Below are positions 1 to 64,000 of a stretch of 64,000 nucleotides of DNA, piece after piece. Source of the DNA: Ensifer adhaerens (lineage in GTDB: Bacteria > Pseudomonadota > Alphaproteobacteria > Rhizobiales > Rhizobiaceae); the NCBI RefSeq assembly GCF_013283195.1, contig NZ_JABEKT010000001.1, positions 2,514,509-2,578,508 on the forward strand, given 5' to 3'. Under the pieces are notes generated by a model that made no database searches, was not told the origin of the DNA, and saw only the letters and a list, made by a program, of their open reading frames with translations. The translations under genes and the position numbers were made by a program. The stretch's first letter is position 1; each line of letters starts with the position of its first letter.

Positions 1-143
1 CTATGCTTGATCGCAAATTATGTCCAGCCTTGACAAGGGTGGGTGGGCAGATTGTCGCGGGGAAAAGCGCGGCCAATTGGCACAAGGACTTGACGGTTTG
101 CGCTACGGCCGTCGAACCACCTTGAAAAGGCAGTTGGGCCGCC

Positions 144-2009
144 CTACTCCGCCGCCTCTTCACGCGCCAGAAATCCGCCGGATTGTCGCGACCAGAGATC
201 GGCGTAAAGACCGCCACGCGAGATCAGTTCGGCGTGGGTTCCGTCCTCGACGATCCGACCCTTGTCCATGACGACGAGCCGGTCGAGAGCGGCAATCGTC
301 GAGAGCCGGTGCGCGATGGCCAGAACCGTCTTGCCCTGCATCAGCCGGTCGAGATTGGACTGGATCGCCGCTTCCACTTCGGAATCGAGCGCCGAGGTCG
401 CCTCGTCGAGAACGAGGATCGGCGCATCTTTGAGCATGACACGCGCAATGGCGATGCGCTGCCGCTGTCCGCCCGAAAGCTTGACGCCACGTTCGCCGAC
501 ATGGGCATCAAAACTCTTGCGGCCGCGCTGGTCCTCGAGGTCGCGGATAAACTCGTACGCCTCGGCCTTCTCGGCGGCCATGATCAGTTGTTCTTCTGTC
601 GCATCCGGGTGTCCGAAGAGGATGTTGTCGCGGATGGAGCGATGCAGAAGCGATGTGTCCTGGCTGACCATACCGACCTGCGCGCGCAGCGATTCCTGCT
701 TCACCGTCGAAATATCCTGGCCGTCGATCAGGATGCGCCCGCCCTCGAGGTCGTAGAAGCGCAGAAGGAGATTGACGAGCGTCGACTTGCCTGCGCCCGA
801 ACGGCCGACGATGCCAACTTTCTCTCCTGGGCGAATGACGAGCGTGAAGTCGTCGATGACGCCTGCACCCTTGCCATAGTGAAACTTGACATGCTCGAAG
901 CGGATCTCCGGCTCGCTGACCGACAACTCCATGGCATCCGGCCTGTCGACCAGACCGATCGGCTGCGAGACGAGTTCGGCCGAATTCTGGATCGTGCCGA
1001 TGTTGCGCATGATCGAGTTGAACTGCGTCATCATCCGCCCGAGCAGCATGTTGAGCCTGAGCACCAGCGCCAGCGTGAAGGCGACCGCGCCCGAACTGAT
1101 CGAACCGCCAAGCCACAGGTGAATGGCATAGATCGCGATCGCCGCAATCATCATGCCCGACAGAAGCGCCAGCGAGGCGCGCACCGCCGTGAGCAGGCGC
1201 GTAAACGGAATGACCGCCCGCTGGAAGCGATCGAAGCCGGCGCGGATATAGCGGTCGTTCTCGTCGTCGCGCCCGAACAGCTTCAATGTCTGGATATTCG
1301 AATAGGCATCCACCATGCGTCCGTTCAGCATCGAGGCCATTTCGGCCGTATCGCGCGCATGCTTGCGGATGCGAGGAACGAAATAGCGCGCCAGCGCCAG
1401 GAAGATGACGATCCAGAACGCGACCATGGCCGCAAGCCGCCAGTCGAGTTGGGCAACCAGCGCCATGGTCGAGGCGGTATAGATGACGATGAACCAGACG
1501 ACCTGCAGCAGCGACACGATCAGGTCGCTGGTCGCCTGTGCGCCAGACCAGACTTTTGTCACGATCCGGCCGGAAAAGTCGTTCTGGAAGAAGGAAAGCG
1601 ATTGCCGCGCGACGTGCGTGTAAGACTGCCAGCGCACCAGATTGAGGAAGCCGGTGATGATCGACTGCTCCTCGACGAGCGCCGCCAGCGACACCGCGAC
1701 GAAGCGGAACACCAGCACCGTCAGCAGCATGAACAGCAGTTCGGGCCCGTTGGCGGAAATCAACCCGCTCCAGCCCGCTTCGGGCTTCACGGTGTCCAGC
1801 AGATCGACAAGCCGCCCGACGAAGTAGAAGAGCCCCGCCTCGAGCATGGCGACAAGGCCGCCGAGGATGGCCATCGCCAGAAACGGTCCCTTGGCCTGGC
1901 GGGCATAGAACCAGGCAAATGCCCACAGTGACTTCGGCGGTTGCAATCGCTCCCGCGGCGCAAACGGCTTGATCCAGTTCTCGAAGATGCTGACGATGGC
2001 GCTGAGCAT
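144..2009 (-). CDS. ABC exporter half-transporter (permease + ATPase)
   Basis: Half-size ABC exporter of 621 residues: about six membrane helices in the first ~330 residues, then a nucleotide-binding domain. Walker A (GRSGAGKST, ~residue 402), signature LSGGQRQR and Walker B LVLDEATSALD are intact. It probably pairs with the equally organised gene 120 bp upstream on the same strand, since tandem half-transporters of this kind usually form heterodimers. The substrate cannot be read from sequence; drugs or lipids are typical of the family. I chose the ATG at 2009 (MLSAIVSIFENW) because its N-terminus matches the MFGWFESRLNPY start of the partner; an in-frame start at 2066 would add 19 cysteine-rich residues with no ribosome site. 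Confidence 0.9.
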   Translation of the reverse strand: MLSAIVSIFENWIKPFAPRERLQPPKSLWAFAWFYARQAKGPFLAMAILGGLVAMLEAGLFYFVGRLVDLLDTVKPEAGWSGLISANGPELLFMLLTVLVFRFVAVSLAALVEEQSIITGFLNLVRWQSYTHVARQSLSFFQNDFSGRIVTKVWSGAQATSDLIVSLLQVVWFIVIYTASTMALVAQLDWRLAAMVAFWIVIFLALARYFVPRIRKHARDTAEMASMLNGRMVDAYSNIQTLKLFGRDDENDRYIRAGFDRFQRAVIPFTRLLTAVRASLALLSGMMIAAIAIYAIHLWLGGSISSGAVAFTLALVLRLNMLLGRMMTQFNSIMRNIGTIQNSAELVSQPIGLVDRPDAMELSVSEPEIRFEHVKFHYGKGAGVIDDFTLVIRPGEKVGIVGRSGAGKSTLVNLLLRFYDLEGGRILIDGQDISTVKQESLRAQVGMVSQDTSLLHRSIRDNILFGHPDATEEQLIMAAEKAEAYEFIRDLEDQRGRKSFDAHVGERGVKLSGGQRQRIAIARVMLKDAPILVLDEATSALDSEVEAAIQSNLDRLMQGKTVLAIAHRLSTIAALDRLVVMDKGRIVEDGTHAELISRGGLYADLWSRQSGGFLAREEAAE

Positions 2010-2090
2010 GGTTCCGATATAGGCGGTTCGGCGGCAACAGCAATCCGTTTCCACCATTGGGCGCATTACAAATGCGTAACGTCAATTCGG

Positions 2091-2121
2091 CAGTCCCGCC
2101 GCCACTGGGGCGGCGGGACTG
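2091..2121. repeat. Perfect intercistronic hairpin
   Basis: A 13-bp perfect stem (CAGTCCCGCCGCC and its complement) with a 5-nt loop lies just after the stop of the upstream ABC gene and before the start of the downstream one. Neither strand has a T-run after it, so it looks more like an mRNA-stability or partial-attenuation element within the two-gene operon than a full terminator. Confidence 0.6.
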
Positions 2122-2128
2122 CTGCGGA

Positions 2129-3982
2129 TCACTCCGCCGCTTCTTCCTTCTCGGCATCGTCGGCGATGAAACCGCCCGACTGGCGCGACCAGAGGTCGGC
2201 ATAGAGGCCACCCTTGGCGACAAGCTCTGCATGCGAACCGGTTTCAACGATCCGGCCAGCCTCGAGGATGACCAGGCGGTCCATTTCCGTCAGCGTCGAC
2301 AGGCGATGGGCAATCGCGATCACCGTCTTGCCGGCCATCAGCGCGAACAGGTTCTCCTGGATCGCCTGCTCGACTTCGGAATCGAGCGCTGATGTCGCCT
2401 CGTCGAGGACCAGGATCGGTGCGTCCTTGAGGAAGACACGGGCAATAGCGATGCGCTGACGCTGGCCGCCGGAGAGCTTGACGCCCCTTTCGCCGACCTG
2501 GGCATCGAGCCCCTTGCGCCCCTGGTTGTCCTCAAGCGCCTGGATGAACTCCCAGGCGTTCGCTCGCTTCGCTGCCGCCGTGATCGCTTCGTCGTCCGCT
2601 TCCGGATGCCCATAGGCGATGTTGTCGCGAATCGAGCGATGCAGCAGCGAGGTGTCCTGCGTGACGACGCCGATCTGGGCGCGCAGGCTATCCTGCGTGA
2701 CGGTGGCGATATCCTTGCCGTCGATCCGGATTGCGCCCGATTCCACGTCATAGAACCGCAACAGCAGGTTCATCAGCGTCGTCTTGCCGGCGCCGGACCG
2801 GCCAACCAGACCGATCTTCTCACCCGGCTTGATGTCGAGCGACAGGTGATCGATGACACCCTTCGCCTTGCCGTAATGGAAGCGAACGTTGTCGTAGGTG
2901 ATCCCACCCTTTTCAGCCTTGAGCGCCTTGGCATCCGGCTCGTCGACGATGTCGTGCGCCTTGGTCATCATGCCGATGCCGTCATAGACCGTGCCGATGT
3001 TCTCGAACAGCGCCGAGACTTCCCACATGATCCACTGCGACATGCCGTTGATGCGCATGGCGAGACCGACGGCGATCGCGATCGCTCCGACCGAGATGGC
3101 GCTCGTCAGCCACAGGTGAATGCCGAGCGCACTGATGGCAAACAGCGCGATGCTGTTGTTGGCATAGACCAGCACGTGGAACAGCGTCACCTTGCGCATC
3201 TGGCGATGCACGGTGCTGAGGAAGCCATCCATTCCGTCGCGCGCGTAGGTTTCCTCGCGGCCCGCATGCGAGAACAGCTTAACCGTACCGATGTTGGTAT
3301 AGCTGTCGACGATACGGCCCGTCATCATCGAGCGCGCGTCGGCCTGCTCCTTGGAAATCTTCTGCAGCCGCGGCACGAAATAGCTGACGATACCGATGTA
3401 GATCACCAGCCAGACGGCAAGCGGCGTCACCAGCCGCCAGTCGGCGGCGGCAACGACGATCAGCATCGTGACGAAGTAACTGACGACGTAGACGAAGACG
3501 TCGAGGATCTTCATCACCGTTTCGCGAACAGCAAGCGAGGTCTGCATGACCTTGGTCGCGACGCGTCCGGCGAACTCGTTGGCGAAGAACGTCATGCTCT
3601 GGCGCAGCAGATAGCGGTGCATCTGCCAGCGGGCGATCATCGGGTAATTGCCGAGCAGTACCTGGTGCATGATCAGCGAATCGATTGCCACCAGCAGCGG
3701 CAGGCCGATCAACACCAGGCCGCCCATCCAGATGAGCCTGTGGCCCTCCGCTTCCAGGAAGGTGTCGCGATTGGCGCTCGACAGCCAGTCAACCATGTTT
3801 CCGAGAAACTGGAACAGCGCCACTTCGCCGATGGCGATAAGCATGGTGCAGACCGACATGATGAGCAGCCACGGAACCGCGGGCTTGGAATAGTGCCAGC
3901 AGAAGGCAAAAAGGCCTTTCGGCGGAAGCACGGGCTCTTCCGTCGGATAAGGATTGAGGCGGGATTCAAACCAGCCAAACAT
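2129..3982 (-). CDS. ABC exporter half-transporter (permease + ATPase)
   Basis: Half-size ABC exporter of 617 residues and the promoter-proximal gene of a two-gene operon. It has an N-terminal transmembrane domain and a C-terminal ATPase with Walker A GRSGAGKTT, signature LSGGQRQR and Walker B LVLDEATSALD. The sequence is clearly homologous over its whole length to the downstream partner, so the pair arose by duplication. Both ATPase sites look catalytically complete, unlike heterodimers that have one degenerate site. The C-terminus is acidic (DDAEKEEAAE). The substrate is unknown. Confidence 0.9.
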   Translation of the reverse strand: MFGWFESRLNPYPTEEPVLPPKGLFAFCWHYSKPAVPWLLIMSVCTMLIAIGEVALFQFLGNMVDWLSSANRDTFLEAEGHRLIWMGGLVLIGLPLLVAIDSLIMHQVLLGNYPMIARWQMHRYLLRQSMTFFANEFAGRVATKVMQTSLAVRETVMKILDVFVYVVSYFVTMLIVVAAADWRLVTPLAVWLVIYIGIVSYFVPRLQKISKEQADARSMMTGRIVDSYTNIGTVKLFSHAGREETYARDGMDGFLSTVHRQMRKVTLFHVLVYANNSIALFAISALGIHLWLTSAISVGAIAIAVGLAMRINGMSQWIMWEVSALFENIGTVYDGIGMMTKAHDIVDEPDAKALKAEKGGITYDNVRFHYGKAKGVIDHLSLDIKPGEKIGLVGRSGAGKTTLMNLLLRFYDVESGAIRIDGKDIATVTQDSLRAQIGVVTQDTSLLHRSIRDNIAYGHPEADDEAITAAAKRANAWEFIQALEDNQGRKGLDAQVGERGVKLSGGQRQRIAIARVFLKDAPILVLDEATSALDSEVEQAIQENLFALMAGKTVIAIAHRLSTLTEMDRLVILEAGRIVETGSHAELVAKGGLYADLWSRQSGGFIADDAEKEEAAE

Positions 3983-4384
3983 TGTCTAGCTCCTTCAGAG
4001 TATTTTGAAGGAAGGCGGGTGTCTCTCCCCGCATTCTTTATCGTGAAAATTTCAGTCCGGAAATGCTGTCCCGCAAAAGCGGGTCTATCTTCCGGAGTTC
4101 CGGAAGCGCGCATAAATCTCTTGAAAGATAGGTCGCGAAACCGGTCAGGCCAAACGGTGGCCCATCACTCCAGGAAGGCGTGTCAACATCAATACAGTCA
4201 TCGTTGCCTCCGTCGGTTCGCGTTGAAGAGAGGTCCTGTCTACCTCCATTCGCGCGGAGATGCCAGATTGTCGCAGACACTTTCTTGCCTGTTTTTTCAT
4301 CGCTTCGTCGGATGTTGCCAGTTCGGCACAGATTAGCGACTACAAAATCAGCGAGAACACGACCGACATGCGTAGGAAACACCC
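3983..4384. other. 402-bp divergent intergenic region with stacked hairpins
   Basis: This region separates the ABC operon (minus strand) from the GNAT gene (plus strand) and must hold both promoters. I see no convincing ORF. Two small hairpins sit side by side: CCCGC-aaaa-GCGGG at 4070-4083 and CTTCCGG-agtt-CCGGAAG at 4089-4106. A longer-range pairing of CTATCTT (4085-4091) with AAGATAG (4126-4132) could close over the second. This could be a leader or a small RNA, but no terminator T-run supports it. Confidence 0.4.
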
Positions 4385-4948
4385 ATGAATGCATCATCGA
4401 CGCCCCCTATTGATTTGAAGGGGCAGGATTTCCTGCTGAGGCGCGCGCAGGAAAACGACGTCGAGGCGCGGTTGGCACTCGGGCGGGACCCGGAGATCTA
4501 CCGCATGTTTGGCGGCGACGCATTCGTGACTCGCCCCTACACGCAAGCGGACGCCGAAGCGTGGTTGCGGGCCAATATCGAGCACCCGGCCGCCTGGATT
4601 ATCGACCGCGGCGGGTTGATCGGCGAGGTCAGGCTCGACAATATCGATCGGCACGACCGGCGCGCCTCTTTCGCCATCGGCATCCTTGATCGGAAATTGC
4701 TGGGCCAAGGGATTGGCACTGCCGTTGCGAAGCTTGTATTGGGCCACGCATTCGGTGCACTCGCCCTGCACCGGGTTTCGCTGCGCGTTCTTGCTTTCAA
4801 CGAGCGTGCCATTGCCAGCTACCGCAAATGCGGCTTTTCGATTGAGGGGCGCGAACGGGAGGCGGCGCTGGTCGATGGCGAATGGCACGATGACATCATG
4901 ATGGGGATTCTCGCGCACGAGTTCTCCGCACCAAAAGACACACCGTAA
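4385..4948 (+). CDS. GNAT-family N-acetyltransferase (RimJ/RimL-like)
   Basis: 187-residue acetyltransferase of the GNAT fold, closest in layout to the RimJ/RimL/SpeG group. The acetyl-CoA pyrophosphate-binding loop is visible as LLGQGIGTAVAKLVL (~residues 102-116), followed by the typical LHRVSLRVLAFNERAIASYRK segment, where the asparagine and tyrosine are conserved. The protein could acetylate a ribosomal protein N-terminus, a polyamine or a small molecule; sequence alone does not decide. The stop is 15 bp before the trmL start, so the two genes are probably cotranscribed. Confidence 0.85.
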   Translation: MNASSTPPIDLKGQDFLLRRAQENDVEARLALGRDPEIYRMFGGDAFVTRPYTQADAEAWLRANIEHPAAWIIDRGGLIGEVRLDNIDRHDRRASFAIGILDRKLLGQGIGTAVAKLVLGHAFGALALHRVSLRVLAFNERAIASYRKCGFSIEGREREAALVDGEWHDDIMMGILAHEFSAPKDTP

Positions 4949-4963
4949 GGAAAGTGACCAGAC

Positions 4964-5425
4964 GTGAGTGACCTTCGCATTGCCCTCTACCAGCCGGACA
5001 TTCCCGGCAACACCGGCACGATCCTGCGCCTTGCCGCCTGCCTGGGGCTTGCCGTCGATGTCATTGAGCCTGCGGGTTTCGATCTTTCCGACAGAAATCT
5101 GAAGCGCGCGGGCATGGACTACATCGCCTCGGTCACCCTCACCCGCCACATCAACTGGGAACGGTTCGAGGCATGGCGGGCCTCGACCGGGCGAAGGCTC
5201 GTCCTGGCCTCCACCAAGGCCGCCGAACCCTACACCCGCTTCCAGTTCCGCCCCGATGACATCCTGCTCTTCGGGCGCGAAAGCGCTGGCGTGCCAGACC
5301 ATGTGCATGATCGCGCGGAAGGCCGCATCCTCATCCCGATGGCCGAGGGGCAACGGTCGTTGAATGTCGCCATGTCCGCGGCCATGATCGCCGGTGAGGC
5401 AATCCGGCAAGTGCAGCTGGTCTGA
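4964..5425 (+). CDS. trmL: tRNA (cytidine(34)-2'-O)-methyltransferase TrmL
   Basis: 153-residue SPOUT-class methyltransferase that 2'-O-methylates the wobble nucleotide of certain tRNA-Leu species, using S-adenosylmethionine. The minimal length is typical of TrmL, which lacks extra RNA-binding domains. Visible family motifs are YQPDIPGNTGTILR at the N-terminus and the trefoil-knot segments LLFGRESAGVP and MAEGQRSLNVAMSAAM. The start is GTG, with AAGGAA upstream at 4947-4952. It lies 15 bp downstream of the acetyltransferase gene. Confidence 0.93.
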   Translation: MSDLRIALYQPDIPGNTGTILRLAACLGLAVDVIEPAGFDLSDRNLKRAGMDYIASVTLTRHINWERFEAWRASTGRRLVLASTKAAEPYTRFQFRPDDILLFGRESAGVPDHVHDRAEGRILIPMAEGQRSLNVAMSAAMIAGEAIRQVQLV

Positions 5426-5468
5426 AAAGCTTCGCATCGCTCTTCCCCGCTTTCCCGATGAGGTTTTG

Positions 5469-5495
5469 ATGGGCGCCACCGACGGCAGCGCCCAT
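5469..5495. terminator. Convergent hairpin between trmL and the FMN reductase gene
   Basis: An 8-bp perfect stem (ATGGGCGC / GCGCCCAT, 11-nt loop) sits between two convergent genes. It has short A/T flanks but no strong U-run on either strand, so it may be a weak bidirectional terminator. Confidence 0.4.
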
Positions 5496-5500
5496 AAAAG

Positions 5501-6076
5501 TCAGGCAGCAATCTCGTTGTAGGGCGTCGACTTGCGCGCCTGCTTCAAGGTCCGCGCCCACCAGAGAAGCCGGTCCATCATCAGGAACAGCGGCGCGCGC
5601 ATCTCCTCGGGTTTATAGAGGTTGCCGGCCGCATCGAATTTCGACCAGGCCTTGGCAAACTGGACGCCGTCGCGCAGCGTCACAGCGTGCAACTCGCCGA
5701 AGACCTGCCGCAGCTGTTCGACGGCACGGATACCGCCGGATGCGCCGCCATAGGAAACGAAGGCAATGGGTTTGGCATGCCAGGGCTCGTAAACTGAATC
5801 GATCAGCTCCTTCAGCGCGGCCGGGTAGCCGTGGTTGTATTCCGGCGTCACCACCAGAAAGGCGTCCGCTTCCGCGACCTTGCGCTCCAGCCACTCGCCG
5901 GGATTGACCGCAGCACCGACGCCGCGCGACGCCCGCAGCCGCGCCGGGTCGATGACCGTGAGATTGAACACGGTCGAATCCGAAATCTCGCGGATCAGCC
6001 AGTTGGCGACCGTATCGCAGAAGCGTCCCTGCCGGGCGCTGCCGTAGATCACCGCAAGCGTCATTTTCTCTGTCAT
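5501..6076 (-). CDS. NADPH-dependent FMN reductase family protein
   Basis: 191-residue flavodoxin-like quinone/FMN reductase (FMN_red family). The FMN phosphate loop is GSARQGRFCDTVANWL (residues 12-27), and the second FMN-contacting segment is TPEYNHGYPAALKELID; YGGASGG follows. Such enzymes reduce flavins, quinones, azo compounds or chromate with NAD(P)H. The gene diverges from soxR, and the shared region holds a SoxR-type promoter reading into this gene, so I infer it is a SoxR-activated response to redox-cycling compounds. A ribosome site (AAGGAG) precedes the ATG. Confidence 0.88.
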   Translation of the reverse strand: MTEKMTLAVIYGSARQGRFCDTVANWLIREISDSTVFNLTVIDPARLRASRGVGAAVNPGEWLERKVAEADAFLVVTPEYNHGYPAALKELIDSVYEPWHAKPIAFVSYGGASGGIRAVEQLRQVFGELHAVTLRDGVQFAKAWSKFDAAGNLYKPEEMRAPLFLMMDRLLWWARTLKQARKSTPYNEIAA

Positions 6077-6114
6077 GGGGATCAGCTCCTTGTTGTGACT
6101 TCCATTGAGCTCAT

Positions 6115-6145
6115 GCTATAAAACCTCAACATTAGTTGAGGTCAA
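6115..6145 (-). promoter_or_regulatory. SoxR-activated promoter with sox box
   Basis: Read on the minus strand: -35 TTGACC (6145-6140), a 19-bp spacer and -10 TATAGC (6120-6115). The spacer carries the 18-bp dyad CCTCAACATTAGTTGAGG (6124-6141), which has the same CCTCAA/TTGAGG half-sites as the Escherichia coli soxS operator. The overlong 19-bp spacer is the hallmark of MerR-family promoters that the activator must untwist. Output is toward the FMN reductase gene; the site also lies just upstream of soxR, so autoregulation is likely. Confidence 0.88.
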
Positions 6146-6153
6146 TAGGCGTC

Positions 6154-6633
6154 ATGACGATTGTCAGAAGCAGCGAGATGCGACGTGAACTCACGGTCGG
6201 CGAAGTCGCCGAGCGCAGCGGCGTCGCCGTTTCCACTCTCCACTTTTATGAAGCCAAGGGGCTGATCAGCAGCAACCGCAGCCGCGGCAACCAACGTCGT
6301 TATCCCCGCAGTGTTCTGCGTCGCGTGGCAGTAATCAAGGTCGCGCAGCGCACGGGGATTCCGCTTGCGGAAATCCAGGCGGCGTTAACGGTCCTGCCGG
6401 ACGATCGTCCCTTGACTGTTCAGGATTGGGCGCGCCTGTCGGAGAGCTGGCATGAGCAACTGAACGAGCGCATTGCGAGCCTGATGGCGCTGCGCGACCA
6501 TCTGACAAGCTGCATCGGCTGCGGATGTCTGTCGCTGCGGGAATGTCCGCTACGCAATCCGCACGACGTGCTTTCGATGGAGGGCGCCGGCCCGCGGTTG
6601 ATGGATGCAACCGAAGAGGACGGCCAGCCTTAG
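6154..6633 (+). CDS. soxR: Redox-sensitive transcriptional activator SoxR
   Basis: 159-residue MerR-family regulator. The N-terminal helix-turn-helix reads LTVGEVAERSGVAVSTLHFYE, and the C-terminal [2Fe-2S]-binding signature CIGCGCLSLRECPL supplies the four cysteines (about residues 120, 123, 125 and 131) that define SoxR. Oxidation of the cluster by redox-active compounds turns the bound protein into an activator. I chose the ATG at 6154 because the longer in-frame start at 6136 would lie inside the sox box. The gene is divergent from the FMN reductase, its likely target. Confidence 0.95.
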   Translation: MTIVRSSEMRRELTVGEVAERSGVAVSTLHFYEAKGLISSNRSRGNQRRYPRSVLRRVAVIKVAQRTGIPLAEIQAALTVLPDDRPLTVQDWARLSESWHEQLNERIASLMALRDHLTSCIGCGCLSLRECPLRNPHDVLSMEGAGPRLMDATEEDGQP

Positions 6634-6670
6634 AAGACTTGACTGTCCGAAGCTGTGCTCGCCGGGAGCA

Positions 6671-6931
6671 TCAATCCGCGGTCGGGAGGCGGCGCATGGT
6701 AAATTCGATCTGGTCGCCATCAAGCTGACGCCAGCTTTCCACCTCGGTCCAGTAGGCGGCTTTCGGCCAGGTATCGAACCATTCGCGTGCCTTGGCACGG
6801 GCAGCACTTCGATCGAGCCGAAAGGTCTCACGCACGAAAAGGCCATCGCCTCGGGCTGGATTGTCCCGGCGATGCCGGGCGATCTGACGCCGCAAACCAT
6901 CAAGCGGCGGAGCTGCGGGTATTCTCGCCAT
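6671..6931 (-). CDS. Conserved hypothetical protein, 86 aa
   Basis: Small basic protein of 86 residues with no recognised domain. It is rich in Arg and Trp and has a regular helical-looking middle (RSAARAKAREWFDTWPKAAYW) ending in DGDQIEFTMRRLP. The start at 6931 has AGAGG upstream and is preferred to the in-frame start at 7000. It is convergent with soxR, 37 bp away. Codon use looks normal for the neighbourhood, which supports a real gene. Function unknown. Confidence 0.6.
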   Translation of the reverse strand: MARIPAAPPLDGLRRQIARHRRDNPARGDGLFVRETFRLDRSAARAKAREWFDTWPKAAYWTEVESWRQLDGDQIEFTMRRLPTAD

Positions 6932-7067
6932 GGACCATACCTCTGAGGGTAAAGATAGTGTGGGTATGGATCCATTGCGAGTCCGTTTTACACCGTCCAT
7001 CCGATGCGGCAGACTACAGCGCCGCGCGTCGAATATGATGCGCTAACGACGCTGTAGCACTTTAGAC

Positions 7068-7121
7068 TTGCTGCATAATTTTCGCCTTGAATCGAATCCG
7101 ATTTAAGGAATCTTGCAGCAA
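7068..7121 (+). promoter_or_regulatory. Nested dyad in the hemF promoter/leader
   Basis: An inner dyad CCTTGAATCG-aatc-CGATTTAAGG (7085-7108, 9 of 10 pairs) is nested in an outer perfect pair TTGCTGCA (7068-7075) / TGCAGCAA (7114-7121). A candidate -10, CATAAT (7074-7079), would place the transcript start near 7086, at the inner dyad. It could be an operator for an oxygen/iron/haem regulator or an mRNA structure; it does not match the FNR/FixK consensus. Confidence 0.45.
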
Positions 7122-7229
7122 CCCGATACGCCAACCGCCGTTGCCAATCCGGCGGAAATATGAACTGTGGCGCACATCAACGAATCGGCGGCTTTCCGGC
7201 GCGCAAAGCCGCGAACAGGACAAATTTTC

Positions 7230-8141
7230 ATGGAACGACCGCAACTGCCCCAGGGGCTGCCTGCCGATATCGAAGACAAGAAGGCCGCAGCCAGGGCCTG
7301 GTTCGAAAGCCTGCGCGACACGATCTGCGCCGCCTTCGAAGCGGTCGAAGATGACCTGAGCGGGCCGTTGTCCGACCGTGAACCGGGCCGCTTCGTCGGC
7401 AAGGAGTGGAGCCGGGACGGCGGCGAAGGCGGCGGCGGTCGCATGTCGATGATGGAAGGGCGCGTCTTCGAGAAGGTCGGCGTACACACCTCGACCGTCT
7501 TTGGCGAATTCTCGCCCGAGTTCCGCGAGCAGATCCCCGGCGCCAGTGAAGACCCACGCTTCTGGGCATCGGGCATTTCACTGATCGCGCATCCCGTGAA
7601 CCCGAACGTGCCTGCCGTTCACATGAACACCCGCATGGTCGTTACCACCAGCAACTGGTTCGGCGGCGGCGCCGACCTGACGCCCGTGCTCGACCGCCGC
7701 CGCGTCATGACCGATCCGGACACGCAGCTGTTCCACCGCGCCATGGAGATCACCTGCAATCGCCATGCGGTCGCCGATCACGCCAAGTACAAGCAGTGGT
7801 GCGACGACTACTTCTTCCTGAAACACCGGAATGAGCCGCGAGGCACGGGTGGCATCTTCTACGATTGGCTGCGTTCCCCGGATGAGCAGGGCGGCTGGGA
7901 AGCCGACTTCGCCTTTACGCGCGACCTCGGCAAGGCTTTCGCTCTCGTCTATCCCAAGATCGTCCGCAGCAATTTCAACACGCCATGGACCGAGGAAGAT
8001 CGCGACGAACAGCTCGTGCGCCGGGGCCGTTACGTCGAGTTCAACCTGCTTTACGATCGCGGCACCATCTTCGGGCTGAAGACCGGCGGCAACGTCGAGT
8101 CGATCCTCTCGTCCCTGCCCCCGGTCGTGCGCTGGCCCTGA
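7230..8141 (+). CDS. hemF: Oxygen-dependent coproporphyrinogen-III oxidase
   Basis: 303-residue aerobic coproporphyrinogen oxidase, which oxidatively decarboxylates two propionates of coproporphyrinogen III to give protoporphyrinogen IX in haem synthesis. Family blocks are all present: [54 protein letters not shown] and the C-terminal [21 protein letters not shown] chose the ATG at 7230, with AACAGGA upstream; the open frame runs further back to 7167 but only through a GTG without a ribosome site. Transcribed alone, with a hairpin directly downstream. Confidence 0.96.
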
Positions 8142-8596
8142 TATGCTCCGTGGCCCGACCGATCTGGGAAGAGATCGGTCGGGGTCAGTCTTGTGATGGG
8201 CGCTGGCAGAAAGCCGGCAGGACCGGCTTCCAGATTGCGAGTTGGGGCCAGATGCCTTTCCGCCTTTTTTGCCGAACGCATCGGCGTCGCCAATTGAAAC
8301 TCTCTCCGAACACTTCAACGTGCTGGTGACGACCAGTTCACCGCGCCCTGCGCCGTGAAATGCGCTCAGGCCCTTGTGCTTTTCCAGACCCATGAACATC
8401 TACTAGACGTGGTGTCGTAAAATCTCTTCGCGCCGCTACGCAAGCATGCCGTTCTACCGAAATCCCAGTCCCAATCTGTCCGTCCCCATCGGGTCCGCTG
8501 CAATATTTGGATCTGGTGCATGATCCGGGTGGCGACGCCAGTCCCCAAAATGGCATCGACGGATGACAAGTCATCACCACGCGAGAAGGACAACGC
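8142..8596. other. 455-bp intergenic region after hemF
   Basis: Begins with the hemF hairpin. The rest, up to the S41-like gene, has no convincing ORF; the open frames here run into hemF antisense and are shadows. A small hairpin CTGGT-gacg-ACCAG lies near 8323-8336. A promoter for the next gene must lie here, but I cannot place it with confidence. Confidence 0.4.
8155..8184 (+). terminator. Probable hemF terminator
   Basis: A 12-bp stem (CCCGACCGATCT / AGATCGGTCGGG, 6-nt loop) begins 14 bp after the hemF stop codon. The T-tract that follows is weak (GTCAGTCTTG), so termination efficiency is uncertain. Confidence 0.6.
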
Positions 8597-10069
8597 ATGT
8601 CGAACGAGAACACGGCACCCGCTGCTGACCGACGCAAGAAGCGCGTCCCGCGGTGGCTCAAGTTATCCGCGATCACGATCGCGCTGTTGGCCCTTCTCAT
8701 ACTGACACCGCTTGCGCTTATCGTTTACCCGACGCTGAAGACCTATCCGACGGCTCCTCCCGTCCAGGCAGCCGTTTCGCAGCTGGACGCAAATAGGCAG
8801 GACCTCGCCCATTTGCGGCATTTTCCGGATTTCGAACGGAGCTTCACGCCGGAATCCAAGGCCGCCTTCGCGCTCGCCCTCAGCGAGATGGAACAACGCG
8901 CCGGGGATCTCGACCGGGCTGGACTGGCAATGGCGACGGCGAAGGCAGTGGCGCTCGCCGACAACGGGCACACCAATGTTGTCGGGCTCGTCGGCGGTCG
9001 CAGCTTCAATGCCGTGCCTATTCGTTTCGGCTGGTTTGCCGATGGGCTGTTCGTGATCGCCGCAGCTGAAGGTCAAAGCCACCTGCTAGGGAGACAGATC
9101 CTCAGTGTGAATGGTAAGACGACGGATGCCTTGGTGGCGGCGCTGCGGCCATATGTTGGCGGCCCTGCCAATCTAGCAAAGGAGCTGGCGCCAAACATCC
9201 TGATCTCACCGGAGCTTCTCCACGCGGCCGGCCTTGCTGAAACGGCGGCAAGCAGCACCTATGACATGCGGCTGGCAGATCGGAGCATCGTTCCGGTGGA
9301 ACTCGCCGCGATGTCCGGTACCCAAGAGCCCCAGAACACCAACTTCTGGCCCGCACGTGATCTGAGCCCAATCGCGCAAGCCGGCGGTACATCCGGGTGG
9401 CGACATGCTCTCGACGGTACAGTGCCGCCGCAATATCTCTCCCAACCCGATCGCAACTACTGGCACTCCTATCCTCTGCCGGACCTGCTTTACGTTCAAA
9501 TCAACCGCGTCCGCGACCAGGCGCCGCTCGATCTCTCCGCGTATCTTTCCAACATCCTCGATGAATCCGCTGAGAAGCCAATTCGCAACGCCGTCGTCGA
9601 CCTGCGCTTTAACAATGGCGGCAACTACGTGCTCGCGGCTGACTTTGGTCGACGTTTGCCGGAGATTCTGCCACCGACGGGGCGGCTGTTCATACTGACC
9701 AGCGGGAACACGTTCTCCGCGGCGATCAGCACCGCAGCTTGGCTGAAACATTACGGCGGAGCCCGTGTCACTATCATTGGCGAGCCCGTGGGCGATCGCA
9801 TGCAGTTCTGGGGCGAAGGAGGCCTCGCCGTTCTGCCAAATTCCAAGCTTGCGATCCGCTATACCACTGGCTTCCATGACTGGAAGAACGGATGCAGCCT
9901 GGCGCAGCTCAGGACGTGCTTTCTGTTGAACTACATCTATGACGTCCCGGCAGGCTCCCTTGAACCGAACGTGCCGGTCAAGCCGACCTTTGCGGACTAT
10001 GTCGCCGGCGAGGATCGGTCCATGTCCGCTGTCATGGAGATGCTCGCTACCGGCCGCACACCCGGGTAA
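8597..10069 (+). CDS. S41-like (tail-specific) peptidase, membrane-anchored
   Basis: 490-residue protein with a basic N-terminus and one membrane helix (about residues 24-46, LSAITIALLALLILTPLALI), so most of it should be periplasmic. The C-terminal half resembles the S41 peptidase fold: VVDLRFNNGGN (~residues 333-343) matches the conserved VDLRxNxGG strand and loop, and ILTSGNTFSAAIS has the position of the S41 catalytic serine loop. A lysine partner cannot be assigned by eye. No clear PDZ domain. The substrate is unknown. GAGAAGGA upstream supports the ATG. Confidence 0.7.
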   Translation: MSNENTAPAADRRKKRVPRWLKLSAITIALLALLILTPLALIVYPTLKTYPTAPPVQAAVSQLDANRQDLAHLRHFPDFERSFTPESKAAFALALSEMEQRAGDLDRAGLAMATAKAVALADNGHTNVVGLVGGRSFNAVPIRFGWFADGLFVIAAAEGQSHLLGRQILSVNGKTTDALVAALRPYVGGPANLAKELAPNILISPELLHAAGLAETAASSTYDMRLADRSIVPVELAAMSGTQEPQNTNFWPARDLSPIAQAGGTSGWRHALDGTVPPQYLSQPDRNYWHSYPLPDLLYVQINRVRDQAPLDLSAYLSNILDESAEKPIRNAVVDLRFNNGGNYVLAADFGRRLPEILPPTGRLFILTSGNTFSAAISTAAWLKHYGGARVTIIGEPVGDRMQFWGEGGLAVLPNSKLAIRYTTGFHDWKNGCSLAQLRTCFLLNYIYDVPAGSLEPNVPVKPTFADYVAGEDRSMSAVMEMLATGRTPG

Positions 10070-10075
10070 TCAGCC

Positions 10076-10140
10076 CGCCTGCTTGTCTCGGTGATGACGT
10101 GTCAAACCTGCCACAACATGCTACCGAGGCCATGCAGGCG
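10076..10140. terminator. Two-tier convergent stem-loop
   Basis: An outer 7-bp pair CGCCTGC (10076-10082) / GCAGGCG (10134-10140) and an inner CTCGGT (10087-10092) / ACCGAG (10123-10128) fill the gap between the plus-strand peptidase gene and the minus-strand small peptide gene. Probably a shared terminator-like structure. Confidence 0.4.
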
Positions 10141-10317
10141 TCACTTGCAGATGCGCACCTTCTTCATCACCACCCGACCATAGGCACCGTAGTTCTTTAT
10201 TGTCTTGACGACACAGGTCTGTCGATAGCCGTAACTGTAGGTGCCAGCCTCGGCAGGCATAGTGACGGCAAAGACGGTCGTCATCGCAGTAGCGATGGCG
10301 ATGAAAGAATGGCGCAT
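10141..10317 (-). CDS. Small secreted peptide, 58 aa
   Basis: A 58-residue ORF that a 60-residue cut-off would miss. It starts MRHSFIAIATAMTTVFAV and has a clear signal peptide with a probable cleavage after AEA, leaving a mature peptide of about 34 residues. The mature part is basic, tyrosine-rich and has two cysteines (QTCVVKTIKN ... VVMKKVRICK), which could form one disulfide. GGGGAA precedes the ATG. Similar short exported peptides ending in a KKVxxC-type motif are common hypothetical proteins in Rhizobiales as I recall them. Function unknown. Confidence 0.7.
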   Translation of the reverse strand: MRHSFIAIATAMTTVFAVTMPAEAGTYSYGYRQTCVVKTIKNYGAYGRVVMKKVRICK

Positions 10318-10473
10318 GGATGTTCCCCGTTCGAATTCAGCGGCCAGGAATGACGTGCGATCCGCATGTCAGAGCCATCGCATGAAAACCGATTTCGCAC
10401 TGTTTCGATTGGAACAGCTGAACAAATGACGGTCGCTGGCGTTGTCCTTGGCAAGGCACGGAGGGACCCGATC

Positions 10474-10752
10474 ATGATCTTCAAGAAGCGTACATTCCAC
10501 GGCATGGAGCCTGAGCGGACGGCGGGTGATCAGCCGGCGGAGCTGGAACGCCGCGTTGCTCACGGTCTGGCCGTGACACCGGGGCTCGATGCCGCCGATG
10601 TCATCGTCATTTGCACGGGAAATACGATCATGCTCTCCGGTCATGTCGCCACCCAGGCAGAGCGTGCGCGCGCCGAAGAAGCAGCAAGGTTGACAGAAGG
10701 TGTCGTCGAGGTCGTCAACCGCATCGAGGCGGCAGAGGCCAGACAGCGTTAA
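10474..10752 (+). CDS. BON-domain protein
   Basis: 92-residue protein containing one BON domain (LERRVAHGLAVTPGLDAADVIV ... MLSGHVATQAERARAEEAARLTEGVVEVVNRI), a fold linked to osmotic protection and membrane or phospholipid binding. It has no signal peptide, so unlike OsmY it should be cytosolic or peripheral. I chose the ATG at 10474 because a strong GGAGGG lies 8 bases upstream; the frame is open back to 10366. Its stop abuts the stop of the convergent lipoprotein gene. Confidence 0.75.
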   Translation: MIFKKRTFHGMEPERTAGDQPAELERRVAHGLAVTPGLDAADVIVICTGNTIMLSGHVATQAERARAEEAARLTEGVVEVVNRIEAAEARQR

Positions 10753-10753
10753 C

Positions 10754-11371
10754 TCAGATCGAACTCAGCGTCCAACCGACGATCTCGGACGCGACGGTGG
10801 CGAATGCCTGGTCGAGTGCCTTGACGAAAGCCGGATTGCCGGTGCCGTTGACGCCGACTGTGGCACGGAACGGCTTCTGCGCTCGCACGGTACCGTTCCG
10901 GTCGTTGACGATCTTTGCGAAGATCTCGACCACTGCCGTGTCGGCCCCTTCGGTCGAGATTTCGAAGGATCTGATTTCACTGATCACCTGGTAGTCGATC
11001 GCCAGGCCTTCGCCCGGCTTGCCGACGCCGCCGACCTTGCCGGTATTCTCGAACGCCTGAACCAGCTTTGCCTGCACCATGCGTGGCAGGCGGTCGCTCC
11101 ACTGCGCCTTGGAGAGATACTGCAGTTCCGAGCCGGACAGACGGATGACGATCTGGTCGCTGTCGAGTGCCTTCAAGGCCGTTGGTTCCGGCACCAGGAT
11201 CTGCTTGCTGGTCGACACGCGCCCTTCGACGACGGGGGACGAGGACAGGTTGAACGTGTCGTTGACGGCGGCACCGGCTCCGCAGCCCGCCAGCAACACA
11301 GCCAGCGTGAAGATCATCGCGGAGCGTTTCGCTCCGGTCTTACGCACACACACCAGCCCCGGAAAATTCAT
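10754..11371 (-). CDS. ABC-type transport auxiliary lipoprotein (Mla/Pqi-associated)
   Basis: 205-residue lipoprotein of the ABC_trans_aux family, which accompanies MCE-type lipid transporters (PqiC-like). The signal sequence ends in a lipobox, LLAGC, so the protein should be acylated and held in the outer membrane. It is the last gene of a four-gene operon with MlaE-, MlaF- and MlaD-like proteins, which fits a role as the outer-membrane docking partner. The start at 11371 (MNFPGLVCVRKTG) has GGACAAGGG upstream; an earlier in-frame start at 11428 would bury the signal peptide. Confidence 0.82.
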   Translation of the reverse strand: MNFPGLVCVRKTGAKRSAMIFTLAVLLAGCGAGAAVNDTFNLSSSPVVEGRVSTSKQILVPEPTALKALDSDQIVIRLSGSELQYLSKAQWSDRLPRMVQAKLVQAFENTGKVGGVGKPGEGLAIDYQVISEIRSFEISTEGADTAVVEIFAKIVNDRNGTVRAQKPFRATVGVNGTGNPAFVKALDQAFATVASEIVGWTLSSI

Positions 11372-11464
11372 ACTGCCCAAACCCTTGTCCAATACGCAGC
11401 ACCTTAGAGCGCTCTTTATTGAAAGCAACCCGCCCGGCCCCGCGCCGGCCTTGTCTTACCTGAT

Positions 11465-12835
11465 TCACCGTCGGGTGCGACCATCATATTGCTTGACCGT
11501 TTCGCCGCCGAACAGCAGGCGTTGCGGGTTCTTGTCGAATGTCGAAATCGTATTCTCGAGGCTCTGCACCGTCCGGCGCGTATCGGACACCAGCGCCTCG
11601 ACATCGCGAAGGCCTCCCCCGGAGAACCGCTTCAGATTATCGGCAATCGGTCCGATCTGGGCGTTGAGGTTCTCGGCCACCTTGCGGAACGATTCGAGCG
11701 TGCTGCGCGCCTCGGCCGAAAGCGATGGCGCGTCGGCATCGCCGAGGAAGCCATCCACCTTGACAAGAATGCTGTCGACCCGGTTCGATGCTGCATTCAG
11801 CTTGCTCGCCATCTGGGTCACGTCGGTGATGGTGCGATCGATGTCCTGCTGGCGCGCGGTGATCTTCGCGGCAAACTGTGTGATGTTTGCGACCGCCTTG
11901 CGGGCATCGGCACTTGCCGCCGAGATGTCGTTGACGACCAGTTCGACCTTCTGCTTGTCGACGGCAGCCACCAGCGTATCGACGCGCTCGAGCGTCTTCT
12001 GCGCGTTCTTGCCGAACTGGTCGTAGGTCTCGACCGTACGCTTGAACGCCGCAATGGTCTCCGAAACCCCGCCGGAGGCGGCCTTCAGGTCATTGCTCAT
12101 CTGCTCGACATTGCTGACGATGCGATCGATCTTCTTCGGATCCACCGACTTCACCAGCACATCGGCAGAAGCAAGCGTCGAATCGAGCTTCTTCGATGCC
12201 GCATTGATTGACGCAGAAAGCTCGGTGACGCTCTTCAGGAAATCGTCGATCGCGCCGGAATTGTCGGCAAGCGCCTTGGAGAATTTTTCGGCATTGCTGA
12301 TTGTGCCGGTCAAGGGACCGCGCACGTCCTTGACGAAGCCCTGAATGTCGGTGATCGCGTCGTTGGCGCGGTCCATGATCTTGTCGGCGGTCGCCAGAAG
12401 GCTGGTAACGCTCGACTGGTCGGCGAGGATGCGCGCCTGGGTGCCCTTCTCGAGAGCATTCCTCAAAATGTTCTCGTCGCCCTTGTTGCCGCCGCTGAGT
12501 TCGATGTAGGCGGCACCGGTCAGGCCCTGCACTTCCAGCGTCGCCTTGGTCGATTTCAGCACGGGTGCGTCAATGGAGACTTCCGTCACCGCGATGGAAT
12601 AGCGCGGGTCGTTGGCGTCGATCGCCAGATTGCGGACCGAGCCGACGGGAATGCCGTTGAAGCGAACAGGCGAGCCGACGGAAAGCCCGTTGGCGGAGCC
12701 CGGAATGTTGACGACCAGCTCGACCATTTCGCCGCTGCGGCCATATTGCGACATCCAGTAGACGAAGCCGAAGGCCGCCGCGATCACGAACACCGTGAAG
12801 AAGCCGACAATGGCGTAATTCGCTTTAGTTTCCAT
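11465..12835 (-). CDS. mlaD: MlaD/MCE-family lipid-transport substrate-binding protein
   Basis: 456-residue inner-membrane-anchored MCE protein. One N-terminal helix (NYAIVGFFTVFVIAAAFGFVY) is followed by a single MCE domain (about residues 40-120, containing VRFNGIPVGSVRNLAID) and a long region predicted to be mainly alpha-helical and coiled (residues 150-430). MCE proteins form hexameric rings that shuttle phospholipids across the periplasm. It is much longer than E. coli MlaD (~180 residues); the long helical tail suggests a needle that could span the periplasm, as in PqiB/LetB-like systems. Third gene of the operon. Confidence 0.88.
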   Translation of the reverse strand: METKANYAIVGFFTVFVIAAAFGFVYWMSQYGRSGEMVELVVNIPGSANGLSVGSPVRFNGIPVGSVRNLAIDANDPRYSIAVTEVSIDAPVLKSTKATLEVQGLTGAAYIELSGGNKGDENILRNALEKGTQARILADQSSVTSLLATADKIMDRANDAITDIQGFVKDVRGPLTGTISNAEKFSKALADNSGAIDDFLKSVTELSASINAASKKLDSTLASADVLVKSVDPKKIDRIVSNVEQMSNDLKAASGGVSETIAAFKRTVETYDQFGKNAQKTLERVDTLVAAVDKQKVELVVNDISAASADARKAVANITQFAAKITARQQDIDRTITDVTQMASKLNAASNRVDSILVKVDGFLGDADAPSLSAEARSTLESFRKVAENLNAQIGPIADNLKRFSGGGLRDVEALVSDTRRTVQSLENTISTFDKNPQRLLFGGETVKQYDGRTRR

Positions 12836-12927
12836 TCGTTCCGACTACCTCAGTGGCCATCCTATCGGCCGTTCATCTGCTCCAGACATCCGGGAAGTCT
12901 CCCAAGCTGCCCGCCGGTTCCCTGGCG

Positions 12928-13737
12928 CTACTCGTCGTGACGCACGATCGACCGCGCCCGTTTCCCCCGGAAATAGGACTGCACCCAGGGATCGTCACAG
13001 GCCAGCATGTCCTCGACCGTCCCCTCAACCAGAACCTTCTTGTTTCCGAGCACCGCGATGCGATCGCAGACCGAAAACAGGCTGTCGAGGTCGTGAGTCA
13101 CCATATACACGGTCAATCCGAGCGTGTCGCGCAGCTTGGCAATCAACTCGTCGAACTCGGCCGCACCGATCGGATCGAGGCCCGACGTCGGCTCGTCGAG
13201 GAAGACGAGATCGGGGTCGAGCGCCAGCGCCCTGGCAAGTGCGGCCCGCTTGATCATGCCGCCCGAAAGCTCGGATGGGTACTTGTCGGCCGCCTCTGGC
13301 GCCAGCCCCACCAATTCGATCTTCACGCGTGCCAGCTCGTCCATCAGGCTCTGCGACAGGTCGAGATACTCGCGCATCGGCACCTGGATGTTTTCGCGCA
13401 CTGTCAGCGCCGAAAAGAGCGCGCCGTGCTGGAAAAGCACGCCCAGACGCATGTCGAGCGCGATCCGGTCGGCCTCCGACATCTTGTCGTATTCCGCGCC
13501 GAGGATCTCGATCGTGCCGGAGCGCTTGGCAAGAAGCCTGAGGACCGTCCGCATCAGTACCGACTTGCCGGTGCCAGACGCCCCCACGAAGCCGAGGATT
13601 TCGCCGCGGTAGATCTCCAGGTTGAGCTTGTCGAGCACGATATGGGAGCCGAAGCCGACCGTCAGGTCGCGCACGGACAAAACCGATTCATGGCCGTTCG
13701 CGGCGTCTGGCTGTCTTTCTGTGGCTGTTGTGTCCAT
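12928..13737 (-). CDS. mlaF: MlaF-like ABC transporter ATP-binding protein
   Basis: 269-residue ATPase of the Mla/Mkl phospholipid transporter group. Walker A is GASGTGKS, the signature is the variant LSGGMIKRAALARAL characteristic of this family (instead of LSGGQ), and Walker B is LVFLDEPTSGLDP. The start at 13737 (MDTTATERQ) lies 14 bp from the stop of the permease gene, with GAGGCGG upstream, so translation is probably coupled. It powers lipid movement through the MlaE-like permease encoded just upstream. Confidence 0.9.
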   Translation of the reverse strand: MDTTATERQPDAANGHESVLSVRDLTVGFGSHIVLDKLNLEIYRGEILGFVGASGTGKSVLMRTVLRLLAKRSGTIEILGAEYDKMSEADRIALDMRLGVLFQHGALFSALTVRENIQVPMREYLDLSQSLMDELARVKIELVGLAPEAADKYPSELSGGMIKRAALARALALDPDLVFLDEPTSGLDPIGAAEFDELIAKLRDTLGLTVYMVTHDLDSLFSVCDRIAVLGNKKVLVEGTVEDMLACDDPWVQSYFRGKRARSIVRHDE

Positions 13738-13750
13738 CGTCCCATCCGCC

Positions 13751-14968
13751 TCAGAATTCGATCGCCGCGTAGAACATGGCAAACAGGCCATCGATCAGGA
13801 TCACCACGAAGATCGATTTGACCACCGAGGAGGTCACGTGGCGGCCGAGCGATTCGGCGCTGCCGCCCACCTTCAACCCTTCGACGGCCGCCACCACACC
13901 GATGATCAGCGCCATGAACGGCGCCTTGATCATGCCGGCCGCGACCGATGAAAAATCGACGGCCTCCTGCAGGCGCGACAGAAAGGTCGCAATGGTAATG
14001 CCGGAATAGGTCCAGGCGACCAGCGCCGCACCGGTCAGCGCCGCGAAATTGGCGATGATGGTCAGAAGCGGCAAAGCGATCGTCAGCGCCACAAGGCGCG
14101 GAAATACCAGGACGCCAACGGGGCTGAGGCCCATGACCTTCAGCGCGTCGACCTCTTCGCGCATCTTCATTGAACCGATTTCGGCTGTAATCGCGCTGCC
14201 CGAACGCCCTGCGATCATGATCGCGGTCAAGAGCACGCCGATTTCACGCAATTGCAGGATACCGACGAGATCGACGACGAAGACTTCGGCGCCGAAGTAG
14301 CGCAGCTGAAATGCACCCTGCTGCGCAATGATCGCGCCGATCAGGAAGGACATCAGCATGATGATCGGAACGGCCTTGACGCCCATGCGGTCGATCTGGT
14401 GGACGATGGCCGCCGGCGAGAGGCCGCTGTGTCGCCCGAGCTTGAGCTGCGCACCACGAACCGCCGAACCGAGAATGTACATTGCAGCGACGATATCGTT
14501 CCAGGTGGCGATCATCACTTCGCCGATCGGCGCGAAGAGCCGTTGGAACAGCGGAATCTTGTCGCTTTCGTCCTCCGGTGTCGGCAGTTCCGCCGGCAGC
14601 GCGCCGATCAGTTCGACATAGCGCTGTCCGCCATCGACAAACTGGATCCCGTCCTTTTCAGGGCCGGCGATCTTCGTCATGAAACGCCGGATGATCCATG
14701 CCCCCGCCGTATCCATGGCAGTGACACCCGACAGATCGAACTGCTTGACGCTACTACCCTTGCGCGCAAGCTGGTCGAGCTTGGCAGCCATGGCTTCAGC
14801 CGTCTCGTGCCGCCAGACGCCCGAAAAGACGTAAGTGCCATCAGAGCCTTCGGCGTCTCCGCCGAGCGCGACATCCGCAACGATCTTGGTCTGGGAACGC
14901 GTCACCTGGTCTCTGTCATCCCGATTTGCTAACCGCTCGTAAAAGCTTGCTCCGTCATAACGGCTCAC
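13751..14968 (-). CDS. mlaE: STAS-MlaE fusion, ABC lipid transporter permease
   Basis: 405-residue permease. Residues ~35-130 form a STAS domain (FDLSGVTAMDTAGAWIIRRF), which in E. coli is the separate protein MlaB; residues ~150-405 are the MlaE permease with five to six hydrophobic segments and the conserved EIGSMKMREEVDALKVMGLSP block. The fusion therefore combines MlaB and MlaE. First gene of the operon mlaE-mlaF-mlaD-lipoprotein. The start is GTG at 14968 with CAAGGAT upstream. The system is expected to maintain outer-membrane lipid asymmetry. Confidence 0.9.
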   Translation of the reverse strand: MSRYDGASFYERLANRDDRDQVTRSQTKIVADVALGGDAEGSDGTYVFSGVWRHETAEAMAAKLDQLARKGSSVKQFDLSGVTAMDTAGAWIIRRFMTKIAGPEKDGIQFVDGGQRYVELIGALPAELPTPEDESDKIPLFQRLFAPIGEVMIATWNDIVAAMYILGSAVRGAQLKLGRHSGLSPAAIVHQIDRMGVKAVPIIMLMSFLIGAIIAQQGAFQLRYFGAEVFVVDLVGILQLREIGVLLTAIMIAGRSGSAITAEIGSMKMREEVDALKVMGLSPVGVLVFPRLVALTIALPLLTIIANFAALTGAALVAWTYSGITIATFLSRLQEAVDFSSVAAGMIKAPFMALIIGVVAAVEGLKVGGSAESLGRHVTSSVVKSIFVVILIDGLFAMFYAAIEF

Positions 14969-15043
14969 ATCCTTGATGTCATCCGGACGAAGCCGGTAAC
15001 ATCGCCACCAATGTGCCAGATAGCCCCCGCCGGAGAAGATTTC

Positions 15044-16027
15044 ATGTCCACTGTGCTCGAAGCGACAACCGAAGACTTCCCGATTGCGGGCACTTTCACG
15101 ATTTCACGCGGCTCGAAGACCACGGCGAGCGTGGTGACCTGCCGAATCACCGCGGGCGGCAGCAGCGGCTGGGGCGAATGCGTGCCCTATGGCCGCTACA
15201 ACGAGACGATTGCCTCGGTGCTTGCAGAAATCGAAGCGATTCGCCCGCAGATCGAGCAGGGTCTGACGCGCCAGCAACTGCAGTCGGCGATGAAGCCGGG
15301 TGCTGCCCGCAACGCCGTCGACTGCGCACTGTGGGACCTCGAAGCAAAGCAGAAAGGCAAATCTGTCCGCGAGCTTGCCGGTCTTTCCTCACCAGAAACA
15401 TTGACGACGGCCTATACGCTTTCGCTCGCCGAACCGGACGTGATGCGCAGCCAGGCCGCGCAATATGCCCACCGCGCCCTGCTCAAGATCAAGGTCGGGA
15501 CGTCGGACGATGCCTCTCGCATCCGCGCCGTGCGGGAGGGCGCGCCGGAGAGCCGCATCATTCTCGATGCCAATGAGGGCTGGACGCCGGACAGCCTCGC
15601 CTATCACTTCGCCATCTGCGCCGAACAGCGCATCGACCTGATCGAGCAGCCGCTGCCGGCCGGCCGAGATCAGGCGCTCGCCACGATTGCCCGCCCCGTT
15701 CCCGTGTGCGCTGACGAGAGCGTGCATGCGACCGGCGACCTCTCCGCCCTTGTCGACCGGTATGACGCGGTCAACATCAAGCTCGACAAGACGGGCGGCC
15801 TGACGGAGGCCCTCCGCATGCGCGATGCGGCGACATCGCTCGGCCTTAAGGTGATGGTCGGCTGCATGGTCGGAACCTCGCTCGGCATGGCACCGGCGAT
15901 CCTGGCGGCGCAGGGCGCGGATTTCGTCGACCTCGACGGCCCCCTGCTCCTGGCGCGCGACCGCACGCCGGGCCTGCGCTACGAGGCCTCGCTGGTCTTT
16001 CCGCCCGAGCCGCGCCTCTGGGGCTGA
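15044..16027 (+). CDS. Dipeptide epimerase (enolase superfamily)
   Basis: 327-residue enolase-superfamily enzyme of the L-Ala-D/L-Glu epimerase type. The KxK motif (LLKIKVG), the metal ligands in ILDANEGW, LIEQPLP and CADESVH, and the second acid/base lysine in NIKLDKTGG are all visible, as is the C-terminal DLDGP. Such enzymes epimerise dipeptides from peptidoglycan turnover; close relatives (DgcA) racemise N-acetyl-glutamate in a D-glutamate pathway, but no DgcN partner is seen here. GGAGAAG supports the ATG at 15044. The last 49 bp overlap the convergent MFS gene. Confidence 0.85.
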   Translation: MSTVLEATTEDFPIAGTFTISRGSKTTASVVTCRITAGGSSGWGECVPYGRYNETIASVLAEIEAIRPQIEQGLTRQQLQSAMKPGAARNAVDCALWDLEAKQKGKSVRELAGLSSPETLTTAYTLSLAEPDVMRSQAAQYAHRALLKIKVGTSDDASRIRAVREGAPESRIILDANEGWTPDSLAYHFAICAEQRIDLIEQPLPAGRDQALATIARPVPVCADESVHATGDLSALVDRYDAVNIKLDKTGGLTEALRMRDAATSLGLKVMVGCMVGTSLGMAPAILAAQGADFVDLDGPLLLARDRTPGLRYEASLVFPPEPRLWG

Positions 16028-17199
16028 AGGTACCGGGCGGTCAGGGCAAAGCAGCAGCCGGCAAAGGCGACCACCGACATCGAATAGAACCCGTTCACCC
16101 CGTACCAGGCATAGAGATAGCCTGACAGGAACGTGAAGATTGCCGTGAAGATGCCGGTGTAGAAGAAGTAGAGGCCCTGCGCCGATGCTTCCTGCTCCTC
16201 GACCACGCGCTCCACCAGCTTGTTCTGCATGCCGGTGTGCATGATGGCATAGGTGAAGGCGTGAAAGCACTGCAGCACGAAGTATCCGGAAAAACCTAGA
16301 TCCATCGGGAAGATGATCCAGCGCAGCACGGCCAGGAAACAACCGGACAGGATCATCGTCCAGACGCTGAAACGCCGAATGATCGCCTTGGCGAAGATGA
16401 ACATCGTCACTTCGGCAGCAACGCCCGCACTCCAGAGAATCCCAATCTCCGTGCCGCTATAGCCAATATGCTGCCAGTAGATCGCCGAGAAGGCGAACAG
16501 CATGGCGTGGCTGGCGTTCACCAGTGTCACGCCGATCAACAGCAGTTGCAGATCGAGCTGGCGCAGCGATTTCGGCGGGGGCTCGGTCAAGGCCGTGATC
16601 GGCGACGGACGTCGCGGCCGACCGACCTTGGGCGCCGCGAAGGCCATCGCGATCGTCAGGCCAAATCCGATCGCCATCGCCGGCAGCACCATGTCGCCAC
16701 CGAAGATGCCGATCAACCAGCCGCCGAGCATGGTTGCGCCGATGAAGGCAACGGAGCCCCACAGCCGCATCTGGGCATAGTCAAAACCCCAGCGCCTGAC
16801 ACCGGAAAGCGCAATCGCCTCGACGATCGGCACATAGGGTGAATAGACGGCCGATTGCAGCGTGTAGATGATCAGGATCGGCCAGAACTCGCGGGCATAA
16901 AACAGCACGAACGCCGTCGCCAGCGACAGGAATCCGGACCAGATCAACACGATCGTGCGCTCTCCGAGCCGATCGGCGATCACACCCGCGATCGGCGCCG
17001 TGAACACGCGCACGAACATCGGCAGGGCCAGCACGACGCCGATCTCGAAATCGCTCATGGAAAGCGTCGTCAGCCAGACCGGAAAATATGGCATGGCGAA
17101 ACCGTTGACGATCAACGGCGCGCAGAAGAGCAAGGCTGTGCGAAGCGTAAAATAACGCGGCGGAGGGCCCACTGCAGCGGGCGCTTGGGAGGGAATCAT
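15979..17199 (-). CDS. MFS transporter
   Basis: 406-residue major facilitator with about twelve membrane helices. The family loop between helices 2 and 3 is GVIADRLGERT, and the layout (short, with the YSPYVPIVEAIAL segment) resembles the nucleoside/phenylpropionate transporter branch (NupG/HcaT, MFS_1-like). The substrate is unknown. Its C-terminal 49 bp overlap the convergent epimerase gene; the tail here is hydrophilic (QPQRRGSGGKTSEAS), as expected for a cytosolic end. Whether it serves the epimerase cannot be told from sequence. Confidence 0.82.
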   Translation of the reverse strand: MIPSQAPAAVGPPPRYFTLRTALLFCAPLIVNGFAMPYFPVWLTTLSMSDFEIGVVLALPMFVRVFTAPIAGVIADRLGERTIVLIWSGFLSLATAFVLFYAREFWPILIIYTLQSAVYSPYVPIVEAIALSGVRRWGFDYAQMRLWGSVAFIGATMLGGWLIGIFGGDMVLPAMAIGFGLTIAMAFAAPKVGRPRRPSPITALTEPPPKSLRQLDLQLLLIGVTLVNASHAMLFAFSAIYWQHIGYSGTEIGILWSAGVAAEVTMFIFAKAIIRRFSVWTMILSGCFLAVLRWIIFPMDLGFSGYFVLQCFHAFTYAIMHTGMQNKLVERVVEEQEASAQGLYFFYTGIFTAIFTFLSGYLYAWYGVNGFYSMSVVAFAGCCFALTARYLQPQRRGSGGKTSEAS

Positions 17200-17303
17200 G
17201 GGAGGACCTGATGGCTATGGGCCAGCAATAGCATAGCCCACTGCAGGATCGCCATAACCTAGATTTCGCTACAAGCGCGGTTCGTAGGTTGCTCGCAGCC
17301 TCT

Positions 17304-18143
17304 TCACGCTGCCCGCTGCGTCAGCAATTGCGCCAGCAGACGCTCAGCTTCTGCAGTTCCCTCCGCTTCGGCGGCGCCACCGCGCATCTGATGCCAGGTG
17401 ATCAGCTCCATGGTGCCGTCGTGGTGCTCGGCGATCGCCGTGCAGCTTTCGACCCAGTCGCCGGTGTTGATGTAGCGGATGTCGCCGATGTCTTCGATGA
17501 CGGCATGGTGGATATGGCCACAGATCACCCCTTGGGCGTCGTGACGTCTGGCCTCGTCGGCGACCACCTTCTGGAACTCGCCGATGAAGTTGACGGCGTG
17601 TTTCACCTGCAGCTTCGCCCAGGAAGAGAACGACCAATAGGGCATGCCGAGCCGGCGGCGAATGGCGGCGAGACCGATATTGATGGCGATTGCCGTGTCG
17701 TAGGCCCAGTCGCCGAGATAGGCGAGGATGCGGGCATTGCGCACGACCACGTCGAACTCGTCGCCATGCAAGACCAGATAATTGCGGCCGTCGGCGCCCT
17801 TGTGCATGTGGCGCTGCGCCACCTCGATGCCGCCAAAGTGAACGCCCGGAAAATCGCGCATGAATTCGTCGTGGTTGCCGGGGATATAGATGATGCGCGT
17901 GCCCTTGCGCGCCTTGCGCAAAAGCTTCTGGACAACGTCGTTGCAGTTCTGCGGCCAATACCAGCTGCGCTTCAACCGCCAGCCATCGACGATGTCGCCA
18001 ACGAGAACGATGGTTTCCGCCTCGTGATACCGCAGGAAATCAATGAGAAAGTCGGTCTTGGCCGCCTTGGAGCCGAGGTGGACGTCGGAGATGAACAACG
18101 TCCTGAGATGTCTTACGGAGTTGTCTTGCGGCGCCGCCATCAT
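17304..18143 (-). CDS. Metallophosphoesterase, LpxH-like
   Basis: 279-residue calcineurin-type phosphoesterase with all five metal-binding motifs: FISDVHLG, VGDIVDGW, PGNHDEF, HGDEFD and CGHIHHA. It belongs with UDP-2,3-diacylglucosamine pyrophosphatase-like proteins, but most alphaproteobacteria make lipid A with the unrelated LpxI, so the LpxH activity is not assured. I chose the ATG at 18143 with GAGG upstream; a TTG at 18182 is the alternative. The gene is divergent from dme. Confidence 0.8.
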   Translation of the reverse strand: MMAAPQDNSVRHLRTLFISDVHLGSKAAKTDFLIDFLRYHEAETIVLVGDIVDGWRLKRSWYWPQNCNDVVQKLLRKARKGTRIIYIPGNHDEFMRDFPGVHFGGIEVAQRHMHKGADGRNYLVLHGDEFDVVVRNARILAYLGDWAYDTAIAINIGLAAIRRRLGMPYWSFSSWAKLQVKHAVNFIGEFQKVVADEARRHDAQGVICGHIHHAVIEDIGDIRYINTGDWVESCTAIAEHHDGTMELITWHQMRGGAAEAEGTAEAERLLAQLLTQRAA

Positions 18144-18318
18144 ACCAGCCTCGTCTTGATTGAGCCTTCTGGGGCCCGTCAAAACCAGACTCGTGTTTCA
18201 GGAAGATGACACGGACGCCGGCCGCTTCGTCGCACCGGCGCAAAAGAACCGCGCAAAAACTGTACGCGGTTCGCAATTCGTGCCACAAGGCCACGTCCAA
18301 AAAAGAGGAATGCAGACT

Positions 18319-20631
18319 ATGAGCACGGGCGACAAAAACAAATCCCACACCGGTCCGGCCAGCGGCGATATCGACCAGCAGGCTCTTTTCTTCCATCGTT
18401 ACCCGCGCCCGGGGAAGCTCGAAATCCAGCCCACCAAGCCGCTCGGCAACCAGCGCGACCTCGCGCTCGCCTATTCGCCCGGCGTGGCTGCGCCCTGCAT
18501 CGCCATCCGCGACAACCCGGAAACGGCAGCCGACTACACGGCGCGCGCCAATCTTGTGGCGGTTATCTCCAACGGCACGGCCGTTCTCGGCCTCGGCAAC
18601 ATCGGTCCGCTTGCCTCCAAGCCCGTGATGGAAGGCAAGGCCGTCCTTTTCAAGAAATTCGCCGGCATCGACGTCTTCGACATCGAGATCGATGCGGCAA
18701 GCATCGAGCGCATGGTCGACGTCATCTCGGCGTTGGAGCCGACCTTCGGCGGCATCAACCTCGAAGACATCAAGGCACCGGAATGCTTCGAGGTCGAGCG
18801 CCAGCTGCGTGAAAAAATGCAGATCCCCGTCTTCCATGACGACCAGCATGGCACCGCCATCATCGTTGCGGCCGCGATCCTCAACGGCCTGGAGCTGGCC
18901 GGCAAGGACATCGCCAAGGCCAAGATCGTCACCTCGGGTGCCGGTGCTGCAGCGCTTGCCTGTCTCAACCTGCTCGTCACGCTGGGCGCCAAGATCGAAA
19001 ACATCTGGGTGCACGACCTCGAAGGCCTTGTCTACAAGGGCCGCGAAGTTCTGATGGACCAATGGAAATCGGTCTACGCCCAGGAAAGCGACAACCGGGT
19101 GCTTGCAGACAGCATCGGTGGCGCCGACGTCTTCCTCGGCCTGTCGGCGGCCGGCGTGCTGAAGCCGGAACTACTGGTACAGATGGCGGAAAAGCCGCTG
19201 ATCATGGCACTGGCCAACCCGACGCCCGAGATCATGCCGGAAGCCGCCCGTGCGGCACGCCCCGACGCCATGATCTGCACCGGCCGTTCGGACTTCCCCA
19301 ACCAGGTCAACAACGTGCTCTGCTTCCCGCACATCTTCCGCGGTGCGCTCGACTGCGGCGCAAGCACGATCAACGAAGAAATGAAAATGGCGGCCGTCCG
19401 CGCCATCGCCGGCCTTGCCCGCGAGGAGCCATCGGATGTCGCTGCCCGCGCCTACTCCGGCGAGACGCCGGTCTTCGGCCCTGACTACCTGATCCCCTCG
19501 CCCTTCGACCAGCGCCTGATCCTGAGGATCGCGCCGGCCGTCGCCAAGGCTGCTGAAGAGAGCGGTGTCGCCACTCGTCCGATCCAGGATTACGACGCCT
19601 ATCTCGACAAGCTCAACCGCTTCGTCTTCCGCTCCGGCTTCATCATGAAGCCGGTCTTTGCCGCCGCCAAGAACGCGCAGAAGAACCGCGTGATCTTTGC
19701 CGAAGGCGAAGACGAGCGCGTGCTGCGCGCAGCCCAGGTGCTGCTGGAGGAAGGCACAGCCCGCCCGATCCTGATCGGCCGTCCGCAGATCATCGAGACG
19801 CGCCTGCGTCGCTACGGCCTGCGCATTCGTCCTGATGTCGATTTCGAAGTGGTCAACCCCGAAGGCGACCCGCGCTATCGTGACTATGTCGAGGACTATT
19901 TCGCCCTTGTCGGCCGCCTCGGCGTCATTCCGGAAGCAGCCCGTACGATCGTGCGCACCAACACCACGGTCATCGGGGCGCTTGCCGTCAAGCGCGGCGA
20001 AGCCGACGCACTGATCTGCGGTGTCGAAGGACGCTACAGCAAGCACCTGCGCGACGTCTCGCAGATCATCGGCAAGCGCGAAGGCGTTCTCGACTTCTCG
20101 GCACTGAGCCTGCTCATCTCACAGCGCGGCGCAACGTTCTTCACGGACACCTATGTCAGCTATTGCCCGAGCGCCGAAGAAATCGCCCAGACGACAGTCA
20201 TGGCGGCACAGGAAATCCGCCGCTTCGGCATCACGCCGCATGCCGCCCTTGTCTCGCACTCGAACTTCGGCTCACGCGATTCCGAAAGCGCCACCAAGAT
20301 GCGTCAGGCATTGCAGCTCGTGCGCGAACTTGCGCCCGACCTCGAAGTGGATGGCGAAATGCATGGTGATTCGGCCATCTCCGAGGTTCTGCGCCAGCGC
20401 GTCATGCCCAACAGCACGCTTTCGGGCGAAGCCAACCTGCTGGTCTTCCCGAATCTCGATGCCGCCAACATCACGCTCGGCGTCGTCAAGACGATGACGG
20501 ACAGCCTGCATGTCGGCCCGATCCTGCTTGGCTCGGCACTGCCGGCGCACATCCTGTCGCCGTCCGTGACCTCACGCGGCGTCGTTAACATGGCAGCACT
20601 CGCTGTCGTTGAAGCCAGCCATCCGGGTTGA
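18319..20631 (+). CDS. dme: NAD-dependent malic enzyme (malic-phosphotransacetylase chimera)
   Basis: 770-residue chimera: residues ~1-440 form the malic enzyme (malate to pyruvate and CO2 with reduction of NAD), and ~440-770 a phosphate acetyltransferase-like domain that in S. meliloti Dme is thought to be catalytically silent and structural/regulatory. The nucleotide loop [14 protein letters not shown] and the metal/substrate motif FHDDQHGTA are intact. In S. meliloti Dme is needed for symbiotic nitrogen fixation on dicarboxylates. I chose the ATG at 18319 because AGAGGA lies about 10 bases upstream and the length then equals the known 770; the ATG at 18310 sits on that ribosome site. Confidence 0.95.
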
Positions 20632-20640
20632 AACTTTTTG

Positions 20641-20666
20641 CAGGGCCGTCGTACCCGGCGGCCCTG
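20641..20666 (+). terminator. Probable dme terminator
   Basis: An 8-bp perfect stem CAGGGCCG / CGGCCCTG with a 10-nt loop begins 10 bp after the dme stop and is followed by TGTTTCC, a weak T-tract. Confidence 0.55.
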
Positions 20667-20751
20667 TGTTTCCGATCCGATCCTGGCAACAACCATTGTT
20701 TGTAGGATCGACAATCCACAGCAAATGCGGATGACGGTTCTGGACAAAAGG

Positions 20752-20777
20752 TGAACCCCCAACCATTGTGGGGTTCA
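20752..20777 (+). repeat. Hairpin upstream of sinR
   Basis: A perfect 8-bp stem TGAACCCC / GGGGTTCA with a 10-nt loop ends 22 bp before the sinR ATG. It could be an operator or an mRNA structure that limits ribosome access, as the ribosome site of sinR is weak. ATTGT in the loop also occurs upstream at 20694-20700. Confidence 0.45.
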
Positions 20778-20799
20778 GGGCAAGAATCGGTGTTGTGGC

Positions 20800-21537
20800 A
20801 TGACTGAACAACAGGCTGTCCTCGACATGCTGGAAATCCTGGAATGCGGAGGCTGTGTCGAGCCGGCCCATTTTTTTACGTTGATGCGACGTACCTTTCG
20901 CATCGCTCATCTCCTTTATCTTGAGGCCGAGCCCTATGCGGACGAGCTCAAGATCTGCCGCCTGCACCACACATTCGGTGCCTACGCGGCGGAGCTTTAT
21001 CTGACGCGTGGGCTCTATCGCATCGATCCGATCCTCAAGCTGGCGCTCGGCGGCGTCAGACCGGTCGAATGGACGACGGCGCGCCATCGCTTTCCCGAAT
21101 GCGAGCCGTTGTTCAAGACGGCCGAAGAGATCGGGCTCTCTAGCGAAGGCGTCGCCCTGCCGCTACCCTCGCCGGCCGGTCGCATGGCGTTGCTTGCCAT
21201 CAACGTCAACATGTCGGCGGCCGAATGGTCGATCTATCGGCGCAATCATCTGCGCGACTTCCAGCTCGCCGCCAACCTGTTTCATGCCGGCATGCTCGAG
21301 AATGCGGCCATGACGAGTGGCGCGGCAACGCGCGAGATGCGCTTGACCGGCCGTGAAACCGAGGTTCTCACCTGGTCGGCAGCCGGCAAGAGCTATTGGG
21401 AGATTGCCACCATTCTCGGCATTTCCGAGCGCACCGTGCGCTTCTTCATGACCAATGCCCGCCGCAAGCTCAACGTCGTCTCCAACACGCAGGCCGTGGC
21501 CCAGGCCGTCCGCCATGCGCTGATCCCCACAGTTTGA
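20800..21537 (+). CDS. sinR: LuxR-family quorum-sensing regulator SinR
   Basis: 245-residue regulator with an N-terminal acyl-homoserine-lactone-binding domain (about residues 20-165) and a C-terminal LuxR helix-turn-helix (residues ~178-240: LTGRETEVLTWSAAGKSYWEIATIL, then ISERTVRFFMTNARRKLNV). It lies between dme and a luxI-type gene, the arrangement of sinR-sinI in S. meliloti, where SinR activates sinI. The match in neighbours and size makes orthology likely. The autoinducer domain keeps the aromatic/acidic core only partly recognisable by eye, as is usual for SinR-like proteins. Confidence 0.92.
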   Translation: MTEQQAVLDMLEILECGGCVEPAHFFTLMRRTFRIAHLLYLEAEPYADELKICRLHHTFGAYAAELYLTRGLYRIDPILKLALGGVRPVEWTTARHRFPECEPLFKTAEEIGLSSEGVALPLPSPAGRMALLAINVNMSAAEWSIYRRNHLRDFQLAANLFHAGMLENAAMTSGAATREMRLTGRETEVLTWSAAGKSYWEIATILGISERTVRFFMTNARRKLNVVSNTQAVAQAVRHALIPTV

Positions 21538-21611
21538 TCCGGGCTAGAGCCGCTCCCCCCACGCTCTTCCGGAAACCCATCGAAATTTAGAGTAAAAAAT
21601 CCGTTACCGGT

Positions 21612-21629
21612 ACTGTCACTAGTGCCAGT
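21612..21629. promoter_or_regulatory. lux-box-like palindrome upstream of sinI
   Basis: ACTGTCACTAGTGCCAGT is symmetric at 16 of 18 positions and lies 64-81 bp before the sinI start codon, the distance expected for a LuxR-type activator overlapping or abutting the -35 element. It is the natural candidate for the SinR site. The 18-bp length and the CT(G)-N10-(C)AG layout suit LuxR-family operators. Confidence 0.65.
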
Positions 21630-21692
21630 TTCTTCTCCGCCGCCGGACTGACAGCATCACGCCATCCCCCAAAGACAAGGATGGAGAGAACG

Positions 21693-22337
21693 ATGATCAG
21701 GATCCTCAACGGCAGGACACGCGGACAGCACCCACAGGCCATCGACGAGATGTTCAAGTTGCGCAAGCGCGTCTTTCACGACTTCCTGAAATGGGACGTT
21801 CAGACCGATGGGGACTGGGAGATCGACAACTACGACAAGTCGAACCCGCTCTACATCCTGTCCTATTCGCCGGACACCGGAAAGCTGCGCGGATCGCTGA
21901 GGCTGCTGCCGACGCTTGGCCCCAACATGCTGGACGATACGTTCCCGATCCTGCTTGGCGACAACCCGGAGATCCGCAGCGCCTCGATCTGGGAATCGAG
22001 CCGCTTTTGCATCGATCCGGAAATTTCCCAGGACCGTGCTTCCAATCAGGTCACGGTTGCCGCCGCAGAACTGATGTGCGGCGTCGGCGAACTCGGACTT
22101 GCCTCCGGCATCAGCCACATCGTTACGGTCACCGACGTCTTCCTCGAGCGGATGTTCCGTCGCATGGGTTGCCCCGGCGAGCGCATCGGTGAACCGCACC
22201 GGATCGGCTCGGTCTTTGCCGTGGCGGTCGCCTGGGAAGTGACGCCGTCGCTGCTGAGCGCCATGAAGGCCGTCGCCGCGATCGAAGGCACCGTGCTTGA
22301 GCGGCCGATGTCGCTGGAAACCGCACGCGCAGCCTGA
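21693..22337 (+). CDS. sinI: Acyl-homoserine-lactone synthase SinI
   Basis: 214-residue LuxI-family synthase that makes N-acyl-homoserine lactones from S-adenosylmethionine and acyl-ACP. The conserved catalytic residues lie in LRKRVFHDFLKWDV ... DWEIDNYD (Arg, Phe, Trp, Glu and two Asp) and GSLRLLPT. In S. meliloti SinI makes long-chain AHLs (C12-C18). The ATG at 21693 has GGAGAG upstream; an in-frame ATG at 21681 overlaps that ribosome site. It lies 155 bp after sinR on the same strand with its own regulatory region. Confidence 0.95.
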   Translation: MIRILNGRTRGQHPQAIDEMFKLRKRVFHDFLKWDVQTDGDWEIDNYDKSNPLYILSYSPDTGKLRGSLRLLPTLGPNMLDDTFPILLGDNPEIRSASIWESSRFCIDPEISQDRASNQVTVAAAELMCGVGELGLASGISHIVTVTDVFLERMFRRMGCPGERIGEPHRIGSVFAVAVAWEVTPSLLSAMKAVAAIEGTVLERPMSLETARAA

Positions 22338-22392
22338 CACCGGATCGGAGCCGTCCATTCGTCCGAGAGGACGACACTGTTAACGCATTACG

Positions 22393-22424
22393 AGGCTTGT
22401 CGTTGCACACGCAGTGACAAGCCT
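22393..22424 (+). terminator. Hairpin after sinI
   Basis: A 9-bp perfect stem AGGCTTGTC / GACAAGCCT with a 14-nt loop lies 55 bp after the sinI stop. The following sequence (TATGATAGGG) has no T-run, so it may protect or punctuate the sinI message rather than terminate strongly. Confidence 0.45.
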
Positions 22425-22526
22425 TATGATAGGGCTGAAACAGGAAATGCCGACGGCGACCGATCCCGGACAACAAGGGCGGCGCAGCGCGGTTGCAGAA
22501 ATGGACGTTCGCCCTTGTTCCGGAAC

Positions 22527-24357
<1,831 letters not shown>

Positions 24358-24361
24358 CTAT

Positions 24362-24545
24362 CTTGCCAGGCCGGTCTTCTGACTTCGGATCCCCCGGCCG
24401 CTCCGCCTTCCCAGATCCGATGAAGATCCAGTGGCAAGACTTTGAGAAAACTCAAGATCCCTGGGGCAGCCGTCCCCGTCACAGCGTTGGGCACGTTCCG
24501 GAGTGACACCGGATTCCCGATTCTCCCGCGTCGCGGGCACCTGAC
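24362..24545 (-). ncRNA. Cobalamin riboswitch
   Basis: Read on the minus strand, the aptamer shows the conserved blocks in order: GGGAATCCGGTG (P3/L4 side), GCCACTG and GGGAAGGC flanking the central stem, and the B12 box AAGTCAGAAGACCGGCCTG near 24366-24386. The start codon of bluB follows about 55 nt after the aptamer, with a GC-rich segment that could act as the expression platform. It should switch bluB off when adenosylcobalamin is plentiful. Confidence 0.93.
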
Positions 24546-24620
24546 GACGCCATAAGTGCACAGCCAATCGGGAATGACAAGCAACTCGGTGGGTGCCCGC
24601 CGGCACCGTGCGAGCCTTTC

Positions 24621-24657
24621 GGCAGCGGTCGACATCGGAGACCTTTCGACCGCTGCC
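24621..24657 (-). terminator. Strong hairpin after the SDR gene
   Basis: A perfect 12-bp stem GGCAGCGGTCGA / TCGACCGCTGCC with a 13-nt loop starts 14 bp after the SDR stop codon and lies 75 bp before the riboswitch. It lacks a T-run but probably separates the SDR operon from bluB. Confidence 0.5.
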
Positions 24658-24671
24658 CTTGCGGCTCACTA

Positions 24672-25493
24672 TCAAAGCGGGGCGACGGGATGTGGCGAAC
24701 CGTCATAGCCGCCCCAGACCGACTGGTCGAAGCAGATGACCGACCCCGTCATCAGGCCGGATTCGTTCGAGGACAGATAGGCGCAGGCGCGCGCGACTTC
24801 CTTGGGATCGACAAGCCGGCCGAAAGGCTGGCTGGCGGCCGCCTTTTCCAGCCAGTCGGCTGCAGCACCGTGAAACTCTCGCTGGATGCGATCTTCCCCC
24901 TCTGAGGCCATCCATCCGATATTGAGACCGTTGACACGAATACGGTTGCGCAACAGCGCGTAAGCCGTGTTCTTGGTCAGCGTCTCCAGCGCGCCCTTGG
25001 ACGAGCAATAGGCAGCGATGAACGGCTGCCCGGCCATGGCCGACATGGAACCGATGTTGACGATCGTGCCCTGAGTACCCTCCCTTCGCATGACCTTGAC
25101 AGCCTCCTGGATCAGGAAGAACGGTGCCCGCACATTGATGGCGAACATCCGGTCGAAGAGTTCGGGGCTTGTATCGAGAATGGTGCCGCGGTCGGTGATC
25201 GCCGCCGCGTTGACCAGCGCATCGACCCGCCCGAAGGTGGCGTCGCAGGCGTTGACGACCTTTCGGGCATCCTCGACCTTTTCGAGATCCGCTTCGACAT
25301 AAAGCACCTGCGCGCCGCTCGCCTTGCGGATCTCCTCGGCTTTCGCCTCTCCCTTGGCAGTGTTGCGCCCGCAGATGACGATGCCTTCGGCCCCGCGTTC
25401 CGCAAACAGGCTGGCGATCGTTGCCCCCAACCCTTGCGTCCCACCGGTGACGATGGCGACCTTGCCGTCAAGACGGCCGTGTTGTTCGGTCAT
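24672..25493 (-). CDS. SDR-family oxidoreductase
   Basis: 273-residue classical short-chain dehydrogenase/reductase. The Rossmann glycine motif is TGGTQGLG (~residues 16-23), the NAA-type motif is VNAAAIT, and the catalytic Ser and Tyr-x3-Lys are in IGSMSAMAG and YCSSK. An Asn-Arg pair (CGRN) after beta-2 suggests NADP preference, though this is weak. It is the second gene of a pair with a PhyH-type dioxygenase, so it may oxidise or reduce the product of that enzyme. The substrate is unknown. Confidence 0.85.
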   Translation of the reverse strand: MTEQHGRLDGKVAIVTGGTQGLGATIASLFAERGAEGIVICGRNTAKGEAKAEEIRKASGAQVLYVEADLEKVEDARKVVNACDATFGRVDALVNAAAITDRGTILDTSPELFDRMFAINVRAPFFLIQEAVKVMRREGTQGTIVNIGSMSAMAGQPFIAAYCSSKGALETLTKNTAYALLRNRIRVNGLNIGWMASEGEDRIQREFHGAAADWLEKAAASQPFGRLVDPKEVARACAYLSSNESGLMTGSVICFDQSVWGGYDGSPHPVAPL

Positions 25494-25536
25494 GAAATTC
25501 CTCCCAGAGTGAAAGTGTCATCGAAACAGGAACGGC

Positions 25537-25557
25537 CCCCGGCGCCCTGCGCCGGGG
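25537..25557. repeat. GC-rich hairpin between phyH-like and SDR genes
   Basis: A perfect 9-bp stem CCCCGGCGC / GCGCCGGGG with a 3-nt loop lies in the 88-bp gap of the minus-strand gene pair. There is no T-run, so it is likely an intercistronic stabiliser or attenuator. Confidence 0.45.
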
Positions 25558-25581
25558 ACCTGACATGGCGATATCTTCCGT

Positions 25582-26775
25582 TCAGCTCAGCTTGCGCTGT
25601 GCCTGCTCTTCAAGCGCTTTGCGGAAATCCGCCTCGCTCCACCCGCCCGCCAGCGCCTCACGCATCAGCTGCGCCTGTGTTTTCGGCGCAAGGCCTCCGA
25701 GCGGCGGGTCGCGATCGAGATTGGTCGGGAAGGAATAACCTTCGGCACAGGACGCAATCGCATTGGCGACCTCACCCTTAGAAAGTGCGCCGGATGCGAT
25801 AAGAGCTGTCAGCGCCGGATAGAGCGCCGCGCTCATCTTCACGCGATCCACGGTCTCCATCGCTCGCCCGAAGGCCGACGAAACCTGCAGCAGATTGGCA
25901 ACGCGCTTGATATCGGTCGAACGGTTGCTGCCGGCGGCGTGGAACAGAGCCGGATTGAAGAAAACGACATCGCCCTTTGCAAGCGGCAACTGCACGTGAT
26001 GTTCGTCGAAATATGCGCGGAACTCCGGCCGCTTCAGCGCGAGATAGCCGGAAACGTAGGTCTGGCTATAGGGCAGGAACAGCGTTGGGCCGCTTTCAAG
26101 CGGCATATCGCAATGAGCAACCGCCCCCTGCAGCGTCAGGACAGGTGACAGCCGGTGCACATGAGCCGGATATTGCTCGATGACATCAGAGCTCTGGAAG
26201 CCGAGGTGGTAGTCGCGATGCGCCGCCTGCGACGCCCCACCCGGATTGACCCGATTGACCTGCGCCGTCATCTGATAGTTCGGACCAAGCCAGGCTTCGC
26301 TGACAAGTGCAATGATGGCATTGGCATAGTAGGCGGCAAAATTTTCAGGGCTCTTCAGGCAGTGCTTTTCGAGCGAGTTCCAGATCCGGTCGTTGGCGCC
26401 GGGCTTGGCAAAATGGTCGCCGCCGCCGCTCTTGGTGCGGTGCTGCTCCTCGATGATCGCATCGAAGATGCCGCTGGCGGCATCGATGACGGTTGTGTCG
26501 GCGTAGGCGTGCTTGAACACGGCAACACCTGGACCGGTCGCCAGCACTTCGCAGATCTCGGCCAGTGCCGCGCGGCGCCCCTCGGCCGTCGCGCAGGCTG
26601 AAACCAGGCTGGCGCTGTCATAGATCAGCACGTTCTTCTCGCAGGCGAGCGCATGCGGATAGTCCGCAAGGTTCGTCTGGCGCTCCACCTCGGCACGAAA
26701 TTCTTCGATGTCGCAGCCATCTTCGCTCAGCCACACGCGGTCGAGGCGCTGGCGCGCATTGTTGTCGGTCTTCAT
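25582..26775 (-). CDS. Phytanoyl-CoA dioxygenase (PhyH) family protein
   Basis: 397-residue Fe(II)/2-oxoglutarate-dependent oxygenase. The iron facial triad is readable as His and Asp in AHRDYHLG and the distal His in FHAAGSNRS, with the Arg/Ser that binds 2-oxoglutarate close behind. It has a longer C-terminal helical extension than simple PhyH enzymes. The start at 26775 has an excellent GAGGAGG. It is cotranscribed with the SDR gene and diverges from a LacI-type regulator, so the trio looks like a small regulated catabolic unit; the substrate is unknown. Confidence 0.8.
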   Translation of the reverse strand: MKTDNNARQRLDRVWLSEDGCDIEEFRAEVERQTNLADYPHALACEKNVLIYDSASLVSACATAEGRRAALAEICEVLATGPGVAVFKHAYADTTVIDAASGIFDAIIEEQHRTKSGGGDHFAKPGANDRIWNSLEKHCLKSPENFAAYYANAIIALVSEAWLGPNYQMTAQVNRVNPGGASQAAHRDYHLGFQSSDVIEQYPAHVHRLSPVLTLQGAVAHCDMPLESGPTLFLPYSQTYVSGYLALKRPEFRAYFDEHHVQLPLAKGDVVFFNPALFHAAGSNRSTDIKRVANLLQVSSAFGRAMETVDRVKMSAALYPALTALIASGALSKGEVANAIASCAEGYSFPTNLDRDPPLGGLAPKTQAQLMREALAGGWSEADFRKALEEQAQRKLS

Positions 26776-26875
26776 CCCGTTCCTCCTCAGAAACATTCGA
26801 TGCCCCGACTATAGGCGCCGTCCAATCATGATATAGAGCAGGAATCCATCAAAAAACCATCAGGAGAGATCGCCG

Positions 26876-27901
26876 TTGGCTCATCCGTTTCTGGTCAAGG
26901 ATATTGCTTTTCAGGCCGCGCTCAGCACCGCGACCGTCGATCGCGTCCTGAACGGGCGCCCCGGCGTGCGCCAGCAGACCGAAGCGCGCGTGAAGGCCGC
27001 CATTCGCGAGCTGGAAAAGCAGCAATCCGGATTGGAGATCCAGGGCCAGAGGCGGACGATCGACGTGGTGATGGAGGCACCGGAGCGTTTTACCGATGCG
27101 GTCAGAGAGGCATTCGAAACCGAAGCGCCGACCTTCATGCCAACGACGTTCCGTTGTCGCTTCCACTTCGCCGAGACGATGCGCCAGCAGGACATCGCCC
27201 AGCTTCTCGACCGCATTCGGTTGCGCGGAACCGATGGGGTGGTGTTGAAAGCGCCTGATATGCCTGAAGTCGCGGGCGCCGTCGCCCGCCTGGAACAGGC
27301 GGGTATCCCGGTGATTACGCTTGTCACCGACCTGCCGAATTCGGCGCGGACCGCCTATGCCGGCGCAGACAACCGTGCGGCCGGCGAAACGGCGGCCTAT
27401 CTCATCGGCGAACGCTTCGCTGAACGCTCCGCGACCGTGCTCGTGACAATTTCAAGCAGTCGTTTCCGTGGCGAGGAGGAACGCGAAATCGGCTTTCGCC
27501 GCGTGCTGCGTGAACACTATCCGGCAATCCGCATTGTCGAGATCAGCGAAGGCCATGGCAAGGACACCGAGACCGGTGCGCTTGCGGCAAAGGCGCTTGC
27601 GGCACACGCCGACATCAATGCAGCCTATTCCATTGGCGGCGGCAACCGCGCTGTGCTCGCGGCGTTCGAGCGCGTCGGTCGCGATTGCACGTTGTTCATC
27701 GCCCATGACCTCGATCACGACAACCTGGCGCTGCTGCGCGAACGCCGGATCCATTTCGTCCTGCACCATGACCTGCGCAGCGACGCCCGCATGGCCTTCC
27801 GCGCCATTCTCGCCGGGAGAAGCGGCAACGGTCAGAAGCCGGCCGGGGCGCGGCTGTCGGCCGTGGAGGTGATTACGCCCTACAACGTGCCCGTCGCCTG
27901 A
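26876..27901 (+). CDS. LacI-family transcriptional regulator
   Basis: 341-residue regulator with an N-terminal LacI helix-turn-helix (VKDIAFQAALSTATVDRVLNGRPGV) and a periplasmic-binding-protein-like effector domain (residues ~60-330, e.g. GIPVITLVTDLPNSARTAYAGADN). The fold resembles sugar-binding LacI members and suggests a sugar or polyol inducer. It starts with TTG at 26876, backed by CAGGAGAG 7 bases upstream. Divergent from the PhyH/SDR pair, which it probably controls. Confidence 0.88.
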   Translation: MAHPFLVKDIAFQAALSTATVDRVLNGRPGVRQQTEARVKAAIRELEKQQSGLEIQGQRRTIDVVMEAPERFTDAVREAFETEAPTFMPTTFRCRFHFAETMRQQDIAQLLDRIRLRGTDGVVLKAPDMPEVAGAVARLEQAGIPVITLVTDLPNSARTAYAGADNRAAGETAAYLIGERFAERSATVLVTISSSRFRGEEEREIGFRRVLREHYPAIRIVEISEGHGKDTETGALAAKALAAHADINAAYSIGGGNRAVLAAFERVGRDCTLFIAHDLDHDNLALLRERRIHFVLHHDLRSDARMAFRAILAGRSGNGQKPAGARLSAVEVITPYNVPVA

Positions 27902-27922
27902 GCGGAGCGGCCCGCAATGACA

Positions 27923-27944
27923 GGCCCCGCGATGAAGCGGGGCC
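27923..27944. terminator. Convergent terminator hairpin
   Basis: A perfect 8-bp stem GGCCCCGC / GCGGGGCC with a 6-nt loop lies between the LacI gene (plus strand) and the oxidoreductase gene (minus strand). The symmetric position suggests bidirectional use, though T-runs are absent. Confidence 0.5.
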
Positions 27945-27950
27945 GGTCCG

Positions 27951-28916
27951 TCATTCGGGTAAAAGCACGATCTTTCCCGAGAACCGCCGGTCCTCGAGCC
28001 GCGCATGGGCCGCGGCCCCGTCCGACAGTGCGAAGGTCTCGATGCGCGGCCGCTCGATGACGCCGTCCCTGAGCGACTGGAACAGCCGCCCGGCCCGGCT
28101 CAGCCGCTGCTGCCGATCGGTCAGAAAACCCCAGAGATCACCACCGACGACGGTTTTGGAATGCTCCATGAGATAGCGCGGATCAACCAGGGGTGCCGGC
28201 CCACCGGCCATGCCGAACGTCACAAGTGTGCCGCGCGAGCGAACCGCCGAAAGGCTGTCGAGCAGGGTTATGCCGACCGAATCGTAGGCGACATTGACGC
28301 CGCCGTCACTCAAGGCGCGCACCTTGTCCGGCCAGCCCTCGTCATAGCCGAGCGCATAGGCGGCACCCGCGGCCTTGGCGAGCGCCTGCTTCTCCAGCGT
28401 GGAGGCCATGGCAATGATGCTCGCGCCCCGCGCGATGGCAAGCCGGATCAGCAACTGTCCGACACCGCCGCCTGCCGCCTGCACCAGAACGGTATCGCCG
28501 GCCCGGACGCTATAGCTGTCCTCGACCAGATACTGCGCCGTCAGCCCCTGCAGCAGAAGGGCGGCAGCGGCCTCAAAGCCGATATCGTCAGGAAGCGGGA
28601 TGGCCCGCTCCAGCGGCACGGTCACCCGCGTTGCATTGGCAAACGGCACGTCCGCAAACCCGATTCGGTCACCGACAGCGACGCCTTCGACGCCTTCACC
28701 GCTGGCGATCACCTCACCTGCCCCTTCGTAGCCGGCGATGTAGGGCGCCTTGCCCGCAAGCGTGTAGTTGCCCTTTCGCCGATAGATGTCGGCGAAGTTG
28801 AGCCCGATCGCCCGCATGGCCAGTTGGATGTGGCCCGGCGGCACGGCCGGGTCGGCAACCTCGCGGTAGCTTAAGACCTCCGGCCCACCGAACGTGTCGA
28901 ATACCAATGCATGCAT
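27951..28916 (-). CDS. Quinone oxidoreductase-like MDR alcohol dehydrogenase
   Basis: 321-residue medium-chain dehydrogenase/reductase of the zeta-crystallin/quinone oxidoreductase type. The GroES-like N-terminus (GLNFADIYRRKGNY) lacks the catalytic zinc cysteines, as usual in this branch, and the NADPH-binding loop is VQAAGGGVGQLLIRLA. Such enzymes reduce quinones or enones using NADPH. It follows the cupin gene by 12 bp on the same strand, so the two form an operon divergent from an XRE-cupin regulator. Confidence 0.85.
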   Translation of the reverse strand: MHALVFDTFGGPEVLSYREVADPAVPPGHIQLAMRAIGLNFADIYRRKGNYTLAGKAPYIAGYEGAGEVIASGEGVEGVAVGDRIGFADVPFANATRVTVPLERAIPLPDDIGFEAAAALLLQGLTAQYLVEDSYSVRAGDTVLVQAAGGGVGQLLIRLAIARGASIIAMASTLEKQALAKAAGAAYALGYDEGWPDKVRALSDGGVNVAYDSVGITLLDSLSAVRSRGTLVTFGMAGGPAPLVDPRYLMEHSKTVVGGDLWGFLTDRQQRLSRAGRLFQSLRDGVIERPRIETFALSDGAAAHARLEDRRFSGKIVLLPE

Positions 28917-28928
28917 GGTTGCCTCCCC

Positions 28929-29417
28929 CTATCGGATCAGTGTGCGGACGAAATCTTCGCCAAGCCCGACCGACTTGCAGTGTGCCGCATATCTGTCCAG
29001 CCTGACCAGCACGTCGTCATAACCTTCGGCGTTGCCGTCGTCATCGAGATAGACCAGCGGTCCGAACACGTGGAACAGCGCCTTCATGTGGCCAGCCTCC
29101 GGATGCACGTAGAGCGTATGGATATCGCCCGCCGGCTCGAAGATGAAGGTGCCGGGCCGTGCGATCCAGTCGCGCTCACGATAGCCCCAGGTACCCTCCA
29201 GCGTCCAACCGGTGACCGGATTGGAATGCCGATGCCGCTCGATGGTGCCGGCGCCCTTGGCCTTGAAGATGCTGACCCAACTGCCGCCCCGCACATCGAA
29301 CAGCAACGGCAATGTAAAGGCGCTGTCGCCGAAGGGCAGCCAGCGCCGTTCATCCGCCTCCGCATCGGCGACCAGCAACTCGTCAACTCCGTATCTGCTT
29401 TCCTGAATGTTGATCAA
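28929..29417 (-). CDS. Cupin-family protein (ChrR/dihydroxyacetophenone dioxygenase-like)
   Basis: 162-residue single cupin. Metal-binding motif 1 appears as ERHRHSNPVTGWTLEG and motif 2 as GTFIFEPAGDIHTLYV, so a mononuclear metal site is likely. It resembles the 2,4'-dihydroxyacetophenone dioxygenase-like/ChrR cupin group. It starts with TTG at 29417 with GGGAGGA six bases upstream. It heads an operon with the quinone oxidoreductase gene, which suggests joint handling of an aromatic or keto compound; this is inference. Confidence 0.75.
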   Translation of the reverse strand: MINIQESRYGVDELLVADAEADERRWLPFGDSAFTLPLLFDVRGGSWVSIFKAKGAGTIERHRHSNPVTGWTLEGTWGYRERDWIARPGTFIFEPAGDIHTLYVHPEAGHMKALFHVFGPLVYLDDDGNAEGYDDVLVRLDRYAAHCKSVGLGEDFVRTLIR

Positions 29418-29453
29418 AGTCCATCCTCCCGTTAAGTTTCACAAGCGGGATTT

Positions 29454-29469
29454 ATCTACTATAGTGGAT
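29454..29469. promoter_or_regulatory. Palindromic operator candidate, XRE/cupin intergenic
   Basis: ATCTACTATAGTGGAT is symmetric at 14 of 16 positions around a perfect ACTATAGT core. It lies midway in the 111-bp divergent gap, so one bound dimer could control both the cupin operon and the XRE-cupin regulator gene. Confidence 0.5.
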
Positions 29470-29528
29470 TTCGTCAACAGAATTGAGAATCGTCGATTTT
29501 GCTCGTATGCATTGCCCGAGGAGACGCC

Positions 29529-30200
29529 ATGCCCAAGCTGACCATCACCCGCCGACCTGCCGAACAGAGACTTCGCTCGACCGAAGAGCGACCGGCCGAA
29601 CTTGGAGCCCGCGTGAAGGAGCTCCGGGTCGCACGGGAATGGACGCTCGAAGAAGCGAGCCAGTGCATCGGCCTGTCGCGCTCGGCGCTATCGAAGATCG
29701 AGCGCAACGAGATGTCGCCGACCTTCCACGCCATGCAGAAGCTGGCGGCCGGCTTCTCGCTTGATCTCCTGAGCTTTCTCGCCTCCGGCGAGGCAAGCCC
29801 GCCCGCCGGCCGGCGCAGCGTCACCCGCAAGGACGATGGCACCCGCCATGAAACGCCGAATTATGGCTTGCGGCTGCTGATGGAAGAGGTGCGCAACACG
29901 GCCTTCATGGTGGTCGAAGTGCTGGTCAGGGCACGGGGGCTCGACCAGTTTCCCGATTGGGACCGGCACGACGACGAGGACTTCATGTATGTCCTCGACG
30001 GCGAAATCACCCTCTATACCGAGCACTACGCACCAGCAGTGCTGAAGAGCGGCGACGCTGTCTACTTCGATGCACGCCTCGGCCATGCCTGTATTTCAAC
30101 CAGCGACGGCGACGCCCGGCTTTTGTGGGTGACCGCTCCGCTCGGCGGACGCTTCAGCCGCTCGGATGAAGACCATGGCGATGGAAAGCTACCGGCATGA
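29529..30200 (+). CDS. XRE-family regulator with C-terminal cupin
   Basis: 223-residue regulator. Residues ~25-80 form a Cro/CI-type helix-turn-helix (LGARVKELRVAREWTLEEAS ... LSRSALSKIERNEMSPT), and residues ~130-205 a cupin sensor domain (HDDEDFMYVLDGEITLY). This architecture is typical of regulators of amine, sulfur or amino-acid catabolism that sense a small ligand through the cupin. It is divergent from the cupin/oxidoreductase operon and probably controls it through the palindrome between them. Confidence 0.85.
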   Translation: MPKLTITRRPAEQRLRSTEERPAELGARVKELRVAREWTLEEASQCIGLSRSALSKIERNEMSPTFHAMQKLAAGFSLDLLSFLASGEASPPAGRRSVTRKDDGTRHETPNYGLRLLMEEVRNTAFMVVEVLVRARGLDQFPDWDRHDDEDFMYVLDGEITLYTEHYAPAVLKSGDAVYFDARLGHACISTSDGDARLLWVTAPLGGRFSRSDEDHGDGKLPA

Positions 30201-30204
30201 AAAC

Positions 30205-31725
30205 TCAGCCGGCGTGGCGCCTTGACACCTCTGCACTCAGCGCAACCTTGTCTTCCGGGGAAAGGTCGTCAGCCGTCTGGACACGGTTGCGCCCGCGTTT
30301 CTTGGCGAGATAGAGCGCCTCGTCGGCAGCGGCCAGCAGCGCGCGGGCAGTGCTGCCGTGCTTAGGCGCAAAGGCCAGGCCGACGCTGCTGCCGACGCGC
30401 AACATCTGCCCCTCAAGCTCGACCGGCGTCTGTGCATCGATGACAAGGCCCGCAGCCACAGCCGATACGTCCGCATCCTTGCCTGACGAACGATGGATGA
30501 CCGCAAATTCATCACCGCCCAGGCGGGCAACGGTTCCACGCGCCCCGACCCGCCGGCGGTACCGTTCGGCAATGGCCATCAACACCGCGTCACCCGCCGC
30601 GTGCCCATGCCGGTCGTTGACGGCCTTGAACTCGTCCAGATCGGCAAGGATCAGCGCGAATGGGCGGTTTTTCGCGTCGAGGAGCGCGGCGGCCAGCGCA
30701 TCGTCGAAGCCGCTGCGATTGAGAAGCCCGGTGAGCCGGTCATGTTTTGCCATGTAGAGGTTTCGCGCCTCGCTCTGCTGCAAGGCGGCAAAGACACTGG
30801 AGAACCTGAGGGCTACAAAGGCCATCAAAAGCATTGCCAGGATCGCGATGGCGATCACGCTCGGCAGGATCTCCGCCCGCACGAAGCCGCCGGGCGATTT
30901 GGGCGTCCAGGCAACGACCAGGCAGGAGGCGTCCAAGCACCGGCCGACGGACACGTGCACGCTATCGGCCGGAAGTTGAGACAGCGGGACGAAGGCAAGG
31001 CCAGACACCCCAAGCTTTGCTTCGATCTCCCGCAGCGACTGCGCCGTCAGCGGGCGAACAGAAACCATGAACACCGGTTTGCGGCGATCGGCGGCAAGCT
31101 GCAGCGTTTCCGGGATCACCGCCTGGACGACCGCGATGCTCATCTGCCCTTGAACCTCGCGCATATCCACGGCGTGGATGCCGGGTACGATCGGCGTTAC
31201 CGATTGCCGGTTCGGCTGGGGGATATCGAGCGTATAGGTGCCGCCATTGTTTCTCAGCGCATTGTCATAGCGGCGACGTGCCTCGTCGAGCAGATCATCG
31301 ACATCGCGAAGCGGGCCTTCGGCCGCCTGCGCGGGGATGGCCAGACCGTCCTTCAATGCTGTCGAAACATGTCCATCGGCATCACCGAAGATCAGCCAGG
31401 AGAAACCGTAGTCCTCCCAGAGCCAGCCGGACAATTGTTCGGCCACGAAGGCGTCACTCAGCCGTCCGGTCGCAAGTTCGTCGTAAGTGTCGTCCCAGAA
31501 AGAGACCTGCGCCTGGAATTGCACGGCTGCTTCCATCTGGTGGCGCAATTCGTTTGTCACCAGTCTGCGCTCTGCAGAACGGCCGAAACGGTCCGCCTCG
31601 ACGACGGAACGATTGAGAACGAAGATGAGGCTGGCGATTGTCAGGATCGCAACCAAGGTACAGGCAGCATGAATTGCCCAGACCGCCCTGTTCCGCTTCG
31701 GTTGCCGAAACTTTTCCTCGATCAC
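30205..31725 (-). CDS. CHASE4-GGDEF diguanylate cyclase
   Basis: 506-residue membrane sensor. An N-terminal helix (residues ~18-40), a periplasmic CHASE4-type domain (with the characteristic FWDDTYD near residue 77), a second helix (~285-310) and a C-terminal GGDEF domain with an intact active site, RLGGDEFAV. It should make cyclic di-GMP in response to an external signal. No EAL domain is present. The start is GTG at 31725 with GAGGGGG upstream. I see no RxxD inhibitory site directly before the GGDEF motif, so product inhibition is uncertain. Confidence 0.9.
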   Translation of the reverse strand: MIEEKFRQPKRNRAVWAIHAACTLVAILTIASLIFVLNRSVVEADRFGRSAERRLVTNELRHQMEAAVQFQAQVSFWDDTYDELATGRLSDAFVAEQLSGWLWEDYGFSWLIFGDADGHVSTALKDGLAIPAQAAEGPLRDVDDLLDEARRRYDNALRNNGGTYTLDIPQPNRQSVTPIVPGIHAVDMREVQGQMSIAVVQAVIPETLQLAADRRKPVFMVSVRPLTAQSLREIEAKLGVSGLAFVPLSQLPADSVHVSVGRCLDASCLVVAWTPKSPGGFVRAEILPSVIAIAILAMLLMAFVALRFSSVFAALQQSEARNLYMAKHDRLTGLLNRSGFDDALAAALLDAKNRPFALILADLDEFKAVNDRHGHAAGDAVLMAIAERYRRRVGARGTVARLGGDEFAVIHRSSGKDADVSAVAAGLVIDAQTPVELEGQMLRVGSSVGLAFAPKHGSTARALLAAADEALYLAKKRGRNRVQTADDLSPEDKVALSAEVSRRHAG

Positions 31726-31763
31726 GCCAACGCCCCCTCACCGGACCAGCCGTCAATGGCGAA

Positions 31764-31788
31764 GGGTGGCACCGATCAGACGCCACCC
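31764..31788 (-). terminator. Hairpin between ankyrin and cyclase genes
   Basis: A perfect 7-bp stem GGGTGGC / GCCACCC with an 11-nt loop lies about 100 bp after the ankyrin gene and 39 bp before the cyclase start. It is a possible terminator of the upstream gene; no T-run follows. Confidence 0.35.
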
Positions 31789-31888
31789 TAAAGATCAAAG
31801 CAGAAATTTAGTTTAAGCAAGCTGGTATTGAAAGCCTTAAAGACTTCAACCGCCTAGTATAAGCCAACAATCTGTAGTCGCACGACCA

Positions 31889-33622
31889 CTAGTTGGGCGA
31901 AGAAGATCTACGCAACAGCGAGACGATTTCCTCGTCGCCTTCGTCGCGGGCGAGATCCCGGATCGACCGCGTGCCGCTGCCATCACGCCGATTGGCATCG
32001 GCACCTTTTTCGATGAGCAGCTTGACCACGGCGGACCTTCTGTTGACGACGGCGATGGCAAGCGGTGTCATCCAGTCGCTTTGCGGGTTTGGCCGCCCGC
32101 GCCCGCGGAATTGGCCGAAGGGTATGTCGAGGAGTTCCGGTTTTTCATCGACGATCGCCATCACCCGTTCGCTCTTGCCGAAGGCGGCGGCTGCAAACAG
32201 GTCGAGCGACTGGCTCTCGAGGAAACGAACCATGTCGCCCTTGCCGTTATACTCGGCCCAGCCGATCGGCGGTGCGTGATGATAGGGGTCGCGCGCCATG
32301 GCGTTGGCGCCATGCTCGAGCAATAGCTTTGCCATCTCGATATGTCCATGCAACGCCGCCTCGTGCAGCGGCGTTCGCGACGTCATGCGGTTGACGTCGA
32401 AGCCGAGCGACAGCATCAGCGCCGCTTGGACTTCACGGTTTTCGCCCGCAGCCTCATGCAGGATCGCGGGATGTGCCGACTGCGTGCGCGAAACGAGCGT
32501 TGCATCCCCAGCCACCAGCGCCTTCGCCTGTTCGCCCTTGCCCTCGGCAATCGCTCTCGCCAGGCGATCGACATCGGTAAGTTCCGCAACCGTCGCGCCA
32601 TGAGCAAGCAGATATTCCGCAAGGGACGCATCGCCGCCAAGCTCCGCCCATTGGTAGGGTGTGCGTCCCTTCACGGTTCGGTTGACGTCCGCACCATGCT
32701 CGACGAGCAATCGAACGCGATCGGCCATTCGTTTTTCCAGCGCCCAGGCGAGCTGATAGTCGAAAACACTCTGGCTGTTTTCGATCAGTTCTCCATCCTC
32801 GCGCACCAGCCAGTTGTTCCTGTCCTTGGCGCTCAACCCGTGGCGCAGCAACAGCTCGAGGCAGGTATTGTCGGGCTCGAACATGCGATTGTAGAGCGCC
32901 TGACTGTCGTTGGCCCTGGCGCCGGCCTTGAGCAGCAGCTCGGCAAAGGCGGTGCAATCAGGGTGTTCCGGTTGCCGCTCCTTGCCCGCTTCGCCTTGGC
33001 CGAAGACGCCTGTCAGCGCGGTGAAACGATACTGTCCATCATCCAACCAGAAGGCATTGGCATCGGCACCGCGCGCAACAAGCCGCTCACCGGCTGCAAG
33101 CGAAGACCTGCCGGGAACGCGGGCATAGGCGGCATAGAGCAGAGGCTCCCAGTCGTAGGGGCCTGCACGCTTGCCGGCGAGCTTCGGATCCTGATCGAGC
33201 CACCGGTCGATAGCGTCGCCATCGCCGAGCGCGGCGGCAACGTGAATACTTTCGCCTGCAATTTCAGGATGCTCTTCGAGCAGAGCTTTCGCCTGGGCAT
33301 ACCGCTCAGGATCGGCGGCTATGTCGCCGAAGTAAGACACAGTCGCGAGCGCCAGGAAGCGGTTGGCAAGCTGCTCGGTGGCAGGCTTGCCCTGCTGAGA
33401 GCGCTCGAGGTGCGTTTTCAATCGGGTCCAGCTGGAAAAGCCGAACTCCCGAGCGAGGACCAGTTGGGCATCCTGCAGACCAATCGTGGCCGGTTCGGTG
33501 AAATAGGGCAGCGTCCGCTGGCGTGCCGCGGCATCGCCAGCCTTCAGGGCTTTCAGAAAAGCCTTGGCCTGCTTGCGGATGGATTCGAGGGTAGCATTCG
33601 CGGGAAGATCGCGCGTGATCAT
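31889..33622 (-). CDS. Ankyrin-repeat protein
   Basis: 577-residue protein with ankyrin repeats, clearest at residues ~295-340 (VRLLVEHGADVNRTVKGRTPYQWAE) and ~400-560 (TPLHEAALHGHIEMAKLLLEHGAN and the last VVKLLIEKGADANRRDGSGT). The N-terminal ~90 residues are a basic helical region also found in other rhizobial ankyrin proteins as I recall them. No signal peptide, so cytosolic; ankyrin arrays mediate protein contacts. The ATG at 33622 has a near-perfect AAAGGAGGT; the open frame extends to 33742 without one. Confidence 0.85.
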   Translation of the reverse strand: MITRDLPANATLESIRKQAKAFLKALKAGDAAARQRTLPYFTEPATIGLQDAQLVLAREFGFSSWTRLKTHLERSQQGKPATEQLANRFLALATVSYFGDIAADPERYAQAKALLEEHPEIAGESIHVAAALGDGDAIDRWLDQDPKLAGKRAGPYDWEPLLYAAYARVPGRSSLAAGERLVARGADANAFWLDDGQYRFTALTGVFGQGEAGKERQPEHPDCTAFAELLLKAGARANDSQALYNRMFEPDNTCLELLLRHGLSAKDRNNWLVREDGELIENSQSVFDYQLAWALEKRMADRVRLLVEHGADVNRTVKGRTPYQWAELGGDASLAEYLLAHGATVAELTDVDRLARAIAEGKGEQAKALVAGDATLVSRTQSAHPAILHEAAGENREVQAALMLSLGFDVNRMTSRTPLHEAALHGHIEMAKLLLEHGANAMARDPYHHAPPIGWAEYNGKGDMVRFLESQSLDLFAAAAFGKSERVMAIVDEKPELLDIPFGQFRGRGRPNPQSDWMTPLAIAVVNRRSAVVKLLIEKGADANRRDGSGTRSIRDLARDEGDEEIVSLLRRSSSPN

Positions 33623-33787
33623 GAAAGACCTCCTTTCATTCACGTCCGGTATCCGCGCCCACAGACTGAAAAGAGGTGTGGCAACCAAGTTCAGTGAAAC
33701 AGGTGGGTCTGGCCCTTCCCGCGGATCGGGTGCGCCCTGCAAGCGAGACGATCGCTAGCACGCAGTCCGTATTCTTGTCCAGCCTTC

Positions 33788-34615
33788 TCAGCTTTTCGCT
33801 TCGTAGCGAACGAAGGCAAAGCGATCGGCCTTCGGCGACCAGTTGGGAACGTTCATCGTGCCCTGTCCGCCGAAGAGTTCGAACAGGTCGCGCGCATTGC
33901 CGCCATCCATCTCCATCAGCCGCAGACGAACGTTCAAGTCCCGCGGATGGTCGAAGACATCGCCGTCGTAGGAGAGAACCAGCAGGTGCTTTCCGTCCGG
34001 CGACGGATGCGGGAACCAGTCGCCATAGGGACTGTCGGTAATTCGCTCTACGTCGGAGCCGTCCGGCCGGACACGCCAGATCTGCATGCGCCCGGTGCGG
34101 CTGGAGTTAAAGTAGATCCAGGCGCCGTCGGGTGACCAGTCCGGCCCATCGTTACGCCCCTCGCCGTGCGTCAGCCGCCGCTCCTCGCCACCCTCAACCG
34201 GGATTGTATAGATATCGAAAACCTGATCGCGAATGCCGCAATAGGTCAGCGTCTGGCCATCGGGCGACCAGCCATGCCAGTAGGACGGCAGGTTCTGTGT
34301 TACGAGCCTAGGTTCGCCGCCCGAAGCCGGCAGCAGATAGATCGCCGACTTGCCGAATTCGGTCTTGTCGCTGATCGCGATCGTGCTGCCATCCGGCGAA
34401 ATACCGTGATCGTTGTTGCAGAGACGGGCAAAGCCGGTCTCGATCTGGACCGGTTCGCCGCCGTCAAGCGGAAGGCGATAGAGCAGCCCATCGCCATTGA
34501 TGACAAGATGCGTTCCATCAGGCGACCAGTTCGGCGCCTCGACCAACCGGTCGGTCTGCCAGACGACATGCATCTCGCCGCTGACGATGTCGTAGGTTTC
34601 AACGGAACTGCGCAT
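33788..34615 (-). CDS. TolB-like beta-propeller (PD40/WD40-like) protein
   Basis: 275-residue protein made of about five PD40 repeats, each with a SPDG turn (NWSPDGTHLVI, GISPDGSTIAI, GWSPDGQTLTY, DWSPDGAWIYF, HPSPDGKHLLV). It is a TolB-like six-bladed propeller but has no signal peptide, so unlike TolB it is likely cytosolic. It resembles the propeller domains of prolyl oligopeptidase-like proteins without the hydrolase domain. Function unknown; possibly a scaffold or ligand-binding protein. Confidence 0.8.
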   Translation of the reverse strand: MRSSVETYDIVSGEMHVVWQTDRLVEAPNWSPDGTHLVINGDGLLYRLPLDGGEPVQIETGFARLCNNDHGISPDGSTIAISDKTEFGKSAIYLLPASGGEPRLVTQNLPSYWHGWSPDGQTLTYCGIRDQVFDIYTIPVEGGEERRLTHGEGRNDGPDWSPDGAWIYFNSSRTGRMQIWRVRPDGSDVERITDSPYGDWFPHPSPDGKHLLVLSYDGDVFDHPRDLNVRLRLMEMDGGNARDLFELFGGQGTMNVPNWSPKADRFAFVRYEAKS

Positions 34616-34639
34616 CGCATTCTCCTGCCGTCACTGCGG

Positions 34640-34974
34640 CTATCTGCGTCGTTCGTCCGCCGGCAACATCGCCAACACCTTGACGCAGATCGATTTCATC
34701 AGGCCGAATTTGCTCTGGTCTCGCCAGGTCGAAACGAAACCCCAGCCGAGCAGCAACAGGATACAGACAAAGGCGACGCCAACGATGACAATACTGCCGG
34801 TCGCAAGACCGTAGATCCCGAACACCGCCGGTGTGGCGAAATAGGCGATCTGTGCCGAAACTGGCCGCCAGCAGAACTATCGCTGAGCGACCACAGCCGG
34901 ATCAGGTGGACTTCCTCGTCGGTGAACTCTGGCGAGCTCTTGGCGTCGCCCGCCTCATCGCAGACGGCTTTCAC
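34640..34974 (-). pseudogene. Small membrane protein, probably frameshifted
   Basis: Two frames look coding and join imperfectly. One starts with GTG at 34974, right after the nadE stop, and reads an acidic segment (KSSPEFTDEEVHLIRLWSL). The other, frame-shifted, gives a 61-residue end with one membrane helix (GSIVIVGVAFVCILLLLGWGF) and a basic tail. The whole span is 335 bp, not a multiple of three, so a single-base change would join them into a protein of about 111 residues. It could instead be two short overlapping genes, the second starting with GTG at 34825. Function unknown. Confidence 0.4.
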
Positions 34975-34977
34975 CGC

Positions 34978-36660
34978 CTAGCCCCGGTCGCGGAACCGGT
35001 TCGTGATCGGATAGCGCCGGTCACGGCCAAAATTCTTCTTGGTGATCTTCACGCCCGGCGCCGACTGCCGGCGCTTGTACTCCGCGATATAGAGCAGATG
35101 CTCGATGCGGTGCACCGTCGCCTCGTCATGACCGCGCGCCACGATCTCTTCCGTGCTCATCTCCTTTTCGACGAGGCATTCGAGAATGTCGTCGAGTACC
35201 GGATAGGGCGGCAGCGAATCCTGGTCGGTCTGGTTGGGGCGAAGCTCGGCCGAAGGCGCCTTGTCGATGATGTTCTGCGGGATGACCACACCGGACGGGC
35301 CGAGCGCACCGGGGGGCACGGTGGTGTTGCGCCAGCGCGAGATGCCGTAGACCTGCATCTTGTACAAGTCTTTGATCGGATTGAAGCCACCGTTCATATC
35401 GCCGTAGAGGGTGGCATAACCGACCGACATTTCCGACTTGTTGCCGGTCGTCACCACCATCGAGCCAAACTTGTTGGAAACCGCCATCAGAATGGTGCCG
35501 CGTGTTCGGCTCTGCAGGTTCTCCTCGGTAATGCCGGATTCCGTGCCTTCGAACATATCGGCGAGCGCGCCGAGGAAGCCTTGCACCGGCTCCTCGATCG
35601 GCACGATATCGTAGCGGCAGCCGAGCGCTTCAGCGCAGTCCCTGGCGTCCTTGAGCGAATCCTTCGAGGTATAGCGGTAAGGCAGCATGATCGTGCGCAC
35701 CCGCTCCTCGCCGAGCGCGTCGACGGCAAGGGCCGCACAGATCGCCGAGTCGATACCGCCGGACAGGCCGAGCACGACGTTCTTGAAGCCGTTCTTGTTC
35801 ACATAATCGCGGAAGCCAAGCATGCAGGCGCGATAATCGGCCTCCTCCCGCTCCGGCAGGCGCGACTGCAGGCCGCTGGCGCAGTGCCAGCCATTGTCAC
35901 CCTTCTTCCACTCGACGATCGACAGCGCTTCCTCGAACTGGCTCATCTGGAAGGCGAGCGACTTGTCGGTGTTGAAGGCAAAGCTCGCGCCGTCGAACAC
36001 CAGTTCATCCTGCCCGCCAAGCTGGTTGGCGTAGATCATCGGCAGGCCGGTCTCGATCACCTGCTTCAGCACCACCTGATGGCGCACATCCACCTTGTCG
36101 CGATAATAGGGCGAACCGTTCGGCGACAGCAGGATTTCAGCCCCGCTTTCGGCGAGCGTCTCGCACACGCCGAGATCGCCCCAGATATCCTCGCAGATCG
36201 GAATGCCGATGCGGATGCCGCGGAAATTGACCGGCCCGGGCATCTCGCCCTGATCGAACACCCGCTTCTCGTCGAACTCGCCATAATTCGGCAGATCAAC
36301 CTTGTCGCGCACCGCAATGATCTTGCCGCCGTCGAGAACGGCGACGGCATTGTGGCGTCCCGTCTTGGCAAGACGCGGGAAGCCGATAATGACGCCCGGA
36401 CCACCGTCGGCGGTCTCGCCCGCCAGCTTTTCCACCGCTTGCAGGCAGGCCTTGAGGAAAGCGGGCTTTAGAACCAGATCCTCCGGCGGATAACCGGAAA
36501 TGAAAAGCTCGGTAAGGAGAAGGAGGTCGGCGCCCTGGCGCGCCGCATCGGCGCGCGCCTCACGCGCTTTCGCCAGATTTCCGGCGATATCGCCGACAGT
36601 CGGATTGAGCTGGGCAACAGCGATGCGAAGCAGGGTGGGAGCAGCTTTATGAGCGGTCAT
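34978..36660 (-). CDS. nadE: Glutamine-dependent NAD+ synthetase
   Basis: 560-residue two-domain enzyme. The N-terminal nitrilase-type glutaminase (residues ~1-260) shows the Glu-Lys-Cys triad context (ELFISGYPPEDLV, then PNYGEFDEKRVFDQG, then PICEDIWG); the C-terminal synthetase has the ATP-pyrophosphatase P-loop SGGIDSAICAAL. It amidates deamido-NAD using ammonia channelled from glutamine. Length is normal for the glutamine-dependent class. The gene is divergent from the LtaS-like gene; the small membrane protein starts three bases after its stop. Confidence 0.95.
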   Translation of the reverse strand: MTAHKAAPTLLRIAVAQLNPTVGDIAGNLAKAREARADAARQGADLLLLTELFISGYPPEDLVLKPAFLKACLQAVEKLAGETADGGPGVIIGFPRLAKTGRHNAVAVLDGGKIIAVRDKVDLPNYGEFDEKRVFDQGEMPGPVNFRGIRIGIPICEDIWGDLGVCETLAESGAEILLSPNGSPYYRDKVDVRHQVVLKQVIETGLPMIYANQLGGQDELVFDGASFAFNTDKSLAFQMSQFEEALSIVEWKKGDNGWHCASGLQSRLPEREEADYRACMLGFRDYVNKNGFKNVVLGLSGGIDSAICAALAVDALGEERVRTIMLPYRYTSKDSLKDARDCAEALGCRYDIVPIEEPVQGFLGALADMFEGTESGITEENLQSRTRGTILMAVSNKFGSMVVTTGNKSEMSVGYATLYGDMNGGFNPIKDLYKMQVYGISRWRNTTVPPGALGPSGVVIPQNIIDKAPSAELRPNQTDQDSLPPYPVLDDILECLVEKEMSTEEIVARGHDEATVHRIEHLLYIAEYKRRQSAPGVKITKKNFGRDRRYPITNRFRDRG

Positions 36661-36879
36661 GAGCGGGCCTGTCGGTCTGTTCTCGAACGAATGCGTCTGA
36701 CTTTCGCCCCGATCTTTAGCGCAATCCGCGCCAAAATACCCACAGCCAATCGCAGCGAAGCGAAAAATTCCAAAAAAATTCTGCTATTTCGGATTGTTAT
36801 CGGCTCCGGTTCGCACACCCTCACGTGACGAAAACCTGTTTCCAAACACCCTGAACAAGCCATTCATCCCCTGTTCAAA

Positions 36880-36897
36880 ATGACAGTCGTATGACAG
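36880..36897 (-). promoter_or_regulatory. Pho box (PhoB binding site)
   Basis: On the minus strand the site reads CTGTCAT-acga-CTGTCAT: two perfect 7-bp direct repeats with an 11-bp period, matching the PhoB consensus. It lies only 15 bp before the likely start of the LtaS-like gene on the plus strand and about 220 bp before nadE on the minus strand. Orientation favours a minus-strand promoter; position next to the LtaS-like start would suit repression. Confidence 0.8.
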
Positions 36898-36912
36898 TTA
36901 CACGACGCATTG

Positions 36913-38853
36913 ATGAAATTGGAGAAGATGTTGGCTAGTATCGATTCAGCCGTAGCGAGGAGATCACGAGTCTACGCCGATAGACCCGGATTTGCCGTGC
37001 GGCACGCCAAGACGCTGACCTCCGCACGCAGCGCACTGCTTTCGCTGTCAATCGCGGCTGCGCTCGTTTTCGCAGTCGAGTTGATCGTGCGCCACTCCCT
37101 GGCCGACACGGTTTCCTACTTCCTCGACCCGACGCGCCCCGCCTGGACCACCATCGGTGCATTCTTCCTCATTCTGCTCGCCATCGATGGTGTTTTCGGC
37201 CGTGAGCACAAGTCCGCCGTGGTAATCGCGCCGCTGGCGATCATACCGGCCATCATCTGCCAGCAGAAGCAGGTCTTCCTTTCCGACCCGCTCTATCCGA
37301 CCGACTTTCTCTTCGGTCGCCAGATCCTCGAGCTGATGCCGGTTCTGGTCAAGGACCGCCCGTGGACTGCTGTCGGCATTGCTGTCGGCCTGCTCGCAGC
37401 CGTTGCCGCCATCGGGTTGCTCCTCCGCTACGCGTGGCGCAACTTCCCCAAGCTGACGCGCCGCGAGCGCATCGCCCGCGCCGCCTTTGCGTTGCCGCTG
37501 CTCTTCGCCTTCTGGAACATCATGGACTACAACCAGTTCTCCTGGATCCGTGATCGCCTGAAGGTCATCCCCATCATGTGGGATCAGACCGAAAACTATC
37601 GTCACAACGGCTTTGCGCTGGCGTTCGCGATCAACCTGCCGATGGCCAATGTCAGCGCACCTGCCGGCTACATGGCCGATGCGATCGACCGCATCCCGGT
37701 CAAGCCGCTGCCGGCCGGCACGTCCCATCGCAGCAAGCCCGACGTTATCGTGCTGATGAGCGAGTCCTTCTGGGATCCGACCCGTCTGCCGAACGTCAAG
37801 CTGTCGCCCGACCCGATGCCGACGATCCGCGAGATGCAGTCCGGCAACGTGTTCTCGCCGGAGTTCGGCGGCATGACGGCGAATGTCGAGTTCGAAGCGC
37901 TGACCGGCTTTTCCAACGCCTTCCTGCCCTATGGCAGCATCCCGTACCAGCAATACATCCGCAATCCGATCCCTTCGCTTGCCACCTTCTTCCGTGGCGA
38001 GGGTTATGTTTCGCGGGCCATCCACCCGTTCCAGAGCTGGTTCTGGAACCGCACCGCCGTCTACAAGGCCTTCGGTTTCGACACCTTCAAGTCGGAGGAA
38101 AACATGCCGCCGATGCAGAAGCGTGGCATCTTCGCCTCGGACGAGTCCCTGACCAACGAGATCATCCGCCAGGCCGATGCCATGGATGACCCGTTCTTCT
38201 TCTTCGCGGTCACCTTGCAGGGCCATGGCCCGTATGAGGCCAACCGCTACGCCAAGAACACCATCAAGGTTGAAGGCAACCTGCCCGAAAGCGACCGCCA
38301 GGTGCTGGCGACATATGCTCAGGGCATCAAGGAAGCCGACGAGAGCCTGAAGAAGCTGATGGACTGGGCGAAGGAGCGCGACCGCGAGACCATCATCGTG
38401 CTGTTCGGCGATCATCTGCCGCCGCTGAACACCGTCTACACCAACACCGGCTTCATGAAGGGCGTGACGGCCGAGCGCAAAGGTCCGAAGGACCAGATGA
38501 AGGCGCAGCATGAAACGCCACTCGTCGTCTGGTCGAACAAGACTGGTCCGAAGAAGAATGTCGGTACGATCAGCCCGGCCTTCCTCTCCTACCAGATCCT
38601 GAAGCAGTCCGGCTACGAGCATCCCTACTACACCGGCTTCCTCGGCAAGGTGCACGATCAATACCGCGTCGTCGACCGCTACATGCTGATCCGCAAGAAC
38701 GGCAAGGACGTCGCAGAGTGGTCCCGTCAGCCGAAGGTGCCGGCGCTGCTGCGTGACTATCGCTTCCTTCAGCACGACATGATGTTCGGCAAGCGCTACT
38801 CGACGGACCGCTTCTTCAAGTCGCACGCGGATCTTTACGCCGCAGGTTTCTAG
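36913..38853 (+). CDS. LTA synthase-family phosphoglycerol transferase
   Basis: 646-residue membrane enzyme: five N-terminal helices (about residues 40-225), then a periplasmic sulfatase-fold domain. Metal and catalytic residues are visible in VLMSESFWDP (Glu), FGGMTANVEFEALTG (Thr nucleophile) and LFGDHLPPL (Asp-His). In rhizobia relatives such as CgmB add phosphoglycerol from phosphatidylglycerol to periplasmic cyclic beta-glucans; that role is plausible here but not proven. The start is uncertain: ATG 36913, ATG 36928 or TTG 36931, the last with GGAG at a good distance. Confidence 0.85.
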   Translation: MKLEKMLASIDSAVARRSRVYADRPGFAVRHAKTLTSARSALLSLSIAAALVFAVELIVRHSLADTVSYFLDPTRPAWTTIGAFFLILLAIDGVFGREHKSAVVIAPLAIIPAIICQQKQVFLSDPLYPTDFLFGRQILELMPVLVKDRPWTAVGIAVGLLAAVAAIGLLLRYAWRNFPKLTRRERIARAAFALPLLFAFWNIMDYNQFSWIRDRLKVIPIMWDQTENYRHNGFALAFAINLPMANVSAPAGYMADAIDRIPVKPLPAGTSHRSKPDVIVLMSESFWDPTRLPNVKLSPDPMPTIREMQSGNVFSPEFGGMTANVEFEALTGFSNAFLPYGSIPYQQYIRNPIPSLATFFRGEGYVSRAIHPFQSWFWNRTAVYKAFGFDTFKSEENMPPMQKRGIFASDESLTNEIIRQADAMDDPFFFFAVTLQGHGPYEANRYAKNTIKVEGNLPESDRQVLATYAQGIKEADESLKKLMDWAKERDRETIIVLFGDHLPPLNTVYTNTGFMKGVTAERKGPKDQMKAQHETPLVVWSNKTGPKKNVGTISPAFLSYQILKQSGYEHPYYTGFLGKVHDQYRVVDRYMLIRKNGKDVAEWSRQPKVPALLRDYRFLQHDMMFGKRYSTDRFFKSHADLYAAGF

Positions 38854-38931
38854 TTGGTATCGCCGGAAGACGCGTCGCGTAAACACCGCTCTTGCACAGC
38901 GCAGGGTGCCTGAAAGCCTGAATGACAACAC

Positions 38932-38962
38932 AGAACCGGACGGGTGACCGTCCGGTTCTTTT
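38932..38962 (+). terminator. Rho-independent terminator of the LtaS-like gene
   Basis: A 12-bp perfect stem AGAACCGGACGG / CCGTCCGGTTCT with a GTGA tetraloop runs into TTTTC. It lies about 80 bp after the stop codon and is one of the clearest terminators in the window. Confidence 0.85.
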
Positions 38963-39037
38963 CATCTGAGGTCTCCCGTTGATTTCCTCGCCGAAGTGGT
39001 GCGCTAGATATCGCCCGGACCATTCTCGGAGATAGCC

Positions 39038-39586
39038 ATGCCGCATTTCAACGACCTGTCCCAGCACCTGTTCGGCAAGCCGCTTGCCGAACTCGGCGAA
39101 ATCGAGCGCCGCATCCTTACCCGCGCCAAGGAGAGGCGCACAGTTGCGACGGACACCAACGCCGAGTTCAGCGCCGAGCTTTCCGTCGGCGATCGGCTTG
39201 CCGACTTCATCGCCAGGGTTGGCGGCTCCTGGGCCTTCATTCTCAGCTTTTGCGGCTTTTTGGTTGTCTGGGTGATCGTCAACACCGTCTTGCTCATGAC
39301 CGGGGCATTCGACCCCTACCCCTTCATCTTCCTGAACCTGCTGCTCTCGATGCTGGCGGCATTGCAGGCGCCGGTCATCATGATGTCTCAAAACCGGCAG
39401 GCCGAGCGCGACCGCTTCGCTGCGGCAAAGGACTACGAGGTCAATCTGAAATCGGAAGTCGAGTTGATCGCCCTGCATCACAAGGTCGATGACGTGCTGC
39501 TGCGCGAAATTGCCGAGTTGCGGTCCGACCTCGCCACTCTCAATCGCCAGCTTGCCCAATACCGGCACATACCTGACAACGACTAG
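39038..39586 (+). CDS. DUF1003 membrane protein
   Basis: 182-residue protein with two membrane helices (about residues 65-85, SWAFILSFCGFLVVWVIV, and 95-115, FIFLNLLLSMLAALQAPVIM), followed by the conserved MMSQNRQAERDRFAAAKDYEVN segment and a C-terminal coiled coil. This is the standard DUF1003 layout; function unknown. It lies after a strong terminator, so it is transcribed on its own. Confidence 0.85.
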   Translation: MPHFNDLSQHLFGKPLAELGEIERRILTRAKERRTVATDTNAEFSAELSVGDRLADFIARVGGSWAFILSFCGFLVVWVIVNTVLLMTGAFDPYPFIFLNLLLSMLAALQAPVIMMSQNRQAERDRFAAAKDYEVNLKSEVELIALHHKVDDVLLREIAELRSDLATLNRQLAQYRHIPDND

Positions 39587-39781
39587 CCGTATCCGGCACG
39601 GCTAAAACCCTCAAGAATCTACGCAATTCCTAATTCAATCACAAATATGCATTTTGCACCAATAGGCTATTTCTAGCCATTGAAACAACCTATTCGCGTA
39701 TCAGAAAATTAATATTTGAAGCGCAGCCTGACGGTGCAGGGACAGAGAAAAAGCAGTCACGGTTCGGTCGGAGTTGCTGAA

Positions 39782-40204
39782 ATGTCCAGAATAACGCGCC
39801 TGTTTGGCAGCCGCGATGGCGCTGCCGCAATTGAATTTGCAATCATCGCCCCTCTCTTCTTTCTTTGCGTCCTGACGTTGATCGCCTACGGCATCTACCT
39901 CAGCGCCGCCCATTCCATTCAGCAGATCGCTGCCGATGCTGCTCGTACCGCCATTGCAGGCCTTTCGGAAGGCGAGCGCGAACGTCTCGCCACCGACTAC
40001 ATCCAGCGCACCACGATGGATCAATCCTTCATCAAGCCGTCCCGCATGACCGTGACGGTCATGGCCGACGCGAGCAATGCCAACCAGTTCACGGTAAGGA
40101 TCAAATACGACGCCAGCGATCTGCCGATCTACAACATGTTCACCTTCGCAATGCCGAGCGAGCAGATCGAGCGCTTCGCCACCATCCGCTTGGGAGGCAT
40201 CTGA
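39782..40204 (+). CDS. TadE-like pilus assembly protein
   Basis: 140-residue pseudopilin-like protein. The N-terminus has the TadE signature: SRDGAAAIEFAIIAPLFFLC, a prepilin-like glycine/alanine stretch with the conserved Glu inside the first hydrophobic segment. TadE proteins are minor pilins of Flp/Tad tight-adherence systems. It is followed after one base by a TadG-like gene. No other tad genes (secretin, ATPase, prepilin peptidase) are in the window. Confidence 0.85.
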   Translation: MSRITRLFGSRDGAAAIEFAIIAPLFFLCVLTLIAYGIYLSAAHSIQQIAADAARTAIAGLSEGERERLATDYIQRTTMDQSFIKPSRMTVTVMADASNANQFTVRIKYDASDLPIYNMFTFAMPSEQIERFATIRLGGI

Positions 40205-40205
40205 A

Positions 40206-41945
40206 ATGGTTCCGAAAGCACCGGCATTGCGCGCGCTCGCCCAATCCAGGCATGGCAATATCGGCATGTCCGCCGCGCTTGTCATGCCGCTGGTTATTGC
40301 GTCCATGGGGCTTGGCATCGACTACGGTTATCTCACCGTCCAGAAGCGGGAGATGCAGCAAACTGTCGATCTTGCCGCTATCGCCGCCGCATCGAACGTC
40401 TCTTCCGCAGAGCAGGCCGTCCTCAAGTACTTTTCCAACAACAGTCATAATTTCGCAGTCGCGACGCCCACCGGCCTGTTGACCATCGATGGCAAGGTTG
40501 TGCGACCAAGCGATGTCGCCACCGCCAAGATCGAAGGTGTGGCAACGGTCACACGCGGGCGTTATGTCCCCGATCCGAACATTGCCGCCGGCCAGCGCTT
40601 CGTCAAGAACGCGGCCCCTTCGGATGCCGTCCAGGTTCACCTGCAAAGGAAGGGACAGATCTTCCTCGCCTCGGTCTTCGCCGAGCCACCGGATCTCAAT
40701 GTCGTCGGAACGGCCGCAAGCTCGAAAATTGCCGCCTTTTCTGTCGGATCCCGCCTTGCCAGCCTGAACGATGGCCTCCTCAACGCCATACTCGGCCAGA
40801 TGCTCGGCACCACCATCTCACTGAAGGTGATGGACTACACCGCCCTGATCGACGCGGATATCGACATCCAGCCGTTCCTGAAGATCATTGCGACCAAGCT
40901 CAGCCTCAAAACCGCCTCCTATGAAGACGTGCTCGACGCCAAACTGACGATGCCACAGCTGCTGTCGTCCATGCGGCTGTTCCAGGGACTGTCGGGAACC
41001 GTCAACTCAGCGCTCAAGACCATCGAGCTGGCGACGGCCAACAACAGGAAGACCTTTACTCTGGCGCAGATACTCAATCTTGATCCCAAGAAAGACCTGA
41101 GGATCGATGCCGGTTCAGACTGGACGATGAAGGTCAGCGCCCTGCAGATTGTCTCCGCCGCGGCCGCCATTGCCAACGGCCAAAACCAGATCGCGCTGAA
41201 TGCGGTCGCCGGGTTGCCGGGAATAGCGTCGGCGACCGTCAAACTGGCGATCGGCGAACCGCCGGTCGAGACGCCAAGCCATCGCCTCGGCACGCCAGGT
41301 ACTGCGGTCCGCACGGCACAGACCCGCCTTGCCGTCGAAGTAGGCGTAGACGGGCTGGCCGCCCTTGCCGGTATCCGTATTCGTTTGCCGATCTACGTGG
41401 AGCTAGCCCACGCCGAAGCCAAACTCTCCGATATCCGCTGCTACGGCGGCAAGCCGGAGAATGCAGCCGTGGTCGTCGATGCGGTTCCGGGCGTCGCTGA
41501 AATCGCGATCGGCGACGTCAACCCGAAGGTGCTTTCGAGCTTTTCGTCCGATGCCCGCGTCGAGCGCGCCCGCATCGTCGACGCACTGGTGGTCAAGATC
41601 GACGCGATCGCCCACATCGAGGCGCAAAACCTTCAGGCGTCCCGCCTCACCTTTAGCCCTGCCGAGGTCGCCGCGCGTTCGATCAAGAGCGTATCGACCA
41701 AGGACATCCTCTCGTCGACGACGAAGACGCTGCTCAACAATCTGGATCTGAACATCCAGGTCTTGTTCCTGACGCTTGGCAGCCCGACGATCCTGCAACA
41801 GGCGCTGGCCCAGACGCTGGGAGCCGTCACAAAACCGGTGGACGATCTGCTCTACAACCTGTTGCTCCTGGTCGGGGTGCGGGTGGGCGAAGCCGATGTT
41901 CGCGTCACTGGGGTCAAGTGCCAACCACCAGTGCTCGTGCAGTAA
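40206..41945 (+). CDS. TadG-like pilus assembly protein
   Basis: 579-residue protein with a TadG/Flp-type N-terminal anchor (HGNIGMSAALVMPLVIASMGLGIDYGYLTVQKREMQQTVDLAAIAAA, about residues 16-62), which carries the pilin-like hydrophobic helix. The rest is a large, probably periplasmic region with repeated amphipathic segments, without the von Willebrand A domain seen in some TadG proteins. It starts two bases after the tadE-like stop, so the two are translationally coupled. Role: likely accessory to a Tad pilus encoded elsewhere. Confidence 0.8.
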   Translation: MVPKAPALRALAQSRHGNIGMSAALVMPLVIASMGLGIDYGYLTVQKREMQQTVDLAAIAAASNVSSAEQAVLKYFSNNSHNFAVATPTGLLTIDGKVVRPSDVATAKIEGVATVTRGRYVPDPNIAAGQRFVKNAAPSDAVQVHLQRKGQIFLASVFAEPPDLNVVGTAASSKIAAFSVGSRLASLNDGLLNAILGQMLGTTISLKVMDYTALIDADIDIQPFLKIIATKLSLKTASYEDVLDAKLTMPQLLSSMRLFQGLSGTVNSALKTIELATANNRKTFTLAQILNLDPKKDLRIDAGSDWTMKVSALQIVSAAAAIANGQNQIALNAVAGLPGIASATVKLAIGEPPVETPSHRLGTPGTAVRTAQTRLAVEVGVDGLAALAGIRIRLPIYVELAHAEAKLSDIRCYGGKPENAAVVVDAVPGVAEIAIGDVNPKVLSSFSSDARVERARIVDALVVKIDAIAHIEAQNLQASRLTFSPAEVAARSIKSVSTKDILSSTTKTLLNNLDLNIQVLFLTLGSPTILQQALAQTLGAVTKPVDDLLYNLLLLVGVRVGEADVRVTGVKCQPPVLVQ

Positions 41946-42029
41946 CACCACCCCGGAAAATGCGATGGGGCTGGCGACGGAAAAATCCTTTGACCTGCTC
42001 TTTCGAACAAAATGGCGGCTTCACACGTT

Positions 42030-43061
42030 ATGAGCAAGGTAAAGCTGCTAAAAGCAGTAGAGTTGAGTAGTATCGAGGCAGGCGTGGCGAGGGATCGGCC
42101 TCCGAAGCCTACGCGAAACATCGTCGGGAGACGTGCACGACACATGCATTTGGTGGCAAAACAGGGGGATGCTGCACCGGAAAAACCGCCCGCCTTTACG
42201 GCGGATGGAATTTTGCGCAACCCGCTGCTGCGCGAGACGCTGCAGATCAGCGCCCGCGATCTGATGGCCGTCTATGACATCTTTCCGCGTGTGGCTCGTC
42301 TGGTCGCCTCCCATCAGAAATGGATTTTGAGCCAGGCCGCCTATGCGCTTCATCTCGAGCGCGATCCGACGCATCCGGATTCCGGCATTACAGCGGCGCG
42401 ACTGTTGAAGTTCATGCGTGATACCGGCGGTGCAAGTCGAAACACGGCAGCCGCATTCCTGGCCGAACTGCTCGCCTACAAATTGCTGCGCGATGTCAGC
42501 GGCGAACGGACGAACAAGAAGGTTCGCCCGCTCGAACCGACGGAAGTCAGCGAGAGCGCCATGATGCGCTGGTTCATGAGCCAGATGGGTACGCTCGATC
42601 GCCTCGATGGTGGCAATCGGCTGGAACACGTTGAGGCCGACACCTCCGTCCTTGTACGCACGCAGCCGATTGCGGCAAGAATGCTCCTGTCCGACAAGAA
42701 TTGGAGCGAGCCTCCCGAAGGTGTCGCCATCTTCGCCTGGACCGAATGCGGAGGCTTGCTGCTCGATGACCTGATGGCGCGCCCGAAAAGCCTGACGCCC
42801 GTGGACGGGAAGGTTTGGCTGGAACTCAACCTGGCCGAGCTCGCCAACCATTACACCATCTCCAACACCCATGTCCGCAGACTGTTTACCAAGGCGCAGG
42901 ACTCCGGCTACATCGGCCGATCGAACGACGGTTCGCGCGGTCGCTTCTGGATGAGCATCCGGCTGGTCGACGAATACTGTCGGTGGCAGGCCGTCAAGCT
43001 TGCCGCGCTGGCCAACGCCTATGAGCGAGCCACGGACGGTGCGGTGCGGCTCGCAAAATAG
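42030..43061 (+). CDS. Double winged-helix regulator-like protein
   Basis: 343-residue protein of no recognised family. A central segment (GITAARLLKFMRDTGGASRNTAAAFLAELLAYKLLRDV) and a C-terminal one (LNLAELANHYTISNTHVRRLFTKAQDSGYIG) each look like a winged helix-turn-helix, so I predict a DNA-binding regulator. The start is uncertain: ATG 42012, 42030 or 42144; none has a convincing ribosome site, and a TTGACC at 41991 could be a -35 element close enough to favour a downstream start. It follows the tadG-like gene by 84 bp. Confidence 0.6.
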   Translation: MSKVKLLKAVELSSIEAGVARDRPPKPTRNIVGRRARHMHLVAKQGDAAPEKPPAFTADGILRNPLLRETLQISARDLMAVYDIFPRVARLVASHQKWILSQAAYALHLERDPTHPDSGITAARLLKFMRDTGGASRNTAAAFLAELLAYKLLRDVSGERTNKKVRPLEPTEVSESAMMRWFMSQMGTLDRLDGGNRLEHVEADTSVLVRTQPIAARMLLSDKNWSEPPEGVAIFAWTECGGLLLDDLMARPKSLTPVDGKVWLELNLAELANHYTISNTHVRRLFTKAQDSGYIGRSNDGSRGRFWMSIRLVDEYCRWQAVKLAALANAYERATDGAVRLAK

Positions 43062-43173
43062 TCCCCGTCTTTCTTGCGGCGAAATCGACATGCGCGTCGG
43101 AACGATAGGAAATCTGTCGGCGATTGCCTGCCCCTGCCTTAACCTGCCGGTTTTCCCTTCGGCCGATTGCGAT

Positions 43174-43518
43174 CTAGGCTGCTGTCCCTGTGAACACGCC
43201 TGGCCTCGTCGGCACGATTTCGACCCCGTGGCGCTCCAGTTCGGGCCCGTGCTCCCGAAAGACCCTGTTCCAGGTCGCCACATCGGCGATTCCGACAAAA
43301 TTCGTCGCGCGTGCCCCGTCTTCGCGCACACGAATCTCGCTGATCAGCCGGCTCTTCCAACACTCGCTCGTGGCCGGGGTATCGGCCAAGAACACGAATG
43401 CGACCACCCGATCAGGGCGGTGAGCAGCAAGGTATGCCAGGAGCGTGTCGGACAGCGCGCGATGGGGCGCATTGATCGTAGCGCAGACCATATTCTCCGC
43501 AAACTCATCGTCCGACAT
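43174..43518 (-). CDS. Hypothetical protein, 114 aa
   Basis: 114-residue protein without a recognised domain (MSDDEFAENMVCATINAP ... HRPDRVVAFVFLADTP ... VATWNRVFREHGPELERHGVEIVPTRPG). It looks like a small soluble alpha/beta protein. The ATG at 43518 has GGAAGGG upstream; the frame is open to 43695. It is convergent with the double winged-helix gene and divergent from the MerR fusion gene. Function unknown. Confidence 0.55.
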   Translation of the reverse strand: MSDDEFAENMVCATINAPHRALSDTLLAYLAAHRPDRVVAFVFLADTPATSECWKSRLISEIRVREDGARATNFVGIADVATWNRVFREHGPELERHGVEIVPTRPGVFTGTAA

Positions 43519-43848
43519 GGCCTTCGCCCTTCCTCTCTTCTGACGAACACGGCGTCGCAGCGAACCTGTGACAGGTTGACCTTTCGCCACAAACACTTTC
43601 CACGGCCGCGCCCGGTTTAGGCAATCGCGGGCTCGGTGAAAGACTTTAGCGGTGCGCGCATCGCTGGGCAAACGCAACCAATATTCAATCGGCATTCGTC
43701 CGTTCGGCTCCGGCCAGTCAGAACCACGGTACCTGCTCTCTCAACTCCAAGCTTGCCGGGCGCAGGTGCCGTTATTTTTCAGCGGACAGTTGACCCGTCC
43801 CCGGGGCCAGGACCGATAAAGATCGCGGTGAACAGGAAGAGGTGATTC
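43519..43848. other. 330-bp divergent intergenic region
   Basis: Lies between the 114-residue hypothetical gene and the MerR fusion gene. The only clear element is the MerR-type promoter near its right end. A T-rich tract (GTTATTTTTC, 43771-43780) precedes it. The open frames on the minus strand are extensions of the neighbouring gene and have no ribosome site of their own. Confidence 0.4.
43790..43820 (+). promoter_or_regulatory. MerR-type promoter with 19-bp spacer
   Basis: -35 TTGACC (43790-43795), a 19-bp spacer (43796-43814) and -10 GATAAA (43815-43820). The spacer holds a dyad, GTCC-N9-GGAC (43797-43813 region), with a CCCCGGGG core. This is the promoter layout expected for a MerR protein that regulates its own gene, which starts 28 bp downstream. 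Confidence 0.65.
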
Positions 43849-44889
43849 GTGAGTGACTCCACGTGTTTCTTGACTGCAACCGAGGCCGCCAAGCGCCTTG
43901 GCGTCTCGATCAAGGCATTACGCCTCTATGAGCAACATGGGTTGATCGCGCCTGTGCGGACTTCGGCAGGATGGCGGACCTATGGCCCGGTGCAAATGGC
44001 GCGCGCGGGCGAGATCGCAGCCCTGCGCTCGCTCGGCCTCACCCTGGCACAGATCCGACGCGTGCTCGATGGCGGTGCGCGCGAGCTTGGCCCTGCCCTG
44101 GCGCAGCAGCAGGGGCTGCTGGAGGCGCGGGCGCAGGATCTGCATGAGACAGTCGCAAAGGTCCGGCGTCTCCGCCGAGATCTGGCAAGCGATGCGGACA
44201 ATGCGCCCGACTTGCAGCAACTGGTACAAGGGGAGCCGTCATCCGGCAATCCCGCGGTCGCCTTCAACCTGCCATGGCCATGGGGCGGTGAGGCGTTCAG
44301 CCTTCAGACGATCCGTCCGCTGACCTACATCATCGGACCGCTCGGCAGCGGCAAGACACGGTTGGCCAAAGCCATTGCCACGGCCCTGCCCGGCGCGGTC
44401 TTCGTGGGCCTCGATCGGCTGGAGGAGATAAACGGCGAGGCCACTCTCCGGCGGCTCGAGGTCGAACCTCGGCTAAAATCACGCATAGACACCGTTCTTG
44501 CGCGACTACTGGACGACGGCGCCGTCGCATCGCCACCTTTGACTGCTTTGTTGGTGGCATTGGAAGGGGATGCCGAGGCATTCGTAGTCGATATGGTCGA
44601 ACAGGGCCTCGATGCCGCTTCGCAAACCGCCTTGCTAAAGCACCTGCGTCACCACCGTACCGACCGGCGGCCGATCCTCATGTTGACCCGATCCAATGCC
44701 GTCCTTGACCTGGCCGCTCTCGGACCAGAAGAAACCGTCATTCTGTGCCCGGCCAACCATAGCCCGCCGACCGAGGTCGCGCCCTATCCGGGTGCCCCAG
44801 GCTACGAGACCGTCGCCAACTGCCTGGCGTCGCCGGAGGTCCGTGCGCGGACGCAAGGTGTCATCGCCTGGCGGCCGGAAGTGGCCTGA
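43849..44889 (+). CDS. MerR regulator fused to a P-loop ATPase domain
   Basis: 346-residue fusion. Residues ~8-75 form a MerR helix-turn-helix (LTATEAAKRLGVSIKALRLYEQHGLI), followed by the dimerisation helix to ~125. Residues ~140-340 contain a P-loop, GPLGSGKTR (Walker A, residues 164-172), and a small ATPase/kinase-like region with LMLTRSNAVLDL resembling a Walker B strand. I know no characterised regulator of this layout. It starts with GTG at 43849, with AGGAAGAGG upstream, behind its own MerR-type promoter. Its target and ligand are unknown. Confidence 0.8.
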   Translation: MSDSTCFLTATEAAKRLGVSIKALRLYEQHGLIAPVRTSAGWRTYGPVQMARAGEIAALRSLGLTLAQIRRVLDGGARELGPALAQQQGLLEARAQDLHETVAKVRRLRRDLASDADNAPDLQQLVQGEPSSGNPAVAFNLPWPWGGEAFSLQTIRPLTYIIGPLGSGKTRLAKAIATALPGAVFVGLDRLEEINGEATLRRLEVEPRLKSRIDTVLARLLDDGAVASPPLTALLVALEGDAEAFVVDMVEQGLDAASQTALLKHLRHHRTDRRPILMLTRSNAVLDLAALGPEETVILCPANHSPPTEVAPYPGAPGYETVANCLASPEVRARTQGVIAWRPEVA

Positions 44890-44895
44890 AGGCTT

Positions 44896-45294
44896 TTACG
44901 GTCGCCCTGCGTCAAACTTCGGCAGCTCGTCGTCGATGCCATAGAAATCGCCCTTGTCGGCGCAATAGATGTGATAGCCGGGTTTGAGGTCCGTCGGCTT
45001 TTCAAAGGCGCCGGCCATGATCGACGTGTAGTCGAGCCCATCGGCTTTCCAGAACAGGGCCGACCCGCAATGACGGCAGAAGCCCCGTTGAGCGCCGTCG
45101 CTCGAGCGATACCAGGTGACATCCTCAGCGCCTTCCAGCTCCAGGTCGCGATCCAGCACATTGGTCGCGGCATAATAGAGGCCCGTCTGCTTGCGGCATT
45201 GCGTGCAATGGCAAAAGATCAGCTCGCGTAGCTCTCCCCGCGTCTTGAAGCGCACCGCAGTGCAGAGACAGCTGCCGCTGTGGATGTCCGACAT
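44896..45294 (-). CDS. GFA-family (glutathione-dependent formaldehyde-activating-like) protein
   Basis: 132-residue zinc protein of the GFA/CENP-V family. The zinc ligands are visible as CLCTAV, CHCTQCRK and FCRHCGSAL. Despite the family name, most members are not proven to act on formaldehyde, and the role should be taken as unknown. It is convergent with the MerR fusion gene, with only six bases between them. Confidence 0.85.
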   Translation of the reverse strand: MSDIHSGSCLCTAVRFKTRGELRELIFCHCTQCRKQTGLYYAATNVLDRDLELEGAEDVTWYRSSDGAQRGFCRHCGSALFWKADGLDYTSIMAGAFEKPTDLKPGYHIYCADKGDFYGIDDELPKFDAGRP

Positions 45295-45314
45295 GGTCCC
45301 CCGACCTCCCTCAA

Positions 45315-45354
45315 TGAAAAATGCCGGGCCAGCTTCGCGAGCGGGCCCGGCATT
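45315..45354 (-). terminator. aroF terminator
   Basis: On the minus strand an 11-bp stem (AATGCCGGGCC / GGCCCGGCATT, 13-nt loop) is followed by TTTTCATTG. It lies about 60 bp after the DAHP synthase stop and just upstream of the GFA gene, separating the two. Confidence 0.75.
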
Positions 45355-45416
45355 GTCAATTTCATAGCAGTCGCCCGACAGTCAGAAAAACTGAACCGTG
45401 CGGCGCTGCGTCAGGA

Positions 45417-46790
45417 TCAGCCGTTGACGACCAGCTTCTTCTCGTCGCGTCCGCCCTTCATGCGCTCGGCCAGCAAGAACGCCAGTTCCAGCGCCTGGTC
45501 CGCGTTCAGGCGCGGATCGCAATGGGTGTGGTAGCGATCAGCCAGATCGTCGCCCGAAAGCGCGCGCGCACCGCCCGTGCATTCGGTGACATCGTTGCCG
45601 GTCATCTCGATATGGATGCCGCCCGGATGCGAACCTTCCGCACGGTGGATCTGGAAGAAGCTCTCGACTTCCGACAGGATCCGCTCGAACGGACGGGTCT
45701 TGTAGTTGTTGAGCGTGATCGTGTTGCCGTGCATCGGGTCGCAGGACCAGACGACCTTCTTGCCCTCGCGCTCGACCGCGCGGATGAGGCGCGGCAGGTG
45801 CTCGGCAACCTTGTCGTGGCCGAAGCGGCAGATCAGCGTCAGGCGGCCGGCTTCATTGGCCGGGTTGAGCAGATCGATCAGTTCCAGCAGGCCGTCGGCC
45901 GTCAGCGACGGACCGCACTTCAGGCCGAGCGGATTCTTGATGCCACGGCAGTACTCGATATGGGCGTGATCGGGCTGGCGGGTACGGTCGCCGATCCAGA
46001 TCATGTGGCCCGAGGTCGCATACCAGTCGCCCGAGGTGGAGTCGACGCGCGTCAGCGCCTGCTCGTAGCCGAGCAGCAGCGCCTCATGGCTGGTGAAGAA
46101 ATCGGTCTCGCGCAGGCTCGGGTGGTTTTCCGAGGTGATGCCGATCGCCTTCATGAAATCCATGGTCTCGGAGATCCGGTCGGCGAGCTTGCGGTAGCGC
46201 TCTGCCTGCGGGCTGTCCTTGACGAAGCCAAGCATCCACTGGTGCACGTTGTCGAGGTTGGCATAGCCACCCATCGCGAATGCGCGCAGAAGGTTGAGCG
46301 TGGCAGCCGACTGGCGGTAGGCCATGATCTGGCGTTCCGGATCCGGAACGCGTTCGGCTTCCGTGAACTCGATGCCATTGATGATGTCGCCACGGTAGCT
46401 CGGCAGCTCGACGTCGCCCTGCTTCTCGATGTTGGACGAGCGCGGCTTGGCGAACTGGCCGGCGATACGGCCGACTTTCACCACCGGCTGCTGTGCACCA
46501 AACGTCAGGACCACGGCCATCTGCAGGAACGCGCGGAAGAAGTCGCGGATCGTGTCGGCACCATGCTCGGCAAAGCTCTCGGCGCAATCGCCGCCCTGCA
46601 GCAGAAAGCCGCGGCCCTCGGCAACATTGGCAAGTGCGCTCTTCAGACGCCGCGCTTCACCGGCAAACACCAGCGGCGGATACTTCGCGAGCTTCGCTTC
46701 CGTTGCCGTCAATGCAGCAAGGTCCGGATAGTCCGGCACCTGCTGGATGGGTTTCTGCCGCCAGCTATTCGGAGTCCAAGTCTGTGCCAT
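45417..46790 (-). CDS. aroF: Class II (plant-type) DAHP synthase
   Basis: 457-residue 3-deoxy-D-arabino-heptulosonate-7-phosphate synthase, the first step of the shikimate pathway, condensing phosphoenolpyruvate and erythrose 4-phosphate. Class II features are clear: [22 protein letters not shown] and [20 protein letters not shown]. This class is unrelated in sequence to E. coli AroF/G/H and the symbol follows rhizobial usage as I recall it. The ATG at 46790 is preferred to the one at 46799, with CAGGTGA upstream. Hairpins in the leader are noted separately. Confidence 0.93.
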
Positions 46791-46810
46791 TTCGATCACC
46801 TGTTGTCTGC

Positions 46811-46865
46811 CGCGGACTGCGGTCCGCGCGGGTCGCGCCCTGACGGCTTTGATACCGCCCGGTAT
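46811..46865 (-). repeat. Two hairpins in the aroF leader
   Basis: CGCGGAC-tgcg-GTCCGCG (46811-46828) and ATACCG-cc-CGGTAT (46852-46865) lie in the 5' region of aroF, the first ending about 20 bases before the start codon. They could shape leader structure; no leader peptide rich in aromatic codons is evident. Confidence 0.4.
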
Positions 46866-47039
46866 TCGGAAATTTCACTGCGTCCGCGCCCTGCTCCAGC
46901 GCTTGGCCCAAGCCTTGGCGCCCGCCCGAAGCCGGTCACTTCGCGGATGCGGGCTTATAGACGTTAAGCGATGGCTTGGAAAGACATCCTACCAGAATTC
47001 ATGGCTTTCAGCGCCAGGCAAAGCGAAGCGGCGGCGGGC

Positions 47040-48431
47040 TCAGTTGACCCGCTCGCCCTTGTGCACTCGATAGGACGGCGCATACATCGTCACGAGTTCT
47101 TCGGATGCGGTCGGATGAACGGCCATCGTCCGGTCGAAATCGTCCTTGGTGCATCCGGCTTTGAGCGAAATGCCAAGCAACTGCGCCATCTCGCCGGCGT
47201 CGTGGCCGAGGATATGCGCACCCAGCACTTTGCGGTCGGCAGCGTTGACGATCAGCTTCATGATCGTCTTTTCCTTGCGACCGGAAAGCGTCGCCTTCAT
47301 CGGCCGGAACTCGGCGCGATAGACTTCCAGGTCCTCGAACTGGCGTCCGGCCTGCTCTTCGCTGAGGCCGACCGTGCCGATTTCAGGCTGGGAGAATACG
47401 GCCGTTGCGATCAGGTCATGATCGGGGGAGACGGGGTTGTTCTTGTACTCGGTCTGGATGAAGCACATCGCCTCGTGGATCGCGACCGGCGTCAGTTGCA
47501 CGCGATCGGTGACGTCGCCAAGCGCATAGATGCCAGGCGCGCTAGTGCGCGAGAAAGCATCGACAATGATCGCACCACGCTCATCCGTCTTCACGCCGGC
47601 GCTTTCAAGCCCCAGACCCTTGGTGTTCGGCACGCGGCCGAGCGCCAGCATCACCTGGTCGACGGCGATCTCGCCGTGCTTCATCGTCTGCGCCACACGT
47701 TTGCCGTCGGCGTCGACAGCCACGGACTGGATGATGTCCTCGCAAATGATCCGGATACCCTTCCCTTCCATCGCCGCGTGCAGACCGCGGCGCATATCCT
47801 GGTCGAAGCGCGACAGGATTTCCTTGCCGCGATAGATCAGCGTCGTCTCGACGCCGAGACCGTGGAAGATGTTGGCGAACTCGACAGCGATATAGCCGCC
47901 GCCGGCGATCAGGATCGACTTCGGCAGTTCCGCAAGGTCGAAGGCCTCGTTGGAGGAAATGCAGAGTTCGTGTCCCGGCAGCGCGTCGTGCGGCGTCGGA
48001 TGGCCACCGACGGCAATGACGATGCGCTCGGCGGTGACGGTCTTGCCGGTGTCGAGCAGACGAACGGTGTTCGGGCCGACGAGTTCTGCCCGGGTGCGCA
48101 GGATCTCGGCGCCGGCATTGGCGAGCCCCTTCTGGTAGAGACCTTCAAGCCGCGTGATTTCCTGCTCCTTGGCGGCGACGAGCTTATGCCAATCGAAGCG
48201 GCTTTCACCGACCGTCCAGCCAAACCCGGCCGCATCCTCGAAGTGCTCGGCGTATTGCGACGCGTAGACGTAGAGCTTCTTCGGCACGCAGCCACGGATG
48301 ACGCAGGTGCCGCCGTAACGGAATTCTTCGGCGATTGCGACCTTCTTGCCCAGGCTCGCCGCCAGCCGACCGCTTCTGACGCCACCGGAGCCGCCACCGA
48401 TCACGAAGAGGTCATAGTCGAAAGCGGGCAT
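47040..48431 (-). CDS. gor: Glutathione-disulfide reductase
   Basis: 463-residue flavoprotein that keeps glutathione reduced with NADPH. The FAD-binding GGGSGGVRSGRLAA, the redox-active disulfide GGTCVIRGCVPKKL, the NADPH-binding segment IAGGGYIAVEFANIF and the C-terminal catalytic HPTASEE are all present. The ATG at 48431 (MPAFDYDLFVIGGG) has CAGGAG upstream; the open frame to 48557 has no such site. A strong terminator upstream isolates it from the DUF2059 gene. Confidence 0.95.
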   Translation of the reverse strand: MPAFDYDLFVIGGGSGGVRSGRLAASLGKKVAIAEEFRYGGTCVIRGCVPKKLYVYASQYAEHFEDAAGFGWTVGESRFDWHKLVAAKEQEITRLEGLYQKGLANAGAEILRTRAELVGPNTVRLLDTGKTVTAERIVIAVGGHPTPHDALPGHELCISSNEAFDLAELPKSILIAGGGYIAVEFANIFHGLGVETTLIYRGKEILSRFDQDMRRGLHAAMEGKGIRIICEDIIQSVAVDADGKRVAQTMKHGEIAVDQVMLALGRVPNTKGLGLESAGVKTDERGAIIVDAFSRTSAPGIYALGDVTDRVQLTPVAIHEAMCFIQTEYKNNPVSPDHDLIATAVFSQPEIGTVGLSEEQAGRQFEDLEVYRAEFRPMKATLSGRKEKTIMKLIVNAADRKVLGAHILGHDAGEMAQLLGISLKAGCTKDDFDRTMAVHPTASEELVTMYAPSYRVHKGERVN

Positions 48432-48560
48432 GGGCGAACTCCTGAAGGTCGTGCAAACGGAAATTGGGATCATGGGAGCACCGTCCGGTCGGCATTTCGC
48501 CGACGGCATGCCCCGCCCGGGGTGGGAGCCCCGTTGCAGGCACATATAGTGTTGCACTGC

Positions 48561-48591
48561 AGAAAAAGAAAAGCCCGGATTGCTCCGGGCT
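48561..48591 (-). terminator. Rho-independent terminator of the rpiA-DUF2059 operon
   Basis: On the minus strand AGCCCGGA-gcaa-TCCGGGCT is followed by TTTTCTTTTTCT, a very good U-run. It lies about 70 bp after the DUF2059 stop. Confidence 0.9.
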
Positions 48592-48658
48592 CTTCAAAAC
48601 GTGATGACTTTGTCGGGCTGGCCCAAGGTCAGTTCAACTGGCCTCAGATTATCTCAGA

Positions 48659-49207
48659 TTATTGAGCCGGCGTCGCCGGCGTGCCTTCAACAAGCGCCGG
48701 GGCCGACGTGCCGACCTTGGCGTCAAGCGACTTCGTCGCTTCCGTGTTCAGATCGCGCGACACACCAGCTGCCCAGATGTCGGCAGCCTTCAACAGTTCG
48801 CGCGAAGCGATCGGGCCATCGTTCAGAAGCTTCTTGCCGGCCGTCGAGTTGTAGAACTCGGAAATGGCGTTCAGTTCTTCCAGCGTGAAGGTCTTGGCGT
48901 AGATCGTCGCAGCTTCGTTTTCGAGGTCGGCGCGGCGTGCAGCCAAGGTCAGAGCCTTCTCGTCGACGGTCGCGGTGATCAGCTCCTGGAAGTTCGGCGA
49001 AGCCTGGATCAGCGTGTTCTTCAGGCGCTCGGCGAGGTTCGGCAGGATGTTGTCAAAGCTGTTGGTGACACCAAGTGCCGCGATGGTCGCGCGAGCAGCC
49101 TTGATCTGTTCTTCGGACACGTCCTGAGCCTGGACTGCCGGAATGGATGCAGAAAGGAGAACCGCGGTGGCTGCGAAAGTGCGGACAAGACCTGCGAGTT
49201 TGTTCAT
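48659..49207 (-). CDS. DUF2059 exported protein
   Basis: 182-residue periplasmic protein with a signal peptide (MNKLAGLVRTFAATAVLLSASIPAVQA). The mature part is mainly helical and carries the DUF2059 core (FTLEELNAISEFYNSTAGKKLL). Function unknown; the family is common in alphaproteobacteria. It follows rpiA by 120 bp on the same strand and ends at a terminator. A 10-bp tandem repeat (CTCAGATTAT twice, 48643-48662) covers its stop codon. Confidence 0.8.
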   Translation of the reverse strand: MNKLAGLVRTFAATAVLLSASIPAVQAQDVSEEQIKAARATIAALGVTNSFDNILPNLAERLKNTLIQASPNFQELITATVDEKALTLAARRADLENEAATIYAKTFTLEELNAISEFYNSTAGKKLLNDGPIASRELLKAADIWAAGVSRDLNTEATKSLDAKVGTSAPALVEGTPATPAQ

Positions 49208-49327
49208 TTTTATCCATGCTCCTGTGTTTGTCGCATGCTGCCCGGGCGATTGCCGCCGCCAGGCCCGCATGTGTGGTAACCTGTTTTCTTCACCGTCCCG
49301 GCTCCTGGCGGAGCCACGGGAATCGGC

Positions 49328-50023
49328 TCAAGACGCGGTCAGAATGCGTGCCTCTTCCGGTCCAGCAATAATTGCCAGCGAAGCGATGCCGATGAAAAGT
49401 CCATGCTCAACGACGCCGGGAATGGCATTCAGCTCTCCCGCGAGCGCATCTGCATCAGGAATACGGCCAAAAGATGCATCAAGAATGAGGTGTCCGCCAT
49501 CGGTCTTGAAGGGGCCGTCGCCTGAATTGCGCACGGAAATTTCGCCGGTAAGGCCGAGCCGCGAAGCCACCTTTTCAATGGCGATCCGCGTTGCCACCTG
49601 ACCGAAGGGATTGACCTCGATCGGCAGCTTGAACGCGCCGAGAACGTCGACGACTTTCGATTCGTCGGCAATCACGATCATGCGCCTGGAAGCAGCCGCG
49701 ACGATCTTTTCACGCAACAGCGCGCCGCCGCCACCCTTGATCAGCCGCAGGCGGCCGTCGACCTCGTCGGCGCCGTCGATCGTCAGATCGAGTTCGGGAA
49801 GTTCGTCCAGCGACTTCAGTTGCACGCCCAGTTCCAGGCAGAGCCGTGCCGTGCGCTCGGAGGTCGGAACACCCTCGATGCGAAAACCTGAGGCGACCTT
49901 TTCGGCCAGCAGCCGAACGAATTCCTCCGCCGTCGACCCCGTGCCGATGCCAAGCCGCATGCCGTCTTCGACATGTTCGAGCGCCGCTGCCGCGGCTTTG
50001 ATTTTCATTTGGCGGGCGTCCAT
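49328..50023 (-). CDS. rpiA: Ribose-5-phosphate isomerase A
   Basis: 231-residue isomerase interconverting ribose 5-phosphate and ribulose 5-phosphate in the pentose phosphate pathway. The phosphate-binding [11 protein letters not shown], the catalytic TIDGADEVD and [12 protein letters not shown] loops are intact. It is the first gene of an rpiA-DUF2059 operon and diverges from gph. Length and motifs are standard for RpiA. Confidence 0.96.
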
Positions 50024-50246
50024 GCGCCAGTCGCTCCCTTATGTTCACCGGATGTGCATGTGGTAAGCCCACCTTTGTCATCCGTTTTCCGCTGAGACAC
50101 TTACACGCCCCAAGCTGCAAACAAAAGCCAAATTCAAAAGCGCCGCCCGGATTCCCGCACCCTTCCCACGCACACTTGCCATTGCATTCCGGCGCAACTT
50201 CGCCTACCCGAACGGCAACCCTATCCCGCTACGCGAGGTTCTCTCC

Positions 50247-50924
50247 TTGTCTTCTCCCATTGTCGTCTTTGATCTCGACGGAACTCTTGTCGATACGGCG
50301 CCGGATCTGGTGGCGAGCCTCAACCATGCGGTGACCCAGGCCGGCGTCGAGCCCGTCACGTACCGCGACCTCACCCACCTCGTCGGCCATGGCGCCCGCG
50401 CGATGATCGAGCGCACGTTCGCCATGCGCAACAAGCCGCTCGATGAAGATGCGCTCGCCTGGCAGATGAAGGAATTCGTCGACTTCTATCATGGCTCGAT
50501 GCCCGGTGATTCCCTTCCCTATCCCGGCATGCTCGATGCGCTCGACCGGCTGGCTGCAGCCGGGTTCAAGCTCGCCGTCTGCACCAACAAGCCGGAAATG
50601 CTGGCAAATCGCCTGCTTGAGCGCCTCGGCCTTCTCGATCGCTTCGCTGCGGTGTCGGGCGGTGACACGTTCGAGATCCGCAAGCCGGACGCGGACCATC
50701 TGCTGCGCACGATCGCCAATGCCGGGGGGTGCGCCCAGCACTCGGTGATGGTCGGTGACAGCCTCAACGATATCCTCGTCGCCCGCAACGCCGTGGTCCC
50801 ATCGATCGCCGTCCCGTTCGGCTATTCCGACGTTCCGATCGAGAGCCTTGAGCCGACGATCATCATCCAGCACTTCGACGAATTGACGCCGGAACTGGTC
50901 ACGGGACTTTTCAACGGCAAGTGA
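50247..50924 (+). CDS. gph: Phosphoglycolate phosphatase (HAD family)
   Basis: 225-residue HAD-superfamily hydrolase. Motif I FDLDGTLVDT holds the nucleophile and acid Asp, motif II is VCTNKP, motif III the Lys in IRKPDA, and motif IV VGDSLND. It resembles Gph, which salvages 2-phosphoglycolate formed by repair of oxidised DNA ends or RuBisCO. It starts with TTG at 50247, with CGAGG about 10 bases upstream. HAD phosphatases are promiscuous, so the exact substrate is less certain than the class. Confidence 0.88.
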   Translation: MSSPIVVFDLDGTLVDTAPDLVASLNHAVTQAGVEPVTYRDLTHLVGHGARAMIERTFAMRNKPLDEDALAWQMKEFVDFYHGSMPGDSLPYPGMLDALDRLAAAGFKLAVCTNKPEMLANRLLERLGLLDRFAAVSGGDTFEIRKPDADHLLRTIANAGGCAQHSVMVGDSLNDILVARNAVVPSIAVPFGYSDVPIESLEPTIIIQHFDELTPELVTGLFNGK

Positions 50925-51079
50925 ATTGCGGCCCCGGAGCCGGCTTGGAAGACCCAAGTCGCTTCACGGCAACGGTTGACTTCATCGCCAAGACGGATCG
51001 CAGGACTGGCGATGCCCGATGGGTTGGCGGACGCGCACCAAAGCGACGTGACAGCCCCTCCTTCGCCGACCGCCAGAAT

Positions 51080-51111
51080 GAAAAGACCCCACGGAGGTTC
51101 TCCATGGGGTC
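51080..51111 (-). terminator. Terminator of the large L,D-transpeptidase gene
   Basis: On the minus strand GACCCCA ... TGGGGTC with an inner GGAG-gtt-CTCC pair forms a long stem, followed by TTTTC. It lies 57 bp after the stop codon and also faces the end of gph. Confidence 0.75.
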
Positions 51112-51167
51112 GCAAATTCCGTGAACACGGATGGCATCAATGCCCACCGAGCCTCTTTGGCGCAGAT

Positions 51168-53060
51168 TTACCCCTCGGCCCGGCGGGCGTTGCGGGTCGC
51201 CTCGAAGGCGCGGTTCATGTACATGTCGCGCTCGTATACGTCGTCGAAATACTCGATGACACCGTCCTTGTTCGGCCAGGCCGTGAAATAGGCGACGTAA
51301 ACCGGAACCTTCTGCGGCACCTGCAGTGCCTTGTTGCGGCCGCCGCCGATTTCCTTGCCGACATCCTCGACGCTGGTGCCAAGCACGGCTGCTGCCATCC
51401 GGCGCGGATCGGCTAGACGCACACAACCATGGCTGAGCGCACGCTGGTCGCGCTTGAAGAAACTCTTCGACGGCGTGTCGTGCATGTAGATGGCGTGTGC
51501 ATTCGGGAACAGGATCTTCAGTTCACCGAGCGCATTGTCGCTGCTCGGCGGCTGTCTGACCGCAACAGACGCAGTCGATCCGTTCCAGTTGATCGACGAC
51601 GACGGCACCGAACGGCCGCCGACTTCCACCTGATAGCCCATTCGATCGAGATAATTGGGATCGTTGCGCAGCTTCGGCAGCATCTCGTTGATGATGATGG
51701 ACTGCGGCACGCCCCAGTAAGGGTTGACCTCGACGGTCTGGATCTCGTCCTGGAAGAAATAGGTCTGGTTTGCCTTGGAGCCAACGACCACACGCATCGA
51801 AAACTGCTCGGTGCCGTTGTCGGTATAGGACGCGGTAAAGGCCGGCTGGTTGATGAAGACGTAGCGGTTGCCAAGACCATCGGGAAGCCAGCGCGCCTGT
51901 TCCATCGCGACTTCGAGCTTGTTGATCCTGGCGGCCGTGCTGTCGCCACCCGTCAGGATGCGCAGCGACGCCTGCCCCACCACGCCATCGGCCTTGAGGC
52001 CGTGCTCCTTCTGGAACGCTTCAACCAGTGCAACCAGCTCCGGGGTGTACTCCGGCGTTCCCTGGTAGGCCGCAAGCACCGCGGCGTGGTCCGCCTTCAG
52101 CGTCTCGGAGCCCTTGATGCGGATGCCCGCGACAATGTTGGCAAGTTCCGGATTGCTCTGGCCCGGCTTCAAGAGCGTGCCCGGCGCAATTTCGACGCGC
52201 TGTTCCATGCCTTTTTCCGCGCGCAGACGCTCAAGCTCCACCGACAGGGCGGCAAACTGCGCGCTCTTCGGGTTCTGATCGTTGAGCAGTGTGGCGACAT
52301 CGGTCGATGCCGAAAGCTTGTCGAGGAAGGCGCCGAGATCGACGGTCTTGCGCTGAAAATCGTGATAGCCGGAAATCTTGTTGGGATCGATGCGGCCGCG
52401 CACGGTGTCCTGCACATAGGACAGGGTAGCTGCGGACAATGCGAGTTCGAACTGAACGAGCTCCTTTTCGCGCGCGATCATATCGCCCCGATCGAAATCG
52501 TCGGAGGGCACCTGAACGGCATAATCCTGTGGATCGAGCCCGACCTTCGCCGCCTCGGCAAGCACGGCCATCGCCGACTTCGCCCGCGCATTCACACCCG
52601 CGCCGTCGATCCAGACGAAATCTGAACGCGAGCCGTAATGGGTCTCGATGGCCTTTGCGACGGCTGCGGTTGCGCGCACATCGACGTCCGGCATGAACTG
52701 GCGAGCATCTGCGAGCGGCGTGCGCAGCATCGGTGGCAGTGCGCCATTGCGCACTGAGCCGGTCACGACCGGATCCAGCAGCTTGTCGGTTGCGATCCGG
52801 CGCAGCGGATCGGCCTTGTAGGTGTAATACTGCGGACCCGTGACCTTCGGCAAAGGCTTGGCAACCGCATTCTGCTGCGGCTCGACCATGGCGCCGACGC
52901 CTGGAAGCGACTGCGGCTGCGACTGCTGAGGTTCCGGCTTCTTCCTGCCTGCGCGGATGAAATCGCCGAGCGAGAAGGCCGATGCCGGCCGAGCATCCAA
53001 AGTCGCGACCGCACAACCGCTCATGAGCGCTACGATCGCTGCCGTCTTAAAAATTCTCAT
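51168..53060 (-). CDS. L,D-transpeptidase (YcbB/LdtD-like)
   Basis: 630-residue periplasmic murein L,D-transpeptidase. It has a signal sequence (MRIFKTAAIVALMSGCAVATLDARPASA), an L,D-transpeptidase scaffold domain, a peptidoglycan-binding domain (about residues 345-385, LVALVEAFQKEHGLKADGVVG) and a C-terminal YkuD catalytic domain with the nucleophile in HGCVRL. It makes meso-Dap3-Dap3 crosslinks, which are abundant in rhizobia. A second, small YkuD protein is encoded about 3 kb away. Single gene with its own terminator. Confidence 0.92.
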   Translation of the reverse strand: MRIFKTAAIVALMSGCAVATLDARPASAFSLGDFIRAGRKKPEPQQSQPQSLPGVGAMVEPQQNAVAKPLPKVTGPQYYTYKADPLRRIATDKLLDPVVTGSVRNGALPPMLRTPLADARQFMPDVDVRATAAVAKAIETHYGSRSDFVWIDGAGVNARAKSAMAVLAEAAKVGLDPQDYAVQVPSDDFDRGDMIAREKELVQFELALSAATLSYVQDTVRGRIDPNKISGYHDFQRKTVDLGAFLDKLSASTDVATLLNDQNPKSAQFAALSVELERLRAEKGMEQRVEIAPGTLLKPGQSNPELANIVAGIRIKGSETLKADHAAVLAAYQGTPEYTPELVALVEAFQKEHGLKADGVVGQASLRILTGGDSTAARINKLEVAMEQARWLPDGLGNRYVFINQPAFTASYTDNGTEQFSMRVVVGSKANQTYFFQDEIQTVEVNPYWGVPQSIIINEMLPKLRNDPNYLDRMGYQVEVGGRSVPSSSINWNGSTASVAVRQPPSSDNALGELKILFPNAHAIYMHDTPSKSFFKRDQRALSHGCVRLADPRRMAAAVLGTSVEDVGKEIGGGRNKALQVPQKVPVYVAYFTAWPNKDGVIEYFDDVYERDMYMNRAFEATRNARRAEG

Positions 53061-53592
53061 GTGAAACTGCGTCCCCGTATCGCGTTGTCGCCGAACTCGG
53101 CTTTAGCCAATTCCTCGCCACGCCCTCGTGCTCCAAAACTTATAGAAAAGGATGGTGAATGAAAAGGAAACGCGCCTGCCCGAACTCGCATGAAACCACC
53201 TCGATGACGCGAAAAAAACGGCTCATTTCCAGGACGTTCGAAAGGGCATAAAAATTTGATTTGCATCGACATTAATGCTGCAGCAATGGGCGTCCGCGGC
53301 CAGTGCGCAGCATTCCTGACGGCACGGAAGGTTGCGAATGTGACTGAAACGCCACAAGAAATGCGCATGCGGCGAGAAGAAGGCGAATCACCCATTGCAT
53401 GGCGTCAGAGCCGCGTTTCGTCGCAAGCCTGCCTTTCAAACGATTGTAGCATTGCCAGCGCCGCGGCCACCTCTTTACAAGCCTTTCCAGCCGGGGCAGA
53501 GAGAGGCCCGGCACCTTGGGGAGGGACAGCCGGTTGCGGCCGCGTCCCCTCGCCCAGACTTCATGAACCGCATGACGAAGGCAGGGATCACG
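53061..53592. other. 532-bp divergent region before fumC
   Basis: Separates the L,D-transpeptidase gene (minus) from fumC (plus). I see no strong ORF; the frame leading into fumC is open to 53395 but without a ribosome site. A 42-codon ORF on the minus strand (53272-53400) encodes a signal-peptide-like N-terminus and is noted separately. An AT-rich segment at 53246-53270 (AAAAATTTGATTTGCATCG) is a plausible promoter zone. Confidence 0.4.
53272..53400 (-). CDS. Possible small secreted peptide, 42 aa
   Basis: ORF starting [20 protein letters not shown], a good signal-peptide shape, with a short basic tail. There is no recognisable ribosome site before the ATG and no homolog I can name, so it may be chance. 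It lies antisense in the fumC upstream region. Confidence 0.25.
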
Positions 53593-54984
53593 ATGACATC
53601 GACGCGCACGGAAACAGATACGTTCGGCCCCATCGAAGTGGCAAACGATCGCTACTGGGGCGCCCAGGCCCAGCGATCCCTGGGTAACTTCAAGATTGGC
53701 TGGGAAAAGCAGCCGGCGTCGATCGTCCGCGCCCTCGGCATCGTCAAGCAGGCTGCCGCCCGCACCAACATGGCACTCGGCCGCCTCGATGCGACCGTCG
53801 CCGATGCCATCGTAAAGGCGTCGCAGGAAGTCATCGACGGCAAGCTCAACGAGCATTTCCCGCTCGTCGTCTGGCAGACCGGCTCCGGCACGCAGTCGAA
53901 CATGAACGCCAACGAGGTGATCTCGAACCGGGCGATCGAAATGCTCGGCGGCGTGATGGGCTCGAAGAAGCCTGTCCACCCCAACGACCACGTCAACATG
54001 AGCCAGTCGTCGAACGACACCTATCCGACGGCCATGCACATCGCCTGCGCCGAGCGCGTTATCCACGACCTCTTGCCGGCCCTGAAGCACCTGCACAAGG
54101 CGCTCGAAGCCAAGGTCAAGGCGTTCGATCACATCATCAAGATCGGCCGCACCCACACCCAGGACGCAACCCCGCTGACGCTTGGCCAGGAATTCTCCGG
54201 CTATGCAGCCCAGGTCGCCTCCTCGATCAAGCGCATCGAGATGACCCTGCCCGGCCTTTGCGAACTGGCCCAGGGCGGCACCGCCGTCGGTACCGGCCTC
54301 AACGCACCGGTTGGATTTGCCGAACAGGTTGCAGACGAAATCGCCAAGATCACCGGCATTGCCTTCACCACGGCGCCGAACAAGTTCGAAGCGCTTGCCG
54401 CCCACGATTCCATGGTCTTCAGCCACGGCGCGATCAACGCCGCTGCCGCCGCCCTCTTCAAGATCGCTAATGACATCCGCCTCCTCGGCTCCGGCCCGCG
54501 CTCGGGCCTCGGCGAACTGTCGCTGCCGGAAAACGAGCCGGGCTCGTCGATCATGCCGGGCAAGGTCAACCCGACCCAGTGCGAAGCGCTGACCCAGGTC
54601 TGCGTCCAGGTCTTCGGCAACAATGCTGCGCTGACCTTCGCCGGCAGTCAGGGCCACTTCGAACTCAACGTCTTCAACCCGCTGATGGCCTACAACTTCC
54701 TGCAGTCTGTGCAGTTGCTCGCCGATGCCGCAGTCTCCTTCACCGACAACTGCGTCGTCGGCATCGAAGCCCGCGAAGACAACATCAAGGCAGCCCTTGA
54801 TCGCTCGTTGATGCTGGTGACGGCACTGGCGCCGAAGATCGGCTACGACAACGCCGCAAAGATCGCCAAGACGGCGCACAAGAACGGCACGACGTTGCGC
54901 GAAGAAGCAGTTGGCGGCGGCTACGTCACCAACGAAGAGTTCGACGCGGTCGTCCGCCCGGAAACGATGATCAGCCCGGCCTGA
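53593..54984 (+). CDS. fumC: Fumarate hydratase, class II
   Basis: 463-residue iron-independent fumarase interconverting fumarate and malate in the TCA cycle. The superfamily signature [11 protein letters not shown] and the substrate-binding [14 protein letters not shown]-type segment (here [14 protein letters not shown]) and [13 protein letters not shown] are intact. I chose the ATG at 53593 with GCAGGGA upstream, which gives 463 residues; upstream starts at 53563 and 53572 lack a well-placed site. Transcribed alone; a hairpin follows. Confidence 0.95.
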
Positions 54985-55015
54985 TCGGCAGATCTGCCGG
55001 CCTGATCGGTTTGTT

Positions 55016-55049
55016 GCTGCCGCGGCCCTTCTATCGGCGTCGCGGCAGC
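55016..55049 (+). terminator. Hairpin after fumC
   Basis: A 9-bp perfect stem GCTGCCGCG / CGCGGCAGC with a 16-nt loop lies 31 bp after the stop. A 12-bp palindrome GGCAGATCTGCC (54987-54998) sits directly after the stop codon as well. There is no T-run. Confidence 0.45.
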
Positions 55050-55170
55050 GCCCTCGCCCGGGCTAAAGGGAAATCGCATTATCGGTGTTAAGTCGAATTG
55101 TCTTCGTTCGCGAAAACAATCATTAAGACTTCGCAAATCATTTGCCCCTAAAAATCAGTACCCGTAAGCA

Positions 55171-56265
55171 ATGAGTAATATTGAGGGTTTGCGGATGCAA
55201 ACGGCCACATCTGGAAAAACGCAGGCTCCGGATATCGCAGCGCAGGTAACCCATGCGATGCGCATGATGGGCGTTTCGCCGATACCGCGCAATTACGAGC
55301 TTTATTACGAAGCCTATCTCGGTTCGAACCCGCAGCTGTCCAAGGAGCTCGCCGCCCTCGGCAGCCGGGCGACCCAGGAAGAACTCGACGCGATCGGCGC
55401 GCAGTATTTCAGCCATATCCACCGTTCGACCGGCATCGAACGCGCCCATACCAGTCTTGCGGCCAAGCTGGCCGAACTCGTCAACCTGTTGAAGGACGAG
55501 CAATATGCGCTCGAAAACTACAACAAGGTTCTCGACGAAGCCTATGTCAACATAACCAGCAAGAGCGCTTCCAGCGCCGACATCCTGCGCCACGCCATCG
55601 GCATCCTGACTGAAGCAACCGCCGACACGATGAGCCAGGGCAAGGAACGCGTCCAGACCGTGGTGCAGAAGTCCTTCGAGATGGAGGTCATCCGCCAGGA
55701 ACTCGACGAGTACAAGCGGATCGCCAACACCGATTCGCTGACGCGGCTCGCCAACCGCCGCGCCTTCGACGACAATCTCGCCGCTGTCTACAACAACGAT
55801 CACCAGAAGAACTTCACCGGCCTGCTGGTCGCCGATATCGACCACTTCAAGAAGGTGAACGACACGTTCGGACACCCCGTGGGCGACAAGATCCTGGCGA
55901 CAGTCGGCAGCGTCATCCGTGCCAATGTCCGGCGCGATGCTTTCGTGGCGCGGACTGGTGGTGAAGAATTCGCCATCATCCTCAACGACAGCAGTCAGGA
56001 AGAATGCCTGCAGGTCGCAGATCGCATTCGCACGGTGCTTGCGGGAACGCCCTTCCGCAACTCCAAGACCGGCGTCAATTATGGCCCGATCACCCTGTCG
56101 GTCGGCGTCTGCATGGCGACCGCCGCCGAGGATGCCGTCGACCTCTACAACAAGGCGGATATCGCGCTCTACTCCGCCAAGAATGCCGGCCGCAACAAGA
56201 CGATGCTGTTCGAAGACGGCATGCGCAAGGAATCCGGCCGCAACTGGCTGATCTACAGGCGCTAG
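55171..56265 (+). CDS. Cytosolic GGDEF diguanylate cyclase
   Basis: 364-residue soluble protein. The N-terminal ~190 residues are helical and unlike a named sensor domain (YELYYEAYLGSNPQLSKELAAL ...); the C-terminal GGDEF domain has the active variant GGEEF (TGGEEFAIIL), with the nucleotide-binding DIDHFKKVNDTFGHPVGDKIL. It should synthesise cyclic di-GMP. It belongs to a subgroup common in rhizobia with a PleD-unlike N-terminus. ATG 55171 or 55195 are both possible starts. A clear terminator follows. Confidence 0.88.
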   Translation: MSNIEGLRMQTATSGKTQAPDIAAQVTHAMRMMGVSPIPRNYELYYEAYLGSNPQLSKELAALGSRATQEELDAIGAQYFSHIHRSTGIERAHTSLAAKLAELVNLLKDEQYALENYNKVLDEAYVNITSKSASSADILRHAIGILTEATADTMSQGKERVQTVVQKSFEMEVIRQELDEYKRIANTDSLTRLANRRAFDDNLAAVYNNDHQKNFTGLLVADIDHFKKVNDTFGHPVGDKILATVGSVIRANVRRDAFVARTGGEEFAIILNDSSQEECLQVADRIRTVLAGTPFRNSKTGVNYGPITLSVGVCMATAAEDAVDLYNKADIALYSAKNAGRNKTMLFEDGMRKESGRNWLIYRR

Positions 56266-56291
56266 CGAACTCTCGACACTCCCTTGGTAAG

Positions 56292-56320
56292 ATGGCGCCC
56301 GATCGGCGCCATTTTCGTTT
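56292..56320 (+). terminator. Rho-independent terminator of the GGDEF gene
   Basis: ATGGCGCC / GGCGCCAT with a 5-nt loop followed by TTTCGTTTCG, 27 bp after the stop. Confidence 0.75.
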
Positions 56321-56438
56321 CGCCTCCCCGTTCCCTTGGAAACAGCCAGATCAGGTTGCACCCGCTACAACCCTGACAACAGGGAACAACGGCTACGAAA
56401 AGCGCGATCGGTTCCCACAATTCGAGGGGAGAACCGAC

Positions 56439-57089
56439 ATGAAGCGCATTCTTGCAGCAATGATAGCGACCGCCTTGATGGCCGGAGCATCGGCGACCGC
56501 CGACGCAAAAGACGTCAGACAGGATCCAATCACCGTTGCCTCGCTCGACAGCGCCACCGCCAACACCGGCTGGCTTCAGGTACTGTCGCAGGGCGGCACT
56601 AGGCAGAAGGCGAAGCGCAGCGACATCAGCCAGTCGCCGATCGCCCGAGAACTCGTTGCCATCCCGGCAACCGCAACGCCGGGCACCATCATCATCGACA
56701 ACTCCGAGCGCAGGCTCTACCACGTCGTTGGCCGCGGTATCGCCGTCAAATACGCCGTCAGCGTCGGGCGCAAAGGGTTTCTCTGGACAGGCACCAACAC
56801 CGTCAGCCGCAAGGCCGAGTGGCCGACCTGGATCCCGCCGGAAGACATGCGCGTTCGTGAAGCAAAGAAGGGCAAGGTGCTGCCGGCGAGCATGGAAGGC
56901 GGCATCGACAACCCGCTCGGCGCCCGCGCCCTGTATCTCGGCTCGACGATCTACCGCATTCACGGTACCAACCAGCCCCTGTCGATCGGCAAGGCCATGT
57001 CATCGGGCTGCATCCGCATGGCCAACGAGGACGTCGAGCATCTCTATGCCAATGTCGAGATCGGCGCGACGGTGATCGTTCGCGACTGA
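56439..57089 (+). CDS. L,D-transpeptidase (YkuD/ErfK type)
   Basis: 216-residue exported enzyme. A signal peptide (MKRILAAMIATALMAGASATADA) is followed by one YkuD domain with the catalytic SSGCIRMANEDVEHLY and the usual IHGTNQP His-Gly. Proteins of this short type either crosslink peptidoglycan or attach outer-membrane proteins (Lpp/OmpA-like or beta-barrel proteins) to it in alphaproteobacteria. GAGGGGAGA upstream supports the ATG at 56439. Confidence 0.9.
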   Translation: MKRILAAMIATALMAGASATADAKDVRQDPITVASLDSATANTGWLQVLSQGGTRQKAKRSDISQSPIARELVAIPATATPGTIIIDNSERRLYHVVGRGIAVKYAVSVGRKGFLWTGTNTVSRKAEWPTWIPPEDMRVREAKKGKVLPASMEGGIDNPLGARALYLGSTIYRIHGTNQPLSIGKAMSSGCIRMANEDVEHLYANVEIGATVIVRD

Positions 57090-57128
57090 CAGGTTGGTTT
57101 CCCCAAAGAGACTGGCGCGCAACGGCGC

Positions 57129-57935
57129 CTAGCGACAGGCGGAGGCGCCCGCCTGTCTCGCGATGGCGATCAATTCCGGCCGGTATTCGAAATGCATGGT
57201 ATCGAAATGATACCAGCGCCCGCCCCAGATGAAGCCGTGTTTCTCGAAGATCTCGACGATGTCGAGCGGATAGCGGTTTCGGTAAGGTGCTGCCCCGCTC
57301 TTGGCGCCGCCGGCCCAACGCCAGTAGTCGGCAAAGGCGGTATTGAGATCGATCGCAGCACCAAAGCTGTGCACCGAGAGCGTGCGCGTACCGGCGATAT
57401 TGCGCCAGTTGAAAGTCCCGGCACTGGGAACAAGATACCGTTTCAGCTTCGGTCGTGAGGTGAGTTCGGCCTCTACTGATTGCAGCGCCTTGGCCACGCC
57501 ATGCCTGCGGGTGACCATCAGGCGCTCGCCGAACCAGTTGACCGTGACGAGATCGCGCCTGGCGCTCGCAGCGCTGCCGCCATAGAGACGTTTCATCAAG
57601 GCTTCGCTGCGGATGCGCCCCGGATCGAAATCCTTAGGCGGCGGCTTTGCGCAGGCGCCAAGCGGATAGATCTGCGAAAGACTGTCTTCGATGTCGCCGG
57701 ACGCGAGCTTTTCGGCGTGGCTCTTCTGCCTGCCGTCATCGATCGGAAGCGCCGTGCCGCCATCGCGCAGCGTCAACGTACCTGTGCCAACCTCGGCAAT
57801 CCCTTCCGGATAGGCCCTGGCGAGCAATTCGAGTTTCTCTCGGAGCGTCGGGTCGGCAGCCAAGGTATCGCCGACGCACACCAACAGAAACACGGTCGCT
57901 ACCCTCAGACAGGTGCACAGAGAACCACGTCGCAT
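57129..57935 (-). CDS. M15-like D-Ala-D-Ala carboxypeptidase/endopeptidase
   Basis: 268-residue exported protein with a signal sequence (residues 1-28, TCLRVATVFLLVCVGDTLA). The C-terminal M15_4-type zinc peptidase shows HSFGAAIDLN (zinc His and Asp), GGRWYHFDTMHFEY (second His and catalytic Glu/His). It is expected to cut peptide stems of peptidoglycan. GGAGATGGGG precedes the ATG at 57935. Convergent with the small L,D-transpeptidase gene, 40 bp away. Confidence 0.82.
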   Translation of the reverse strand: MRRGSLCTCLRVATVFLLVCVGDTLAADPTLREKLELLARAYPEGIAEVGTGTLTLRDGGTALPIDDGRQKSHAEKLASGDIEDSLSQIYPLGACAKPPPKDFDPGRIRSEALMKRLYGGSAASARRDLVTVNWFGERLMVTRRHGVAKALQSVEAELTSRPKLKRYLVPSAGTFNWRNIAGTRTLSVHSFGAAIDLNTAFADYWRWAGGAKSGAAPYRNRYPLDIVEIFEKHGFIWGGRWYHFDTMHFEYRPELIAIARQAGASACR

Positions 57936-58008
57936 CACGTCCCCATCTCCCGGCACTCCCGATCCGGCCGAAGACCACGCACGGAAATGCACTGCCGACC
58001 GGTCCAGC

Positions 58009-58617
58009 CTACCACATGGTCTTGGCGGCGCGCTCCGGCCATTCGCGATCATAGGTTTCCCGGTCGAAATCCGCCTTGGCGGCCTTCAGCAGTGCGCCGG
58101 GCGTTGGAAGCGTGGCGGGATCGATGAAGCGTTCAGGGTTCCAGATCTGCGACCGCATCAACGCGCGAGCACACTGGAAATAGACCTCACCGATGGTGAC
58201 GACGATCACGCTGCGCGGGTTCTTGCCAAACACCTCGAAGGAACCTGTCAGTGCCGGATCGATGCTGACCGCGGCGGTGCCATTGATCCGCATGGTGGTA
58301 TTGGATCCGGGCACCAGGAACATCAGCGCGACACGTGGATCGCGCACGATGTTGGCAAGCGAATCGACGCGGTTGTTGCCGCGCCAGTCGGGCATCAGGA
58401 TCGTTTTGTCGTCAGCGATCCTGACGACACAATCGTCGTCACCGCGCGGAGAACAGTCGAGCCCTTCGGGGCCGACCGTGGCAAGGGCGGCAAAAGGCGA
58501 AGCCTCGATCATCTGCCGGTATTCCGCGGTCAGCGCCTTGGTGACCTTTGCCACCGATGCCTCGCTGACACCGCCGTAAAGCGCGCTCAATTCCTCGACC
58601 GTGGTGATGATCGACAT
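58009..58617 (-). CDS. Pyridoxamine 5'-phosphate oxidase-like flavoprotein
   Basis: 202-residue split-barrel protein of the PPOx/FMN-binding family. The core (FAALATVGPEGLDCSPRGDDD ... RGNNRVDSLANIVRDPRVALMFLVPG) matches the MSMEG_1061-type branch, which is not vitamin B6 synthesis but an uncharacterised flavin- or F420-binding group. GGGAGGA before the ATG is strong. The stop lies 74 bp before the start of the M15-like gene on the same strand, so they may be cotranscribed. Confidence 0.82.
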   Translation of the reverse strand: MSIITTVEELSALYGGVSEASVAKVTKALTAEYRQMIEASPFAALATVGPEGLDCSPRGDDDCVVRIADDKTILMPDWRGNNRVDSLANIVRDPRVALMFLVPGSNTTMRINGTAAVSIDPALTGSFEVFGKNPRSVIVVTIGEVYFQCARALMRSQIWNPERFIDPATLPTPGALLKAAKADFDRETYDREWPERAAKTMW

Positions 58618-58856
58618 GCCGTCCTCCCGCTAATGCACGATATCCGCACGTCGAAATCGATGCACGGAATCATGCCGTCAATCCAATAGCAGCAGCAAGC
58701 CTTGCGCCACTAAAAAGCGCCCGACGCTGCGGATCGAAGCGATCCTTTCGACGGATAGCATGACAAGCGTATGACGACGTCAAAGCGACCGGCAGAAGCT
58801 GACCCGCCCAGGAGCGGCGTGACGCGACGCGTTCCGCCTTGACCGGCAAGGTGGCC

Positions 58857-59765
58857 TCAGGCCGCGGCCTTTCGATCCTCGCCATGGACGAACGCATTGA
58901 CCTTGTCGATGACGGGCGCTGCGGAGACGATACGGCGATGGCCATAGCCGTTTGCCCAGTGAAGTTCGACATTGGGCCCGGCCGCCGCATAACGGCGGGC
59001 ATGGTCGGCCGAAACCTCCTTGTCGTCTTCCGCATGGATGATCAAGGTCGGCACGGCCCTGACTGCAAGGATCTTGGCCGCATCGAAATCCTCCAGCCGA
59101 CGCCCGGCCAAGCGCTCGACGACGCCTTCAAACGCTTGCTGCGTCTTCGGCGACAGGCGAAGAATTTTGCCAAAGCCCTTGAAAAGCCACGTCATCTCGC
59201 TCGGCGCACCGATGAGGACTAGCTTCTTTGCCACATGGCTGGGCACGTCGCAGACGACGCCCCCCGCCGCGCAAGCCAGGCTGCCGCCGCCAAAGGAATG
59301 GCCGACGCTCACATCAAACCCGCCAAAATGACGCCAGGCGGCGTCGATCGCCCTGACCGCTGCAACCATCGTCAGCGTGCGCCCCGACGACGCGCCGTGC
59401 CCCGGCCAGTCGAGCGTCACCACTTCGGCGCCACCGGCAACCAGCCCCTCGATCATGGCGGCGAGATAGTCGCTACGCGATCCCCAGCCGTGGACAAGCA
59501 GCACGCGCTTGGCATTGGCGGCATTGCGCGGACCAACGAAATGCCGGGCCATCACCCACCCACCAGCATAGGACAGCGTCACCGGCTTACCCTTGGCAAT
59601 CACGGGAGCCGCAGCCGCCAGTGCCGCGCGTTCCTTGGCGTTCTTCGGTTTGCGCCCGGGCGTCACGGTGAAAAGCTTGAAGGCCAGCCGGCCGGCGGCC
59701 TCCGGTGAAATGGCCGACACGCCGGCAAGCGCATGGCGGATGACCTTGATCGCAAAGGATGCCAT
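58857..59765 (-). CDS. Alpha/beta hydrolase
   Basis: 302-residue alpha/beta hydrolase. The oxyanion region LLVHGWGSRSDY, the nucleophile elbow GHSFGGG (Ser), the acid in HAEDDKEVS (Asp) and the base in NGYGHRRI (His) make a complete triad. The N-terminal ~70 residues form a cap-like extension. The substrate is unknown; an ester or lactone is likely. It is divergent from a MarR regulator with paired operators in the 47-bp gap, so it is probably that regulator's target. Confidence 0.85.
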   Translation of the reverse strand: MASFAIKVIRHALAGVSAISPEAAGRLAFKLFTVTPGRKPKNAKERAALAAAAPVIAKGKPVTLSYAGGWVMARHFVGPRNAANAKRVLLVHGWGSRSDYLAAMIEGLVAGGAEVVTLDWPGHGASSGRTLTMVAAVRAIDAAWRHFGGFDVSVGHSFGGGSLACAAGGVVCDVPSHVAKKLVLIGAPSEMTWLFKGFGKILRLSPKTQQAFEGVVERLAGRRLEDFDAAKILAVRAVPTLIIHAEDDKEVSADHARRYAAAGPNVELHWANGYGHRRIVSAAPVIDKVNAFVHGEDRKAAA

Positions 59766-59782
59766 AGTGAGAATCTCTTAAT

Positions 59783-59820
59783 ATGTTCAATGCTGAACAT
59801 TATTGTACAACGATGAACAA
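59783..59820. promoter_or_regulatory. Two tandem MarR operators
   Basis: Two dyads with the same 7-4-7 layout lie side by side: ATGTTCA-atgc-TGAACAT (59783-59800, perfect) and TTGTACA-acga-TGAACAA (59803-59820, 6 of 7). They fill the gap between the hydrolase and regulator genes and the second covers the probable start codon of the regulator. Confidence 0.7.
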
Positions 59821-60298
59821 AAATCAAGTGACGAACGAACAGCATCATTTCCCTTGGGACCACCCGCGTTTTCGCAGCTGGATTGCCGTTGCCCGCGCCT
59901 GTCAGCTGATGCAGCAGACGATGACGCGTTCTCTCGCGCATCTCGACATCAAGACGCCGCACCTCGACATCCTGATCAACCTCTATCGCTTCGACGGGAT
60001 CTCGCAGCAGGAGCTTGCCCGCAAGCTGCTGGTGGGGCGGTCGAACATGAGCATGCTGCTGCCGCAGCTGGAGAAACGCGGCCTGATCGAGCGCCGCGGC
60101 GACGACAAGGACAAGCGCGTGCTGCGACTGTCGCTGACGCCATCAGGACGCACGCTGACCGAAGAGGCGATGGAGGTTCAGACCGGCCTCATCGGAAAAC
60201 TGATGGAAGACGCTCCGCTCGAGGAGTGCATGGTTGTGGCACAATCCATGGAGCGACTGATCACCCTTCTCCTGAAGCACGAAAGCGAAATCGCCTGA
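59813..60298 (+). CDS. MarR-family transcriptional regulator
   Basis: 161-residue MarR regulator. The winged helix is readable as GISQQELARKLLVGRSNMSMLLPQLEKRGLIERRGDDKDKRVLRLSLT. MarR proteins repress by binding palindromes and are released by phenolic or oxidant ligands. I chose the ATG at 59813; the ATG at 59783 would put a perfect operator inside the gene. With the operator over the start, the message could be leaderless. Likely represses itself and the divergent hydrolase gene. Confidence 0.88.
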   Translation: MNKNQVTNEQHHFPWDHPRFRSWIAVARACQLMQQTMTRSLAHLDIKTPHLDILINLYRFDGISQQELARKLLVGRSNMSMLLPQLEKRGLIERRGDDKDKRVLRLSLTPSGRTLTEEAMEVQTGLIGKLMEDAPLEECMVVAQSMERLITLLLKHESEIA

Positions 60299-60339
60299 CG
60301 CCCGACCGGGCTGGTCAACCGGGTGAGCCTTCCTGTGCC

Positions 60340-60540
60340 TCACGCGCTTCCGCGAATCAGCTGCCACTCGGTATAGATGCCGCCGATGGTTTCGAGCGCG
60401 AACCGCTCCTTGTCGAGGTCGCGGAACGCTTCGATCACATCCGCTGCGGTCTCGGCATCTCGCCCAGAACGTTCAACACCTGCGCGCCGAAGAGACGCGC
60501 TCGAACAGCGGTACGGCGACCGCACCGGCGATCAACAAAC
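60340..60540 (-). pseudogene. Decayed gene fragment
   Basis: Three frames in ~200 bp carry protein-like segments that join in order: LIAGAVAVPLFERVSSA, then AQVLNVLGEMP, then ETAADVIEAFRDLDKERFAL ending IRGSA-stop at 60340. Two frameshifts (near 60485 and 60455) would restore one reading frame. I take it for the 3' end of a disrupted gene; the family is not recognised. The 61-codon open frame at 60340-60525 alone is the last of these pieces. Confidence 0.4.
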
Positions 60541-60559
60541 CGTCTCTTTTTGAAAAGGT

Positions 60560-60934
60560 TCAGCGCGGCTTTTCGGTCTTGTCGCGCGACATGCCCTTGT
60601 CGGCCAGCTCCTGTTCATAGACGGCAAACAGCTCTTCGCCCTTCTCGCCCAGTTCACGCAGGTAGGTCCAGGTAAAGATGCCTGTGTCGTGGAAATCATC
60701 GAAGCCGATGCGCACGGCATAGTTTCCTGTCGGCTGCATCGAAATGATCTGCACATTTCGCTTGCCGGGCACGGTCACCCGCTGGCCCGGCCCGTGGCCC
60801 TGCACCTCGGCAGACGGCGAAAGCACGCGCAGCATCTCCGCCGAAAGATCGAAGGATGCGCCGTCGTTGAAGGCGACGACAAGGCGATGGCGATCTTTCG
60901 ATACGCGCAGTTCCGTCGGCCAGATGTCGCTCAT
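60560..60934 (-). CDS. DUF971-family protein
   Basis: 124-residue protein of the DUF971 (gamma-butyrobetaine hydroxylase N-terminal-like) family: [33 protein letters not shown], then the conserved [19 protein letters not shown]. It lacks the C-terminal oxygenase domain of that enzyme. A zinc-ribbon-like role or a partner in iron-sulfur or cofactor metabolism has been suggested for the family. The ATG at 60934 is preferred; 60955 is the alternative. Divergent from moaA. Confidence 0.82.
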
Positions 60935-61081
60935 GGTGTCTGCTCCTGTTTTCAAGCAACGCTTATCGGAAGAATCGCCTGCCGAGAATTACCCGGCTTT
61001 TCCAATCAACACTTTGCGACAGGATGCGCCTTGACGCGACCACGTTTGCTGACGACATTGAACGAGCTGGGAGAAAGACGC

Positions 61082-62131
61082 GTGAACACTGCAGCAATAG
61101 TGAAAAGCGGCGCTAAGGCGCTCGTCGACAGAAGCGCCCCGATGATCGATCCGTTCGGCCGGGCGATCACCTATCTGCGCGTATCCGTCACCGACCGCTG
61201 TGATTTCCGCTGCACCTACTGCATGGCGGAACACATGACCTTCCTGCCGAAGAAGGACCTGCTGACGCTGGAAGAGCTTCACCGGCTCTGTTCCGCCTTC
61301 ATTGGCAAGGGCGTGCGCAAGCTGCGCCTGACCGGCGGCGAGCCGCTAGTGCGCAAGAACATCATGTTTCTGGTGCGCGAACTCGGCCGCGAGATCGAGG
61401 CAGGGCGGCTTGATGAGTTGACGCTGACGACCAACGGCTCGCAGCTCGCCAAACACGCCGCCGAACTGGCCGAATGTGGCGTGCGGCGCATCAACGTTTC
61501 GCTCGACACGCTCGACCCTGCGAAATTTCACCAGATCACCCGCTGGGGCGATCTCGGCAAGGTCATCGAAGGCATCGACGCTGCGCAAGCCGCCGGTATC
61601 AAGGTCAAGATCAACGCCGTCGCGCTCAAGGGCTTCAACGACGCGGAGATTCCCGATCTGATGCGCTGGGCGCATGGGCGAGACATGGACCTGACCCTGA
61701 TCGAAACCATGCCGATGGGCGAGATCGAGGAGGATCGGACCGATCACTACATGCCGCTGTCGGAGATGCGCCGGCAGCTCGAAGAGCAGTTCACGCTCTC
61801 CGACATTGCCTACAAGACAGGTGGACCTGCCCGCTATGTCGAGGTTGCCGAGACCGGCGGCCGGCTCGGCCTGATCACGCCGATGACCCATAACTTCTGC
61901 GAAAGCTGCAACCGCGTCCGACTGACCTGCACTGGCACGCTCTACATGTGCCTCGGCCAGAACGACGCCGCCGACCTGCGCACAGCACTTCGCGCCTCGG
62001 ATGACGACGCCTATCTCGGCCAGGTGATCGACGAAGCCATCGGCCGCAAGCCCAAGGGCCACGATTTCATCATCGACCGCGAGCACAACCGCCCGGCCGT
62101 TGCCCGCCACATGAGCGTCACTGGCGGCTGA
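61082..62131 (+). CDS. moaA: GTP 3',8-cyclase MoaA
   Basis: 349-residue radical-SAM enzyme that starts molybdenum cofactor synthesis by converting GTP to 3',8-cyclo-7,8-dihydro-GTP. The N-terminal cluster motif CDFRCTYC, the C-terminal cluster [11 protein letters not shown]...C and the essential C-terminal Gly-Gly (SVTGG) are all present. It starts with GTG at 61082 with GGGAGAAAG upstream, giving the usual length. Its stop codon opens the second copy of a 17-bp tandem duplication (62112-62145). Confidence 0.96.
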
Positions 62132-62145
62132 GCGTCACTGGCGGT
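62112..62145 (+). repeat. 17-bp tandem duplication over the moaA stop
   Basis: TGAGCGTCACTGGCGGC followed directly by TGAGCGTCACTGGCGGT (16 of 17 identical). The first copy encodes the last residues of MoaA and the TGA of the second copy is the stop codon. Confidence 0.85.
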
Positions 62146-62170
62146 CGAGCGAGCCAATATTCATCAGTGC

Positions 62171-62226
62171 GTGGTCCGCCCCTCATCCGCCTGCCGGCAC
62201 CTTCTCCCCGCCAGCGGGGCGAAGGA
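62171..62226. repeat. RIME-like palindromic intergenic element
   Basis: CCCCTCATCCGCCTGCCGGC followed by ACCTTCTCCCCG and an inverted GGGGCGAAGG: the pattern of the Rhizobium intergenic mosaic element (RIME) as I know it. Confidence 0.7.
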
Positions 62227-62251
62227 CGCGTGTGGCAGCGCTCCCGCTCCA

Positions 62252-62306
62252 CCCTGAGCCCTGAGCCCTGAGCCCTGAGCCCTGAGCCCTGAGCCCTGAG
62301 CCCTGA
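62252..62306 (+). repeat. Heptanucleotide tandem array (CCCTGAG)
   Basis: Seven full copies of CCCTGAG plus a partial CCCTGA, all identical, at 62252-62306. A perfect array of this kind is likely to vary in copy number between strains. Confidence 0.95.
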
Positions 62307-62400
62307 TGGCGAGGAGTTGAGACGTCGGTCAAGCGCGAATAGCGCGTCGTAAGAGGCCATGTGATGGGTAGAATGGCCCAAGGTCACACGAAACCCATCG

Positions 62401-62463
62401 CGTGGCACGTCCCCTCTCCCCGCGGGCGGGGAGAGGGTTAGGGTGAGGGGCAACCGGCAGGCA
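62401..62463. repeat. RIME-like palindrome, inverted copy
   Basis: Centred on a perfect 12-bp stem CCCTCTCCCCGC / GCGGGGAGAGGG (62412-62437) and ending GGTGAGGGGCAACCGGCAGG, the reverse complement pattern of the element at 62171. The two face each other across the tandem array. Confidence 0.75.
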
Positions 62464-62485
62464 CATCGCACGCCGGAGGCGTCCC

Positions 62486-64000
62486 TCAAGCTGCGTAGTG
62501 TGCTCCGTAACCACGCCCATGCCCCTGGCCGCGAACCATCGACGTGCCAGTCTTGAAACGCTCGATCTTTTCGTTGAGCGCCTCGACCTGCCGGCGCAGG
62601 CCGTGGATCTCGGCGGTGTTTTCCTCCACCATCGCCGCGTTCTGCTGGGTGATCAGCTCGACCTCGTGCACCGCCGAGTTGACTTCGTTGAGGCCGGTAT
62701 ACTGATCGGCGGCGGCAGCCTCGATGTTGCTGACGAGCTGGTGGATGGTGCCGATGTGGTCGTTGATGACGGCAAGCGCGTCGCCGGTTTCCTGTACCAG
62801 CGCCACACCACTTCTGACCTGCGCCGAGCTTTCGGAGATCAGCCCCTTGATCTCGCGCGCAGCCCCGGCGCAGCGCTGGGCAAGTTCCCGTACTTCCTGC
62901 GCGACAACGGCAAAGCCGCGACCCGCCTCGCCTGCGCGTGCCGCTTCGACGCCGGCATTGAGCGCCAAGAGGTTGGTCTGGAAGGCGATCTCGTCGATGA
63001 CGCTGATGATCGTGCTGATCTTCTCCGACGAGCGGTTGATCTCCGCCATCGCGTCGATCGCCTTGGCGACTACCTGACCGGAATGCTTGGCGTAGGAATT
63101 GGTCTCGTCGACAGAAACCGTGGTCTTGCGGGCGCTGTCGGCGGTCGAGCGGACGATCTCGGTCAGTTGGCGAAGCGCACGCGAGCTTTCCTCGAGAGCT
63201 GCCGCCTGCTGTTCCGTGCGACGGGCCAGATCGTCGGCCGAGGCCGAGAGGTTGCTGGTGCCACCGGTGATCTCGCCGGTCACCATCCTGACATCGCTGA
63301 GCGTAGCGCGCAGCGCCTCAACAGCATTGTTGTAGGTGCGCGCCATGATCACGTAGTCGGCCGGCAGGTCCTCCGCCATGCCTTCTTCGAGATTGCCGGC
63401 GGCAAGCTCTGCCAGCACGTCAGAAAGTGCGTTCAGCGCCTGCATCTGTTCGGCTTCGATCCGCGCGCGCTCCTCGGCCCGGCGGGCTTCCTCCTCTGCA
63501 GAAAGCGTGCGGGCGGCTTCCGCCTCGCGTCCCAGCCGGACGTTTTCGACCGCGTTGTCGCGGAACACCGCAACCGAGCGCACCATGTCGCCGATCTCGT
63601 CGCCGCGATTGCGGCCTTCGATCGCCACGTCGAGGTCCCCATTGGCCAACCGTGTCATCGTCTCCGTCACGCGCTTCAAGGGGCCGCGCAGCGTTTCGAC
63701 CAGCATCAGGCCGCCGATGATGGCAAGCAGCGTGCCCGCTACCATCGCCACGATCGACATGTCTGCCGAACGCTGGCTGTCTGCCTTACCGACCTCCTGG
63801 GCGCTGCTGACGAAGCTTTCGAGTGTCGCGCTCGCGCCGGCCACCAACGTCGAGGCGGCAGCCTTGGCTTCCTGCCAGCGCCCGCCGACGTCGATCAGGG
63901 CCGCCGTGCCCGTGTCGATATTGTCGAGCGAAGGCTTGAGCTTGGCCGGCAGGTCGCGAAGTGCTGCATTCTTGCCGCCGAGCTCGGACAATTTGCCCGC
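62486..64000 (-). CDS. Methyl-accepting chemotaxis protein (5' end outside window)
   Basis: C-terminal 504 residues of a chemoreceptor; the frame is open to the window edge. Seen in order: a periplasmic end, one membrane helix (MSIVAMVAGTLLAIIGGLMLV), a HAMP domain (ETLRGPLKRVTETMTRLANGDLDVAI), a second HAMP-like region (about 200 residues in, LAAGNLEEGMAEDLPADY), and the signalling domain with the hairpin tip DEIAFQTNLLALNAGVEAARAGEAGRGFAVVAQEVR-type motif. The C-terminus GYGAHYAA has no NWETF-type pentapeptide. Ligand unknown. Confidence 0.92.
   Translation of the reverse strand, partial: AGKLSELGGKNAALRDLPAKLKPSLDNIDTGTAALIDVGGRWQEAKAAASTLVAGASATLESFVSSAQEVGKADSQRSADMSIVAMVAGTLLAIIGGLMLVETLRGPLKRVTETMTRLANGDLDVAIEGRNRGDEIGDMVRSVAVFRDNAVENVRLGREAEAARTLSAEEEARRAEERARIEAEQMQALNALSDVLAELAAGNLEEGMAEDLPADYVIMARTYNNAVEALRATLSDVRMVTGEITGGTSNLSASADDLARRTEQQAAALEESSRALRQLTEIVRSTADSARKTTVSVDETNSYAKHSGQVVAKAIDAMAEINRSSEKISTIISVIDEIAFQTNLLALNAGVEAARAGEAGRGFAVVAQEVRELAQRCAGAAREIKGLISESSAQVRSGVALVQETGDALAVINDHIGTIHQLVSNIEAAAADQYTGLNEVNSAVHEVELITQQNAAMVEENTAEIHGLRRQVEALNEKIERFKTGTSMVRGQGHGRGYGAHYAA

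What the first reader, a model, noticed from the sequence alone, without database searches (positions are those of the whole stretch)
43790..44889. MerR regulator fused to a P-loop ATPase, with its own MerR-type promoter
The gene joins a MerR helix-turn-helix to a ~200-residue domain with an intact Walker A (GPLGSGKTR). Its promoter has -35 TTGACC, a 19-bp spacer containing a dyad, and -10 GATAAA, the layout used by MerR activators. A regulator whose DNA-twisting activity is coupled to nucleotide binding or hydrolysis would be new to me. Neighbours (a GFA-like zinc protein six bases away and a small hypothetical) give no obvious target.
Basis: partly seen in the sequence, partly recalled or inferred. 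Interest (0 to 1): 0.7.

Follow-up and report, generated by a model that had tools for sequence, protein, structure and literature searches.

The report
Self-controlled MerR regulator with ABC-type domain
A soil bacterium carries a gene switch that joins a classic DNA-twisting regulator to a nucleotide-binding module related to transporter motors, and the switch appears to control mainly its own gene, so it may be an unrecognised kind of energy or drug sensor.

Summary
The 346-aa ORF at 43849-44889 (+) joins a MerR helix-turn-helix and dimer helix to a ~210-aa domain with an intact Walker A. Upstream lies TTGACC-19 bp-GATAAA with a dyad in the spacer. This is a family: I compared 39 members, the window's included, from Alpha- and Betaproteobacteria. 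It is patchy (23 of 297 genomes of the order, 3 of 398 of the phylum, own included).

In the window protein the C-terminal domain passes no Pfam cut-off. Its AlphaFold model (pLDDT 91, pTM 0.87) matches ABC-type ATPases (transporter NBDs, SMC heads). It is degenerate: no catalytic Glu after the Walker B Asp (0 of 33), no SGG signature (0 of 33), no switch His (0 of 33). Walker A, the Walker B Asp and mostly the D-loop Asp remain. Nucleotide binding is likely, ordinary ATP hydrolysis is not.

The promoter spacer is conserved (71% pairwise identity against 29% just upstream). In 17 of 22 carrier genomes searched, the operator occurs exactly once (up to 3 mismatches), always before this gene. Most likely it is an autoregulated one-component switch whose main target is itself. 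Ligand and role are unknown. Nine library searches showed no report of this combination.

The parts
43849..44889 (+). Gene for the fusion regulator (346 aa, GTG start)
   Evidence: homologues; dN and dS
43790..43795 (+). -35 element TTGACC
   Evidence: found in the same layout in 37 of 39 upstream regions
43796..43814 (+). 19-bp spacer with MerR-type dyad (core CCCCGGGG 43799-43806; family consensus CGGCCCCTGGGGCCGCC(C/T)C)
43815..43820 (+). -10 element GATAAA
43836..43842 (+). Ribosome binding site GAAGAGG, 6 nt before GTG (by eye)
   Evidence: a gaggtgattc-like context recurs in many members
43873..44070 (+). MerR winged helix-turn-helix (residues 9-74)
   Evidence: Pfam MerR_1 E 5.5e-16; fold matches GlnR, TipAL, MtaN
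44077..44190 (+). Long helix, residues 77-114, presumed antiparallel dimer coil of MerR proteins
   Evidence: DSSP on model; dimer role is inference from MerR structures
44254..44886 (+). Degenerate ABC-type nucleotide-binding domain (residues 136-346)
44335..44361 (+). Walker A GPLGSGKTR (residues 163-171)
44590..44613 (+). Walker B Asp248 and D-loop, DMVEQGLD (residues 248-255); Met in place of the catalytic Glu
44686..44694 (+). TRS (residues 280-282) at the place of the ABC/SMC switch His
44746..44823 (+). Family-specific tail with invariant Cys300 (CPANH) and Cys325

Best explanation
It is an autoregulated one-component switch of the MerR family whose C-terminal sensor is a degenerate ABC-type nucleotide-binding domain. 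The dimer sits on the dyad in the 19-bp spacer of its own promoter. Binding of a nucleotide (probably ATP), alone or with a second ligand recognised by the conserved tail (CPANH...C), changes how the two sensor domains pack on the coiled coil. That shifts the promoter between a closed state and an untwisted, transcribed state. Shown here by computation: the fold, the motif losses, the conserved promoter, and its uniqueness in most carrier genomes searched. Inferred: dimer binding at this site, nucleotide binding, the switch itself, little or no hydrolysis, and a stand-alone role.
Against: No binding was measured; nucleotide binding rests on motif and fold. Foldseek TM-scores are middling (0.44-0.57 over the query in the listed rows). 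Sequence profiles alone do not single out ABC proteins: the members match AAA models more often (AAA_16, AAA_33 and AAA_22 in 23 of 24, SMC_N in 16, ABC_tran in 4, at E up to 0.1), the best PDB hits of the whole-domain profile are other P-loop and unrelated proteins, and V-ATPase subunit H scores near the SMC hits. The operator search tolerates 3 mismatches only, so weaker targets could be missed; in 5 of 22 genomes it found no site at all, not even the gene's own divergent one. A similar operator precedes another MerR gene in the same genome. The full-length model has pTM 0.62, so domain packing is not known. In some loci the next gene is on the same strand (5 of 14; also L035 and L036) and could be co-transcribed.
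Confidence: 0.6

Rival explanations
1. The C-terminal domain is the output, not only the sensor: the protein binds or sequesters a toxic compound and the MerR half raises its own dose, as in AlbA (and TipAL, recalled).
For: Self-directed operator; solitary and patchily spread gene, also on large plasmids. AlbA is called a resistance protein, sequesters albicidin and activates transcription, and binds the AlbA promoter region with a MerR-type layout (PMC10189885, passages only). Invariant C300, N303 and C325 in a conserved tail could form a ligand site.
Against: No pocket was tested. A pure sequestering domain would not need the invariant Walker A Lys and Walker B Asp.
Confidence: 0.3
2. It regulates other genes through operators too divergent for the pattern, for example the site before the second MerR gene at G000:C1:592257.
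For: The looser core pattern finds TTGACCTCGCCCCAGGGGC before another MerR gene (L003) in the own genome, and a closely similar core as second hit in G013, G015, G003 and G005, whose places I did not read.
Against: In the own genome that site has its own MerR gene directly downstream and a different outer dyad. Overall the 10 extra sites do not exceed the 13 matches of the reversed control; the four genomes outside the genus with extras show no common one.
Confidence: 0.25
3. It is an active ATPase that uses invariant Glu251 or another base and works by hydrolysis cycles.
For: E251, R190 and R281 are invariant in 33 of 33.
Against: Glu or Gln at the canonical place 0 of 33, SGG signature 0 of 33, no switch His.
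Confidence: 0.15
4. Chance P-loop-like sequence or a frame fusion without function.
For: Pfam gives only sub-threshold AAA hits for the C-terminal part of the window protein.
Against: Full-length conservation across genera and two classes, low dN/dS, confident fold.
Confidence: 0.01

Closest known systems
MerR-family one-component regulators with large C-terminal domains (AlbA; TipAL and BmrR recalled)
   Same: MerR HTH and dimer helix; dyad in a long promoter spacer; AlbA binds its own promoter region (PMC10189885, passages), TipAL self-control recalled
   Different: C-terminal domain is ABC-type, not TipAS or GyrI-like
CueR/HmrR operators
   Same: 19-bp spacer with a dyad (CueR ACCTTCCC-(5)-TGGAAGGT, PMC1526738, passages); that its dyad starts in the -35 box, as here, is recalled
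   Different: core here is CCCC-N-GGGG; no metal-resistance gene recognised next to the gene
ABC-type ATPases: transporter NBDs and SMC/cohesin heads
   Same: fold, Walker A, Walker B Asp, D-loop Asp (31 of 33)
   Different: no catalytic Glu, no SGG signature, no switch His; fused to MerR
Degenerate ABC sites such as CFTR NBD1 (behaviour recalled)
   Different: soluble regulator, no membrane partner
NadR (recalled, not tested)
   Same: HTH repressor joined to a P-loop nucleotide-binding domain
   Different: different HTH and different P-loop class

Membership tests
MerR family | N-terminal MerR winged HTH | tested here: met
   MerR_1 58.9 bits, cut-off 21.6
MerR family | Long dimerisation helix after the HTH | tested here: met
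   H77-114 in the model; the dimer itself was not modelled
MerR family | Operator dyad inside a 19- or 20-bp promoter spacer | tested here: met
   definition from PMC1526738 (passages)
MerR family | Activation by untwisting the promoter | not testable with these tools
   needs footprinting and transcription assays
ABC-type ATPase | ABC-type fold | tested here: met
   predicted model
ABC-type ATPase | Walker A and Walker B Asp | tested here: met
   33 of 33
ABC-type ATPase | Catalytic Glu after the Walker B Asp | tested here: not met
   Met 30, Thr 2, Tyr 1 of 33; aligned to SMC DEVEAALD of 3zgx
ABC-type ATPase | Signature motif (SGG core) | tested here: not met
   0 of 33 have SGG in residues 200-247; an EDGAT-like stretch is aligned to it
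ABC-type ATPase | Switch His in the H-loop | tested here: not met
   Thr280 aligns with the SMC His: Thr 32, Ala 1; Arg281 33 of 33. The one His within residues 276-284 (L047) is at residue 283
ABC-type ATPase | Q-loop Gln | tested here: inconclusive
   Gln within residues 183-192 in 2 of 33; invariant R190 there; no residue-level superposition available
ABC-type ATPase | Binds and hydrolyses ATP | not testable with these tools
   bench assay

The most novel reading that the evidence does not exclude
Two ABC-type heads on one MerR dimer engage around ATP, like SMC heads, and the engagement pulls on the coiled coil to untwist the promoter: a transcription switch gated directly by nucleotide-driven head closure, with its own gene as sole target.
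Probability: 0.2. Interest if true: 0.8.

Novelty: new variant of a known kind. Interest (0 to 1): 0.5.

Why it matters
MerR regulators are known with metal, redox and drug sensors (recalled). An ABC-type sensor would add nucleotide gating to promoter untwisting. The self-directed operator makes it a compact, testable system, and a candidate module for ATP or ligand biosensors.

Tried and rejected
Neighbour-based function: 19 loci compared. No neighbour is common to the family. Shared across genera were only: ABC-transporter ATPase-like ORFs in 6 loci at differing positions, a PLP-aminotransferase/GntR-like ORF in 3 loci, and two ORFs (UbiA-like and PurD-like by eye) in both L020 and L028; the rest are the three loci of the window's genus, close pairs, or antisense frames (the 11- and 5-locus groups overlap the gene itself). 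Pfam on nearest neighbours gave unrelated families (FAD oxidase, RpiR, AAA_33 kinase-like, Rrf2, HlyD, TetR, deaminase, tannase; 8 of the 28 neighbour proteins listed, plus 2 MerR paralogues). Defence-system membership: PADLOC hits are weak and local (best mad1, E 9.8e-7, on the HTH). Phage origin: no full-length match in phages (2 HTH-only records) and none in viral contigs. Stand-alone ABC relatives: profile A3 hit 3 of 398 phylum genomes, own included, with open frames of 340-347 aa, which fits fused genes; the N-terminus of the third (G558) was not read, and only 7 candidates per genome were scored. A sigma-70 scan of 43600-45000 found no promoter with a 16-18 bp spacer. Literature: nine searches showed no described MerR-ABC fusion. 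I saw the listings only, except passages of PMC10189885, PMC1526738, PMC3482391 and PMC7824862; most subscription papers are not in the library.

Rows dropped before counts: A4 (33 rows) leaves out 6 plasmid members, duplicates (L018, L019, L046, L048) and fragments (L017, L053; L056 is the same gene as L054); it still holds two close pairs (L021/L023, L022/L029). One search leaves out 4 near-duplicate upstreams and the 2 without a script hit. One search's column table covers 34 of the 37 sites (dyad score 5 or more). One search was run on 22 of the 27 carrier genomes (G045, G072, G167, G217 and G268 left out), and on the 17 that had matched.

Full report
What is there. The window lies in a genome of the Ensifer/Sinorhizobium group: two genomes of the same genus (G015, G003) have contigs of the same length as named records of Ensifer oleiphilus and Sinorhizobium sp. 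A49. The ORF 43849-44889 on the + strand encodes 346 residues. The next gene downstream, a GFA-family protein, is convergent and ends six bases away, so the gene is very probably monocistronic. Upstream a divergent 173-aa hypothetical ORF starts at 43695.

Promoter. TTGACC (43790-43795), 19 bp, GATAAA (43815-43820), then GAAGAGG and GTG. I compared 39 upstream regions, the window's included. A script asking for TTGAC[CT] plus 25 bases found a site in 37 of 39. The two misses are L014, whose start I had set too far downstream so that the element begins at the cut edge, and L016, which reads TTGCAC-19-CATAAA by eye. The commonest letters are TTGACC-CGGCCCCTGGGGCCGCC(C/T)C-GATAAG. Dyad pairing about spacer position 8 ranges from 4 to 8 of 10 positions, 5 in the window. 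Some -10 boxes are weak (L015, L042, L052). The spacer sequence has mean pairwise identity 0.709 (the whole 31-bp element 0.743, which includes the anchored -35), against 0.291 in the 31 bp before it and 0.377 in the 25 bp after it (33 upstreams, 528 pairs). Without pairs inside the genus the values are 0.705, 0.740, 0.288 and 0.368. MerR operators are palindromes in 19- or 20-bp spacers (PMC1526738, passages).

Target. I searched 22 of the 27 carrier genomes with a 30-base operator pattern and up to 3 mismatches. In 17 of 22 there is exactly one match, and by comparison with the gene coordinates it lies just before this gene in all 17. In 5 of 22 there is none, their own sites deviating more. 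The reversed control pattern gave none in 22. A looser core with 1 mismatch (the 17 matching genomes) gave 27 sites: the 17 own ones and 10 others, against 13 for the reversed control, so most extras are at chance level. One type recurs in the own genome and in four congeners (TTGACCT(C/T)GCCCC(A/T)GGGGC). In the own genome it sits before another MerR gene (L003); its place in the congeners was not read. So the parsimonious target is the gene itself, with possible cross-talk. With a heuristic gene caller the nearest downstream gene is on the opposite strand in 9 of 14 loci and on the same strand in 5; in two annotated plasmids it is on the same strand, 170 and 128 bp away.

Motifs. In 33 aligned members Walker A G168, K169, T170 and the Walker B Asp248 are invariant. 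The next residue, the catalytic Glu of ABC proteins, is Met 30, Thr 2, Tyr 1. None has SGG in residues 200-247, and none has His at the switch position (Thr280 aligns with it). Asp255 of the D-loop is kept in 31 of 33. Glu251, Arg190, Arg281, Cys300, Asn303 and Cys325 are invariant. Two members lack most of residues 193-226. The picture is a nucleotide-binding domain that has lost standard catalysis. That is inference from sequence.

Distribution. 5 of 16 genomes of the genus, 10 of 61 relatives, 23 of 297 of the order including fragments, 3 of 398 of the phylum, own genome included each time. The two large runs scored 7 candidates per genome, so they may undercount. Seven plasmid records hold 80% or more of it (Burkholderia, Variovorax, Caballeronia), and 12 of 13 genome-contig loci are full-length relatives. 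No neighbour is common to the family.

How it most likely works. A dimer on its own promoter senses nucleotide, or a ligand with nucleotide, through the ABC-type domain and flips its own transcription. The best functional analogues are MerR proteins such as AlbA, which binds its compound, binds the AlbA promoter region and activates transcription (PMC10189885, passages). Whether the C-terminal domain is only a sensor or also the output is open.

Verdict. The hydrolysis idea is unlikely. The combination is a new variant of MerR regulation; I found no description of it in nine searches of the library, which does not hold most subscription papers.

Noticed in passing
L003:1018-1983 (G000:C1 near 592250): Another MerR gene with its own 19-bp-spacer operator (TTGACC-TCGCCCCAGGGGCGAGCCC-CACAGT) much like that of the fusion gene; an ORF that looks like an MFS efflux gene (by eye) lies just upstream on the same strand. 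Possible cross-regulation. Pfam finds only MerR in it.
   Followed up: partly
43174-43695: Divergent 173-aa ORF without Pfam match, found in 3 of 16 genus genomes, all three with the fusion gene next to it; the other two carriers of the genus show no match.
   Followed up: partly
L054:1138-2043, L055:1498-2409: Two natural short forms lack most of residues 193-226 (helical insert) but keep the Walker motifs and the tail cysteines.
   Followed up: no
L002:727-1968: Own-genome MerR paralogue (48% identical over residues 7-100) with a long C-terminal region without Pfam match at E 1e-5.
   Followed up: no
L044 upstream of 2526: Two extra partial copies of the left half-site directly before the operator, a small tandem duplication.
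   Followed up: no
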